This document shows positions 1 through 46,715 of a DNA stretch of 46,715 nt, in pieces (the stretch's first letter is position 1; each line of letters begins with the position of its first letter). Source of the DNA: a virus; the IMG/VR virus record IMGVR_UViG_3300047198_000009, positions 1 to 46,715 of that record. One strand, written 5' to 3'. The notes under the pieces are model-generated. The model saw only the letters and a program-made list of their open reading frames with translations, did not search any database and was not told the origin of the DNA. A program made the translations under genes and the position numbers.

Positions 1-26
1 CCGTTACCCGCGCCGTGGATAGGCCG
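1..26. repeat. Left terminal 26-bp unit
   Basis: This matches the last 26 bases of the window at 23 of 26 positions, and the final 15 bases are identical. If the molecule is circular the two units would lie in tandem. It could be an assembly overlap, although three mismatches argue against a simple duplicate end, or part of a terminus, packaging or origin site. Confidence 0.7.
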
Positions 27-188
27 CCAAGCGAAAATCGTGGGCGGGGGGGGGTCCAAGAAGGGTTGGTTGGGACTCCCCGGCCCCGGGGCGAAGGGTG
101 CCACCCCCGGCCCTACGTCCGATAATTGGATAGGGGCGGATGGCATAGGGCGCGCAAATAAATAATTGAATAAATAAAAAGATTTTAC
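27..188. other. Non-coding GC-rich left end
   Basis: No convincing gene is visible here. The stretch holds a run of nine G at about 45-53 and a palindromic CCCCGG/CCGGGG cluster near 80-90. It then shifts abruptly to an AT-rich segment (about 155-188) leading into the first promoter. With the right end it forms the divergent control region between the two transcription arms. Confidence 0.5.
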
Positions 189-216
189 TTGCATTTGCCA
201 GGATATGTGTTATACT
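189..216 (+). promoter_or_regulatory. Sigma70-like early promoter
   Basis: TTGCAT (189-194), a 16-nt spacer and TATACT (211-216). The base triplet before the -10 is TGT, an extended -10. The spacer carries GGATATG, also found before the -10 box of the promoter at 2031. It would drive the first small genes. Confidence 0.6.
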
Positions 217-261
217 ATGGGTAGCAGTAAACAACGAATTGAAAACTTAATAGGAGGGCAC

Positions 262-477
262 ATGATGGGTAGCGTAAGAGCAATATCCCAAACCATCGAC
301 ATTGTATACTCAGAAGACGACGGGGGATATTATCTTCAAGAGTACAAGCTTGACGGCAAAGGAACAACAAGGACAAGCCAGATATTTGCAACGCCAGTGC
401 TGGCAAAAGCCGCGTTAAGAATATCGAGGACAACACCTAATGCAATATCAGCTGTCAAGTGGTCAAAGTGGGATTAA
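262..477 (+). CDS. Small hypothetical protein, first early gene
   Basis: A 71-residue protein of unknown function. The start is set by a strong AGGAGG-type site at about 252-257, 4-5 nt before two consecutive ATGs (262 and 265). The sequence is soluble and polar: DIVYSEDDGGYYLQEYKLDG, then an alanine-rich helix and the end KWSKWD. Its strand-then-helix layout loosely recalls the MSWSIEIKD pair at 2842 and 3479, but I would not claim homology. As the first gene after the left-end promoter it is probably expressed immediately on infection. Confidence 0.7.
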   Translation: MMGSVRAISQTIDIVYSEDDGGYYLQEYKLDGKGTTRTSQIFATPVLAKAALRISRTTPNAISAVKWSKWD

Positions 478-623
478 GCCACGGACGGCTTGCAATAATA
501 ACGAATAATTAAGGGGATAACCGATGAAACACAAAACAACAGTAGAACAGCAGCCAAAACCAATACCACACCCGGAAACCGTCGCCTTGTGGGCGATAAT
601 CCGGCAGTATATACGGCGGACAG
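475..623 (+). repeat. 149-bp direct repeat, copy 1
   Basis: Nearly identical to 926-1074, with one visible difference (CCACGG versus CCATGG). It contains an intergenic leader, a ribosome binding site and the first 33 codons of a small gene. Confidence 0.9.
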
Positions 624-676
624 ACGTAAGGCGCAAAGCCAACTATATTGCGGACGAACGAAGCCGCCCGCGATAA
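524..676 (+). CDS. Small basic hypothetical protein, copy 1
   Basis: A 50-residue protein beginning MKHKTTVEQQPKPIPHPETV, followed by an amphipathic helix (ALWAIIRQYIRR) and a basic tail ending ERSRPR. AAGGGGA at about 511-517 is the ribosome binding site for ATG 524. The first 33 codons lie in a 149-bp repeat, so they recur exactly at 975-1082, where the copy ends two codons later. The function is unknown. The basic helix would fit nucleic acid or protein binding, but this is only a guess. Confidence 0.6.
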   Translation: MKHKTTVEQQPKPIPHPETVALWAIIRQYIRRTDVRRKANYIADERSRPR

Positions 677-694
677 TAAATAGGAGGATTGACA

Positions 695-928
695 ATGACG
701 CATTGCAGGCAAGTGCAAAACAAGGGTTTGCGGTTTATCAAAGCCGCAAGAAAACTTTTGGGCAGGGTACCATTTTTGGGCAACGCTGATATGTATAGAG
801 TTTACAAAGCCATATATGCCTGTGAAGCTCTGATAAAATGCAGGCGGATAAACTTACAAAAAGGCAGCTGTGAAGGATGTGCATGCTGCACTAAAAACGC
901 AAAGTGCTATAGACAATCAGCATTTTAA
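695..928 (+). CDS. Small Cys-rich hypothetical protein
   Basis: A 77-residue protein starting at ATG 695, set by AGGAGG at 682-687. The N-terminal part is basic (LRFIKAARKLLGRVPFLG). The C-terminal part carries several cysteines (GSCEGCACCTKNAKC), which suggests metal binding. It sits between the two copies of the 149-bp repeat, so it may have been inserted between or duplicated with its flanks. The function is unknown. Confidence 0.65.
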   Translation: MTHCRQVQNKGLRFIKAARKLLGRVPFLGNADMYRVYKAIYACEALIKCRRINLQKGSCEGCACCTKNAKCYRQSAF

Positions 929-1074
929 GCCATGGACGGCTTGCAATAATAACGAATAATTAAGGGGATAACCGATGAAACACAAAACAACAGTAGAACA
1001 GCAGCCAAAACCAATACCACACCCGGAAACCGTCGCCTTGTGGGCGATAATCCGGCAGTATATACGGCGGACAG
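926..1074 (+). repeat. 149-bp direct repeat, copy 2
   Basis: The second copy of 475-623. Homology stops sharply after CGGACAG; downstream sequences are unrelated, so the gene it carries has a different C-terminus. Confidence 0.9.
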
Positions 1075-1082
1075 GGCGATAA
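975..1082 (+). CDS. Small hypothetical protein, truncated copy 2
   Basis: A 35-residue protein whose first 33 residues equal those of the gene at 524-676. The frame then ends after Gly-Arg because the repeat boundary joins new sequence. The ribosome binding site is inside the repeat and is identical. It may be a truncated duplicate or a functional short version; the perfect conservation of the coding part suggests a recent event. Confidence 0.5.
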   Translation: MKHKTTVEQQPKPIPHPETVALWAIIRQYIRRTGR

Positions 1083-1107
1083 TCGCCGGGATAGGAGAGA
1101 TTGAACA

Positions 1108-1308
1108 ATGAAAACAGATAAATATACAGTCGATTTTGCACCAGACGGCAAAAACTATCACACTATAAAAACCGGCAATATATCGCGCCTATGGGATTAT
1201 TTTTGTTTTTCAAAAGACATACAGCTTCAGTGTTTATTAAACAAACAAGCTCGGTTTAGATTAGTCAACGCCACGACCAAACAAGTCATAGGAGTATATC
1301 CAAAATAG
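1108..1308 (+). CDS. Small hypothetical protein
   Basis: A 66-residue protein (MKTDKYTVDFAPDGKNYHTI...) with a ribosome binding site TAGGAGAG at about 1091-1098 before ATG 1108. It appears mixed beta/alpha and soluble, and ends with a short TTKQVIGVYPK strand. It is the last gene before the long gene-free region and is followed by a terminator hairpin. I do not recognise the family. Confidence 0.65.
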   Translation: MKTDKYTVDFAPDGKNYHTIKTGNISRLWDYFCFSKDIQLQCLLNKQARFRLVNATTKQVIGVYPK

Positions 1309-1321
1309 CTCTTCCTTCTCA

Positions 1322-1345
1322 CCCGGCGCAACGCCGGGGATTTTC
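1322..1345 (+). terminator. Rho-independent terminator
   Basis: A 7-bp GC stem (CCCGGCG/CGCCGGG) with a three-base loop, followed by GATTTTCC. It closes the first early transcription unit. Confidence 0.65.
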
Positions 1346-2030
1346 CTTCACCGGGCCTGGGGGCCGAGGCGGTCTCCAGGCCCGCCTCCATTTAATCAAT
1401 GCCCGTTATTTAATTAAAAATGGGCATACCCCTATTATTGATTTAATATGGCCTATTTCCTATTTAATTGCCCCGCGTCAATCCTGGGGCGTTTACGGCG
1501 TTAATTAAAACCGCATTTTTGATTTAATAATGAGGGTAGTGGCGTTTTTGATTTAATATGACACTATACTGCTATAAGGACTACTGGCGGAGGGTCCTCA
1601 ACCCCGCCCCGCCCCCCGCCACTATACCTTATACCAGCATACCGTGTTTTTGAATTGATATTGAGGGTGCGTGTGTAGTGAGTAGCCGTGTGTATTTTTT
1701 GAAAATCTATCTATACCACTCATAAGTCGAGTATTGACAAGGTAAGAGTAGCCAATGGTACGGCTGAGTCAGATAAATCGTGTTTATACGCGGGGCCATG
1801 TCGTAAAGTGTATATCACTTTTTATAAGTTTTTATTTTTATAATATAAAATATGATATATACTATTATCCCATTCTATAATTTATAATGATAATGCTATA
1901 CATAGTAATACTCACTATACCAAAGCCGGGATATTAAATTAAAAACGGGAATTTTTTGGTATAGATAAAATGTTCTACCTATACCCGTTGCCCTACCCCA
2001 ACCCCCGCACACGGCTACTCAATTTAACCC
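1346..2030. other. Gene-free AT-rich region, candidate replication origin
   Basis: About 690 bp without a gene. Four related T-rich units TTGATTTAATA or variants lie at about 1434, 1517, 1547 and 1649. Five CTATACC motifs in either orientation lie near 1623, 1712, 1914, 1955 and 1975. A very AT-rich block at about 1818-1912 could unwind. A 14-bp inverted repeat brackets 1679-2021. Several hairpins are present, including GGGCCTGG/CCAGGCCC near 1351-1376. Iteron-like repeats plus an AT-rich block are typical of origins; the assignment is inferred. Confidence 0.5.
1679..2021. repeat. 14-bp perfect inverted repeat bracketing the AT-rich block
   Basis: TGAGTAGCCGTGTG at 1679-1692 and its exact reverse complement at 2008-2021. 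The second arm lies 9 bases before the promoter -35 box at 2031. It could be an operator pair or an origin boundary. Confidence 0.75.
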
Positions 2031-2059
2031 TTGACAGCCCCGCCTGGATATGGTATAAT
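2031..2059 (+). promoter_or_regulatory. Perfect consensus sigma70 promoter
   Basis: TTGACA (2031-2036), a 17-nt spacer and TATAAT (2054-2059), with an extended -10 (TGG). It is followed by a ribosome binding site AAAGGAG and ATG 2082. It should be a strong host-polymerase promoter for the small-gene run. Confidence 0.9.
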
Positions 2060-2081
2060 ACAGAAAAATGAAAGGAGAATT

Positions 2082-2336
2082 ATGTTAGGCGAAAAAACAG
2101 ATAGAACAGTATCAGACGATAAATTTATCCAGAAATTTATTGATGGCCTCGAAAAACCGCGACTATATTCTGTCGCTGATTTGTTTCGATTGTGGTCTGA
2201 TTATGCGCTGGACGGCGGCTATCCACAAGGCCAAACCCCCGCGACGTTTACCCGGTTACTCTATAAACATACAAACGTCGTCTCCCACAGGCCGCGAATA
2301 GACGGAAAACAGGTAAAAAGCGTATGGATTCGATGA
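2082..2336 (+). CDS. Small winged-helix-like protein
   Basis: An 84-residue protein. AAAGGAG 5 nt upstream of ATG 2082 decides the start. The sequence YSVADLFRLWSDYA...TPATFTRLLYKHTNVVSHRP resembles a helix-turn-helix/winged-helix fold, and the C-terminus (RIDGKQVKSVWIR) looks like a wing strand. The next gene has a similar layout. It is the first gene after a consensus promoter, so an early DNA-binding or regulatory role is plausible but inferred. Confidence 0.6.
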   Translation: MLGEKTDRTVSDDKFIQKFIDGLEKPRLYSVADLFRLWSDYALDGGYPQGQTPATFTRLLYKHTNVVSHRPRIDGKQVKSVWIR

Positions 2337-2698
2337 GTTTAATAAGAGAATATATAAAAGCCCTGCCTATTGACCAGTGGTTTACCCTGGACGACTTACA
2401 TAATTGGTATTCAGCCGAACATCCCGGATTGTCCCGGCGTAAATTCGGGCTGATTGTTAGCGAGATATATACCGTTCACGACCCGCGAATTAACGGGGTG
2501 CAGAAAGCGAGCATATACACGGGCGAACGGCCCCCCGAACCAGTGATAAACCCCGTGACGCGATATTGCCCACGATGCCGGACGGTTAAATCGCTGGATG
2601 ATTTTTACAACCCGCCGGGATATTGTAAGCCGTGTACTGTGCAATATGCCCGTTCTTACTACAGGGCATATATCAGCCCCCGAACACGGCGAAAATAA
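2324..2698 (+). CDS. Winged-helix-like protein with C-terminal zinc finger
   Basis: About 124 residues. The N-terminal half (LIREYIKALPIDQWFTLDDL...RRKFGLIVSEIY) resembles the preceding gene and looks like a winged helix. Residues about 82-105 carry CPRC and CKPC pairs (CPRCRTVKSLDDFYNPPGYC), a zinc-binding module like the one at the N-terminus of endonuclease VII-type HNH proteins. The HNH core is absent. ATG 2324 overlaps the previous gene; ATG 2333 forms an ATGA overlap with its stop and is an equally good start. A DNA-binding role is inferred. Confidence 0.6.
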   Translation: MDSMSLIREYIKALPIDQWFTLDDLHNWYSAEHPGLSRRKFGLIVSEIYTVHDPRINGVQKASIYTGERPPEPVINPVTRYCPRCRTVKSLDDFYNPPGYCKPCTVQYARSYYRAYISPRTRRK

Positions 2699-2721
2699 TT
2701 TTTATTTTAGCCGGATTTTAC

Positions 2722-2749
2722 TTGACTTGTTCGGCGGATAGTGTATAGT
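2722..2749 (+). promoter_or_regulatory. Sigma70-like promoter
   Basis: TTGACT (2722-2727), a 16-nt spacer and TATAGT (2744-2749). It lies in the gap between 2698 and 2842. Confidence 0.6.
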
Positions 2750-2841
2750 TTATATAGGCAGGACAGGAAATAGGCCGCGTATGTATTACGCTCTCGACCG
2801 TAAAAACCAGTCCTGCCCGGAATTATAAAAGGGGATACGAT

Positions 2842-3048
2842 ATGAGCTGGTCGATAGAGATTAAAGATATAAATGGGGCCTGGCATGCGATACATAGGCC
2901 AGGAAAATTTCCCGAAGAATTTAACACGGCAAAAGAGGCCCGCACGGTTTTGGAATATCTATACCCACAAGAAATAGCTGCACAGCGCGCAGGCGGGGAC
3001 GCGATTGTAAAAATCAGAAACAACAGTTTAGCTTTTCAAGGGGGTTAA
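2842..3048 (+). CDS. Small hypothetical protein, MSWSIEIKD family copy 1
   Basis: A 68-residue protein with a beta strand (MSWSIEIKD), then a helix (TAKEARTVLEYLYPQEIA) and a final strand (AIVKIRNN). It is paralogous to 3479-3691, sharing the first nine residues and the AFQGG end. GGGGATACGAT precedes the ATG. The function is unknown. Neither copy has catalytic-looking residues, so a small binding protein is the simplest guess. Confidence 0.7.
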   Translation: MSWSIEIKDINGAWHAIHRPGKFPEEFNTAKEARTVLEYLYPQEIAAQRAGGDAIVKIRNNSLAFQGG

Positions 3049-3109
3049 ATAAAATACGGGCACGGCCACGCGGTGCGCTACGGCGCGACCTGGCTCGATG
3101 CCCGACACG

Positions 3110-3137
3110 GCGGGGTTTGATACGCGATAAGCCCCGC
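3110..3137 (+). terminator. Possible terminator hairpin
   Basis: A GCGGGG/CCCCGC stem extended by three weaker pairs, with a 10-nt loop. It is followed by TTGG rather than a clean T run, so termination is uncertain. Confidence 0.4.
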
Positions 3138-3165
3138 TTGGTATTATAAATTTTAGGAGATTGAT

Positions 3166-3408
3166 ATGAAGATTGAAACGTACCGGGATATATTAAATAG
3201 CCCAAAAGAATACGAACGCTTGATAGAGTTTGTAAGGCAATTAAAACGGGTAATCCCGCTTGAATGGCTGGACGTAAACGACTGGGCTTGCAATTTATGC
3301 CCTGGCGTATATGTCCACGGGCGGACTAATCAGTTTAAGACGCGGCGGTATTGCCGATGCTCTAAATACGACTTGAAACTGGCGATTAAGTTTTACCAGG
3401 ATAATTGA
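3166..3408 (+). CDS. Small hypothetical protein with Cys residues
   Basis: An 80-residue protein (MKIETYRDILNSPKEYERLI...) with WACNLC and YCRC pairs at about residues 43-66 that could bind zinc. TAGGAG precedes ATG 3166 with good spacing. It is flanked by the two MSWSIEIKD paralogues and ends just before a strong GC hairpin. The function is unknown. Confidence 0.65.
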   Translation: MKIETYRDILNSPKEYERLIEFVRQLKRVIPLEWLDVNDWACNLCPGVYVHGRTNQFKTRRYCRCSKYDLKLAIKFYQDN

Positions 3409-3421
3409 GTTTTTCTCCCAA

Positions 3422-3453
3422 GGGGCCGGGTAACTCCTAAACAGCCCGGCCCC
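3422..3453 (+). terminator. GC-rich hairpin, probable terminator
   Basis: A 9-bp perfect stem (GGGGCCGGG at 3422-3430, CCCGGCCCC at 3445-3453) with a 14-nt loop. A short pyrimidine-rich tail (GCCTCCTTT) follows. Confidence 0.5.
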
Positions 3454-3478
3454 GCCTCCTTTATGAAGGGAATTGATT

Positions 3479-3691
3479 ATGAGTTGGTCGATAGAGATTA
3501 AAGACGCTGACGGAATCTGGCACGGCGTTCACCCGAATTTACCTAACGCGGAACCAGCAGAGTTTAAGACGGCTAAAGAAGCCCGAACAATACTTGAGTT
3601 TTGTTACCCACAGCAAGTAGCAAAACAACGGGCGGGCGGGGAAACCATTGTTAAAATTCGCAATAATAGAACAGCTTTTCAAGGGGGCTGA
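3479..3691 (+). CDS. Small hypothetical protein, MSWSIEIKD family copy 2
   Basis: A 70-residue paralogue of 2842-3048. Both begin MSWSIEIKD and end IVKIRNN..AFQGG; the middle has diverged and carries a short insertion. The start ATG 3479 is preceded by GAAGGGA. Tandem duplication with an unrelated gene left between is the likely history. Confidence 0.7.
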   Translation: MSWSIEIKDADGIWHGVHPNLPNAEPAEFKTAKEARTILEFCYPQQVAKQRAGGETIVKIRNNRTAFQGG

Positions 3692-3693
3692 TT

Positions 3694-3783
3694 ATGAATG
3701 AGCTACCGTTCGGGCTATGGATTATCCCGATTATATTTGTGGGCCTGATTTTAATGGCGATTGTTGGGAAACGAAAATTTTAA
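3694..3783 (+). CDS. 29-residue single-membrane-span peptide
   Basis: ATG 3694 encodes 29 residues: a short polar start, a hydrophobic stretch (WIIPIIFVGLILMAIVG) long enough to cross a membrane, and a basic KRKF tail that would stay in the cytoplasm. AGGGGG 8-10 nt upstream, at the end of the preceding gene, can serve as the ribosome binding site. The fit between neighbours is tight. It may be a membrane effector or holin-like peptide; this is unproven. Confidence 0.5.
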   Translation: MNELPFGLWIIPIIFVGLILMAIVGKRKF

Positions 3784-3794
3784 GGGAGAAAATT

Positions 3795-4091
3795 ATGCTG
3801 CAAGGTCAGAGAATGAAGTTTACGCAGGCAGAGTTAGACCACATGAAAATGCTTGATAGAGCGGCAGAGCAACGCCGAGAATGCGCTGATAAGCAACGCC
3901 AGGGCCTGATACCGTCCCCCGGTAGTAAACTTTGGGACATAGAGTTTAAGGACGGCACGAAAATACAAGCATACGCCCCCACAGCCACAGCCGCTAAGGA
4001 ATTGGCTGAGGGCGGGCGCAGGTCTATGAACCAGGCGGGCGTAACCGCCCTGGACGAACGGGTTAAGAGCATTAAGGAGGTAGTAAAATGA
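3795..4091 (+). CDS. Hypothetical protein
   Basis: A 98-residue protein. The start at ATG 3795 is chosen because AAGGGAG lies just upstream; an upstream in-frame extension lacks such a site and would overlap the membrane peptide. The N-terminal part is a charged helix (FTQAELDHMKMLDRAAEQRR). The second half (LWDIEFKDGTKIQAYAPTATAAKELAEGG) is a beta-beta-alpha unit like those seen in the MSWSIEIKD pair. The stop overlaps the next start as ATGA. Confidence 0.65.
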   Translation: MLQGQRMKFTQAELDHMKMLDRAAEQRRECADKQRQGLIPSPGSKLWDIEFKDGTKIQAYAPTATAAKELAEGGRRSMNQAGVTALDERVKSIKEVVK

Positions 4092-4327
4092 ATTGTAACT
4101 GTCCGAATAGGATTATAACCGCCTGTTCACTTGAAAGGCCCAAACGGCGGGCCTACGGCGCAAAGGGCTGGAGTAGATGCTGGACTTTTAATTTGGCAGA
4201 CGGGCGTAATATAGACCGTTACGCTATTGTAAGCCGCTTCAAACGGGATTTAGTTGTTAGTCCCGTTGGTTTTCACTATAACAATACTTCTACGATTTTA
4301 ACGCCTGATTGCCCGGTGAAAAAATGA
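4088..4327 (+). CDS. Hypothetical protein
   Basis: A 79-residue basic protein starting in an ATGA overlap with the previous gene. It has an N-terminal CNCPNR and a mixed beta pattern (GWSRCWTFNLADGRNIDRYAI). It ends in another ATGA overlap with the next gene, so translation is probably coupled. The family is not recognised. Confidence 0.6.
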   Translation: MNCNCPNRIITACSLERPKRRAYGAKGWSRCWTFNLADGRNIDRYAIVSRFKRDLVVSPVGFHYNNTSTILTPDCPVKK

Positions 4328-4581
4328 GAAAATTCTACGGCGAATTTAACAGGAACGGCTACCAGATATTTGAACAGGGCATCCACGACCGCGACCCCGA
4401 ATATCAGGCCGGGAATTGCCGGTATGATACGGGCCAGACGCTGCCCGTGGGGGCTGAGGGGACGCTGGATGTTGTCGAGTTAGAGGAGTTTTGTAATTCG
4501 ACTGGGATTGAGATAGCAAACGAAAATAGTGGCGAGTGGCTTGGCTGTTCGCAGATTGATGATTATGATATTGAGTATTGA
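4324..4581 (+). CDS. Hypothetical acidic protein
   Basis: An 85-residue protein beginning MRKFYGEFNRNGYQIFEQGI and ending in an acidic tail (IDDYDIEY). The start is set by ATGA overlap with the preceding stop. It is clearly part of the coupled small-gene run. The acidic character could suit a DNA-mimic or a host-protein inhibitor, but nothing specific supports this. Confidence 0.6.
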   Translation: MRKFYGEFNRNGYQIFEQGIHDRDPEYQAGNCRYDTGQTLPVGAEGTLDVVELEEFCNSTGIEIANENSGEWLGCSQIDDYDIEY

Positions 4582-4583
4582 TT

Positions 4584-4781
4584 ATGAATGAGATTGTCCG
4601 CTTGCCAGTGAAGAAGTTTAATTATTATATCCGGCGGGGCTGGATTAAATGGGTAAGCGGCCCCTGCGACGGTTTTGGTTGCCGCACACATTGCAAATGG
4701 CGGGGCGTAATTTACAGTTGGTTGCCTGAATTTCCTCGCACAGGACAGGTTGTCGCTTTAATCCCGGTGAATGATGCCTAA
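4584..4781 (+). CDS. Hypothetical protein
   Basis: A 65-residue basic protein (MNEIVRLPVKKFNYYIRRGW...) with CDGFGCRTHCKW, a possible metal site, near the middle. ATG 4584 is 3 nt after the previous stop. The end overlaps the start of the next gene. The function is unknown. Confidence 0.55.
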   Translation: MNEIVRLPVKKFNYYIRRGWIKWVSGPCDGFGCRTHCKWRGVIYSWLPEFPRTGQVVALIPVNDA

Positions 4782-5067
4782 GTGTATTGTCTGCCATAAG
4801 CCGATTACGAAAAACCAAGGTCGGATTTACACACTGACCCCGACCCGATGTACACCCAGCAGCCACGAGACACGGCAGATTAGTTGGCATACTGATTGCG
4901 ACGCTGACCCTGCCGTGCTCGTGGCTTGCGAAGCGGCGGATATTAAAACCGAAAAACAAATTACCCGTGAACATATTTATTGGAAGAAATTCTATGAAGC
5001 TAATCCACAATATAACATTTGCCCTGATACTGTTATCATCGACCCCGGCCTTGGCCCGCACGTTTGA
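4771..5067 (+). CDS. Hypothetical zinc-binding protein
   Basis: About 98 residues with two adjacent ATGs (4771, 4774). CIVCHKPI near the N-terminus and a later WHTDCDADPAV could form a treble-clef zinc site (CxxC...HxxC). Residues about 60-98 overlap, in another frame, the signal peptide of the 3D-domain gene starting at 4994. The long overlap makes the C-terminal part less certain. Confidence 0.5.
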   Translation: MMPKCIVCHKPITKNQGRIYTLTPTRCTPSSHETRQISWHTDCDADPAVLVACEAADIKTEKQITREHIYWKKFYEANPQYNICPDTVIIDPGLGPHV

Positions 5068-5365
5068 AGCTAATGTAAGCGGATATTGCCTATGCGAAAA
5101 GTGTTGCGGTCGATGGACAAAGGTTTACCCGCGCCGAACGGCGTCCGGCCATGTAATCAAGCCGGGCGATAAGTTTGTTGCGGCCCCCCGCAATATCCCA
5201 TTCGGGACGCTGATTGTGATACCGGGGTATAATAACGGCAGGCCCGTCCCCGTGTTAGACCGAGGGGGAGCGATTAAGGGGAATAAACTCGACCTGTTTT
5301 TTCCGACGCATAAGGCCGCGTTGGAGTGGGGCCGCCGAAAAATTATTGTAAAAATTGCGGAATAA
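4994..5365 (+). CDS. Secreted 3D-domain cell-wall enzyme
   Basis: A 123-residue protein. Residues 1-21 (MKLIHNITFALILLSSTPAL and Ala) are a signal peptide. The rest is a 3D (Asp-Asp-Asp) domain, a double-psi beta-barrel as in MltA/YorM/RlpA-type proteins: ASGHVIKPGDKFVAAPRNIP, VLDRGGAIKG and NKLDLFF carry the conserved Asp residues. The family acts on peptidoglycan, mostly as lytic transglycosylases. The start is chosen at ATG 4994 with GGAAG upstream. It is the only recognisable wall-degrading enzyme in the window, so it may act as a signal-dependent endolysin. Its position in the early arm is unusual. Confidence 0.75.
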   Translation: MKLIHNITFALILLSSTPALARTFEANVSGYCLCEKCCGRWTKVYPRRTASGHVIKPGDKFVAAPRNIPFGTLIVIPGYNNGRPVPVLDRGGAIKGNKLDLFFPTHKAALEWGRRKIIVKIAE

Positions 5366-5368
5366 TGC

Positions 5369-5397
5369 TTGACAAACCGATTGGGATGTGGTAGAAA
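5369..5397 (+). promoter_or_regulatory. Weak promoter-like sequence
   Basis: TTGACA (5369-5374), a 17-nt spacer and TAGAAA (5392-5397). The -10 overlaps the ribosome binding site of the next gene, so it may be a chance match, although the spacer again contains GGATGTGG like other promoters here. Confidence 0.35.
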
Positions 5398-5404
5398 GGG
5401 AAAT

Positions 5405-5584
5405 ATGAGAAAGTTTATAGGGTATAAGATTTGGTTGCACCTTGAGGCAATAAACGAGAACGAGGATACCTATGAGGACTGTTTACCCCCGGAGGAAATA
5501 GCTAAATTCAAGGGCGTAAAGTCCTTAGACGAGGCCGAACGGGTATTTAACGGAATCGTGGACAGGTTAGCGGGGGAAATGTGA
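5405..5584 (+). CDS. Small acidic hypothetical protein
   Basis: A 59-residue protein (MRKFIGYKIWLHLEAINENE...). AAAGGGA precedes ATG 5405. It is predicted to be helical and acidic, with PPEEIAKFKGVKSLDEAERV near the middle. The function is unknown. Confidence 0.6.
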   Translation: MRKFIGYKIWLHLEAINENEDTYEDCLPPEEIAKFKGVKSLDEAERVFNGIVDRLAGEM

Positions 5585-5662
5585 TTAAAACCAGACGAAC
5601 CCGAACCCCTTCCCCCGCCGTATTGAGGTGGTCGGGATATTTAAGAAAGGCAGGGTAGTCCA

Positions 5663-6310
5663 ATTTGTGAGAGATATAGTTGGGGCGAAAAAGAGGCCAA
5701 CGGAAAAACAGTTGTTATTATAGCCACGGCTAAGGAGATTTATCACACCGGGCAAGGTAAAAAAACACAGAAACACTGCAATAACGACCCGACCGAGTAT
5801 TGGGGTCATTCTGCTATTGCATTTTACCACGACATAGACCCCACAACGATACGTCATAGGGAGTGTGAAGATTTTTCAACCCCCGATAATTTTCCGGCTG
5901 AATTGGTCGCCGCGATTAAGGCCGGGAATATGGCCGAGTTTGGTGTAACAGGGAGTATGGTCGCGGGTTTGCTGTCCCAAAAAGGACAAAAAAGATATGA
6001 GAGTAAATGTAAGGCATACGCCGAGTGGCAGAGGGCATACGCCGAGTGGCAGAGGGCATACGCCGAGCGGCAGAAGGCAGACGCCGAGTGGCAGAAGGCA
6101 GACGCCGAGTGGCATAAGACAGACGCCGAGTGGCAGAAGGCAGACGCCGAGTGGCATAAGACAGACGCCGAGTGGCATAAGACAGACGCCGAGTGGCAGA
6201 AGGCAGACGCCGAGTGGCATAAGACAGACGCCGAGTGGCAGAAGGCAGACGCCGGAATTTTTTGGGGTGTTTTTGCGGATATTAAACACCGGGCTGAGGC
6301 GTGGAAATGA
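5663..6310 (+). CDS. Conserved phage protein with heptad repeat; ATT start inferred
   Basis: The frame is open from 5645 to 6310 and contains no ATG, GTG or TTG before 5903, yet codons 5663-5902 look fully protein-coding (ICERYSWGEKEANGKTVVII..., GHSAIAFYHDID, ECEDFSTPDNFPAELVAAIK). From memory, related phage proteins begin Met-Cys-Glu-Arg-Tyr-Ser-Trp, which places the start at ATT 5663. The N-terminal domain is about 117 residues. It is followed by about 11 copies of a seven-residue repeat (AEWQKAD/AEWHKTD) likely to be helical, and a short tail. A shorter product from TTG 5903 is possible. A point mutation of the start codon or a sequencing error also fits. Confidence 0.6.
   Translation: MCERYSWGEKEANGKTVVIIATAKEIYHTGQGKKTQKHCNNDPTEYWGHSAIAFYHDIDPTTIRHRECEDFSTPDNFPAELVAAIKAGNMAEFGVTGSMVAGLLSQKGQKRYESKCKAYAEWQRAYAEWQRAYAERQKADAEWQKADAEWHKTDAEWQKADAEWHKTDAEWHKTDAEWQKADAEWHKTDAEWQKADAGIFWGVFADIKHRAEAWK
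6014..6253 (+). repeat. 21-bp tandem repeat inside a gene
   Basis: Eleven full 21-bp units plus a partial one. They encode seven-residue units with alternating variants: YAEWQRA at the start, then DAEWQKA and DAEWHKT. Since 21 is a multiple of 3, all frames stay open, which creates spurious antisense frames. Expansion or contraction by slippage is expected. Confidence 0.95.
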
Positions 6311-6492
6311 AACGCCTCTCGAAAGCACAGATTGACCAGGACGCGCGGAGTATCGTTTGCCGGTGGCAGGCGGTTTACGGGGCGCGGAACTTACGGCGGA
6401 TTTATCTGGCAACACGGCGAGAGGTTTTGTTTATACTTAACGAATCGAAGAAACAAGTTAAGCGATTAGATAACAAACAAACTTCTGTCTAA
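6307..6492 (+). CDS. Small basic hypothetical protein
   Basis: A 61-residue, strongly basic helical protein (MKRLSKAQIDQDARSIVCRW...). The start overlaps the previous stop as ATGA, so it is translationally coupled to the heptad-repeat protein. It ends just before a structured non-coding segment. The function is unknown; nucleic-acid binding is plausible from charge alone. Confidence 0.6.
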   Translation: MKRLSKAQIDQDARSIVCRWQAVYGARNLRRIYLATRREVLFILNESKKQVKRLDNKQTSV

Positions 6493-6514
6493 ATTTTTAT
6501 AAACTAAACTTTGA

Positions 6515-6647
6515 AAACCCCACATCAGGGCAAGCGTTGGGGGATTAGGATAGAAGGATGCAGTTTGCCGGTGTCAGTGAAACCGGATTGGGATAGAGGG
6601 TTGGCACGGGTAACTATCCCAGAGATTAACGTGCTGACCCTGCAATC
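6515..6647 (+). ncRNA. Candidate structured RNA with competing or pseudoknotted stems
   Basis: No gene lies in 6493-6664. A first stem pairs CCCCA (6518-6522) with TGGGG (6538-6542). A closing stem pairs GATGCAG (6557-6563) with 6640-6647 with one bulge. Inside it are a CCGGT/ACCGG hairpin (6568-6572/6582-6586), an 8-bp stem TGGGATAG/CTATCCCA (6589-6596/6614-6621) and an 11-bp stem 6597-6607/6631-6641 with two G-U pairs. The last two cross, so they form a pseudoknot or alternate. It sits 18 nt upstream of an HTH regulator gene, so it may be a leader switch or a stand-alone RNA. No known family is recognised. Confidence 0.5.
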
Positions 6648-6664
6648 ATAAAATAGGGGTAGCA

Positions 6665-7039
6665 ATGGCCAAACGACTTATTACACGGCGGGAGGAGCAA
6701 ATTTATCGGCTATGCCATCCCGATTTTGACGGCCTCCCCATCGACCAGGCTGCGAAGAAGCTGGGGATTAGCCGGGAAATAGTCCTCCGGCACCTGAACA
6801 GCGTCCGGCGTAAGGCCCCCCAGCTTTCACCCGTGCTTAATACCCGGCAGAAGTTGGTATTATCGCTCATAAAAGGCGGGCAAATAAACTCCATAACGAT
6901 TGCGTCGTTGACCGGCATACCGGAAAGCACCGTCCGGGGGATAATCGCGGTTCTGGAGGTCAACGGTTTTGTGATGCCTAAATCTGAGACGCGGGGTTAT
7001 ACGCCCGGCTGCGATAGCCGGGTGATGGAGAGGTTTTGA
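6665..7039 (+). CDS. Helix-turn-helix transcriptional regulator
   Basis: A 124-residue protein with two DNA-binding-like units. Residues about 1-50 (RREEQIYRLCHPDFDGLPID, then AAKKLGISREIVLRHLNSV) match a sigma-70 region 4/LuxR-type HTH. Residues about 60-105 (TIASLTGIPESTVRGIIAVL) match a winged-helix HTH. AGGGGTAGC precedes ATG 6665. It lies between two structured RNA segments at the boundary between the small-gene run and the replication module, so control of that module is plausible. Confidence 0.7.
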   Translation: MAKRLITRREEQIYRLCHPDFDGLPIDQAAKKLGISREIVLRHLNSVRRKAPQLSPVLNTRQKLVLSLIKGGQINSITIASLTGIPESTVRGIIAVLEVNGFVMPKSETRGYTPGCDSRVMERF

Positions 7040-7049
7040 TATGAAATAC

Positions 7050-7174
7050 GGGGTAGTAGCGAAACGGTATCGTCCTTCAGCAGGTCTGAGGTGAACAAAC
7101 AGCATAGGAATATGCTCCGGTTGCAAACGTCTTATTATATGCTGTCGTAGCAGGTTCGACTCCTGCCTGCCCCA
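7050..7174 (+). tRNA. Aberrant tRNA-like RNA with 58-nt variable region
   Basis: The acceptor stem GGGGTAG (7050-7056) pairs with CTGCCCC (7167-7173), discriminator A 7174. The D arm is canonical (7059-7073, T8, A14, GG in the loop, A21). A 5-bp anticodon-type stem (7075-7079/7087-7091) has a 7-nt loop GCAGGTC without the usual T33. The T arm is canonical (GCAGG TTCGACT CCTGC). The segment between anticodon and T arms (7092-7149) is 58 nt, far longer than in class II tRNAs, and can fold as ACAGCATA pairing with either TATGCT or TATGCTGT. It is probably not a working elongator tRNA. Confidence 0.55.
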
Positions 7175-7183
7175 TTAAACGCT

Positions 7184-9130
7184 ATGTATAACTGGCAAAC
7201 CAAAATCCAAGCAGTGCGCGGCGTCGGCCCTGTCCGAGCGAAAGAACTCGCGGGCCTCGGTGTCACCACGGTCGGCGACCTCCTCGAATACCGGCCAAGC
7301 GACTACATATTCCCCGGCACGACCCCCATCCGTGACCTCCGCATGGGAGAGCAGGCGTTGATACAGGGGACGGTCATTGATATTCGACGGCTCCCGACCC
7401 CGGCTCCGATAGTGGCAGCGATTGTCGAGGACGAGACCGGGAAGATAGGACTGACGTGGTTTAATCAGATTTATTTATTAAACTCAATTCAGAAGGGCAC
7501 AAAGATTACGGTCTGGGGCAAGGTATCAGTATATAAAGGATTTTTACAATTCTCAGGCCCGAAGTTTAGCACGTGTAATTTCAAACAGAACGAGGTGGCC
7601 GGTGGTCTCTACGGCGTTCACAGCGAAACGATTCGGACGGCGTTAAGAGCCGTGCTGGCGGATGTCGAGATACTTGATTGGATTAACCCCAACCTGTGTG
7701 ACCGGGCGGACGCTTTTTATTTCCTGCATTTCCCGGAAAACAAGCAACAATTAGAAGATGGGTTGGAACGCTTAAAATTTGACGAATTATTTATTCAACA
7801 GATGGCGGTTGCTATCAAGAGACGGCAACAGGCCCGGCAGGGGGCGGCGGTAATGGGGCTGGATAAACGAGAACAGGTATTGAGATATTTCCCGCATAAA
7901 TTAACTAATGACCAAACTCAGGTCATCGCCGACATCTGCTCAGACCTATCAAGTGGCCGGGCGATGCGGCGGTTATTACAGGGCGAAGTTGCAAGCGGGA
8001 AAACTTATTGTGCTTTTTTCGCAGCGATGCTTGTTGCCCTTAATAATAAACGAACAGTCATCCTCGTCCCAACGACCATCTTGGCTCAGCAACATTTTGA
8101 CACCCTTAAAAATTTTGGGCGGAATGACTGTTGCTTGTGGTTAGGGGGGATACAACCCGACCCCGGCTATTTGCCAAAGATTATAATCGGAACAACGGCT
8201 ATTTTAAGCCGAACAGATATTCTAAAATTAACCTCTCTTGTTATAGTTGATGAACAGCACAAGTTCGGAACTCAACAGCGGGCTATTTTACAAAAATACG
8301 GTAATCCCCATTTACTGATGCTCTCAGCAACCCCCATCCCTCGCACACTTGTTCAAACGGTCTTCGGCGACCTCGACATATCGACCATCCGCGAAATGCC
8401 GATTAAACGTGGGGCCGTTGTGACCCGATGGGTACTGCCAGACCGCCGTGAAGGCGTTTACGAAGTAATTGACGAACAACTGAAACAGGGCCGTCAGGTT
8501 TACATTGTGTATCCCCGTATCGCCAGCGGCGAGGAAGATATGACTGGCGTGGCCGAGGGATACTGTGATATAACCCGGCGATTCGCTGATTACTCCGTTG
8601 CCAGCTTAACTGGCAGAGACATAAGCGAAGTTAAGACGGATACGCTGCGGAAATTCAAATCAGGAGAATACAATATACTTGTCAGCACGGTCATCGCCGA
8701 GGTGGGGTTAGACTGTCCGAACGCAACGGTAATGCTTATTGAGGGAGCCGACCGCTTTGGCTTGAGCCAATTACACCAACTAAGAGGAAGGATAGCCCGT
8801 TCAACCGAAACAGCGTTCTGTTTTTTAATGGCTTCCACCGCCAACGACACATCAATCGCCCGGCTTCGGACGCTGGAAAAAACAAACGACGGTTTCGAGA
8901 TAGCCGAGGCCGACCTCCGGCTCCGGGGGCCGGGGGAATTATTTAATACCCGGCAGCACGGATTGCCTGATTTGAAATTCGCGTCGTTAGTGAATGACTA
9001 CGACTTGTTGTTGGAGGCCCGCGAATTAGCGAAAAATTCTCTTGACAAACTGAACACGCCAGAGTATAATGGGGTTAGAAAAATGTTGGAAATTAAATTT
9101 CCGAAACTGGATATTGTAGGAGTTGGATAA
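7184..9130 (+). CDS. recG: RecG-like ATP-dependent DNA helicase
   Basis: A 648-residue protein similar in layout to bacterial RecG (about 690), which reverses stalled forks and migrates branched DNA. It shows the N-terminal GVGP element, a wedge OB domain (GLTWFNQIYL), a Walker A region LQGEVASGKT (about 265-274), the Walker B box DEQHKFG (about 354), LSATPIPRTL (about 379), the helicase C motif VSTVIAEVGLDCPNA and GADRFGLSQLHQLRGRI, and the TRG-like end DLRLRGPGELFNTRQHGLPD. The start ATG 7184 has no Shine-Dalgarno sequence and lies 9 nt after the tRNA-like element. It likely supports recombination-dependent replication with the polymerase, Sak4-like and nuclease genes. A promoter for the next genes is embedded near its end. 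Confidence 0.93.
   Translation: MYNWQTKIQAVRGVGPVRAKELAGLGVTTVGDLLEYRPSDYIFPGTTPIRDLRMGEQALIQGTVIDIRRLPTPAPIVAAIVEDETGKIGLTWFNQIYLLNSIQKGTKITVWGKVSVYKGFLQFSGPKFSTCNFKQNEVAGGLYGVHSETIRTALRAVLADVEILDWINPNLCDRADAFYFLHFPENKQQLEDGLERLKFDELFIQQMAVAIKRRQQARQGAAVMGLDKREQVLRYFPHKLTNDQTQVIADICSDLSSGRAMRRLLQGEVASGKTYCAFFAAMLVALNNKRTVILVPTTILAQQHFDTLKNFGRNDCCLWLGGIQPDPGYLPKIIIGTTAILSRTDILKLTSLVIVDEQHKFGTQQRAILQKYGNPHLLMLSATPIPRTLVQTVFGDLDISTIREMPIKRGAVVTRWVLPDRREGVYEVIDEQLKQGRQVYIVYPRIASGEEDMTGVAEGYCDITRRFADYSVASLTGRDISEVKTDTLRKFKSGEYNILVSTVIAEVGLDCPNATVMLIEGADRFGLSQLHQLRGRIARSTETAFCFLMASTANDTSIARLRTLEKTNDGFEIAEADLRLRGPGELFNTRQHGLPDLKFASLVNDYDLLLEARELAKNSLDKLNTPEYNGVRKMLEIKFPKLDIVGVG
9042..9070 (+). promoter_or_regulatory. 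Consensus promoter inside the recG end
   Basis: TTGACA (9042-9047), a 17-nt spacer and TATAAT (9065-9070) lie in the last codons of recG. It would start transcription about 50 nt before the gene at 9130. Confidence 0.8.
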
Positions 9131-9471
9131 TGAATGAAGCAAAGTCAACAACAGAAATCCGATTTGGCCACCCCGAATTTTACAAACTGCTTGAACAAAT
9201 GGCCGCACTACACAGCCGCAAGAACCACGATTACGCCGGGACTAAGGACCCGCTCCGCAATCTGAAGGCGTCTGAACGGATGGGTATAGCCCCGGCTATA
9301 GGCGTTCTGGTCCGATTACAGGATAAGATGAGCCGCCTTGAATCGTTTGCCCAACAGGGCGAGTTGTTGGTGAAGGATGAGTCGGTGGAGGATACGCTGA
9401 TGGACCTTGCCGTTTACAGTCTGTTAAGTATTATCCTCAGACGAGAAGCAAAGGCAAACAGCCAGAAATAA
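9130..9471 (+). CDS. DUF1599-like nucleotide-modification-associated protein
   Basis: A 113-residue helical protein. HSRKNHDYAGTKDPLRNL, GVLVRLQDKMSRLESFAQQG and DESVEDTLMDLAVYSLLSI match the pattern of the DUF1599 / nucleotide modification associated domain 1 family, which is all-alpha and MazG-like. Conserved Glu/Asp residues would bind metal and nucleotide. The start overlaps the recG stop (TAATG). It is followed by a deoxynucleotidase and a phosphoesterase, suggesting dNTP pool control or modified-base metabolism. Confidence 0.75.
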   Translation: MNEAKSTTEIRFGHPEFYKLLEQMAALHSRKNHDYAGTKDPLRNLKASERMGIAPAIGVLVRLQDKMSRLESFAQQGELLVKDESVEDTLMDLAVYSLLSIILRREAKANSQK

Positions 9472-9977
9472 TGATACCCCGCACTATTTATCTTGATATG
9501 GATGGGGTTATCACGGACTTTTCCGGCGGCGTGATGAACCATTTCGGCCTGAGACGTTTGGGCTATACCACAAACGATATTAAACAGTGGAATTGGTTTG
9601 GCGATTTTGGTTTGGATGAAAAAGCCGCGTCAGAATTTTTATCAACCAGCCGCGAATTTTGGGCCGGCCTTGACTGGACCCCCGAAGGTAGAACCTTGTT
9701 TTCTGTCTTGCACCAGATATATGGGAAAGACCTCTGGCTTTTAACAACGCCGTGGGCGGACAACGAGGCGTGTAAAGGCGGCAAATTAGATTGGGTAAAC
9801 AAAAACATCCCGCACATGGCCGATAGAGTAATTTTTAGCCTCGATAAGTCAAAATTTGCAACCCCCTGGAGCATACTAATAGACGACCGCGAAGAAACAG
9901 TAGAAAAATTTAGGGCGGCGGGCGGTATCGGAATCTTGGTTCCCCGAACTTGGAACTCAGGAGGAAAACGGATATGA
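9471..9977 (+). CDS. HAD-family 5'(3')-deoxyribonucleotidase-like protein
   Basis: A 168-residue protein. HAD motif I is DMDGVITDF (residues 9-17), with nucleophile and acid/base Asp. Motif II is LLTTPW, motif III is a Lys within LDKSKFA and motif IV is LIDDREE. The layout and length match NT5C-type deoxyribonucleotidases that dephosphorylate dNMPs. The start overlaps the previous stop (TAATG) and its stop overlaps the next start as ATGA, so the three are coupled. Confidence 0.8.
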   Translation: MIPRTIYLDMDGVITDFSGGVMNHFGLRRLGYTTNDIKQWNWFGDFGLDEKAASEFLSTSREFWAGLDWTPEGRTLFSVLHQIYGKDLWLLTTPWADNEACKGGKLDWVNKNIPHMADRVIFSLDKSKFATPWSILIDDREETVEKFRAAGGIGILVPRTWNSGGKRI

Positions 9978-10666
9978 GTAAGATTCTCGTAATTGGAGAT
10001 TTGCACGAACCGTATACTCGCAAGGGATATTTCCCGTTCTGTTGCGACATCTATGAAAAATACAAATGCAATAAGGTTGTATTTATCGGCGACGTTGTGG
10101 ACTTGCACTCAGTCAGTTTCCACGACAAGGAACCGGAAATGAAAGGCCCCCAAGATGAGATAGACGAAACTAAACTTTGCCTGTTCAAATGGGTTAAAGC
10201 CTTTCCGAAGGCAAGTGTTTGTACGGGCAATCACGATTCTCGTTTTGTCCGGCTCGCGTCTTCGGTCGGTATTCCGAAATCAATCTTGAAGACTTATGCT
10301 GATGTATGGGAAACTCCTAAATGGGACTGGGACTGGGATTTCGTTATCGACGACGTATTCTATATCCACGGAACAGACAACGGCGGCGAGCATCCGGCGT
10401 ATAACAAGATGAAATCAATGGGTCTGAGTACCGTGATGGGTCATATCCATTCAGCCGCGGGAGTTAAATGGTTGGCCTCCCCAATTAAACGTATGTTTGG
10501 GATGGATGCCGGCTGCGGTATTGACGATAAACAGATGGCTTTTGCTTATGGTAAATTTGCCCGTCGCCGGTCGATTATATCCTGCGGTGTAGTTATTGAT
10601 GGTATTCCATATCACGAAGTTTGTCCGATAGGTCCTGGCGAGAAATACGCGGACGAGAGGTTTTAA
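9974..10666 (+). CDS. Calcineurin-like metallophosphoesterase
   Basis: A 230-residue protein with the metal-binding blocks GDLHEP (about 8-13), GDVVD (about 36), GNHD (about 85), and GHIHSA (about 156) for the dimetal phosphoesterase fold. The start ATG 9974 has AGGAGG upstream and an ATGA overlap with the deoxynucleotidase. The substrate cannot be read from the sequence; a nuclease or a nucleotide phosphatase are the usual options. Longer starts exist but lack the ribosome site. Confidence 0.82.
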   Translation: MSKILVIGDLHEPYTRKGYFPFCCDIYEKYKCNKVVFIGDVVDLHSVSFHDKEPEMKGPQDEIDETKLCLFKWVKAFPKASVCTGNHDSRFVRLASSVGIPKSILKTYADVWETPKWDWDWDFVIDDVFYIHGTDNGGEHPAYNKMKSMGLSTVMGHIHSAAGVKWLASPIKRMFGMDAGCGIDDKQMAFAYGKFARRRSIISCGVVIDGIPYHEVCPIGPGEKYADERF

Positions 10667-10667
10667 T

Positions 10668-10907
10668 ATGCCAAGAGCCACTGATGGTTGCGGCAAAACA
10701 AGCGACCCCCGCCCGGTTGATAAACAGAAATATGACCGTGGGTATCTGCGGGTGTTTGGGATACCCTGCGAGGATTGTAAAACAACGGGCGTATTGCCGG
10801 CGTTACCCGGAATCAGAACCCGGCATTGGTGCGAAAACTGTAACGGTCTTGGGTACATACCAAAAGATAAACCTAAAAGAATGAAGAAAGATGAAATACC
10901 TGATTAG
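10668..10907 (+). CDS. Small zinc-ribbon protein (DnaJ-like CxxC pairs)
   Basis: A 79-residue protein with CEDCKTTG (about 34-41) and CENCNGLGYIP (about 55-65), two CxxCxxxG motifs as in the DnaJ zinc domain. The ends are basic. Overlap with the next membrane-protein gene (16 nt) suggests coupling. It may be an adaptor for DNA or chaperones; the function is unknown. Confidence 0.6.
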   Translation: MPRATDGCGKTSDPRPVDKQKYDRGYLRVFGIPCEDCKTTGVLPALPGIRTRHWCENCNGLGYIPKDKPKRMKKDEIPD

Positions 10908-11106
10908 CATAGCTGACATATTCACCGCTGTCGTCACGGTCCTGGTCATGTGGAACCACGCCGGGAGCCGGAACTGGTGGCTACTCTACGCCGCGAGTTC
11001 GATTATATTCGTTGCCCTGATGGCGTATAAACGCCTGCCGGGGTGGGCCATTGCCGGGGTTATATTCTTCTGTATTGGCATCCGTAATTTTATTGTGGGG
11101 GGTTGA
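10891..11106 (+). CDS. Small multi-pass membrane protein
   Basis: A 71-residue protein with three hydrophobic stretches (about 3-21, 28-46, 49-67) separated by short polar turns such as WNHAGSRNW and KRLPG. It resembles short holin- or transporter-like phage membrane proteins, but no family can be assigned. The start ATG 10891 lies inside the zinc-ribbon gene, with GAAAGA as a weak ribosome site. Confidence 0.55.
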   Translation: MKYLISIADIFTAVVTVLVMWNHAGSRNWWLLYAASSIIFVALMAYKRLPGWAIAGVIFFCIGIRNFIVGG

Positions 11107-11107
11107 T

Positions 11108-11299
11108 ATGATGAAGGTGTCTTATGAAATACAGGTGGATGCAGTAATTGTGGGCGGTGGGTTTAATCATACAAACATCTTAGACACTGTAAAAGAGGCG
11201 AAAAGATTGAAAAGAAAAAACCCGTCTTCTAAGATATTTATAAGGACGAATGTGTTTCAGTCGGCGAAATGGACGGAGATAGGGGCGGTAAAAATTTAA
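11108..11299 (+). CDS. Small hypothetical protein
   Basis: A 63-residue protein (MMKVSYEIQVDAVIVGGGFN...) with a beta strand, a basic helix (KEAKRLKRKNPSSK) and a final strand. GGGGGG at 11096-11101, closing the previous gene, could serve as the ribosome site. The stop overlaps the polymerase start as TAATG, so it may couple polymerase translation. The function is unknown. Confidence 0.55.
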   Translation: MMKVSYEIQVDAVIVGGGFNHTNILDTVKEAKRLKRKNPSSKIFIRTNVFQSAKWTEIGAVKI

Positions 11300-14226
11300 T
11301 GGAATCCTGGCAACAAATTCTGGCTGACTGCGGATACCCGACCGAGATTTTAACGGTCGATTTCGAGTCCTATTTCGATGACGAGTACCACTTCCGCAAG
11401 GACGCCGCCGACGCCGTTGGCCTCTCGACTATTGAATATATTAACGACCCGCGGTGGGGGTTGACGGGGTTGGGTGTCGGAGCGAGCGTTAATTATTTCT
11501 GGGACCCCGAACATCTCGAAACCCGCCTACGGGAAATTCCTATAGACGAATATACCGTCGTCATCCAGAATAGTAGGTTTGACATCACCATCCTACAGAC
11601 AAAATTCGGAATCGTACCTAAGTATATAATCGACATTAAAGATTTACACGCCCACTACGACGCCAGTGCCAGCCATAAACTCAAAGATATGGCCAAGGAG
11701 TTTGGCCTACAGGCCAAGGGCGAGACCCAGGATTTCAAAGGGTTACACTACGCCTCGATGACTGATGAACAGCGAAAAGCGTTGCAGGAATACTGCCTAA
11801 ACGACGTAGATTTGGAAACGAAACTATTCAAAATCCTCCTACCAAAATTATCTAACCCGGCCTTTGAACTTAGGCTCCAACGTCATACCCTCGATATGTG
11901 GCTCCATCGCGGCTTTGATTTCGACCGGGACTTGGCCGATTCGCTTAAGGTCCAGATGTACGCTTTGACCATCGAAGCCGTGAATAAAACGGGGTTGGTT
12001 GATGAGAACTACGGGCGATTATATAATAAGTATTTCTGGGACGGTAAAAAAATCCCCAAGAAATTCGACGGGAAATCAGACGCCGCCGTGGAGATTATGA
12101 TACGAAAAGAAGCCCGCGAGGCCGCCGCCACGGACCTCCGTGGAGATACGTTCGTGAAATTACTTCAAGTTCAGGGCGAACAGGTCGAATGGAAGGCCGG
12201 CAAACGTGGGAACATCGCGGCCCTGGCCAAGACCGATGACTACGCGAAATCGTTAATGGTCCACGGGAATCTGATTGTCCGCGATTTAATGACCGCAAGG
12301 CAGGCCGTGAAGTCCTGGCCCCTACATACGAAACGCATAACGAGTATGGAGAAACAATCTGCCGCAAATGGCGGGATATTGCGAACCCCTCTAAACTATT
12401 ACGGCGGCCACACGGGCCGATGGTCAGGCGGCGAAGGGATTAACTTACAGAATTTAGGCGGAAAAAGTGCAACGATTGACCCCCTGATAGGCAAGATACG
12501 CGGCCTACTCCGCACCCCCGCCGGTTTCACGCTGGGTATTGGAGACTCGGCTCAGATTGAGGCCCGTGTGTTGGCTTGGCTGGCCGGTCAGGACGATTTA
12601 ACCCTGGCTTTTGCTGATGGTAAAGATGTATATTCTGAATTTGCAGCCATTTTATTTAGAACCCCTGTGCGTAAAGAACGAAAAACCGACCCTCTTATAG
12701 TTTATTTAATACTGATGATTAAACGGGCTTTTGGTAAAAAAAGTATTCTGGGTTTGGGATATGGTATGGGGGTCGATAAATTCTATCAGCAATGTTTACA
12801 AGACAGTTCTTTACGCTCCGCATTTGATAGCGGTCAGTACAATCGACAATTTATACAGCGGGCCGTAGATACCTACCGCACTCGCTATGCAAAGATTCCC
12901 GCATACTGGCGGTCGGTAGAAACCGCGTTCAAACAGGCATTACGATTTCCACATTTACACCCCACAGTAGGACAAATAGAATTTTCGTGTATTGGTCACG
13001 AAGTCCAGATTAAATTGCCGTCTGGTCGAATACTGTATTACAGACAATGCAGCGTTAAAAATGGTGGGAATATATCCTATTTAGCCGGCCCTAAGAGGGA
13101 AAGTTTATGGGGCGGGTCTCTTTGTTTGGCCGGGCATACAGAAGTTCTAACAGATAGCGGCTTCTTATTTCTGCAAAATATACACCCGCAAGATAAAGTC
13201 TGGGACGGGAGTAAATGGGTGCCACATAGTGGACTGATGTACAAAGGGGAGCAGTCAGTAATAGGGTTAAATGGCATTGATTTAACCAGAGAGCATAAGA
13301 TAATGTCAAATACGGGGTGGGTATATGCGGCAAAGGCACAAGGACTTACTTGGGCAAAAGTTTGGGGACCTAATAGTGTTAGAGAGCCTGGGGTCGAACG
13401 GGAAGAATTGGGCATGGCTGGTTCGTTGTCAGTGTGGGAGAGAATATGTCACGCTTGGAAAAGGCTTAACCAGAAAACGTGGAATACGTTCATGCCTTCA
13501 ATGTTCCTCGCACAAAAAAGGAAAGAATCAAACGCACGGCATGACCCAGCATCCTGTTTACTGGGTTTGGCGTTCTATGTGCGACAGATGCGAATTGCCT
13601 TCACACCAGGCATAGAAAAATTATGGAGGGCGTGGGATACGGGTATGTCTGCGGTGGAAAGAATCATTTTTATGCTTCTGGGAGGATATGAGGAACGGCT
13701 ATGCTCCGGGGCTTCAGTTAGACCGTATAAACAACAACGGAAACTACGAACCGGGAAACTGCCGGTGGGCGACCTTTGTACAACAGGCCAACAACAGACG
13801 CGGGAATCTGAATTTAGCCGTGAATATCCCAGCGTTGTCGAAAGAAACGGGCATTGGTCGAACGACACTATATTACAGACACCACCACGGGCTTCCGTTG
13901 CTCCAGTCTTCGACCTAATGAACTGTGGCGACAATAACTGTTTTACCGTTAAAGATGGGCAGGGGAAATTGCGTCTGGTGCATAACTGCGAGAACATAGT
14001 TCAGAGTGTCGCAAGGGACCTCTTGGGGTTCTGGATACTGGCCTGTGAAGATGCCGGATTGCCCGTTATTTTATCGGTGCATGACGAAGTGGTATGCCAA
14101 ATAAATAAAAATAATTCCAAGATTTCTCTTGACAAACTGGAACAAATACTGTATAGTATTCCTGAGTGGGCGTCGGGCCTACCTGTGGCTGCTGAAGTTA
14201 AAGAATCGAGTGTATATTGTAAGTAG
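11299..14226 (+). CDS. polA: Family A DNA polymerase with 3'-5' exonuclease, interrupted by an intein
   Basis: About 975 residues as translated; about 687 after splicing. Exonuclease boxes: DFESYF (about 21), QNSRFD (about 92) and YCLNDVD (about 165). Polymerase motif A is GDSAQIEAR (about 415), motif B is [15 protein letters not shown] (about 475) and motif C is SVHDEV (about 926). The usual GxLxENIVQ segment before motif C is split: GGSL, then 288 intein residues (609-896), then [13 protein letters not shown]. The unspliced protein would lack an intact palm, so splicing is presumably essential. The start at ATG 11299 overlaps the preceding stop (TAATG); ATG 11269 is an alternative. This is the replicative polymerase, partnered by the primase-helicase at 19107. 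Confidence 0.9.
13123..13986 (+). other. Intein in DNA polymerase (Hint domain)
   Basis: The 288-residue intein starts at Cys1 ([13 protein letters not shown], block A). Block B is LTREHKIM with the conserved T-x-x-H. Block F is [15 protein letters not shown] and block G is LVHN followed by Cys+1 of the C-extein. About 70 N-terminal and 35 C-terminal residues form the splicing core. The intervening part of the frame is not a recognisable in-frame endonuclease; instead the same DNA encodes an HNH protein in another frame. The insertion site is beside polymerase motif C, a typical intein hotspot. Confidence 0.88.
13325..13918 (+). pseudogene. HNH homing endonuclease nested in a second frame of the intein, split by one TAG
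   Basis: Read one base out of register with the polymerase (frame +1). ATG 13325 follows GGGGTGG (13314-13320). The N-terminal part has [37 protein letters not shown] and [20 protein letters not shown], then TAG at 13613-13615. The same frame continues [34 protein letters not shown] and QQANNRR, with a C-terminal HTH ([14 protein letters not shown]) to TAA 13918. This is the full domain order of phage HNH homing endonucleases of about 197 residues. The TAG replaces a position that I recall as Tyr in the family. It may be a recent pseudogene, a readthrough product, or two fragments. Confidence 0.8.
14129..14157 (+). promoter_or_regulatory. Near-consensus promoter inside the polymerase end
   Basis: TTGACA (14129-14134), a 17-nt spacer and TATAGT (14152-14157). 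It shares 16 identical bases (14124-14139) with the promoter region at 9037-9052. It would serve the genes from 14236 onward. Confidence 0.75.
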
Positions 14227-14235
14227 GATAAAACT

Positions 14236-14460
14236 ATGAACCTAAGATGGTCAAAAACATTCGGACGCCAGGCGGGAAGTAACGCAATCGTTGGTCTTAA
14301 CCTGCTCTATTGGGCACTCCCTCTGAGTATCGGCGGGCGAACCCATACGGTCACGTATTCCAAGACCCCGACCGGGTACTATCGCAGTATCAGCGTCGGA
14401 ATTTTATGCTTCTCTATAACAATAACCTATGCGGAAATCAAAACAACAAAAATTTGGTAG
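14236..14460 (+). CDS. Small hypothetical protein
   Basis: A 74-residue protein (MNLRWSKTFGRQAGSNAIVG...) with AGGAT upstream of ATG 14236. It has a partly hydrophobic C-terminal half (SISVGILCFSITITYAEI) that may be beta-rich or membrane associated. It is the first gene after the embedded promoter. The family is not recognised. Confidence 0.55.
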   Translation: MNLRWSKTFGRQAGSNAIVGLNLLYWALPLSIGGRTHTVTYSKTPTGYYRSISVGILCFSITITYAEIKTTKIW

Positions 14461-14476
14461 GATTATCAGAGGGACT

Positions 14477-14662
14477 ATGAACTGTAAAACCTGTGAAACC
14501 TGTAAATGGTGGAGTTGTGTATGCGGTGATAGCCGTGTAGGAACTGCAAAAGGATATTGCCATAGATTTCCTCCTACACGTCTCGATAAGATAGACGCAG
14601 ATGGTCGTCATGCAATAACATCTAACCATGATTGGTGCGGGGAACACAGTGAAAAACCCTAA
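14477..14662 (+). CDS. Small Cys-rich protein
   Basis: A 61-residue protein (MNCKTCETCKWWSCVCGDSR...) with seven cysteines. The pattern CxxCxxC, GYCHRFPP and WCGEH resembles small phage and bacterial CKxCxFW-type proteins thought to bind metal or a cluster. GAGGGA precedes ATG 14477. The end overlaps the nuclease start by about 14 nt. Confidence 0.65.
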   Translation: MNCKTCETCKWWSCVCGDSRVGTAKGYCHRFPPTRLDKIDADGRHAITSNHDWCGEHSEKP

Positions 14663-15092
14663 ATCCAAAACCTTTTCCAAAATTGCCACGGCCTACCACC
14701 AACTCAAGGCCGGGGGCCGGCCCCGTGTGACCGGGGATGGGTCGATACCGACGACCCCCTGCGTGTCAGTCGTAGAACAGCCGGAAGCGGCGGTATTAGA
14801 AGAGTGTCTGGACTGGTTAAAACGGAATCGAATATGGGTCAGACGAATGAATGTGGGTAAAGGCACGCTGGGCCGGACGGGGTTTTTTACTTACGGGATA
14901 ATTGGGTCGGCTGATATTACTGGCTTACTACGCAACGGCAGGCGACTCGAAATAGAAACCAAGGCCGGGAAGGGCGGGCGATTGTCCGTTGACCAACAGA
15001 GATTCCGGCAGGATATAATTGACAATAATGGGGTTTATCTTATCGTGCATGGGGTCGAGGAACTGGAATTTTTAATGAAAGGGGTTTTATGA
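14649..15092 (+). CDS. VRR-NUC nuclease domain protein
   Basis: About 147 residues from GTG 14649 (GGGGAA upstream); ATG 14628 would add seven residues. The VRR-NUC fold of the PD-(D/E)XK superfamily is visible: an N-terminal helix with EAAVLEECLDWLK, GSADITGLLRNGRRLEIETK (the catalytic D..E-x-K), GGRLSVDQQRFRQDI and a final GVYLIVHG strand. Family members are structure-specific nucleases or Holliday junction resolvases. With RecG and the RecB-like nuclease it forms a recombination set. The stop overlaps the next start as ATGA. Confidence 0.88.
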   Translation: MKNPKSKTFSKIATAYHQLKAGGRPRVTGDGSIPTTPCVSVVEQPEAAVLEECLDWLKRNRIWVRRMNVGKGTLGRTGFFTYGIIGSADITGLLRNGRRLEIETKAGKGGRLSVDQQRFRQDIIDNNGVYLIVHGVEELEFLMKGVL

Positions 15093-15277
15093 ACCCGGAA
15101 AAAGCATACTGTAATTATTGTGCGCACCAGAATTTTTGGGACGGCCGATTGTGTAATCACAATCCGTCTGATACATCATATAAACCCGCAACGAATAAAG
15201 TTGTTTGTCATTATAAAAACGCAAACAACGATTGTAAAGAGTTCAAACCGAAAAAAGGGAATAAATGGAGTAAATAA
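15089..15277 (+). CDS. Small Cys-rich hypothetical protein
   Basis: A 62-residue protein with CNYC, LCNH, VCHY and a late Cys (NNDCKEF), a probable zinc-binding pattern. It starts in an ATGA overlap with the nuclease gene and ends in a TAATG overlap with the RecB-like gene, so it is tightly coupled to both. It may be a nuclease accessory; this is inferred from context. Confidence 0.6.
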   Translation: MNPEKAYCNYCAHQNFWDGRLCNHNPSDTSYKPATNKVVCHYKNANNDCKEFKPKKGNKWSK

Positions 15278-16416
15278 TGAACACAATGTCCGCAACCTCA
15301 ATCGGCTGTTTCAAAGCCTGTCCGATGCGTTATTATTACAGGTATCCCCTCGGTCTGGTCCCCATCGCTGAGACCGACGCCACCCGGATGGGCACGAATT
15401 ACCATAAGATACACGAAATAGCCGACCTCACGCCGGGCGGGGCCTGTCCTGACTGTCGGGAGATAGGCAACGAGACCTGCATCTTGTGCGCTGGGACCAA
15501 GACGCTGCCTGATAATATAATGGACGCTGTTATCCGGCACCTGAATAAGTCCTACGCTCAGATGCCGATGAATAAGACCCCCGAAGAATGGGAGACTGAA
15601 CGGATAACCCTCCTGTATTCGCTGATTGGCTACCAGTGGTTGTATCAGGACCCCGGCTACGTGGTTGAAAAACTCGAACAAAAGTTCCGTATCCCGCTGT
15701 TATCGCCTATCAGCGGGCATAAATTACAAGCCGAACTGATTGGTAAAATTGACCGGACGTTCAGTGCCGAGAGTAACCGATTTGTTCACGAATATAAATC
15801 AACCAGTAAGGGTATCGAACCTGACTCGACCTATTGGAATCACCTGACCCTCGATACCCAGACCCGGCTCTATACCTACGCCGCCCGCCGGTTGGGGTTG
15901 GGGCAGGTCGGGGTGCTGTATGACGTGTGGCATAAACCGAAGACGGCTCCTAAAAATCTTACACAAGGGGAGTCAGCAGAGTTTGTTAAGAACGGGATAT
16001 ACTGTGATACGAAATTTGAGATACACCAACCTCTGGTTGGCAACGCCGGCGACTATATGATTACAGTCAACGGCCAAACTGTTCAAGTCGAACCCGGCAA
16101 AAAACCCGGCACCTTCGCCATCCGTGAGACCCCCGAAATGTATGGGGCGAGGTTACTGCAAGACATCACGATACGTCCTGACTATTATTTCGCCCGCAAG
16201 GAACTGGCTCATAACGACGATGACATCAAGGCGTTTGAATGGGAGTTGTTTAATATCTATACCAGCATCAGGATGATGGCTAAGAGTAATTCGTGGTACA
16301 GAAACGAGGATTCTTGCGAATCGAAATATAAATGCGATTTCATCAATTTTTGTTACAACCATATTAACATAGGACCCCAGGACATACCTGATGGGTTCCA
16401 GAAAAGGAGTGAATAA
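15277..16416 (+). CDS. RecB/Cas4-like PD-(D/E)XK exonuclease
   Basis: A 379-residue protein. The N-terminal TSIGCFKACPMRYYYRYPLG motif and GTNYHKIHE, then LIGKIDRTF (catalytic Asp), FVHEYKSTSK (the E-x-K) and DTQTRLYTYAARRLG (motif QxxxY) match the PDDEXK_1 family. Cysteines near the N-terminus (C10, C14) and in CESKYKCDFINFCY at the end could hold an Fe-S cluster as in Cas4/AddB. An unusual CPDC...CILC insert at about 46-60 is an extra zinc-ribbon-like loop. It probably resects DNA ends for the Sak4-like protein encoded next (TAATG overlap). Confidence 0.85.
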   Translation: MNTMSATSIGCFKACPMRYYYRYPLGLVPIAETDATRMGTNYHKIHEIADLTPGGACPDCREIGNETCILCAGTKTLPDNIMDAVIRHLNKSYAQMPMNKTPEEWETERITLLYSLIGYQWLYQDPGYVVEKLEQKFRIPLLSPISGHKLQAELIGKIDRTFSAESNRFVHEYKSTSKGIEPDSTYWNHLTLDTQTRLYTYAARRLGLGQVGVLYDVWHKPKTAPKNLTQGESAEFVKNGIYCDTKFEIHQPLVGNAGDYMITVNGQTVQVEPGKKPGTFAIRETPEMYGARLLQDITIRPDYYFARKELAHNDDDIKAFEWELFNIYTSIRMMAKSNSWYRNEDSCESKYKCDFINFCYNHINIGPQDIPDGFQKRSE

Positions 16417-17270
16417 TGCCCTCAATAACCCTAACCCGATGCCCCGGCCCGGCCCGGCCAACGGCCCAGGCCCAGAGGTCTCAACCGTTGGCGATTAAAC
16501 GATGGACTGATACCCACTCCGGCGAAAAGATTATTGTGTACGGAGAGACGGGTATGGGTAAGAGTAGCCTGTCTATCCTCGCGCCGAAGCCGGTATTTAT
16601 TCCACTGGATGACGGTGCCCGAAAACTCAAGCACCCGAATGGCGAGAGACCGATGTATCTGCCAAACACTGATACAACGGGTAACGAGATTCCCCATACG
16701 TTTCAGTCCGTTCGTAACGCCCTGAACGCTTGTCTCACGCTGGACTGCGAAACGGTCGTAATCGACACGGCGACTATGTTGGAATATCTGGCCGAACAAC
16801 ACGTCCTGACCACGATACCAGCGGCCCAGGGGGCCAAGGCCGTGAACATCGAGTCGTATGGATACGGCAAGGGGTATAAGCATATCTATGATACGATGCG
16901 TTTACCGCTCCTTGACTGTGACCGGTTAGTGGCTATGGGTAAGAACGTAATTCTCGTCGCCCAAGGAACCAACAACCGAATCTCGAATCCGGGCGGTCTT
17001 GATTATCTGTGTGACGGCCCCCGTCTTTACAACGGCAAGCCGTCAGTGTTGTCGATGTACTGTGAATGGGCCGACCACCTGCTCCGCGTAGCGTATGAAC
17101 AGGTCTCGGCGACCAAGGAAAAGAAGGCCACAGGGACAACAACCAGGGTTATATACACAAAACCCGAAGTATATTTTATGGCGAAGTCCAGAACGGTGAA
17201 TGAAAATCCGGTATCGTTCGCCACGCCGGCGGACGATAGTATCTGGCAGTTTGTATTTAAGAAGGGGTAA
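16416..17270 (+). CDS. Sak4-like RecA-fold ATPase (recombination mediator or annealase)
   Basis: A 284-residue protein with Walker A GETGMGKS (residues 43-50) and a Walker B-like TVVIDTATML (about 108-117). These and the later VILVAQGT strand are typical of AAA_24/Sak4 phage RecA-like proteins. The N-terminal 30 residues are Pro/Gln rich and may be flexible. Context (RecB-like nuclease before, SSB candidate after) fits a single-strand annealing or RecA-like function for phage recombination. Confidence 0.82.
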   Translation: MPSITLTRCPGPARPTAQAQRSQPLAIKRWTDTHSGEKIIVYGETGMGKSSLSILAPKPVFIPLDDGARKLKHPNGERPMYLPNTDTTGNEIPHTFQSVRNALNACLTLDCETVVIDTATMLEYLAEQHVLTTIPAAQGAKAVNIESYGYGKGYKHIYDTMRLPLLDCDRLVAMGKNVILVAQGTNNRISNPGGLDYLCDGPRLYNGKPSVLSMYCEWADHLLRVAYEQVSATKEKKATGTTTRVIYTKPEVYFMAKSRTVNENPVSFATPADDSIWQFVFKKG

Positions 17271-17272
17271 TT

Positions 17273-17422
17273 ATGGAAAATAAAAGTTTGGACGAGTTAG
17301 CAGAGGAAGCGATAACAGCAGTATTTTCAGACCGGTCAGTTTCGCAAATAGAAACGAACGACCGGCTCAACGAACTGATTGGGTTTATACGAACAATGCA
17401 GGACACGCTGGAATTAAATTAA
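17273..17422 (+). CDS. Small acidic hypothetical protein
   Basis: A 49-residue acidic helical protein (MENKSLDELAEEAITAVFSD...). AAGGGG 5-8 nt upstream of ATG 17273 is a good ribosome site. It sits between the Sak4-like and SSB candidates, so it may be a small partner protein. The family is unknown. Confidence 0.6.
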   Translation: MENKSLDELAEEAITAVFSDRSVSQIETNDRLNELIGFIRTMQDTLELN

Positions 17423-17458
17423 CCGCGGTTATTAACAATTTTTGAAAGGGGTACCAGT

Positions 17459-18310
17459 ATGTTAATCAGTCAAGCAGGGTATTACAAAGGAACAGTATTA
17501 GACGGCGGGGTGGGAGAGTCCAGTGGCGGATTTCCCCAGTGTAATCTCGCCCTCAAGGCCACCGAGGTCTACGACCCGGAGACTGATTCGTGGCTCCCGG
17601 CCAACCCGGAGGCCGATGAAATCAATTACTATGGGACTCTGATGCAGAGGATTGATACAAAGCAACCAGCCAGTATCACCAACTGTACGGAAGGGGCTAA
17701 CGCCAAACAGGTTAAGAAAATTTTTGGTTGGGACGGGGCGAGTTATGCCGAATTACAAACCCTTCTTTTGCCTGATACGCCAATTCAGTTCCGGGTAGAA
17801 CCCAATACCTATAACGAAAAGACCACATTACAGGTCAGTTGGATTGATGAACCCGGTGCCTCCCCGGTCCGTGGCGTTCGTAAACTCGACGCTGATGGGG
17901 TGAAGGCTCTCCAGGCGAAATACGCTGGGGTGTTGGCCTCGACCAAGGCTCCGAAGAAGGCCGTATCGGCCCCGGTAAAGGCCCCAGTAACATCGGATAC
18001 CGTGGTGAAAGAGGTCGTGGCCGCTCTAACACCCACTAAACCGACAACAGCCCCCCCGAAACGGGCAGGCCGCCCCGCCGGGAAACCCGTTGCCCCCAAC
18101 ACCAACGTGGGAAAATGCACAGCCGATGAGGCGTGGGCCGCGGTATCATCGTTGAAACGCGATGACGTGACCGACGAGGTATTGACGACTGAATGGACAA
18201 CAGCGATTCAGACCGTGACCGGCGATATAAATACCGCCGAGGAAAAGATTACGCCAGAGAACTGGTTCCAGATTAAGGAATTGGTGCTGGCGAAGACAGC
18301 CAAGGTTTAA
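17459..18310 (+). CDS. Probable single-stranded DNA-binding protein
   Basis: A 283-residue protein. The N-terminal half (MLISQAGYYKGTVLDGGVGE... to SWIDEPG, about 140 residues) looks like an OB-fold phage SSB of the DUF669-like kind found beside Sak4 genes. A Pro/Ala/Lys-rich linker (about 158-215, KAPKKAVSAPVKAPV) follows. The last 60 residues form a helical acidic domain (TADEAWAAVSSLKRDDVTDE). AAAGGGG precedes ATG 17459. Function is inferred from context and domain layout rather than a strict motif. Confidence 0.65.
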   Translation: MLISQAGYYKGTVLDGGVGESSGGFPQCNLALKATEVYDPETDSWLPANPEADEINYYGTLMQRIDTKQPASITNCTEGANAKQVKKIFGWDGASYAELQTLLLPDTPIQFRVEPNTYNEKTTLQVSWIDEPGASPVRGVRKLDADGVKALQAKYAGVLASTKAPKKAVSAPVKAPVTSDTVVKEVVAALTPTKPTTAPPKRAGRPAGKPVAPNTNVGKCTADEAWAAVSSLKRDDVTDEVLTTEWTTAIQTVTGDINTAEEKITPENWFQIKELVLAKTAKV

Positions 18311-18320
18311 GAGTTTAGTG

Positions 18321-18371
18321 ACCAGCGTCCCTGACACGGTGGGATAGGGGGTTCGACTCCCCCTCGCTGGT
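18321..18371 (+). tRNA. Mini tRNA-like RNA lacking an anticodon arm
   Basis: A perfect 7-bp acceptor stem ACCAGCG (18321-18327)/CGCTGGT (18365-18371). A D-like hairpin TCCC TGACACGGT GGGA (18328-18344) is followed directly by a T arm of five G-C pairs plus one A-T around loop TTCGACT (18352-18358). There is no anticodon arm and no room for one: the total is 51 nt. It cannot decode. It ends 3 nt before the next ATG, which has no Shine-Dalgarno sequence. Confidence 0.6.
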
Positions 18372-18374
18372 TTT

Positions 18375-18503
18375 ATGATTAAACGGCTTATCTGCTGGCT
18401 ACTCGGCCACGACTACGACTGGCGTATGCGAACCCACCGCGACGGGACCGAGGACACACGGGACTACTGTAAACGCTGTGGCTGGATTGGGGAGTGGTGG
18501 TGA
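18375..18503 (+). CDS. DUF1660-like small zinc protein
   Basis: A 42-residue protein (MIKRLICWLLGHDYDWRMRT...YCKRCGWIGEWW). The layout, a GH motif near a hydrophobic N-terminus and a CxxC near the end, matches small phage proteins of the DUF1660 type. The TGATG overlap with the methyltransferase start implies coupling. No ribosome binding site is visible because the upstream sequence is the tRNA-like fold. Confidence 0.65.
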   Translation: MIKRLICWLLGHDYDWRMRTHRDGTEDTRDYCKRCGWIGEWW

Positions 18504-19120
18504 TGCTGATATGTGGTGATGCCCTGACAGCGATGAATAAAATGAGGCCAAAGTCTGTAGACCTCGTATTCACCAGCCCCCCCTACGAAGACTGCCGGAC
18601 CTACGGGATTGGCTTCGACCTCAAGGGTCAGGAATGGGTCGATTGGTGCGTGGCGTGGATTGGTGCGGCCACCCGCGTCTGCCGGGGGTTGATAGCGGTT
18701 GTGGTCGCAGGGAAAACAAGGAATTATAAATGGTCCGCGACCCCGGCGTTACTGATGGCTGACCTGCATCGGGCGGGGTTTAATTTGCGAAAACCCCCGA
18801 TTTATAATAGAATCGGGGTGTCAGGCTCTGGTGGCCCTGATTGGCTGCGAAGTCACTGGACAAACGGCAACGCCGAACTATGCCTGTTTGCCAAACGGGG
18901 GCGTCCCAAACGAATATGTAAATCAGTAAAACAAATTCAAATATGGCCGCGTGGCCGGCACTCCGCCAAACCCCCGCAAATACGGGACGAGATTATTCGG
19001 TTGGTCGGCGACCTCCCCCGCATAGAACTGTTCGCCCGCACCAAAACTCCCGGCTGGGACGTATTTGGAAATGAAGTCAAATCAGATATACAACTGGAAA
19101 CAAATAATGCCCGACCTTAA
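18503..19120 (+). CDS. DNA methyltransferase (amino-MTase, DNA adenine or N4-cytosine)
   Basis: A 205-residue protein. Catalytic motif IV is FTSPPYED (about 24-31). The C-terminal IELFARTKTPGWDVFGNE resembles the MT-A70/N6-adenine type end (ELFAR..GW..xGNE). A classical FxGxG AdoMet motif is not clear, which fits compact phage enzymes with divergent binding sites. No restriction partner is nearby, so protection from host restriction or epigenetic marking is likely. SPPY can signal N4-cytosine or N6-adenine; the target base is not settled. Confidence 0.78.
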   Translation: MLICGDALTAMNKMRPKSVDLVFTSPPYEDCRTYGIGFDLKGQEWVDWCVAWIGAATRVCRGLIAVVVAGKTRNYKWSATPALLMADLHRAGFNLRKPPIYNRIGVSGSGGPDWLRSHWTNGNAELCLFAKRGRPKRICKSVKQIQIWPRGRHSAKPPQIRDEIIRLVGDLPRIELFARTKTPGWDVFGNEVKSDIQLETNNARP

Positions 19121-21371
19121 AATATACGACAAATACCTCGATAACGTGAAGCACTACCCCGCCCTCCTCCGGCCATACGCTGAAAGCAGGGGGGTAAGTA
19201 TTATGTCCCTCCACGCTCTGGAGGTGGGATACGCCCCGGTCAATGAATACGGACATGCGGCATGGGTCTTTCCAGAACGAGACGAGCGCGGAGAAATTAT
19301 TGGCGTCCAGTTTCAACGGTTAGACCCCCATGCCCTAAAACTCCCAATCAAAGGTTCTAAGAGAGGATTAACTTATGTCAACAAAACCCAAGAAAATTAT
19401 GAAAAGAAAAACTGGATGCGCGTGTCGAGAGAAAATCCCTGTAAACTCTGTGGAAAAACCGACGGATGTATGTATCCCGATGGAGAAGCCGACGACCCTG
19501 CCGCTGTCGTCTGTGTACATATATCAACAGGGTCTATTGGGCCGTTATCGCCCAATTCGCCCGGTTATTTACACATATTGGATAAACAGCGAAACTCAAC
19601 CAGACGTAAGAGTTTATTTGGCCTATCCCCATCCCCGCATCCTGTCCTTGTTGTCGAAGGGGCGTCAGACGTGGCGGCGGCTTTCGACCTGGGTTTCGTC
19701 GCTGTGGGCAGGCCGTCAGCCGAAGGTGGAAAGAACCTCTTGGGAAATCTTGTTCGAGGACGGGCAGTCGTTGTTTGTGGCGAGAACGATTCCGGGGCTG
19801 GCAGGACGGGGATGGAGTCTACTTTTGCGACTCTACGCAAAGTTTGTACTTCGGTCTCTAAGGTCATGCCCCCCGGAGGAATCAAGGACCTCCGGGCTTG
19901 GAAACTTGCCGGACTGACCCAATCCCAATTCCTCGACTATATAAAAACTACCGGTGATTCGGCTCTCGACCCCACCATTTTCGAGGACGACATCGCCTAT
20001 ACCATCGCCGAGGAATGGCTAAAGCGTGAAAAAACCACAAATGGCAAGTTAAATTTACGTTTATTCCGCAAAGAATTTGTAGAGTTTACTGGTCAGTGCT
20101 ACGAAGGCATCTCTGATGAAAAAATCCACGGTGAGTTGTATAAGTTCCTCGCAAAGAAAAAACATCTTAACAAAGACGGAACTGTTGTTCAGTATAAACC
20201 CACGCGTGCTAAGATATATGATGTACGAGATGCTTGCAATGCGTTCTGTCTCGTTGATGCCGACCCGCCAACGTGGTTCTGCCCGGATAAATCTAAACCC
20301 AGCCCAAGTCGCCTTATTACTTTTCACAATGGGGTCCTCGATATAGACAAATACTCAAAAGACGAGATATGCCTCTATAAGCCATCGCCCGACCTATTTA
20401 CGTTTACTGTATTACCATACGATTTTAACCAAGAAATAAACTCTACAATATGGATTAAATTCTTAGAGGAAATTTTCAATGGCGACCAGGAAAAAATCAA
20501 GTTGCTCCAACAATGGTTCGGTTATAACTGCGTGCCGGACATGTCTTACGAAAAACTCATGTTGTTTACTGGATGTCCCCGGTCCGGTAAATCTACGACG
20601 CTTGAAACGCTGCAAGCTATGCTTGGAGACCGTAATTGTTGTGAAACTTCTTTCCAAACTCTCGCGGGTCCGCATGGTTATCACCCGCTTATTGGAAAAT
20701 TATCCGCGATTATTGGCGATGCTAAATCTCCCCGCGCTGGCGAAGCAGAAGCGGTTCTCGAAAAAGTCCTCCACATTACAGGCGGCGATGCGGTCTCGGT
20801 AAATCCTAAAAATAGAGACATCCTTCCCCTGATACGTTTGTTCTGCCGGTTCACCATTGCAATGAACGACCTACCCGCCTTCACCGACCATAGCCGGGCT
20901 TTGGAATATCGCACGAATATGCTCACGTTTGAAAACTCATACGTTGGCCACGAGGACCGGGGCCTCAAGGCCCGGCTCAGGAACGAGGCGGCGACCGGGG
21001 GGATAATTAACTGGGCCTTGGAAGGATTGAAATCGCTATATCAGTCGAACAATTTCTTGCTGCCTGCGTCGTCGGAAAAAGCATTACAGACGTTTAGGGA
21101 GTTAGTATCGCCGTGTCAGGTATTCGTTGAACAGTGTATCATAAAACACGAGGGGCTGTTTGAGTCTACTGATTACTTATACGAATTATGGCGGTGGTGG
21201 TGCAAACGAGAGGGCCGTAACGAGGGACTAAAAGCCACATTTATGAGGAGTTTAATAGCGTCGTTACCCGGACTAAAACTGGTCCGGTCGCGTAAAGGTA
21301 TTAAACAGGAAAAAATTGCCCTTGGTATTCGCGTTAATGACTGGGGGCGGTCTGAGATTTTGAAGGGGTAA
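19107..21371 (+). CDS. Primase-helicase: TOPRIM and D5/SF3 helicase fusion
   Basis: About 754 residues. NPCKLCGKTDGC (about 110-121) is a zinc-binding-like element. A TOPRIM-like VVEGASDVAAA (about 182) and VVCGENDSGAG (about 225) follow. A D5_N-like middle region leads to an SF3/AAA+ helicase with Walker A TGCPRSGKST (about 488-497), LSAIIGDAKSP (Walker B-like) and RFTIAMNDLPAF (motif C/sensor Asn). The protein should prime and unwind DNA for the polymerase. The start ATG 19107 lies inside the end of the methyltransferase; ATG 19065 would add 14 residues. Confidence 0.88.
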   Translation: MPDLKIYDKYLDNVKHYPALLRPYAESRGVSIMSLHALEVGYAPVNEYGHAAWVFPERDERGEIIGVQFQRLDPHALKLPIKGSKRGLTYVNKTQENYEKKNWMRVSRENPCKLCGKTDGCMYPDGEADDPAAVVCVHISTGSIGPLSPNSPGYLHILDKQRNSTRRKSLFGLSPSPHPVLVVEGASDVAAAFDLGFVAVGRPSAEGGKNLLGNLVRGRAVVVCGENDSGAGRTGMESTFATLRKVCTSVSKVMPPGGIKDLRAWKLAGLTQSQFLDYIKTTGDSALDPTIFEDDIAYTIAEEWLKREKTTNGKLNLRLFRKEFVEFTGQCYEGISDEKIHGELYKFLAKKKHLNKDGTVVQYKPTRAKIYDVRDACNAFCLVDADPPTWFCPDKSKPSPSRLITFHNGVLDIDKYSKDEICLYKPSPDLFTFTVLPYDFNQEINSTIWIKFLEEIFNGDQEKIKLLQQWFGYNCVPDMSYEKLMLFTGCPRSGKSTTLETLQAMLGDRNCCETSFQTLAGPHGYHPLIGKLSAIIGDAKSPRAGEAEAVLEKVLHITGGDAVSVNPKNRDILPLIRLFCRFTIAMNDLPAFTDHSRALEYRTNMLTFENSYVGHEDRGLKARLRNEAATGGIINWALEGLKSLYQSNNFLLPASSEKALQTFRELVSPCQVFVEQCIIKHEGLFESTDYLYELWRWWCKREGRNEGLKATFMRSLIASLPGLKLVRSRKGIKQEKIALGIRVNDWGRSEILKG

Positions 21372-21375
21372 TAGG

Positions 21376-21561
21376 ATGAAACTCATTACAAAGAATAAGT
21401 GGCGGGCTATCCTAATAACGGTCGGTAAATCGGCATTTAAGAATCTTGGCCTGTGGAACCTTTTTTGGGGGACTGATATATTCATAAACAAAATACCGTG
21501 TCTAAAGGCATTAGTACTAATCAATTTTATTGTATGGCTGATAGGATGGTTCAATCTGTGA
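21376..21561 (+). CDS. Small membrane protein
   Basis: A 61-residue protein with a basic N-terminus (MKLITKNKWRAIL) and a hydrophobic C-terminal helix (ALVLINFIVWLIGWFNL). AAGGGG at 21363-21368 lies 7 nt before ATG 21376. The role is unknown; the shape suits a membrane-anchored effector. Confidence 0.55.
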   Translation: MKLITKNKWRAILITVGKSAFKNLGLWNLFWGTDIFINKIPCLKALVLINFIVWLIGWFNL

Positions 21562-21869
21562 GATTCTCCTCCCGCCAAGACCTAATCGAATGGGTGCGAG
21601 ACCACGCCCCCACCCCCAGTCTGCGACACGCCCTGGACCGAGCCGAGGTCACGGTCTGGGGTCTATTCGAGGGAGGTTTTATCGTGGAAGTCGGTAAATT
21701 TATTTTGGGAATTAGACCCCATCGGGAAAAGATGGGAGAGTGGGTCTGTGGATTTTTAACAAGTATTCCGTGGAAGTCTTATATGGGAGGGGATACCCCG
21801 TTGACTGGAGGGGACCATCCGGCTGAGGCGGCTACCCGGAAATCGTCTTCGCCAGCCAAACGTGCTTAA
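21546..21869 (+). CDS. Hypothetical protein, last gene of the plus arm
   Basis: A 107-residue protein from ATG 21546 (MVQSVRFSSRQDLIEWVRDH...). A longer start at 21498 has no ribosome site and would lie entirely within the previous gene. It overlaps the end of the minus-strand holin-like gene by 38 bp, so the arms meet tail to tail without a clear terminator. The C-terminus is polar (ATRKSSSPAKRA). The function is unknown. Confidence 0.5.
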   Translation: MVQSVRFSSRQDLIEWVRDHAPTPSLRHALDRAEVTVWGLFEGGFIVEVGKFILGIRPHREKMGEWVCGFLTSIPWKSYMGGDTPLTGGDHPAEAATRKSSSPAKRA

Positions 21870-22116
21870 TAATCTCAACGATGGCATATACGGCATAGGG
21901 GATTATTGCCAGGACCAACCCCGACGCCAGGACCCAGAGCCAACGGTCGGTGTGGGCCAGGTGATTTATAAGTAAGGAATTAGTACGAGACGCCTGTCCC
22001 TGTACAACAGTAACTGCATCCAAGATGTTTTTATGTTCGAGAGCGTTGGTTTCAACATCCTGTTCTCGTTGGGTTTCCACCCGAATCAATCGTTCTTTAA
22101 TTGTTTCGCTTTTCAT
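21832..22116 (-). CDS. XhlA-type holin-like membrane protein
   Basis: A 94-residue protein from the ATG at 22116, chosen because AGGAAGGA precedes it. The soluble N-terminal helix (MKSETIKERLIRVETQREQD) and one membrane span at about 59-82 (WLWVLASGLVLAIIPYAVYA) recall haemolysin XhlA/phage holin-like proteins, which have a short charged C-terminus. It follows the internal virion gene by 2 nt and is the last late gene. A role in membrane permeabilisation at lysis is inferred. Confidence 0.6.
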   Translation of the reverse strand: MKSETIKERLIRVETQREQDVETNALEHKNILDAVTVVQGQASRTNSLLINHLAHTDRWLWVLASGLVLAIIPYAVYAIVEIIKHVWLAKTISG

Positions 22117-22118
22117 AG

Positions 22119-25100
22119 TTATCGTCCTTCCTGTGGTGGATTTCCTTCGCCGCGTTTTAATGCGTATTCCGACCATATCAGCCGGCGGGGGTCCTGAGTA
22201 TTTTGCATCCATAGGTCATACGCGCCCTCAAGAGTTCTAACATCTTGAGCCGACGGGTATCCCGTTACCCCGCCTATGGTTATCGCGGATTTTTTCAATA
22301 GCAATCTGATGGTTTTTGCTTTTTCATCGTCATCCATTTCGGCCCATCGGGGGAGTTTTTTCGCCTGTTGATATACTCCTAACAGGCCGTCCCACGCTGT
22401 AGCAGATATGAACCCATGGTCAAGTCCGGTTAATAGTCGATTGATAAGAAAGGCACCTATGATAGTGGGTCCGGCAAGATACATAGCCATATCGACTGCC
22501 GTTTCCTTCAAATCTTTTTGCGGTCTGCCGCGGGTGATTGCGCCGAGTAACAAACCGGGGATAATCTGCCCCACGGCCACTCGATATGCAAATTTACCCC
22601 ATCCTATTTCCCCGTGTCTTTTTGCACCGTAAACATCATATACCCAAGCGTTGCCGAGAGTAGAAGTCTCGCGTGTAAATACGGCAATCTGTTTGGCCAG
22701 TTCCCCGCCCCTATACAACATAGGTAGGTCTTCTTTGTGCATCAAGGATTGCGTTTTTATAACTACATTATCAGCGTATTGCGCAGCCAATTTTTCATCG
22801 CCTTTGAATAATTTATCGAAGGCATAATCGTGAGTTATCTTCCAGACCAGATTGGCCGTAATTCTATCTACTGACCCATAAAAATTCATACTTTTATGGT
22901 CGAGCCGCCGTTGTAATGTTTTCTGGATGTCCTTTTCCTTGAATAATAGACGGACATCCCGACCCTCGGCCCGGTCTTTCATTGCAAGGGACTGGTTTTC
23001 CACTTCATTATTCAGAGTTTTATAAGCGTTAATTCCAGAAAACAGTTTTCCTACTTCTTTAGCGGCATACGGCAAATAACCGGGTTCGTCTTTCATTGCA
23101 GTAAAAAACGACAACGGTTGTTTCATCGTCATCAGGATATTCCTGGCCGCCGCGAACGCCGTTCCTTTTTTCCTGGTCCAGGCGAATAGTTTTTCCACGC
23201 CGTTCTGGACTTGTTTTTCCTCAACCCCGCCACGAATTTTACCCTTCACAAATTCTGTAAGTATTTTACTACCTTGGCCAAACGTGCGATTATCCAATTC
23301 TGCCCGGAATTTGGCGTTGGACATTAGACTGGACATCCCTTTGGCAAACGGGGCCATTTGAATAAATCTATGAACCCTTGTTGAATTGTTCATCAACAGT
23401 CCGATAAGGTCCATATTTACTTTACCGGTCGCGCCCTTTTGCCGGGTCATTAACATCCTGCTTTCGGGGGACATAGACCCTCCTGTAGAAACTTCGGCGA
23501 GAGCGTCTACTAAATCAGGATTAGCCTTAGAAGACAGGTATTGTATGGGTAGGTATGGAAATTCTCGTTTTAACTCCGACGGTTTCCAACCGGCACTAAG
23601 TGCGGCATTGAATAACGGAGAGGTAAGGGCGTCCGTGTTCTTAACCGCGTAGTCAATAATAGAACGCTCTTGCGGGGTAAGTGATTTTTCTATAGCCGCC
23701 AATTCAGGTTCTGAAATAAATGATAACATTACTTCCCGTGCGTTGGGGTTCATACCTTGTATGGTTAAATACATCTTTTCAGACGGGGAGTATTTCTCTT
23801 TAACCCCCTCTATTTTTTCTGGTATCCATAGTTTTTCCCAGTTTCCCTCCATAGTGGTATTAAGAAAATCAGCCAGGCTTTTTTGGTCATCGAGAGCAAA
23901 TTTTCTCGCCAAAGCAGACTTTTCTGACAACGGCCCCCACACCAGTCGTTTCCACGGTCCGTTGGGATTTCTACCATCGAGCGCGTCAAAGAACCTGAAG
24001 GGAGCGCGTTCCAACCCCCATACCCTTTCGCGGACAGTTTTCTTGGTCTCGTATACTATTTTACGCCATAGTGAGGGGTGGGGTTCCTGTAATTCTGTGA
24101 CGTTGGGTTTGTTTCTTTGTAGCGCGGAAATTAGTTCCTCAGAAATGCCCGCGGGTTCCGGTCTCTTGGAAAGGTCTATACCGGCCTTAGCGGCCTCGGC
24201 CTGCATCCCCTCGACCACCAGCCGGGCCTCTTTAACCGACATATCCTTCATTGAGATTTTGCCAGTTATGGATTTATTGAAGTCCATACGTTGGGCATCG
24301 GTCCATCCCAACATATCAGGGATAGAATGGCCTTGTTTTTTGGCTTGGGTCAGACTTAACCGACGGGGTTTCGGACCGGGTTCCGGTGCCCCTGGGGCGG
24401 CCACGGGCGGGACGGTGGGGAGTTTCTGGGGTGGAAGATACTGGTCGCGTATTTCCGCCGCCCGTTGGGATTCGGGAGACCCAGGAATCAGCGGTTGCAA
24501 TAAATTTTCAGCGGCCAACGCCTCGTCAACCGTTGCCCATTTGTTTACCGGCGGGGGGACTACAGTTTCCTGTTTCCCCCCAGTTTCCTGAATAGGAACG
24601 CCCCCAGACGGCCCCGGACCTTGCGGGGGGACTGATACCGCCCCCGTTTCAGGGAGTTTTTCGTTACCCAACAGGGCTGGTGTTTCGGGGGACTGTGGTG
24701 TAACTGTCTGTTTTATTCTGGCCTCTAATTCAACAGGGTCAACCTTGGCCAATTCAGGATTCTTAACTATGGCGGCCTCTCTGGCTTTACCAAATAAACC
24801 TTGTTGAGCGAGGCCAACGGCCTCAAACCCTAAGACTTGAATCCCCGATTCTAAAACATTCTTAGTTGACCCACCCTGGGCTGCGGTCAAACCCATAAAG
24901 CCGCCAGTCGTCAAAGGGATACGAAACCAAGGATTGGGGACTAACTTACCAACAGTTCCTACGGCGAGTCCGGTTGCCCCAGATTTCAATGTATTCGCCA
25001 GTTTACCAGATAAGTAATCGCTCCACGGTTGTTCCGCCTCGGCCCCTGTGGGCAACTGGACGGCCTCTTGCAGGGCAAATTTACCTGCCGTTTTTAGAAC

Positions 25101-25517
25101 ACCCGCGCCTTTAATAGGCAGTGCAGCAAACTCTGAAATAGTCTTACCAATATCAGCCCCTATACCAATGTATTTCTTGGGGTCTGTTAATTTCAAATCG
25201 TTCTGGGCCTTATCCATCGCCTCATACATTATTGGGATTGCATCGGGATGGTCAGGATTTATGTATGGGGATAGTTTTTCGAGAACAAATCTACGTAGGT
25301 GGATGGGGTCTAACCGGGCAAAGGCCATTGCCCCGGCAAATTGGCCAGTAGGGGCGGACTTAATACTGTCTGCCAGTTTAGAAACAATCTGTTCCCTATT
25401 AGGTTTCGCGGGTTCTGGTTGTTCTAATTCGTATCCTGTTGGAGGCGTAACTGAAACGACCGCGGGTTGGTTTTCTAATTCAAACCCCTCTGGGGGATTT
25501 ATCTGGCTATCTGCCAC
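22119..25517 (-). CDS. Very large internal virion / ejection-like protein
   Basis: A 1132-residue protein. The N-terminus repeats PPEGFELE and PPTGYELE. A proline-rich segment follows, then long alpha-helical stretches. Near the C-terminal third there are membrane-like segments (GQIIPGLLLGAITRG and AMYLAGPTIIGAFLINRLL). The last part holds short helical polar runs. Size and position after the tailspike match ejection or internal proteins of podoviruses (T7 gp15/gp16 type), also called large polyvalent proteins in metagenomic phages. A transglycosylase motif is not evident. Confidence 0.65.
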   Translation of the reverse strand: MADSQINPPEGFELENQPAVVSVTPPTGYELEQPEPAKPNREQIVSKLADSIKSAPTGQFAGAMAFARLDPIHLRRFVLEKLSPYINPDHPDAIPIMYEAMDKAQNDLKLTDPKKYIGIGADIGKTISEFAALPIKGAGVLKTAGKFALQEAVQLPTGAEAEQPWSDYLSGKLANTLKSGATGLAVGTVGKLVPNPWFRIPLTTGGFMGLTAAQGGSTKNVLESGIQVLGFEAVGLAQQGLFGKAREAAIVKNPELAKVDPVELEARIKQTVTPQSPETPALLGNEKLPETGAVSVPPQGPGPSGGVPIQETGGKQETVVPPPVNKWATVDEALAAENLLQPLIPGSPESQRAAEIRDQYLPPQKLPTVPPVAAPGAPEPGPKPRRLSLTQAKKQGHSIPDMLGWTDAQRMDFNKSITGKISMKDMSVKEARLVVEGMQAEAAKAGIDLSKRPEPAGISEELISALQRNKPNVTELQEPHPSLWRKIVYETKKTVRERVWGLERAPFRFFDALDGRNPNGPWKRLVWGPLSEKSALARKFALDDQKSLADFLNTTMEGNWEKLWIPEKIEGVKEKYSPSEKMYLTIQGMNPNAREVMLSFISEPELAAIEKSLTPQERSIIDYAVKNTDALTSPLFNAALSAGWKPSELKREFPYLPIQYLSSKANPDLVDALAEVSTGGSMSPESRMLMTRQKGATGKVNMDLIGLLMNNSTRVHRFIQMAPFAKGMSSLMSNAKFRAELDNRTFGQGSKILTEFVKGKIRGGVEEKQVQNGVEKLFAWTRKKGTAFAAARNILMTMKQPLSFFTAMKDEPGYLPYAAKEVGKLFSGINAYKTLNNEVENQSLAMKDRAEGRDVRLLFKEKDIQKTLQRRLDHKSMNFYGSVDRITANLVWKITHDYAFDKLFKGDEKLAAQYADNVVIKTQSLMHKEDLPMLYRGGELAKQIAVFTRETSTLGNAWVYDVYGAKRHGEIGWGKFAYRVAVGQIIPGLLLGAITRGRPQKDLKETAVDMAMYLAGPTIIGAFLINRLLTGLDHGFISATAWDGLLGVYQQAKKLPRWAEMDDDEKAKTIRLLLKKSAITIGGVTGYPSAQDVRTLEGAYDLWMQNTQDPRRLIWSEYALKRGEGNPPQEGR

Positions 25518-26506
25518 GTTTTACCCCCGTCTACAGATTGTATTCGCTGGCCCGTTTGTTTATTTTTAGCATATACGACGGGTTGTAAATTCGTAGGGTT
25601 CTGGGGAGTTGAATTAACCCCCTGTTCAAACGGGGATATTCTCTTACCTGTCACTTTCTGACCAGCCACCCCCAATAGTTGGCTACCGTATGGCCTGGAT
25701 GCCATAAGTTCGGGGTCGTTGGCCAACAGGCCCTTCCAAACTTTATCCGCCGCGGGTTTGGCGGCTATAACAGCATCCCACTGTATGTCAAATGCCTGCT
25801 TTTCGCTCGTATTCATCTGGTCGTCGTAACCGTAGGTGGCCCGGTCTGTAAGGTATTCCTGTTTTAATTTTTCAGGGTCGTAATAATTACTACTCATCCA
25901 CGGGGCCACATACGCCCGGTCCCTGGACCCGGCGAACTTCTTGCCTAACGCCGTCATTTCCCCAGGGGTCATCCGGCCCCTCGGTTCCTGGGCCATCTTA
26001 AACGCCCCCGCCATGTGAGGGGCGGCAATCTTCCACTGGGTCTGTTGGCCCAACGTGGGGTCCACAATCCCGGAATCTATGGCAGACTGAATACCATTTA
26101 ATTGGGTGCGAACGTCAGCGAGTTTATAGTTTTCCTTATCATAGTCCGCCTGTAATCCAACTAACAGTTTATTATATTGTTCCGGGGGCATACCAGTCCT
26201 ACGCATCCGTTGGGCCTGTTCGGCAAATCGTTGACGGAGCGTATTGGATTGTTGTTCTATTACGGCGTAGGGAGAACTGGCACCAGACCGGACCGAGGGA
26301 GTAACAGGGACGCTCTCTGCGGCAATCGTTTTAGAAAACAAATCGAGTTTACCGCCCGTCGTCGAAGGATAATATGTATCGTTACCAACGACTATCTTGC
26401 CATTGGGGTTAAGAACGTAACCGGGACCGGGGGGGAGGGCCGAGCCGGGGAGGCCGGTATCCTGTTGAAAGGCTTGTTCGATTTCGGTTCGAGGGTTATA
26501 GGGCAT
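25499..26506 (-). CDS. Probable internal virion protein
   Basis: A 335-residue protein with Pro/Gly-rich ends (GLPGSALPPGPGYVLNPN) and a central helical region (RQRFAEQAQRMRRTGMPPEQ). It overlaps the start of the 1132-residue gene by 19 nt, so the pair is coupled. No enzyme motif is seen. Placement between tailspike and the large internal protein suggests an ejection-complex component. Confidence 0.55.
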   Translation of the reverse strand: MPYNPRTEIEQAFQQDTGLPGSALPPGPGYVLNPNGKIVVGNDTYYPSTTGGKLDLFSKTIAAESVPVTPSVRSGASSPYAVIEQQSNTLRQRFAEQAQRMRRTGMPPEQYNKLLVGLQADYDKENYKLADVRTQLNGIQSAIDSGIVDPTLGQQTQWKIAAPHMAGAFKMAQEPRGRMTPGEMTALGKKFAGSRDRAYVAPWMSSNYYDPEKLKQEYLTDRATYGYDDQMNTSEKQAFDIQWDAVIAAKPAADKVWKGLLANDPELMASRPYGSQLLGVAGQKVTGKRISPFEQGVNSTPQNPTNLQPVVYAKNKQTGQRIQSVDGGKTWQIAR

Positions 26507-26518
26507 ATTATTAGTCCT

Positions 26519-29131
26519 TTATGCCCAATAGGGCACATAAACCGTTGTTCCGTCTGACTTTTTGAATGGCATCCAGCCCGCATTTGCCGTTAATAGGTTG
26601 GCATCTTTCGCCACAATTACAACCGTCCCTGTGCTATTTGCCGTTATGGCGGTGCTGGTTTGAAAGTAAGTTCCTGTTACTATATTATTAGATGTAATCT
26701 GACCTGAAACATCAAGACGAACTGTTGGTGATGCAACGCCGATTCCTACGTTTTGGGCACAGTCAATAACAACGGCATCGACTTCAACGCTCGTTGCAGC
26801 GTCAGTAAAAGTTGAAAATACAATTTTGCCTGGGACTCGACCACTGCCGATAGTTCCCATACAATCAACTCTAAAACGTGCAGCGTTTTTTGCCGTTAAA
26901 TCGTCATCATACCCCTGAAATGCAAAATGGCCAAGTCGGTCGCCGGTCAAAACTTTTGCTATAGCTGCTAATGTTCCTCTGCCCCTTATAAGAAGGTTTA
27001 GTGTTCCTAAAGTAGCACTTCCTGTTCCTGAAGCGGGGGTTGCAGTAACTAATCTGAAACCAGTAGTCCCGTTTCCGTATGCCTGAAAAGCATTTACGTT
27101 ATTATTATCAAGAGTAAAAGCGGGGTCGTCGCTAATCAGAAATCTTGTTCGCCCAGTTGGTGTAGTATCTATCTTAGCAATTAAAACTTGCGGGTTATCA
27201 TCCGTATCGTCCAGTAAAATATCAATATTTGGGAGATAAAAATTTATTTCAGAGACAGCTCCTGCTCCGCCTGTTGATAAACCGCCTTTTAAGATGAGAT
27301 TACCACCCGATAATGACGCCCCGCCCGATTGTGCTCCACCGGCAGATATTGTAAAGTCGTTGCCTGCACCGGAAGTAGCCCTGCCGTGTAGAATCTGCCT
27401 TGCCGCAGTCCCGCCGAAATTGTAATCACCAAGCAGAGTTACGTTTGAGCCGTTGAAAGTGTGGTTGGCAGAATACGAAAAACCTGTTCCATTGGCATAC
27501 GGAATATAAGTATTAGTTCCAAAACTATCGAAAGATTTAGCAGTAATTATACCGCCAGAGGTCGTTAGGTTTTTAACTATTCCTGTAGCGGAATCTGATA
27601 TTCCAGCAGTTCCATTTACGTCATACCAATTATCTGTTCTTATACTACCGGCAACGTGCAACTTTGCACTTATTGTTCCTGTTCCTGTTCCAATGCCCAC
27701 AGATCCAGCACTATCAATAGCTATTCTACTCGCATCGGCAGTAGAGTCGTAAAAATGATATGAACCTGTTTTCCAAGATGGGTTTGCTATGTGTTTATAA
27801 TTGTGTGTTCCTACATCAGTTGATTTAAGTTCAAAAGATACTTCACCGACCTTTTGTAAAAGCAATCCCCCACTATGAAGTTCCGAAGTATTGATTGAAC
27901 CGCCGTGTCCAATATATTCAAATACATCCCCATAAGACGTAACCGCACCGGCAAATGTTCCACTGATATTTGCAGTTACCGAAGAATACTTATTTGCTAC
28001 ATTTTCGACATTCGTGAGTAACGCTGTTCCAATATCAACGCCTTTTGCAAATGAAGAAAAATAATTTCCTCGTATGGATATTCCCTCAGAAGCAACTGTA
28101 AATTTTATAGCTGTTGGAGTTAAATTTGTCTCTCCTACAAAAATGTTTCCAGAAATTTCTCCGCCAAAAAGATTGGCTAAAGTCAACCAAGTCCACGCTG
28201 CCACCGCAGTAGCGTCTGCACAAGTATTGCCTTTGAATACAAATCCGTGAGTCGGATTCCCTCCTGTCATAACAATAGCAGCACCAGTAGAAGTAGTAGA
28301 TTGAGCAAAATAAGACGCACCATCTATTGTCCAGCCGCTGCCAGGATTAAGAATTGCCGCAGTAACATAGGCGGCAAATTCACAATTACTGATATGTGTG
28401 CTTGTGGATGTGCCGGGTGCTCCGTGAATATGATATGTAGAATTTATGAATGACGACCTGCGAATATCAACTTCAATAGTTGTAGCTAAATCAATCAGAT
28501 ATGTTGCACTTGTTACCGCAATACCGCCAAATGAGCAATAATCAATGATAACCCTTGCTGTTCCGGCTAAATCTACAAGTGTTCCGGTAAAAGACCCGCT
28601 TGTATAAACAATCTTTATGTTTTGAAAACTTATACTTTCGGCAGAACCAAGAGTATAAATGAATTTGGATGCTGTTCCACTATAAATAATACTACAACCA
28701 CTGGTTGTTCCAACTGCTGTTTGACTTTCTCCTTTGAAATGTATTCCGTGAGCAGTATTGGGGATTGTTAATGCACTTACACATTTATAATTGCCATTTG
28801 GGAAATAAACTGTTCCACCGTTGGCAGAAAAAGTTGCTTGAATTGCGGCCTGAATAGCCGCAGTATCATCTATAACTCCATTTCCAATAGCACCGTAATC
28901 CCGCACATCAAACACTATGGGCCTTTGATAATCCGTTCCTGCAATAGCATTTTGAACAACCCCCACAACTCTCTTCAAAATCCCTGTAGAACTATTAAGA
29001 GTTAAACCCGCAAACGTAGGAGAACTGGTTGGACCCATAGTTTGGCCCACAACGCGACCAGTCAGGTCGTTGATTATTCGTTCGAGACCTATCCAGTCAC
29101 CGGCAACAAGTTGATATGTCTGTAAACCCAT
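26519..29131 (-). CDS. Tailspike with pectate-lyase-type beta-helix
   Basis: An 870-residue protein. The N-terminus (about 1-70) is a head-binding-like segment. Then VFDVRDYGAIGNGVIDDTAA (about 73-92) with GGTVYFPNGNYKC is the hallmark of the Pectate_lyase_3 right-handed beta-helix. About 400 residues of beta-rich repeats follow. The C-terminal third has fibre-like SAKLHVAGSI and VGIGVASPTVRLDVSGQI segments, and the end GWMPFKKSDGTTVYVPYWA. It should bind or cleave a host surface polysaccharide. It is downstream of the gp10-like stem genes, consistent with a podoviral tailspike. Confidence 0.88.
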   Translation of the reverse strand: MGLQTYQLVAGDWIGLERIINDLTGRVVGQTMGPTSSPTFAGLTLNSSTGILKRVVGVVQNAIAGTDYQRPIVFDVRDYGAIGNGVIDDTAAIQAAIQATFSANGGTVYFPNGNYKCVSALTIPNTAHGIHFKGESQTAVGTTSGCSIIYSGTASKFIYTLGSAESISFQNIKIVYTSGSFTGTLVDLAGTARVIIDYCSFGGIAVTSATYLIDLATTIEVDIRRSSFINSTYHIHGAPGTSTSTHISNCEFAAYVTAAILNPGSGWTIDGASYFAQSTTSTGAAIVMTGGNPTHGFVFKGNTCADATAVAAWTWLTLANLFGGEISGNIFVGETNLTPTAIKFTVASEGISIRGNYFSSFAKGVDIGTALLTNVENVANKYSSVTANISGTFAGAVTSYGDVFEYIGHGGSINTSELHSGGLLLQKVGEVSFELKSTDVGTHNYKHIANPSWKTGSYHFYDSTADASRIAIDSAGSVGIGTGTGTISAKLHVAGSIRTDNWYDVNGTAGISDSATGIVKNLTTSGGIITAKSFDSFGTNTYIPYANGTGFSYSANHTFNGSNVTLLGDYNFGGTAARQILHGRATSGAGNDFTISAGGAQSGGASLSGGNLILKGGLSTGGAGAVSEINFYLPNIDILLDDTDDNPQVLIAKIDTTPTGRTRFLISDDPAFTLDNNNVNAFQAYGNGTTGFRLVTATPASGTGSATLGTLNLLIRGRGTLAAIAKVLTGDRLGHFAFQGYDDDLTAKNAARFRVDCMGTIGSGRVPGKIVFSTFTDAATSVEVDAVVIDCAQNVGIGVASPTVRLDVSGQITSNNIVTGTYFQTSTAITANSTGTVVIVAKDANLLTANAGWMPFKKSDGTTVYVPYWA

Positions 29132-29134
29132 TCT

Positions 29135-29812
29135 TTACTCCCACAGTTTATCTGGGGTGTATGCCTGCCACGGCGCGCCGGCGCGACTAATTTGATACCC
29201 GGCGTAGTCGGTGGGGGCCAAAGAGGCGTATCCGCCGCCTTCCGGTTGATTCCATTGAGAACCGAAATTCGGCTGATTGTATCCCTGGGAGTCTGATGAA
29301 GAACCAAGGGCGGGTTGACCCCAATTATTATCCCACCCACTCATCCCGCCGCCGGCCCCTTGGTTTGAGGTTTGTCTACCCATCAACGAGACGGCAGCAT
29401 TCATGTCGGCGATTGCGCTCTGTTTCTTCAATGCTTCGGTCTGCATACGTTCCTGGGAAGCTATACCCCCAAACTGACCATACAACGAGGATAAAGCCTG
29501 CATTGCCTGGGCCAGAAAGTTTGTCCGGGTATCTTCAACTCCAAGTTTGGCTTTAGCAGTATCACTGGCTATTCGGGTACCGGTAGATGTGGCCAGGGAA
29601 CCAGAACTCATACCGCTGGCCACAGCGTCCGATGCGGCCTTGGCCTGGGCCTGGTTGGCCTGGGCATCGATTATGGCGTTCTGCCCGGCTCCATAACCGC
29701 CGCCCTGGCGGAACAGTTTAATCATTTCCTCCAAGGTATTTTTTGCCGGATTAAAATAAGCGTTTATCGCCGGTTCCGGTCCGTATACTCCCAAACTATT
29801 TTTCTTAGCCAT
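29135..29812 (-). CDS. Gly/Ala-rich virion or internal protein
   Basis: A 225-residue protein. The N-terminal 70 residues hold Ala/Gln-rich helices (DAQANQAQAKAASDAVASGM), and the C-terminus is Gly/Trp/Asn-rich (GWDNNWGQPALGSSSDSQGY). Such composition is common in internal proteins of podoviruses (P22 gp7/T7 gp14-like). It starts against the stop of the gp10-like gene. The function is inferred from place only. Confidence 0.5.
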   Translation of the reverse strand: MAKKNSLGVYGPEPAINAYFNPAKNTLEEMIKLFRQGGGYGAGQNAIIDAQANQAQAKAASDAVASGMSSGSLATSTGTRIASDTAKAKLGVEDTRTNFLAQAMQALSSLYGQFGGIASQERMQTEALKKQSAIADMNAAVSLMGRQTSNQGAGGGMSGWDNNWGQPALGSSSDSQGYNQPNFGSQWNQPEGGGYASLAPTDYAGYQISRAGAPWQAYTPDKLWE

Positions 29813-31383
29813 TATTTTACCCGTCCTATTTCCGAAATATCGGCATCAATTTTTTCTATACTAAAACTTGAATCTATTGTGTTATTAGATATTACAACTG
29901 CCACGGCCCCGTCCAATAGTTTCTGGCGTAGAGAGGGCAGTAGAGAATCAGTAGTAAACGTCTTAAATGTTTTGGGGGTTATACCCGATTTCAAATCGTC
30001 AATCAACTTGGCAGCGGTAGGCGCTGAATACAACCCAACAGACAACTTATCAGTATCAATTCCTGTTCTTATTGACAGTTCATTCAATTTTATCTTGCTC
30101 CTAACACCTTGGGCCGTCACCGGACCAAGTGTTACGTAACTGTCGATGGCCACGTCTGAATCATCGGCGGCAACGTCAGACTTAGTGGCCTCGTCCCACC
30201 GACGTATGTATCCGTCGTAACTGCCAATCAAACAAGTTCGTTCGGAGGCGGTTCGGGAATCAAAATAAAACGATGATGCCGGCAACTGGCCCACTTGATA
30301 TTTTTCGGGGAATACGCCGCCAGTCCTTAAATCCAACCACATCGCCGTATGCCACGCCCCGTCCTTCTGACTTATTGTTATCTGTATGCCATAACGGTCT
30401 TTATCATACGTCATCGCAATTCGGTCAGTTCCTCGGTTAGTGGCTATCGAGGCCAATAGTTTAGGCACCCGGTCCTTGGTCACGTTTGTGGCCGGTAAAC
30501 TGTTTAATAGTGATTCATAAGATATAGTATAAATCCCATCATTACCCACAAAATACAGGTTGTATTTGTCGTCCCAACAGTACGACGTAGAACTAAATAT
30601 GCCAGTATTATCCGTTAGAACAGTAAAAAATCCGTTGCGGAGGGGGTCTGACCGCAATAGATACATTTTATTGACGCAACCAAAGATGACAAACAAATCC
30701 TTATTGGGTATAATTGCTACAATCTGGTCCCCGACCAGTCCGGCCTTTTCCGCGGCTTGGCTGTTACAGGCACTGGCCACGTCGTCCACAACCAACGCTA
30801 AATCGAGGGGGTCGTTTATTCGAGTGGCGAACCATTGGTGGGGATGAAATTTACTGTTCATAAAAATACGACCGAACGCCAGGGCCATTATGTCTGACCC
30901 ACCATCGGGAAACTCTCCGGCGGTCAGGGTCCAGTTTAGCCAGTGGGGGGGATAGACGGGGGCAGCCGGAACCAATGTAACGGCGGACGTGGCCCCCACT
31001 ATCTCGGTAGTGGCTACAAACGGGACCTCAGTAGTCCGGTATATTAGATTCCAAGTCTCGTCGCCGCCGATTCCTTGATTCGTAAGGGTCTCGTAAAATA
31101 TCCCCTCGGCTATAACCTCTGGGTCCCCGCCCTGGTTTTGAGTGACCGTTTCTCCTACGGTAAACGCTGCGGACGGCGTACCCACTAAACGGTCGTTAAT
31201 AAAATCCAACTTGTGATAACCTGAGTCGTGTATATCTAACAACTCACCACTGGCGTCATACCGAGGCCTCCCATCAGCGAAATAAACCCGTTGGTATGCG
31301 CTACATACGGCTATCTGGCCGCTGCAATCGAGGTCTCCGCTTGAAAATCCATGACTGGAGTCTAATGGAGTTAAAGTAGGCAT
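29812..31383 (-). CDS. P22 gp10-like packaged DNA stabilization / tail hub protein
   Basis: A 523-residue beta-rich protein. SGDLDCSGQIAVCSAYQRVYF, the propeller-like repeats of W/GG-rich strands, and the C-terminal DTDKLSVGLYSAPTAAKLID resemble the packaged-DNA stabilization protein gp10 of P22-like podoviruses, which closes the portal channel and holds tail needle and tailspikes. The start overlaps the endonuclease VII-like gene by 13 nt. Confidence 0.72.
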   Translation of the reverse strand: MPTLTPLDSSHGFSSGDLDCSGQIAVCSAYQRVYFADGRPRYDASGELLDIHDSGYHKLDFINDRLVGTPSAAFTVGETVTQNQGGDPEVIAEGIFYETLTNQGIGGDETWNLIYRTTEVPFVATTEIVGATSAVTLVPAAPVYPPHWLNWTLTAGEFPDGGSDIMALAFGRIFMNSKFHPHQWFATRINDPLDLALVVDDVASACNSQAAEKAGLVGDQIVAIIPNKDLFVIFGCVNKMYLLRSDPLRNGFFTVLTDNTGIFSSTSYCWDDKYNLYFVGNDGIYTISYESLLNSLPATNVTKDRVPKLLASIATNRGTDRIAMTYDKDRYGIQITISQKDGAWHTAMWLDLRTGGVFPEKYQVGQLPASSFYFDSRTASERTCLIGSYDGYIRRWDEATKSDVAADDSDVAIDSYVTLGPVTAQGVRSKIKLNELSIRTGIDTDKLSVGLYSAPTAAKLIDDLKSGITPKTFKTFTTDSLLPSLRQKLLDGAVAVVISNNTIDSSFSIEKIDADISEIGRVK

Positions 31384-31898
31384 GTTTCTTTATTATTCCT
31401 CGTAATGTATGCTAATGCGTTTATAAGCAAGTCACTGTCGTCATAAAAATATCCCAAACCCCTATTACATTTATTACACAATAATCCCCTTACTCTCCCC
31501 GTCTTGTGGTCGTGGTCTACAGATAGAGGCCGCAAACCCCCTTGGTTCCGCGTTGTTTCCGGCTTATGACAAATAACACATACCCCATTCTGTGTCTTTA
31601 GCAAATTATCGTACTCCTCAAGGGACAACCCAAATTCCCTTTTGAGTCTAACCCCCCGTTTTCTGTCCCTGTTTATGCGGCGATACTCTCTACGCCGTTC
31701 TGGATTGGCACGATACCATTTACGCCCTTTGGCCAATAGTGTTTCTTTATTTGCTTTATAATACTCCTTGGCCTGGGCGTTCTTTCTACCTTTGCCTTTT
31801 TCCCGCGATATTTTTATTTTATCCGGGTGTTTCATACGCCACTTACGGGCATAGACACGTTGGTACTCTCGGCGTTTTATTTCGTCCTTAAAAGGCAT
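31371..31898 (-). CDS. Endonuclease VII-like HNH nuclease
   Basis: A 175-residue protein. The N-terminal 75 residues form a basic RNA/DNA-binding-like segment (REYQRVYARKWRMKHPDKIK). Then GVCVICHKPE (zinc pair), LSVDHDHKTGRVRGLLCNKC (the HNH core) and NRGLGYF follow, as in the recombination endonuclease VII family of free-standing homing-type genes. It sits between structural genes, overlapping both neighbours by a few bases. It may act as a homing endonuclease that spread into the late operon, or as a packaging resolvase. A similar gene lies at 45078. Confidence 0.85.
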   Translation of the reverse strand: MPFKDEIKRREYQRVYARKWRMKHPDKIKISREKGKGRKNAQAKEYYKANKETLLAKGRKWYRANPERRREYRRINRDRKRGVRLKREFGLSLEEYDNLLKTQNGVCVICHKPETTRNQGGLRPLSVDHDHKTGRVRGLLCNKCNRGLGYFYDDSDLLINALAYITRNNKETCLL

Positions 31899-32140
31899 TA
31901 TTTATTCTCTTTTTTCTTCCGGGTCAAGTAATCGTGAATCTGTTTCGTCATCTTCTGAACCCAGTTCAATTCCTGGTCCGGGGCCGGTGTGGCCGGGACG
32001 TTGGCATCGGGCATTTTATTAGGTTCGTTTTTCAAACCTTGGGCCTTTCCCAATGTGACCCTGCGAATCGCGGGGTTGTTCAACATCTCGTTGTCCGCGG
32101 CAACCTGGTCCGCGGCGGCCTGTTTTTCTTTTTCTGTCAT
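31898..32140 (-). CDS. Small hypothetical protein
   Basis: An 80-residue charged protein (MTEKEKQAAADQVAADNEML...) with a basic C-terminus (RKKKENK). Probably helical at both ends with a proline-rich middle (PDANVPATPAPDQE). Its stop overlaps the start of the endonuclease VII-like gene (TAATG). The function is unknown. Confidence 0.55.
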   Translation of the reverse strand: MTEKEKQAAADQVAADNEMLNNPAIRRVTLGKAQGLKNEPNKMPDANVPATPAPDQELNWVQKMTKQIHDYLTRKKKENK

Positions 32141-32141
32141 T

Positions 32142-32288
32142 TTATGTCTCCTTAAAGTAAATTATTCCAAGTCCGTCGGCATCAAATCCAACGGCAATTA
32201 ACGTATTATTATGCAAGGTATCGTCGTCTTCAATGGCGACGGGTCTGGGCTCTGGAAAATCCATTATTTGAGGGGGGTCGTCTGGCAT
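32142..32288 (-). CDS. 48-residue hypothetical protein
   Basis: Starts in a TAATG overlap with the previous gene and ends one base before the next start, so it fits the operon exactly. The sequence is acidic (MPDDPPQIMDFPEPRPVAIE, then DDDTLHNNT) with a short beta pattern. No recognised family. Confidence 0.6.
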   Translation of the reverse strand: MPDDPPQIMDFPEPRPVAIEDDDTLHNNTLIAVGFDADGLGIIYFKET

Positions 32289-32932
32289 TATGTATCTCCG
32301 TAATAAATTTCACCTTCTTCTCCAATGGCGATGAATTGTTGTCTGTATCTACCGCCGCCCCTGGCCGTGGGAGTCCACACTGAATTTTCCTCGTCCCAGC
32401 CGAGGTCGGGGTCGTAGTCTATAGGGCGAGGTGGAACAAGAGGGGCTGGGATAAAGAATGAAATAAGTGCGGCTATCTCTATGTCCACTGTCTCTAAAAT
32501 TTTGTCCGGGTCAGACGTAGCGAATTGTTGCCGGGCGTATACTAATTTAAAATTACCAACAGGAGCATCATCATTAACTTGAACAGTCAATGTAATATGA
32601 TGCCCTTCTCCATTTTCAGGAACTATAGAAAACGGCACATCAACTATATCCCCTATTTGCGTCACATAAGAGTCCAAGAATCCGTTGAATAAATTTACAT
32701 TAAAATAATACCAGCATGGGTCCACAAATAATTTATCGGCAGAATTTATTTGCGTCTGTGTCCATAAAAGTCTATTAGTCACTATATCTAACCCGGCATC
32801 TCCCGCCGACGCATAAAATCCCTCTATTACTTTTTCTATGATATTGGTATCATAATATACAACATAGTCATAGTCTATGGTATACGTTTGTCCCCGTCGC
32901 CAAGTTGTCGATGAAGGATTTATATACGCCAT
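32288..32932 (-). CDS. Hypothetical structural protein
   Basis: A 214-residue protein from ATG 32932; an in-frame GTG immediately before (32935) is possible. It is beta-rich with aromatic repeats (TYTIDYDYVVYYDTN). The C-terminus ends in a Gly/Arg-rich strand pair (GGGRYRQQFIAIGEEGEIYY). The N-terminus overlaps the stop of the upstream gene (TGATG). Place and composition suggest a virion or tail component. Confidence 0.55.
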   Translation of the reverse strand: MAYINPSSTTWRRGQTYTIDYDYVVYYDTNIIEKVIEGFYASAGDAGLDIVTNRLLWTQTQINSADKLFVDPCWYYFNVNLFNGFLDSYVTQIGDIVDVPFSIVPENGEGHHITLTVQVNDDAPVGNFKLVYARQQFATSDPDKILETVDIEIAALISFFIPAPLVPPRPIDYDPDLGWDEENSVWTPTARGGGRYRQQFIAIGEEGEIYYGDT

Positions 32933-33171
32933 CACGCCCCCACCGGAGGTATGAAAGTTGTTGCTATCTGTGTTATCAATATCACCGGACGGGCACCCCC
33001 CACTTGAGTTTCGTACGCTTTAATAACGCTCGGACGCTGACCCCCCCGGATACGTTCGTCCTCTACGTCAAACGGGCGAACATTCTGTAATAGGGGTGAA
33101 GTTGTAGGTGGCTGTTTCTCAACCGCCAGTCCTGTATGTAATCCGTGTATGGGGAATGAAAGTTCCGTATA
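32932..33171 (-). CDS. Conserved-looking small protein without a canonical start codon
   Basis: An open frame of 79 codons ending at TGA (32934-32932), overlapping the next ATG. It contains no ATG, GTG or TTG. The core NVRPFDVEDERIRGGQRPS resembles segments I recall from tail proteins of other phages (NVRPxD...RxRGGQRPG). An AGAGGTGAT ribosome-site-like element sits at the 5' end of the frame, 4-5 nt before an ACG codon. ACG or CTG initiation, or a lost start by mutation or sequencing error, are the options. Confidence 0.55.
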   Translation of the reverse strand, partial: YTELSFPIHGLHTGLAVEKQPPTTSPLLQNVRPFDVEDERIRGGQRPSVIKAYETQVGGARPVILITQIATTFIPPVGA

Positions 33172-33184
33172 TCACCTCTAAAAT

Positions 33185-33239
33185 GGGGTCGGCCAAGGGG
33201 TCAGGCCGACCCCTGATAAAACCCGCTTATAGGGCGGGT
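33185..33239 (-). terminator. Tandem terminator hairpins
   Basis: Read on the minus strand: ACCCGC/GCGGGT (33221-33239) followed by TTTTAT, then a 10-bp GGGGTCGGCC/GGCCGACCCC stem (33185-33213) followed by ATTTTA. Two hairpins in series after the adaptor-side genes suggest partial termination inside the late operon. Confidence 0.75.
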
Positions 33240-33245
33240 AATTAA

Positions 33246-33494
33246 CTAAGCCTGTGATACCAAGGTAAAACTTGGCGACGCTTTTGTGCCCTTATTCACG
33301 TATAGACCGATGGCAGTGCCGGTGGCAGTTGTCTTTTTGAACGTGCAAGCCGGGGCATATATATCAGCCGCTGTCGGAACTGTCGTACCGTAACAATCCA
33401 TAACGCCGTCCTCAGTAACAAACGTAGCCCTTACTGTTGAACTCGACACTGGAGCCGGAATCATATCTTCTGCTTTTAATCCAAAATCTGCCAT
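33246..33494 (-). CDS. Small beta-rich structural protein
   Basis: An 82-residue protein (MADFGLKAEDMIPAPVSSST...) that is Thr/Val rich and beta-like (TVRATFVTEDGVMDCYGTTV). It directly precedes the tandem terminators and follows the adaptor gene. High expression as a virion or decoration protein is plausible; unproven. Confidence 0.55.
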   Translation of the reverse strand: MADFGLKAEDMIPAPVSSSTVRATFVTEDGVMDCYGTTVPTAADIYAPACTFKKTTATGTAIGLYVNKGTKASPSFTLVSQA

Positions 33495-34774
33495 TATTGT
33501 ACCTTTCCTAAAAACTTAAAACTTCTTGGTCTTGGTATAGATTTAGCCTTAATAACCGCGTGTAAATTTACGCGGGCATCGGCTTTCCACGCTTGGGGTA
33601 AATCCTTCTGTAAATACTCCTCAACGTGTCCGGCCTGTATATTCTCGAACTTCTGTTCGGCCTTGGCCATACACGCTGATAAAACGGCCTGGTCAAACTT
33701 CTGACCCGCCGGATGGAGGTTGTTGGGGGGTTCTACTATGTAAACACTGGTGGTATCCGGTTCTGTGGTAAACCAAGTGGGGTCAGTGAACGTAAATGAC
33801 CCCGTGGCTGCTACATAACTATCAACTAATGCTGACTGGGTATTTCCAGTCCCAGAAATTATAGTTAATCTCCATCCATTAAAATAGTCGTCGGCCTCGT
33901 CTCGCGTAGAATCAGCCACGATAAAACTGCCCGCGGTAACGCTGGTAACAATACCAGATTCTATATTCAGTTTATTAAACGTCAACGTATACGGAAATTC
34001 AATTACCCTATCTTCCACGGGGTCGGGATAAACCAATAGTTCATATCGGCGTTTTGGGGATAGACCGGAATCAGGTTCAAATTGTCGTATAGCCAATAAA
34101 TATGTCTCGCCAGTCGAAATAGACATTTGTCGTAATCGGCGTATATCAGATTCTGTTACCCATCTTAATTCGCCCCAAACTGGTGTTCCTTTTTGATACG
34201 ACGGAACGCCGTTGACCTCGCCACCGAAATACTCTGGAAGTGGATACCTGCCAACGTCGCCGTTAATTGTCTCATATTTTGTAATCACAAACGTATCGGT
34301 CGCCGCGGGAGTCGTCCCGCCGAGGTCGCCGTTGTCCGTCAACCATCCAGCAACTGTCACAATACCGCCAATCGCGGTATAATCTGTAATCTGTGCGTAA
34401 CTTCCAGCACCAGTGCCGGTTAAAATATAAACCCAATAGCCAATAAGGTAGTCATCAGCGGTATAAGTATCCTCCAATGTAGCGTCTTCGATACTTACGG
34501 CGTCCTCAGCGGCATCAACCACTCCCTCGACAGCCGGCCCGCAGGTAGTGACGAACAGGATTCGTTTTCTCCATTGCCAACCTTGGGGCGGGGAATCGGA
34601 AATAAATGACCGTATCCCGTCGTTTATTACGTCCTTGATGTCCTGGAGGTCGTCTTTATCTATGGGTAACATCGAACGGGCCGTTCCATCCGTGCCACGG
34701 TAGGCCGTCCCGGCCTCCTTGGCTATCTTGGTACATAGTTCTTGCATCGAAAGGGCTGAGTTCGGTTCGGACAT
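33494..34774 (-). CDS. Head-tail adaptor-like protein with two beta modules
   Basis: A 426-residue protein. The ends are helical (SALSMQELCTKIAKEAGTAY at the start, FDQAVLSACMAKAEQKFENI near the end), as in P22 gp4-like/connector proteins. Two related beta modules are inserted: IGYWVYILTGTGAGSYAQIT at about 110 and NGWRLTIISGTGNTQSALVD at about 300. Both share the pattern (D)DYxxGxxxxxxxGTGxxxxAxxxxY. The place, between capsid-side genes and the gp10-like gene, supports a connector. The repeated modules may be surface-exposed decorations. Confidence 0.65.
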   Translation of the reverse strand: MSEPNSALSMQELCTKIAKEAGTAYRGTDGTARSMLPIDKDDLQDIKDVINDGIRSFISDSPPQGWQWRKRILFVTTCGPAVEGVVDAAEDAVSIEDATLEDTYTADDYLIGYWVYILTGTGAGSYAQITDYTAIGGIVTVAGWLTDNGDLGGTTPAATDTFVITKYETINGDVGRYPLPEYFGGEVNGVPSYQKGTPVWGELRWVTESDIRRLRQMSISTGETYLLAIRQFEPDSGLSPKRRYELLVYPDPVEDRVIEFPYTLTFNKLNIESGIVTSVTAGSFIVADSTRDEADDYFNGWRLTIISGTGNTQSALVDSYVAATGSFTFTDPTWFTTEPDTTSVYIVEPPNNLHPAGQKFDQAVLSACMAKAEQKFENIQAGHVEEYLQKDLPQAWKADARVNLHAVIKAKSIPRPRSFKFLGKVQ

Positions 34775-34775
34775 A

Positions 34776-34967
34776 TTACTTCACCTTGGCCGAGTCCTCG
34801 GCCTCTACTATTCTTAATTCCTTTATGGCCTCCAGACCCTCAGTACAACACTTCTGGACCAACTGGAGGTCCTGGGCCAACTGGATGTGACTGTTGCGGG
34901 GCATATTCACACTCGATATTACCTGGTCAATCCTGGCCAACGCTTCTTGAATCTGTTTCTGTTCCAT
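34776..34967 (-). CDS. Small helical hypothetical protein
   Basis: A 63-residue protein (MEQKQIQEALARIDQVISSV...), strongly helical, with CCTEGLEAIKELRIVEAEDS. AAGGGGTA lies upstream of the ATG. It follows a perfect palindromic terminator. The function is unknown. Confidence 0.55.
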   Translation of the reverse strand: MEQKQIQEALARIDQVISSVNMPRNSHIQLAQDLQLVQKCCTEGLEAIKELRIVEAEDSAKVK

Positions 34968-35013
34968 AATTCATACCCCTTAAATTAAACAATAAAGTTT
35001 TATGATGGCAAAA

Positions 35014-35041
35014 CCTGGAGTAGTATATATACTACTCCAGG
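35014..35041 (-). terminator. 28-bp perfect palindrome, probable terminator
   Basis: The 14-bp half-site CCTGGAGTAGTATA is repeated as an exact inverted copy with no loop bases between. On the minus strand it is followed by TTTTG. It lies after the capsid-neighbour gene. Confidence 0.7.
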
Positions 35042-35053
35042 GGATACTGTTTA

Positions 35054-35857
35054 CTAACCTTGTAATCTGAACAACGGACCGTTGCCCGCTGCTGTACCGG
35101 CCACAGTGTGACCAGCATACTGAGACGTATCGTTTGTAGCAGTTGTTACCGCCAATGCTGTATTCGCTGATTCGAGTGAACCGTCGTGCCTCCAGAAACA
35201 ACCCATACCACCACGGGCACCAACCCCGCTCTGGGGGGCAAGCCAACACATTCCGTCGTCTTGGCACCAGAAATATGTACTTGCCGCGGCCACAGGAACG
35301 GCAGGACGACCGGCCTTAGCCAGTATCGTAGATGTCCCGGTTCTCAACGCTGAATATGGATTGGCAAATACCTCTACCTTGGATGAGGTAGTAATAGCCT
35401 GACTTACACCGGCCTCAAGGTAGATAACCAGCACAGCGTTTTCAGCCGAAACGTCGTTGCCAACAATTTGAAGAAAATCCACATTATTGTCCGTGCCATT
35501 ATAAACAATGGCATAGCCGCCCTGTAGTTCATCTATTGCCAGAGCAGAATGTGTGGCAGTGGGAATCTCAACGGTCTGGGTTCCTGCTAATCCCCCGCCA
35601 CTTTGGGCGGTAGACAAGGTTGTAATGGCCACAACACCGGTGTCTGTAAATTCGCAACCCTGCCCAGAAATACACGCGGCACTGGATTTTGAATATACAA
35701 ATGAACGACCATCCGGTGTGGTTACACGGTCGCCGAGGAACCTATTGGGGTCTTTTACCAACGATGTCTTAAAAACAAAGTTCCACGGGGCTAAATCCAT
35801 ATTCTGGGCCGTGCCTATAGTGCCAAAATTTATGGTTCTGTTAATTGTTCTACTCAT
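35054..35857 (-). CDS. Probable capsid decoration or virion protein
   Basis: A 267-residue protein immediately downstream of the major capsid gene. It is rich in beta-prone Thr, Val, Ala, Gly (VAITTLSTAQSGGGLAGTQT). It contains a WCQDDGMCW segment near residue 205. Genes at this position often encode minor capsid or decoration proteins. It ends before a strong palindromic terminator. No enzyme motif seen. Confidence 0.6.
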   Translation of the reverse strand: MSRTINRTINFGTIGTAQNMDLAPWNFVFKTSLVKDPNRFLGDRVTTPDGRSFVYSKSSAACISGQGCEFTDTGVVAITTLSTAQSGGGLAGTQTVEIPTATHSALAIDELQGGYAIVYNGTDNNVDFLQIVGNDVSAENAVLVIYLEAGVSQAITTSSKVEVFANPYSALRTGTSTILAKAGRPAVPVAAASTYFWCQDDGMCWLAPQSGVGARGGMGCFWRHDGSLESANTALAVTTATNDTSQYAGHTVAGTAAGNGPLFRLQG

Positions 35858-35882
35858 ACTAATTTCTCCTTACATAACGGGG

Positions 35883-37001
35883 TTAGGACGCTTTGTGAAG
35901 TACAAAACCGCAGCGTCTCATATTTTCGACCAGGATGTTGTGCGCCCCGTCTACGTTCATACCAAATGCGGTATGCTGCAATGGCTTCAAACTGGTCGGA
36001 GGGTCAACCTTCTGCCAGTAACCGTCGTGAACGAACGGTTTGAAATACGCCAAATCCATAAAATAAATCGGCGAGTAGGCAATCGGAGTGCCGTCGGACT
36101 GGTCAAGGGTGTCAAGCGGGATAATCGGAATCTTGTTGACGCGGACCAAATCGCCGTCGTTGACCAACATCTTACTCAGAACGTCCTTTGCGTCGGAAGT
36201 GTGCATATCGTCCCGTTTGTCAACCAACTCCATCATCTTCAAAACAATGTCCGTGGGGGCGATGGCCCGGAGTTTGGACGCGCGCTCTTTGATAAGCGGA
36301 CTGTTCAGGAATACGGGATACCTGACCTTGGTTTTAATCAGGGCCTTACGCATTGACTGCAACATAGCGTTGTTTACGTCTGTATAGAGTCCGCACCAGT
36401 TACGCCATTTTTCCTCGGTCGCTGAATCAATACCTGCACAAACTGTACTCCAAGTGCCATTACCAAACTTCACGGCCTTGCCGTTCCAGGCACCAGTGCT
36501 GGTGTTTATCGTGTCGGAAGCGGCAGTTCTGAACCGGAGGTAATACGGCAGAGTGAACGGAGTTGATTTATCCGTGGCACTATTCGGAGCCGCAATCATC
36601 GTTTCCTCAATAAGGTCCGCCAGGTCAATATACATCTGGTCTTTGCGGGTTTGAACCAAATCAATAAAACCCTTAGTGGAGTTCTTCTGTTGAACAATTT
36701 CCCACTCATCCCACGTTGCACTGGCCGTAAGTTTAGCCCAGTGAACGTCGATGGTATGGAAATCGTCTTTGAACTTGTACTCGTCTGTCTCGAACACACC
36801 ACAATATCTGGCAGTACCCGCGGTATCAAACGTAACCTTACGCTGGATACTTGTTCCGCCGTCAATACCTACGGCGTCGTCCTGAAAACTGGAACACCAG
36901 AAATACTCATTGTGGTCCAAGACGTACTGTAATTCGTGATGCGGGGTATCTGCCAGCGTTGTAGCAAGCAAACCCTCCATCTGTTGGACTGTGTAAGCCA
37001 T
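35883..37001 (-). CDS. Major capsid protein
   Basis: A 372-residue protein in the standard position after the scaffold-like gene and before the decoration-like gene. Its length and pattern (N-terminal helix, DEYKFKDDFHTIDVHWAKLT, the long spine-like helix IDLVQTRKDQMYIDLADLIE, PVFLNSPLIKERASKLRAIA, and the C-terminal NILVENMRRCGFVLHK) are consistent with an HK97-fold podoviral capsid. The assignment depends on context and fold-like features, since capsid sequences vary. Confidence 0.8.
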   Translation of the reverse strand: MAYTVQQMEGLLATTLADTPHHELQYVLDHNEYFWCSSFQDDAVGIDGGTSIQRKVTFDTAGTARYCGVFETDEYKFKDDFHTIDVHWAKLTASATWDEWEIVQQKNSTKGFIDLVQTRKDQMYIDLADLIEETMIAAPNSATDKSTPFTLPYYLRFRTAASDTINTSTGAWNGKAVKFGNGTWSTVCAGIDSATEEKWRNWCGLYTDVNNAMLQSMRKALIKTKVRYPVFLNSPLIKERASKLRAIAPTDIVLKMMELVDKRDDMHTSDAKDVLSKMLVNDGDLVRVNKIPIIPLDTLDQSDGTPIAYSPIYFMDLAYFKPFVHDGYWQKVDPPTSLKPLQHTAFGMNVDGAHNILVENMRRCGFVLHKAS

Positions 37002-37011
37002 AAATTAACTC

Positions 37012-38166
37012 CTAACCAAATACTGAGGCCAAGTTTTTATGGGCGTTAGCTAAGATTTGTTCCTTAGTCTTAACGCTCGTAGACGGGACGGCCTTGGAAC
37101 TGGACGGGGCCAGGGTAAGACCGGCCTGACGCTTGGTAGCCTCGGCTTTAATCTTCGTTCTAATTACCTGTTCTCGCACATCCGCTGTAACAAGCAAATG
37201 GGCGCGGTCGAAAACCTCTTCTAAATTAGGTTTCAACCCTTGGGCTTCCATACCTAATTTAATAAGATTCGCCTCCTGCATAACCTTCCAGCGGTTCTTC
37301 AACTGGTTGGGGGTAAGACTATTGTCCCAACTCCGGTTCTCTTTGGGAATCGGTTGGCCCTCAGAATCAATGGATGTGTCACCATAAAATTGTTTCAGGG
37401 CTTTTACATCTGGTCTCAGGAAAAATCCATCAATCTGTTGTGAGATTGCGGCGTTTTCCTGTTCCCTCGCTACCTGTGTTTGGCGAGTAGCTTCGGATTC
37501 CGTAAAGGACTCTGCGACGGGCCGGGCGGCCAACTGGGCGGCCATCGCCTCATTATTCGCCTGCATCGCCTCTATCACCCCAACTATCGGGTCGCCCTCG
37601 TATTCTTTACGCAGGGTTTCGATGTCCACCTTTTTCAGTTCCGGTTTAATCGCCGGAACGGGTGGAGCGACTGGCGGAGGAGTAACCAGTTTCTTACCGG
37701 CCTCAGAAAATTTCTTAGAGAGATTATTCTCATCGCGCAACATCTTAGCGAAAGTCTTTTTCGCCAGCACAGGGTCAATATCCGTGAGTTTTTTAATATC
37801 CTCATCAGAATACTCATAGTGCTTCGCCGCCCTAATTTCGGCGTCTGTAATTTTCGTTGACTCATCTGCCGGGGTTTCCACTGGGGCAGAAACGTCTGCC
37901 GGAACTTCCGCGGGTTTCTCTGCCGGCGTCTCAACTGGGGCCGGGGTAGATACTTCCGCTGCGGGTTCCGGGGTAGGCGTTGCCTCTGCCGCCGGGGTTT
38001 CCTCCGGGGTAGATTCGTTTCCGAAAACACTCTCCAAACGAGGCCCAGCGTTCGCTATGGCCTGTTCGGTTTTTAACATATCATCAGCCCGCGTATCAAT
38101 CGCCTGTTCTTCTGGCGTTAATACTTCGGACGGTTCAACTGGATTTGTTTCTTGTTCTGTTGCCAT
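37012..38166 (-). CDS. Scaffold-like protein
   Basis: A 384-residue protein. The N-terminal third is acidic and Pro/Glu/Ala-rich (PAAEVSTPAPVETPAEKPAE, PAAEVSTP repeats), followed by charged coiled-coil-like helices (IDTRADDMLKTEQAIANAG, FAKMLRDENNLSKKFSEAGK). This composition and its place before the capsid gene match phage scaffolds. No protease domain is evident. Confidence 0.72.
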   Translation of the reverse strand: MATEQETNPVEPSEVLTPEEQAIDTRADDMLKTEQAIANAGPRLESVFGNESTPEETPAAEATPTPEPAAEVSTPAPVETPAEKPAEVPADVSAPVETPADESTKITDAEIRAAKHYEYSDEDIKKLTDIDPVLAKKTFAKMLRDENNLSKKFSEAGKKLVTPPPVAPPVPAIKPELKKVDIETLRKEYEGDPIVGVIEAMQANNEAMAAQLAARPVAESFTESEATRQTQVAREQENAAISQQIDGFFLRPDVKALKQFYGDTSIDSEGQPIPKENRSWDNSLTPNQLKNRWKVMQEANLIKLGMEAQGLKPNLEEVFDRAHLLVTADVREQVIRTKIKAEATKRQAGLTLAPSSSKAVPSTSVKTKEQILANAHKNLASVFG

Positions 38167-38191
38167 GATTAGTTTCCCCTATAATTAAAGT

Positions 38192-38407
38192 TTATTTGTT
38201 CCTACCGCCCTTAGATAATGCGGCCATTTTTTCTTTACCATATTTTTTGACCCCTATTGAATATGCAACGGCCCCCGGGTCTCTTGCTCCCGATAGGCGG
38301 GCAGACTTCTCCACGGCTCTGAAACGACTACCCTCGCCCAATGGTTTAGTCTTCATCGCCTTCATACTGGCTACTACCGCCGCGCGTTTTTCTGCTTTCG
38401 TTGCCAT
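38192..38407 (-). CDS. Small conserved phage structural-region protein
   Basis: A 71-residue basic protein (MATKAEKRAAVVASMKAMKT... GSRFRAVEKSARLSG). The GSRFRAV...DPGAVAYSIGVKKYG pattern occurs in small proteins near phage portal/capsid genes. It lies between portal-side and scaffold genes. A head-assembly role is inferred. Confidence 0.6.
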   Translation of the reverse strand: MATKAEKRAAVVASMKAMKTKPLGEGSRFRAVEKSARLSGARDPGAVAYSIGVKKYGKEKMAALSKGGRNK

Positions 38408-38412
38408 AATAA

Positions 38413-38733
38413 TTACCTTAATTTCTGGACTTTTTTTTCTAATCCGAAATGGTTTGCATACCGTTCCTGGTCCCGCACACTGTGGAACCCCAACTTACCG
38501 CCCTCTAAAATATCTACTGTTGGCCATTGTCTCCTATGTTCCTCGGCCTGTTCAGGTATAATTCCTAATGATTCCGAAACGTGGTAATAATTGCCGGCGT
38601 TGGTAAAATTATCGCCCGCTACATGTAAAACCTTACCACAATCGCAAACTTTGAAATCAGGTTTATCAGACCAACGCAAACATTCCTTTCCACAGGAATC
38701 ACACACCATAGTGTATAAAGTGGCCGTTACCAT
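38413..38733 (-). CDS. Zinc-ribbon protein
   Basis: A 106-residue protein with CDSCGKEC and CDCGKVLHV, a CxxC...CxC zinc ribbon at about residues 11-36. The rest is helical with NHFGLEKKVQ at the C-terminus. It directly follows the portal gene, its ATG overlapping the portal stop. Function unknown; FmdB-like ribbons are known in phage structural regions. Confidence 0.6.
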   Translation of the reverse strand: MVTATLYTMVCDSCGKECLRWSDKPDFKVCDCGKVLHVAGDNFTNAGNYYHVSESLGIIPEQAEEHRRQWPTVDILEGGKLGFHSVRDQERYANHFGLEKKVQKLR

Positions 38734-40532
38734 TATACCACTCCTTGATTAACGCTCTGTCCAATCGCCGCCACGGCCTGGGGAGCCGCGTTATTCTCCT
38801 GACTAACCGTAGGTATGGCCATATTCATCGGTGCCCCCCCGTTCTGCTGTATCCCGGCCTGGGTATTGGGCGACTTTGACTTTCCTGGGTTCTGGGGACC
38901 AAGGGCCAGCATAATCTTTAATTTATTCTGGAACTCAGGGTCCACCAATAATTCCTCAACCCAATCACCTATACCCCATTCAATGGCAATCTGGGTATAG
39001 TATTTATTCAAATTAAACGGTTGACCAATCATTATCAAGGTCTGAGCCGTAGTAGCCCCCGCCGGGATTACGTTGGTGCAAAATTCGAGTATGCGTTTGG
39101 ACCGAACCATCGGGTCCATTTTAGTCATTGACCTTGATTTAATCGTAAATGTAAAATCAAAGAAATCTCCCATACGCAATTCTGGGGTCAGAACTAATTG
39201 TTTTTCCTCACCACCTGTCACGCGTTTGGTCATTGGTAACTGAATAAACGGGTCAGTATGCAGATACCAGGCCATCTTGCGCATAATCTCGCTGGTAGCG
39301 TCGTAGGTGATGTCCTGCATATCATTGATGCCAACACTCATATTCCCCTGTAGGGCCATCGTTTTGGTCGCGGTCTCATCACCTTCATTTCCAGTTGTGC
39401 CGCCCTGCATTTGTGTGGGATTGCCGGACATCATATTATACCACATAAATATGGCATTTAGGGCGGCGTCGTTCTTGGGATTCTGGCCGCCAATCGAAAC
39501 CACATTAACCCCCTTGGGGTCGGTGGTCGGAATCCAATCGCCGGTCTGGGCCTCTTTAATATCATCTACCTCGGAAGCCATTGCAGGATTAAACAGCCCA
39601 ACATCTTTCTGTTGTTCAATCTGGTCAATCTCTTTCTTCATTATACGATTGGCGATACAGGCCAAATCGTACCAAATACTTACCGGGGCTACCGGGAATG
39701 GATTGCCCTCGACTGGGGGGGAGTAAGACAAGAACGTATACGGCCCTTCCTTCGGGCCGTTAAACTCACTAATCTTTATAAATCTATCTTTGAGTGCCTG
39801 GCGGGGGTCGCCCATCAAGACTATCTGTTGGGTCTCAGGAACGAACATCTGGACAACATCGACCTCATCCTGTAACTTGGTCATTGCGTCCTTGGCCTCT
39901 TTGCTCCGGGTCATATCAGATAACGGATTCTGATAGTTTGACCCGGACGACGGCAACCCTTTAATTAAGTCGTGGTCCATTCCATCGGTATCAAGTAACC
40001 ACTGGCGCGGGATAGTTACCATATCGAACAGACATCGGGCCTCATCGATATTGGTGCAGGTGGGGTCAAACCCGAAATTATCAAGCATAACACAGCGGGT
40101 ATAAACCTGTCCATTGTCAATATAAACGTCATCAATTTGTAACAATTCGCCACTGGCCTTTAATCCGGTTCGGGTAATTCCCCACGCAAATAGGGCGTTC
40201 GTAACCCAGGCCCGCAGAGTTTGTTTTAATTTAATCTGCCGAGCCGTGGTGTCAAGTCCCATACCCAACAGTTCGGCGTATTGTTTGTGTTCGACATACG
40301 GGGTCGTGACCAATGTAATCGGGGACTGGGCCACAAGATTCGGAACATAACTCCGAATAGTATTGAACACCAAATTCAGGGGTTCCTCGCCCTCAAGACC
40401 CTTTTCTTCCCTATAATACTGGCCAACATAGGACTTGAAAAACAAGGCGCGGGCCTTGCAGAATCGGTCCATTCGGTCGAAACCGAGTTTCACGAGGTTT
40501 TGGATTTTCAGGGGGTCAATCGTTTCGGGCAT
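38733..40532 (-). CDS. Portal protein
   Basis: A 599-residue protein in the expected position after the terminase. It has a portal-like N-terminal helical part (GFDRMDRFCKARALFFKSYV), the FNTIRSYVPNLVAQSPITLV segment, a middle with NNxxDxxT-type turns and SYSPPVEGNPFPVAPVSIWY, and a C-terminal Gln-rich tail (QENNAAPQAVAAIGQSVNQG). This is a podovirus-size portal. The start overlaps the 46-residue gene stop (TAATG). Confidence 0.85.
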   Translation of the reverse strand: MPETIDPLKIQNLVKLGFDRMDRFCKARALFFKSYVGQYYREEKGLEGEEPLNLVFNTIRSYVPNLVAQSPITLVTTPYVEHKQYAELLGMGLDTTARQIKLKQTLRAWVTNALFAWGITRTGLKASGELLQIDDVYIDNGQVYTRCVMLDNFGFDPTCTNIDEARCLFDMVTIPRQWLLDTDGMDHDLIKGLPSSGSNYQNPLSDMTRSKEAKDAMTKLQDEVDVVQMFVPETQQIVLMGDPRQALKDRFIKISEFNGPKEGPYTFLSYSPPVEGNPFPVAPVSIWYDLACIANRIMKKEIDQIEQQKDVGLFNPAMASEVDDIKEAQTGDWIPTTDPKGVNVVSIGGQNPKNDAALNAIFMWYNMMSGNPTQMQGGTTGNEGDETATKTMALQGNMSVGINDMQDITYDATSEIMRKMAWYLHTDPFIQLPMTKRVTGGEEKQLVLTPELRMGDFFDFTFTIKSRSMTKMDPMVRSKRILEFCTNVIPAGATTAQTLIMIGQPFNLNKYYTQIAIEWGIGDWVEELLVDPEFQNKLKIMLALGPQNPGKSKSPNTQAGIQQNGGAPMNMAIPTVSQENNAAPQAVAAIGQSVNQGVV

Positions 40533-40672
40533 TATTCGTCCTCTGGAAACCAGAAACTATGGGCTATATTAGAATACTGTATCTGTTCCCACTCTATGTC
40601 GGCCCGGTCCTTTACGCCAGTTATACAATTAAAATCCGCCCCATTACTCGAATTATCAATAATTTCATACAT
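40532..40672 (-). CDS. 46-residue protein between terminase and portal
   Basis: Starts in a TGATG overlap with the terminase stop and ends in a TAATG overlap with the portal start, so it is exactly tiled in the operon. The sequence (MYEIIDNSSNGADFNCITGV... AHSFWFPEDE) is acidic. No family is recognised. The perfect fit to both neighbours makes it a likely gene despite its size. Confidence 0.65.
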   Translation of the reverse strand: MYEIIDNSSNGADFNCITGVKDRADIEWEQIQYSNIAHSFWFPEDE

Positions 40673-42612
40673 CAGTTCACGTTCGCCATAGTAAAATCAA
40701 ATTTTCGTCTGCCACCGCGGATACGTTCCTTGGTTTTTTTCAAAACCTGTTGAAAACGATACTCACAGGAGTTAATCGGGGACTTTTTCTTATCAAATTT
40801 GCCTTGCGGCATATCTTTATCTTCCAGGGTCAGGGCCGCGGCTATCACCCGGTCGCCGTGAGTTTTCTTCGCATATTGACTCTCACACATTAAATCCGCC
40901 GGACCAATCCCACCTGTTGAATAGTGAATATACGTCAACGCTTCTTCAAGGCATAGTTTTGACCGGCATACATATCCACCGTGGGCCAATACCGCGTCGA
41001 GGGACATCAACATCAATTCTTTGCTTTGCCGGCTGGTATGCGCACCGTATGTTTGGGTCTTGCGGTCTACTGTTTTACCAACGGTCTCGGCACGATAATA
41101 ATACGGATAAAAATACTTCTTAACAATTATCCGACCAAGGTCCCAACCGGGACCGTTGGATTCCCATTTCAAGTATGGTTTTTTCCACGGTTTCGGACCA
41201 CCAAACCACAGGGCAATAGCTATTACTATCTGAGCAAACTCATACGACGGGTAGTTTGCATCGGTCCATTCTCCAACCTGTTCTCCAGTTTCCTTACATT
41301 TTATCGACATTACCGAGTTCGAGGCCCCCTGACCCTTGCCGGTATCAATGCCAATTATATAACTCAATTTCTGGTCCGGCCTCATCTGGCCGGTGGGGTC
41401 CGGTTTCAGGTCGCACCACAGTTTCAATGGCCCGTTTGTTATTTCCCGTATGGAATATAATTCCTTGAAATTGGTAGCCGTCTGTTTTATAATTGCCGCT
41501 ACAGTATTATAACCAAACCATTCATTAAACCGCACGTCCATTGTATGTTTGGGGGGCCGGGCGTACAGGGCGGCGTGGTTCTCTATGTTATTCTGTATAA
41601 AAAATGCCGTGCCGGGTTCAATATCAACGCGGTCCACTTCGGCGGCCATGTATTTAGGTCCTCGAAGTTCCTCCTCTTTATTATACCAAGGACTACGAAT
41701 CCTGAATTTCTTGTCCTTTTCCTCGACATATCGGCCCGCGCCTTTTTCGGGGTGTTCGTGCCACGACATAACGAATACTTTAATCTGACCGCTCTTTTTC
41801 CAGATATTGTATTCACTACCGGCCACCGCCGTCGAATTTACAATACGAACCAATGCAGCGTCACGTGAAGCCGACCGCATCTGTGCCCCATTCTGAACTG
41901 CACCAAATTCGTCAAGCAAACAGATTAACCGTCGGTCGCCCCTGGCCGCGTGTTTCGTGGTAGATTCACCATCGAGCACTGACCCAGTTATTGGGTTCTC
42001 CCAGTGCATATGAGTGCGGTTTTTCTGACCAAGGAAACAGTCGGGGGGTCTCATCCATAGTGGGAGCCATTCATTAACCCTATCGTGTTTTTGAAACAGG
42101 GCCTTTTGATTACCGGCTTTGTCAACGTACTCCTCGTTGCGGGACATTTCAAGCAACATCGCTTGGTCACGGAATAGCATCAGATGATGCATATAAAATA
42201 CACTACACCACGATGCCCCCATATCTCTTGACTTGTCAATTAAAATATCAGTACCAGTTGCCAAACAATTATCAAAAGCCGCGAACAGTTCATCCTGGAT
42301 GGGCCAAGTAATCATTGGTGAATCGGGATTCGCGGCGGGCATACGGGACCCGTCTTCCAATACGTCCCATTGTCTAAAGGTCATCCCAAAGGCGTTTACC
42401 CAATATAACAACGATTCAGCACAAGCGGCCAATAAATCCTTCTGATACCCTTCATCATTCTCCGCTCGGTCGATGAGTTTCATTCTCCACTCGACGTTCT
42501 TGTCGAGCAGTTTAGGGACTCTCAATCCCGTTTTTGGGCAAGTCCATATCTCCTCACCACCGGGGAACGGGGTCGATAATTCCGGTTTAATGACTAACTG
42601 GTTCTGGCTCAT
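40672..42612 (-). CDS. terL: Terminase large subunit
   Basis: A 646-residue protein. The ATPase has an adenine/Walker A-like KSRDMGASW (127-135) and Walker B LICLLDEFG (about 229-237) with the catalytic Glu. The RNase H-fold nuclease shows IIGIDTGKGQGASNSVMSIK (about 422-441, first Asp) and a later acidic residue in KKTHGDRVIAAALT. This packages DNA into proheads through the portal. The start lies against the preceding gene. Confidence 0.95.
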   Translation of the reverse strand: MSQNQLVIKPELSTPFPGGEEIWTCPKTGLRVPKLLDKNVEWRMKLIDRAENDEGYQKDLLAACAESLLYWVNAFGMTFRQWDVLEDGSRMPAANPDSPMITWPIQDELFAAFDNCLATGTDILIDKSRDMGASWCSVFYMHHLMLFRDQAMLLEMSRNEEYVDKAGNQKALFQKHDRVNEWLPLWMRPPDCFLGQKNRTHMHWENPITGSVLDGESTTKHAARGDRRLICLLDEFGAVQNGAQMRSASRDAALVRIVNSTAVAGSEYNIWKKSGQIKVFVMSWHEHPEKGAGRYVEEKDKKFRIRSPWYNKEEELRGPKYMAAEVDRVDIEPGTAFFIQNNIENHAALYARPPKHTMDVRFNEWFGYNTVAAIIKQTATNFKELYSIREITNGPLKLWCDLKPDPTGQMRPDQKLSYIIGIDTGKGQGASNSVMSIKCKETGEQVGEWTDANYPSYEFAQIVIAIALWFGGPKPWKKPYLKWESNGPGWDLGRIIVKKYFYPYYYRAETVGKTVDRKTQTYGAHTSRQSKELMLMSLDAVLAHGGYVCRSKLCLEEALTYIHYSTGGIGPADLMCESQYAKKTHGDRVIAAALTLEDKDMPQGKFDKKKSPINSCEYRFQQVLKKTKERIRGGRRKFDFTMANVN

Positions 42613-42872
42613 TAAAAAATCAAAGGAGGGGCCGGTCCGCTATAGGACCAAACTATAATGGGGCTATAGGGATAAGGATAAGGATAGTCCCAAGGGTAAC
42701 GTCCTCGGCCACACGGTCTTAATGGTTTACGATTGTTCGGATGATTGGGGCAATTTATATCCCAACATCCTTGGCATAGGTCGCCATAAATATCTGTTAA
42801 ACTACCGTCAACGTTCCCACTTATCGCCTGCCCGTCATTTACATTATGGCAACACATCGTCTTCCCTTTCAT
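42612..42872 (-). CDS. Small hypothetical protein with Cys and PY repeats
   Basis: Up to 86 residues; ATG 42872 overlaps the TerS candidate and an internal ATG 42855 is also possible. It has several Cys (CCHNV, CQGCWDINC) and a YPWDYPYPYPYSP tract. It ends against the terL start. The function is unknown. The overlap with the upstream gene makes the N-terminus uncertain. Confidence 0.5.
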   Translation of the reverse strand: MKGKTMCCHNVNDGQAISGNVDGSLTDIYGDLCQGCWDINCPNHPNNRKPLRPCGRGRYPWDYPYPYPYSPIIVWSYSGPAPPLIF

Positions 42873-43224
42873 CTTCGTTATTCAATCTACTGCCCACCCC
42901 CGAATCGAACTTACCCGCTCGGCGGGCGCGTTCGGGTCCGCCCTCTTGGGCGGCCTGGGCCGGTCGGCCCTCGATGCGGGTAAATACCAGTTCCATAACC
43001 TTGCGGTCGGGAACATAGGTTCGTTTTTCTACCTCACCGTTTTCATTGGTAAATTCCTCTGTACCCCCGTTGGCGAGCAACCACAATCTTCGGGCCAGAA
43101 CCTCTGCCTTGGACGCCACATACTGCTGGCCGTCAACGATTATCGTCTCGGTCTCATTGCCAACGTCGCGCAAATACTGGGTCAGGAGTTTTCCCGCGGC
43201 TACTCGGTCTGTGGATAGGGTCAT
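42844..43224 (-). CDS. Putative small terminase-like protein
   Basis: A 126-residue helical protein (MTLSTDRVAAGKLLTQYLRD...). ARRLWLLANGG, then RKVMELVFTRIEGRPAQAAQ is a pattern I associate with DUF5681-like proteins next to phage terminases. It is two genes upstream of terL in the operon, where a small subunit would lie. DNA-binding helices cannot be confirmed. Confidence 0.5.
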   Translation of the reverse strand: MTLSTDRVAAGKLLTQYLRDVGNETETIIVDGQQYVASKAEVLARRLWLLANGGTEEFTNENGEVEKRTYVPDRKVMELVFTRIEGRPAQAAQEGGPERARRAGKFDSGVGSRLNNEDEREDDVLP

Positions 43225-43261
43225 AGGGGTATCCTCGTTTTATTCCATATATGATGTAAAT

Positions 43262-43334
43262 GGAGAACGGTGAGAATTGCACTCACGCCCTGCTGCTTGC
43301 AAAACAGCCGCTCTACTGTCTGAGCTACGCCCCC
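43262..43334 (-). tRNA. tRNA-Ala (anticodon TGC)
   Basis: On the minus strand: acceptor GGGGGCG paired with CGTTCTC (with G-U pairs), D stem GCTC/GAGC, anticodon stem GCTGT/GCAGC with loop TTTGCAA (anticodon TGC), a 5-nt variable region, and T arm GTGAG TGCAATT CTCAC. All arms are near-standard. The D loop lacks the usual GG and the discriminator is C, which is not typical for Ala, so function is likely but not certain. Confidence 0.85.
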
Positions 43335-43342
43335 AAAAAATA

Positions 43343-43531
43343 TCATCCAATCCTCCAATCGTGCGTCTGTCTCGTCGTAGTTTTCCGATGGGATACCCGT
43401 TCGGGCAATCCCTTCGGCGACTGGCCGTGGATATACTCGGCGGCCTTCTGTGGCGATAGTCCAGGCAGTTTAATACTGCCGCGAGCCACACCTTCCATTA
43501 GACGGAACTGTTTTCGAGATTTCGCGGGCAT
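43343..43531 (-). CDS. DUF3008-like small protein
   Basis: A 62-residue protein starting MPAKSRKQFRLMEGVARGSI with GLSPQKAAEYIHGQSPKGLP. This matches a small family I recall as DUF3008 or MPAKS-type phage proteins. The C-terminal RVSHRKTTTRQTHD is basic. The start lies directly after the stop of the DUF1353-like gene. The function is unknown. Confidence 0.65.
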   Translation of the reverse strand: MPAKSRKQFRLMEGVARGSIKLPGLSPQKAAEYIHGQSPKGLPERVSHRKTTTRQTHDWRIG

Positions 43532-43945
43532 CTACGGGGCCTCAAATACTACGTGTTCCGGTTTACCAGTTACTCGGCACCAGTTGTTCGTCAGGGACAC
43601 CCCCCTAACGTAAACATTCTTCGCCCACCACGGGGACATACCATCCTCAACACATATCCGGCCCAACATTTCGTTGGCCGGCGTCCAAAAACTTTGCGGT
43701 ATTAAACCCATTCGCATCGCCTCGGCGAGTATATCGTGGTAAAGTCCCGCTCTGTGGTTTTGTTTCCTCTCAATGGTGGGGCCAGAACAACCGTCCCACA
43801 TATACCCTTTTTTAGCGGTTATGCGGCCCGTGGCCGAAATGGCAAAATCAGATTGGTCAACATCCACCCCGAAAACGATACCGGATTCGTAACAATCATC
43901 TTCGTAAACTTCGTATTCATACCGGGTTATCTTAAACGACTTCAT
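43532..43945 (-). CDS. DUF1353-like protein
   Basis: A 137-residue protein. TAKKGYMWDGCSGPTI, then HRAGLYHDILAEAMRMGLIP and NNWCRVTG match the DUF1353 signature (YMWDGxSGPT...HDxLYxxMR). Such proteins are common in phage genomes near lysis and tail genes. It may be a cell-envelope or structural accessory; the biochemical role is not established. Four-nt overlap with the lipoprotein gene. Confidence 0.75.
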   Translation of the reverse strand: MKSFKITRYEYEVYEDDCYESGIVFGVDVDQSDFAISATGRITAKKGYMWDGCSGPTIERKQNHRAGLYHDILAEAMRMGLIPQSFWTPANEMLGRICVEDGMSPWWAKNVYVRGVSLTNNWCRVTGKPEHVVFEAP

Positions 43946-44274
43946 ATTTTCTTTTTACGGCTATTATAAATAGCCAAAGCAATCATAGCCGCAAAACCTG
44001 TCCATCCGCCAAAAGTACCTACTATGGGCGCAACTGTGTTAATAACAGTCTCGCCGGTATAGGAAGATTTAGATGCCAGTATTTTCTCAACGTCGGCCAC
44101 TATCTGCGCCACTGCCATGGCGTTGGGGTCGTTCGGGTCAATTATAATCATCCCATTAGAATCTACCGGATAGGCAATCGAATGGGTTATTGCCTGGGTC
44201 GTATGCAACTGTTCCGTGGAACAACCCGCGGCAAACAATATCAGGATACACACTACAAATAAAATCAATCTCAT
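43942..44274 (-). CDS. u-spanin-like lipoprotein
   Basis: A 110-residue protein. Residues 1-18 (MRLILFVVCILILFAAGC) are a lipoprotein signal ending in a lipobox-like FAAGC. A central periplasmic segment of about 65 residues follows. Near the end is a membrane helix (FGGWTGFAAMIALAIYNS) with the basic tail RKKKI. An N-terminal lipid and C-terminal membrane anchor is the unimolecular spanin topology (T1 gp11), used to fuse membranes in Gram-negative hosts. Lysis neighbours are not obvious, so a membrane-bound receptor-blocking lipoprotein is also possible. Confidence 0.6.
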   Translation of the reverse strand: MRLILFVVCILILFAAGCSTEQLHTTQAITHSIAYPVDSNGMIIIDPNDPNAMAVAQIVADVEKILASKSSYTGETVINTVAPIVGTFGGWTGFAAMIALAIYNSRKKKI

Positions 44275-44286
44275 GGTTTTTCCTTT

Positions 44287-44610
44287 CTACTCGTAAACTT
44301 TACGTAAATATGCTTTACTCGACGCGCCAACACAGATGTAATTCAGCGCGGTTATATTCTCAGGAACGCATACGTGTATCGACGGTCCTCCGACTGTAGC
44401 TACCCAAAGTATGTTTGCCGCCGTCGCCTGGGTCGATAGACCCAGAGTTACATAACCAGACACAGCAGTAACAACGTAAACACCGGAGGTCACTGTAATG
44501 GCCGTGTTGCTGGTCTGGTCAAGGGTCTGACCACTGGCGACTATCGGATTCGCTGATTCCGCGGTGGGGGCTATATTATTACCATTGGGGGTTGTCTGCA
44601 TATCACTCAT
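44287..44610 (-). CDS. Small beta-rich virion-like protein, intact copy
   Basis: A 107-residue protein (MSDMQTTPNGNNIAPTAESA...TAITVTSGVYVVTAVSGY...). It is Thr/Ala/Val-rich and probably beta-sandwich. It is paralogous to the frameshifted gene at 45493-45817, sharing TGQTL/SGQTL, TAITV, GYV/GYC, TAANILxVA and LRxV at the same positions. Its place and composition suggest an adhesive or decoration protein. Confidence 0.65.
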   Translation of the reverse strand: MSDMQTTPNGNNIAPTAESANPIVASGQTLDQTSNTAITVTSGVYVVTAVSGYVTLGLSTQATAANILWVATVGGPSIHVCVPENITALNYICVGASSKAYLRKVYE

Positions 44611-44618
44611 ATTCTTCC

Positions 44619-45065
44619 TTATTCATAATCGAAAATTCCATCTGATTCTACTTCCGGGATTTCTTCTATAATTTCTTTTACGGATACATCGTCAATAAGA
44701 ATGTGTTGGCCGAGACCATTCCTCGCCGTAAAAAGTATATTTGTATCGGAAGTCAAAGTTGTTATTTCTAAAGAATATAATCCGGTTGATGTTATCGCCG
44801 TCTCCGTCCCACCCAAAACAACAGTTGTTGAAGAAAAATGAAGGCTTCTTGTTTTAACATTGAACTCTAAAAGATAAGTTTTGCCCTGACTTATTGCAAG
44901 TGACTGACCAACGGTGGTATAGTCATCTTCCGTTCCGTTGTGGTATAAACCGCCTTGGCTATACTCAAAAAATATCCCATAAACCGGAGTGAATACCCAC
45001 ACGCCGTCGGCTTGGTTACAAGACCCGTTGGTTACTAATTCGGGGCCATAAATTGGGTCGGGCAT
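44619..45065 (-). CDS. Carbohydrate-binding-like (galactose-binding fold) protein
   Basis: A 148-residue protein. ELVTNGSCNQADGVWVFTPV at the start and HILIDDVSVKEI near the end are the hallmark pattern of CBM4_9-like/discoidin jelly-roll domains (NGxFxxxxxxW ... IDDVSxxE). The middle is beta-rich. It likely gives the virion a sugar-binding surface. It lies between the two paralogues, next to the endonuclease VII-like gene. Confidence 0.72.
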   Translation of the reverse strand: MPDPIYGPELVTNGSCNQADGVWVFTPVYGIFFEYSQGGLYHNGTEDDYTTVGQSLAISQGKTYLLEFNVKTRSLHFSSTTVVLGGTETAITSTGLYSLEITTLTSDTNILFTARNGLGQHILIDDVSVKEIIEEIPEVESDGIFDYE

Positions 45066-45077
45066 ATTACAAACCTT

Positions 45078-45509
45078 TTAATTCTCTTTAACCTTCCAAG
45101 TATTAAGATAAGACAACGCAGAAACTAAAAACTCACTATTTTCTATATATCCTAAAACAGAATTACATTTATTACACAATAATCCCCGTATTTGACCAGT
45201 TTTATGATTATGGTCAACTGCGAGTCTGAAACCGTTTTTATTTAATCCGCCGCAAATGGCGCAACCATTATTCTGTTCAGTGAGGAGCCTGTCAAATTCT
45301 TCAAGAGATATACCAAAATTATATTGTAGTGTCTTATTAAGACCGAGTTCGCTATGTTTATAGACTTTAGACCATGCTCGCACACACGATTTACACCAGG
45401 AGAAAAACCGTATCTTCCCTACTAATTTACCTTTGTCGCTCTTAGAAAAATTAGAAAGAAATTGTTCTTTTCCGCATTTTGTGCAAATCTTTTTATGCTT
45501 CACGAACAC
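45078..45509 (-). CDS. Endonuclease VII-like HNH nuclease
   Basis: A 143-residue protein. It has an N-terminal zinc pair (CTKCGKEQFLSNFSKSD, WCKSC), then CAICGGLNKNGFRLAVDHNH and KTGQIRGLLCNKCNSVLGYI, the HNH/endonuclease VII core. GTG 45509 is used as the start and overlaps the frameshifted neighbour by 17 nt. It is similar to 31371-31898 in its C-terminal two thirds, but the N-terminal part differs, so they spread or diverged separately. Confidence 0.82.
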   Translation of the reverse strand: MFVKHKKICTKCGKEQFLSNFSKSDKGKLVGKIRFFSWCKSCVRAWSKVYKHSELGLNKTLQYNFGISLEEFDRLLTEQNNGCAICGGLNKNGFRLAVDHNHKTGQIRGLLCNKCNSVLGYIENSEFLVSALSYLNTWKVKEN

Positions 45510-45817
45510 GCCTCAAAAACGCATACGGCGACGTACCAACGCATTTATAATATAACGCGGTCGTTCCTTCCGGCACCCATATCAAAACCGTAACCCCCGC
45601 CGGGGCCACGAACAGGATATTCGCCGCGGTATCAACCGACGCGAAACCCATCAGACAATACCCAACCGTGGACGTTACCGTATAAACGTCCGGCCACGAC
45701 AGTTATCGCCGTATCAGTAGTAGCACTCAGGGTCTGACCTGTCGCCAATACCGGTTGGGCACTGGTGGGGGTCGGGGCCGCGTTCTGGCCGGTGGGTAAG
45801 CTCAGACACTCTTTCAT
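45493..45817 (-). pseudogene. Frameshifted paralogue of the gene at 44287
   Basis: Residues 1-42 run from ATG 45817 to 45692 (MKECLSLPTGQ...TAITVVA). Dropping one base (about 45691) restores a 65-codon frame (DVYTVTSTVGYCLMGFASVD...LRRVREA) to TAA 45493. The joined protein is 107 residues, exactly the length of its paralogue, and aligned residues agree across the join. A one-nucleotide insertion in a GG run is the simplest cause; a sequencing error or programmed shift is possible. Unshifted, the frame ends after 61 residues. Confidence 0.75.
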
Positions 45818-46068
45818 ACTCTTGTTATCTTCTCGATTGAGCCGTACGGGATTACCGTATAATCTCCGTGCTGATTTTTCTGGTCTATGCTACTCTTAAC
45901 CACAATCCATTTAACTTTCCCGCGGACCCGCCGGCAACAGTGATAATAACCAATCGTCTTGCATACGGGGGGTTCCACGGCATCCAACACCTCTTTCGGG
46001 TGCCAACCGGGGTCAGATTCGGTATCTCTCCACGTAACCTCAACGGGGGTATCCTGTTTTAACCTCAA
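45814..46068 (-). CDS. Small hypothetical protein
   Basis: An 84-residue protein, starting at TTG 46068 overlapping the groES stop, and ending in ATGA overlap with the next gene. The pattern VTWRDTESDPGWHPKEVL...VKSSIDQKNQHGDYTVIPYG is beta-rich and occurs in small phage proteins, but I have no name for it. Coupling with groES suggests early-late expression. Confidence 0.55.
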   Translation of the reverse strand: MRLKQDTPVEVTWRDTESDPGWHPKEVLDAVEPPVCKTIGYYHCCRRVRGKVKWIVVKSSIDQKNQHGDYTVIPYGSIEKITRV

Positions 46069-46397
46069 TTCAAACCACCCACAATCCGTTTCACCGGAGG
46101 CGTCAATACCTTCGATTTATGGTCGGCCCCGTCCTCTACACAGGTGCAAATCACGCTCTGGTGGTTAATAATCAGAAAATCATCGACGGGCAAACAACCG
46201 TATTTTATCCCGAAAATCACCTTATCGCCGACCTTAACGGACATTGGCAATTCCGGGGTGCCGGGGCCAACAGCCACTACCTTGCCATAACCAATCTCTT
46301 TTTCGGACCCCTTGGGCATCAGGATACCGCCGGAGGTCGTGCGGTCGGGTTCCCATTTTTCGAGTAAAACCTTGTCGCCGTTTGGAATATACTTCAC
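46065..46397 (-). CDS. groES: GroES-like co-chaperonin
   Basis: A 110-residue protein starting at GTG 46397 (AAAGGGG upstream). MKYIPNGDKVLLEKWEPDRT, TTSGGILMPKGSEKEIGYGK, VVAVGPG and VKVGDKVIFGIKYGC contain the GroES beta-barrel pattern; GGILM is the mobile-loop region that docks to GroEL. Residues 75-95 (DDFLIINHQSVICTCVED) match the GroES C-terminal strands. It is 10-15 residues longer than E. coli GroES at the C-terminus. No GroEL is seen, so it probably redirects the host chaperonin for capsid folding, as T4 gp31 does. Confidence 0.9.
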   Translation of the reverse strand: MKYIPNGDKVLLEKWEPDRTTSGGILMPKGSEKEIGYGKVVAVGPGTPELPMSVKVGDKVIFGIKYGCLPVDDFLIINHQSVICTCVEDGADHKSKVLTPPVKRIVGGLN

Positions 46398-46495
46398 TGT
46401 AACCCCTTTCCTATTAAATACTTACGGTTCCACCCACGTTCTATGGTCTGCGTACACCGTCAACTGCTACCGGGCCATGAAGGCCATATTATTGC

Positions 46496-46556
46496 GAGAG
46501 GCCGGGTTTCGTGTGGGGAGACCCTACTCTGTCTGCCCTATCCACTCAGGCCCCTC
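46496..46556 (-). other. Possible degenerate tRNA-like fold
   Basis: On the minus strand, GAGGGGC and GCCTCTC can form a 7-bp stem 61 nt apart. The interior contains a D-arm-like GCCT/GGGC around GAGTGGATA. No proper T arm or anticodon arm is seen. It may be a decayed tRNA or a regulatory hairpin. Confidence 0.25.
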
Positions 46557-46689
46557 TACCATTACCCCCAAACGCTTACCCGGACGACTGGTTTTTACAA
46601 TAAAAATATATAATTTTTCAAACGGGGAGTCGGGGGGACCAGCGTTCCGACCGGGGGGACCCCAGGCGGGTCGGAGGGTCGCCAGGAGG
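46557..46689. other. Non-coding right end
   Basis: No gene is seen. It has a very AT-rich 25-nt block (about 46596-46620) and a GC-rich block with several GGGG/CCCC tracts, like the left end. On the minus strand TTGAAA and TGTAAA with a 16-nt spacer overlap the AT block and could be a late promoter; this is weak. Confidence 0.35.
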
Positions 46690-46715
46690 CCGTTTCCAGA
46701 GCCGTGGATAGGCCG
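46690..46715. repeat. Right terminal 26-bp unit
   Basis: Matches 1-26 at 23 of 26 bases, with the last 15 identical. Joined end to end the two copies would be in direct tandem. Confidence 0.7.

Follow-up and report, generated by a model that had tools for sequence, protein, structure and literature searches.

The phage genome analyzed here (IMG/VR record IMGVR_UViG_3300047198_000009; 46.7 kb, all 46,715 nt of it referred to below as the window) contains a 51-nt tRNA-like element without an anticodon arm at 18321-18371 on the plus strand, in the gap between a 283-aa gene and a 42-aa gene. Elements of similar build, termed mini-tRNAs below, are repeated through the operons of phages of Mycobacterium, Gordonia and Corynebacterium. 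Comparison of these genomes leads us to suggest, tentatively and at a little below an even chance, that diverse dsDNA phages use undescribed anticodon-less mini-tRNAs as intercistronic punctuation, with host tRNA-processing enzymes splitting operons into mRNAs of one to a few genes. This would be a bacterial counterpart of mitochondrial tRNA punctuation, with the window phage as a one-copy version giving a near-leaderless mRNA. For the window element taken by itself, we consider the chances evenly balanced that it is an intercistronic mini-tRNA which punctuates a polycistronic phage mRNA in cis.

The plus strand of the window holds a replication block (helicase, DNA polymerase, exonuclease, Sak4-like protein, methyltransferase and primase), and a long minus-strand block includes a portal-like protein with a weak match to the SU10 portal. 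The element reads ACCAGCG-TCCCTGACACGGTGGGATA-GGGGG-TTCGACT-CCCCC-T-CGCTGGT, and no Shine-Dalgarno-like motif precedes the 42-aa gene behind it. The features discussed are as follows.

18321..18371, plus strand: anticodon-less tRNA-like element (mini-tRNA), entire
18321..18327, plus strand: 5' strand of the acceptor stem, ACCAGCG; A18321-T18371 may be an extra -1:73 pair outside the 12-bp core
18328..18346, plus strand: linker with D-loop-like ACGGT (18336-18340); also holds a non-conserved hairpin, TCCC (18328-18331)/GGGA (18341-18344)
18347..18363, plus strand: T arm GGGGG-TTCGACT-CCCCC, 6 bp if A18346-T18364 is counted
18365..18371, plus strand: 3' strand of the acceptor stem, CGCTGGT, followed by TTTATG; CCA not encoded
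17459..18310, plus strand: upstream gene, 283 aa, no family hit, stop codon 10 nt ahead of the element
18375..18503, plus strand: downstream gene, 42 aa, CxxC-type protein (PHROG 2670), ATG 3 nt past the element
7050..7174, plus strand: second, larger tRNA-like element of about 125 nt, filling the gap 7040-7183 before the ATG at 7184 (helicase gene)
43262..43334, minus strand: ordinary tRNA-Ala(TGC), for comparison

The minimum-energy fold of 18321-18371 reproduces these acceptor and T-arm helices exactly, at -24.8 kcal/mol (z = -2.0 relative to shuffles). The acceptor stem has 7 bp without mismatch; the T arm adds 5 bp, or 6 when A18346-T18364 is included. Together they form a helix of 12-13 bp, for which the best reading is a core of 12 bp (CCAGCG/CGCTGG and AGGGGG/CCCCCT) and the extra A-T pair outside. 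A first-pass annotation of the sequence had described a tRNA-like RNA without an anticodon arm, having a perfect 7-bp acceptor stem and a T arm with a TTCGACT loop, that could not decode; the fold confirms this anatomy, and the missing anticodon arm bears out the last point. Of the canonical tRNA features, the 12-bp acceptor/T helix and a T-loop of the form TTCRANY are present, and the cloverleaf with an anticodon arm is not. ARAGORN and Rfam make no call at this position, and the Rfam tmRNA model matches the T arm alone (13.5 bits, gathering threshold 47) rather than as a whole. A descriptor combining T-loop, T stem and an acceptor strand 8-34 nt upstream has a single hit in the window, with a score of 32. 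Among 300 dinucleotide shuffles of the window the top score was 28, and hits scoring at least 24 are expected at 0.08 per window; the element is not a chance fold. BLAST of the element against INPHARED returned nothing beyond T-arm pieces, and no second copy of its exact T-arm/acceptor half was found in IMG/VR. An attachment-site remnant is an unlikely identity, as the element has both strands of the acceptor and its gap falls within the replication genes. A Y RNA was also considered and is unsupported.

When IMG/VR was scanned with the primase and with the 283-aa protein, about 20 related loci emerged, among which G001 (protein identity 79-91%) is the sole near relative with an element in the corresponding gap, ACCAGCGA-CCCGGTGGCGATTCT-GGGGG-TTCGATT-CCCCC-TCGCTGGT. 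The acceptor/T-arm letters of the two elements are identical at 30/31 positions, versus 65% at four-fold degenerate sites of the neighbouring genes and 70% in the upstream gene. The probability of such identity is about 3e-5 at 0.65, 2e-4 at 0.70 and 0.009 at 80%, the four-fold value of the tiny 42-aa gene. The middle sections differ by insertions and deletions. The D-like hairpin noted in the first-pass annotation folds in the window (TCCC/GGGA) but is absent in G001, which retains instead a CGGT motif resembling G18-G19 of the D loop; compensatory changes anticipated in that stem are thus not seen, the stem itself being unconserved. Covariation, which had been proposed as a check, is likewise absent in the close family, where G001 stands alone and its stems are unchanged but for a swap in the pairing of the junction T (its partner A belongs to the T-stem side in the window but to the acceptor side in G001, with equal helix length), yet it is massive in the wider class described below. 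The far relative G005 has a weaker, 37-nt version at another genome site, also ending TTTATG ahead of an ORF start. In the remaining relatives the equivalent gap holds other hairpins, terminators or nothing similar, with a classic terminator-like hairpin in L055. A CGGTGGC-like motif was also observed in the equivalent gap of L061, L064, L054 and L053, and in the window at about 18337-18342, beside differing stems (GCGAGGCGG/CCGCCTCGC, GGTGGGGCGG/CCGCCCCACC), some followed by TATTTTTGG. No single common structure could be built from this motif and the hairpins of relatives without the tRNA-like form.

A pattern with the acceptor sequence of the window element fixed gave 11 hits, several in unrelated contigs, and a control with a non-complementary acceptor gave 5. 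Because the control produced about half as many, single hits were judged by their extra pairs, and most of them are not evidence. A pattern scan with a different acceptor gave no hits. Pattern hits in bacterial chromosomes mostly look like chance matches with poor T stems. Many copies per genome, with differing stems, occur in L045 and L075; G010 has 6 and G009 about 13 distinct copies, all on one strand. BLAST with the G009 and G010 copies led to Gordonia phages Amore2, GMA7 and VanLee, Corynebacterium phage PSonyx, and Mycobacterium phages Fowlmouth, MrMiyagi, Cuke, Indlulamithi, Send513 and Rope. In the leftward small-gene block of VanLee, 16/16 internal gaps contain a mini-tRNA, including weak ones read by eye: 13 lie wholly within the gap by descriptor, and the other 3 were read by eye or cross a gap boundary. 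A scan of 296 actinobacterial genomes, with a strict filter that may miss some copies and with positive-control phage records that matched, gave one good match (L107:1501-1543, 51 bits), a few nucleotides after a stop codon and possibly in a prophage. Compared with Rfam 15, the mini-tRNAs of four phages matched nothing; ARAGORN reports no mini-tRNAs, and a literature search of freely available full texts found no description of the class. These 40-50 nt anticodon-less elements repeated through phage operons constitute a previously undescribed class, of which earlier notice elsewhere is possible.

The class consensus comprises A(-1), six acceptor pairs (often GCCCNG/CNGGGC), a linker starting AAYGGT, six T-stem pairs ending GG/CC, the loop TTCGANT, and A(73); CCA is not encoded. 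Among 46 distinct rows, the conserved linker columns are G (42/43), G (43/43), A (37/43), A (34/43) and T (33/43). AAYGGT reads as A14-R15-Y-G18-G19-U20 of a D loop fused directly to the acceptor stem, and by analogy with tRNA structure an elbow contact between G18-G19 and the T-loop is likely. The stacked helix is exactly 12 bp in 34/50 elements, which is the acceptor-plus-T length of an ordinary tRNA, while the branch point within it moves (8+4, 7+5, 6+6, 5+7).

As elements picked by a pairing descriptor are circular evidence for pairing, the helices were assessed with anchoring on the T-loop only. Outer T-stem pairs are complete in 53/62 elements so anchored, versus 6% with partners swapped between elements, and an acceptor run of at least 6 is found in 42/62, versus about 15%. 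In 14 elements from five phages, selected as paired, 9/12 pairs vary on both sides, a level reached by 0/500 shuffles. The covariation score of 46 distinct model hits from six mycobacteriophages is 0.714, compared with 0.132 when shuffled, the alignment being made by the model and hence leaning towards it.

In MrMiyagi, Cuke, Indlulamithi, Send513, Rope and VanLee, a T arm is present in 62/69 gaps of 60-135 nt; in these six phages 81 T arms lie on the gene strand and 0 on the opposite strand, with 9/81 wholly within annotated genes. In these mycobacteriophages the mini-tRNA begins 8-9 nt past the stop codon (median 9), and about 45 nt separate its 3' end from the following start. The sequence that follows in other phages is ACG or CTAAA, with no T run, and behind the mini-tRNAs come a short second hairpin and then a Shine-Dalgarno sequence. 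In small-gene gaps of L097 and L102-L106, a second hairpin such as GTCATTG..CAATGGC precedes the ribosome-binding site, and VanLee also has a recurrent GGCACGGCACCCAAC; such hairpins and recurrent sequences are possibly 5'-end protection hairpins or start-associated sequences. Several annotated small-gene starts overlap mini-tRNAs (L101:17073-17114, L101:20667-20713 and similar cases) and are probably start-codon miscalls, with the true starts downstream.

The window copy agrees with the class in architecture (12-13 bp of acceptor plus T arm, no anticodon arm, D-loop-like GG in the linker) and in placement, being on the sense strand within a gap and 10 nt past a stop codon (about 8-15 in the class; median 9). 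It differs in a linker of 19 rather than about 11 nt, in T rather than A at position 73, and in its acceptor, and it is a lone copy rather than one of a series, with the next ATG 3 nt away versus about 45 nt in the class. Covariance model R1, built from other phages, gives it 16.9 bits (E about 1 in 300 kb), too low for recognition as a member, whereas full-length copies in other phages mostly score 21-62 bits; the low score results from the longer linker and the different acceptor. Judged by its layout, the window copy has the class architecture and probably works like the class. Because it fails the covariance model, common descent with the class is not claimed, and the link is architectural.

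In the punctuation model, host tRNA-maturation enzymes would recognise the elbow and the 12-bp shape and cut the transcript. The enzymes would be RNase P and/or RNase Z, with RNase P acting at the 5' side and the 3' cut made by RNase Z or a different 3' processing nuclease. Bacterial RNase P touches the acceptor and T stems only and can bind without the rest of the tRNA; a minimal helix of 12 bp is cut by it (PMC11221534). The missing anticodon arm would then be immaterial to RNase P and RNase Z, and its loss would bar the product from translation. The cuts would separate an upstream mRNA, with its 3' end just beyond the stop codon, from a downstream mRNA, and the fixed distance past stop codons would give a terminating ribosome room. 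In the window, the 3' cut would produce a downstream mRNA starting TTTATG or TTATG, nearly leaderless, for the 42-aa gene. Counting against the model, E. coli RNase P prefers RCCA and the mini-tRNAs encode no CCA; so does the presence, in the equivalent gap of distant relatives of the window phage, of other hairpins or nothing tRNA-like, and so do the lone occurrence of the window copy, its low model score and its other departures from the class.

In animal mitochondria, tRNA shapes between genes mark the sites at which polycistronic RNA is cut into near-leaderless mRNAs. Punctuation by tRNAs was reportedly described there by Ojala and colleagues in 1981, a study cited in PMC4666369. The animal mitochondrial marks are real tRNAs, whereas those of the phages are non-decoding miniatures that would be cut in the same manner. 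The tRNA-like domain of tmRNA consists of acceptor, T arm and D loop, without a D stem or anticodon arm. The mini-tRNAs share this layout but lack an mRNA-like part or tag, and are tiny, intergenic and multi-copy. Plant mitochondrial t-elements mark mRNA ends through cleavage by RNase P/RNase Z, with CCA added and no amino acid (PMC11658184). Like the mini-tRNAs, they are non-decoding tRNA-like sequences at mRNA ends without encoded CCA, and they are cut by tRNA-processing enzymes, as the mini-tRNAs may be; unlike them, they derive from tRNA genes and are predicted to keep typical tRNA-like structures. Mini-tRNAs, at 40-50 nt, lack the anticodon arm and in most cases the D stem as well, and they recur in almost all gene gaps of phage operons. 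Among phage RNAs, host RNase P cuts the M3 RNA of phi80 and the pre-C4 antisense RNA of P1/P7 (PMC11143913); these are single RNAs, while the mini-tRNAs form a dispersed series between genes for which cleavage is proposed here.

If the punctuation model is correct, phages sequenced and annotated for years, among them Mycobacterium smegmatis phages that serve teaching and research, hold an overlooked layer of gene organisation, and tRNA punctuation extends from organelles to phages. The mini-tRNAs would then offer natural minimal substrates showing what RNase P and RNase Z need. The model would also explain why gaps of about 90 nt occur so regularly in these genomes, and annotated gene starts that overlap elements could be corrected.

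Other explanations account for parts of these data. An uncut structural insulator, a stable fold after the stop codon that shields the 3' end of the upstream mRNA from exonucleases or separates ribosome termination from the next initiation, would suit the tight spacing of 8-9 nt past the stop, the stability of the window fold, and the other strong hairpins that fill the equivalent gap in distant relatives. A plain hairpin would suffice for such a role, however, and the T-loop, the D-loop GG and the 12-bp total are tRNA-recognition features kept across unrelated phages, so that we regard an insulator as unlikely, though worth weighing. The window copy might instead be a decaying tRNA gene, now without D and anticodon arms: within the clade it is confined to two close phages, their middles differ, and the window also holds a true tRNA-Ala and the larger odd tRNA-like element. 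Decay would be expected to strike the stems as well, yet stems and T-loop are kept at 30/31 positions against 65% at silent sites, and the shape recurs with covariation in other phages; this origin is improbable.

The first-pass annotation had left the role open among a processing signal, a regulator and a decoy of tRNA enzymes. Of these, a processing signal is now best supported. Members of the class sit in cis, one to each intergenic gap and without exception in sense orientation, which makes a decoy or trans-acting regulator less likely. As a trans-acting tRNA mimic, the copies would titrate host tRNA enzymes, EF-Tu, tRNA-directed defence nucleases or Ro/Rsr-type proteins. Several of the phages are multi-copy, genes for a Ro-like protein and an RtcB ligase are present in VanLee and PSonyx respectively, and bacterial Y RNAs (YrlA), which have a tRNA-mimicking domain, are reported in mycobacteriophages according to work cited in PMC12282133. 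The fixed distance from stop codons nonetheless points, with the strand and the single element per gap, to a cis role; the window phage has one copy, and no Ro-binding stem or module is seen in the mini-tRNAs, so titration seems quite improbable. A simple terminator, which the first-pass annotation had set against its own reading, fits poorly. An intrinsic terminator or attenuator ahead of the 42-aa gene would be consistent with a GC-rich helix followed by TTTT and with the hairpin in the L055 gap, but there are four T only and they lead into the ATG of the 42-aa gene, the identity of the T-loop would be unneeded, and the mini-tRNAs of other phages run into ACG or CTAAA. We consider this explanation very improbable.

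The larger tRNA-like element at 7050-7174 consists of an acceptor (GGGGTAG/CTGCCCC), a D arm (GCGA..TCGT) with GG, an anticodon-like arm, an insert of about 57 nt that contains ACAGCATA/TATGCTGT, and a T arm (GCAGG-TTCGACT-CCTGC). It is missed by Rfam and by ARAGORN, also with introns allowed, and G001 has other DNA at that place. The gene behind it likewise lacks a Shine-Dalgarno-like motif; about 13/44 checked starts do, and the coincidence for both element-preceded genes is not significant (P = 0.08).

Further tRNA-like or structured RNAs were observed in other genomes. On the minus strand of L043, at about 13000-13360, a Pseudomonas-like prophage region has several tRNA-like hairpins (GGTTCGAATC / GGTTCGACTC) with long closing stems (GCCGTGCGGG/CCCGCACGGC). 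L040:9696-9758 and L041:8246-8308 (minus strand) are 63-nt tRNA-like sequences with a CAT anticodon-like loop, a T arm and an acceptor but no D arm, adjoining a normal tRNA-Lys, and are possible D-armless phage tRNAs. In Send513, a GOLLD RNA (Rfam RF02032, 180 bits) lies at L105:20206-20666, in a gap for which the record has no annotated feature.
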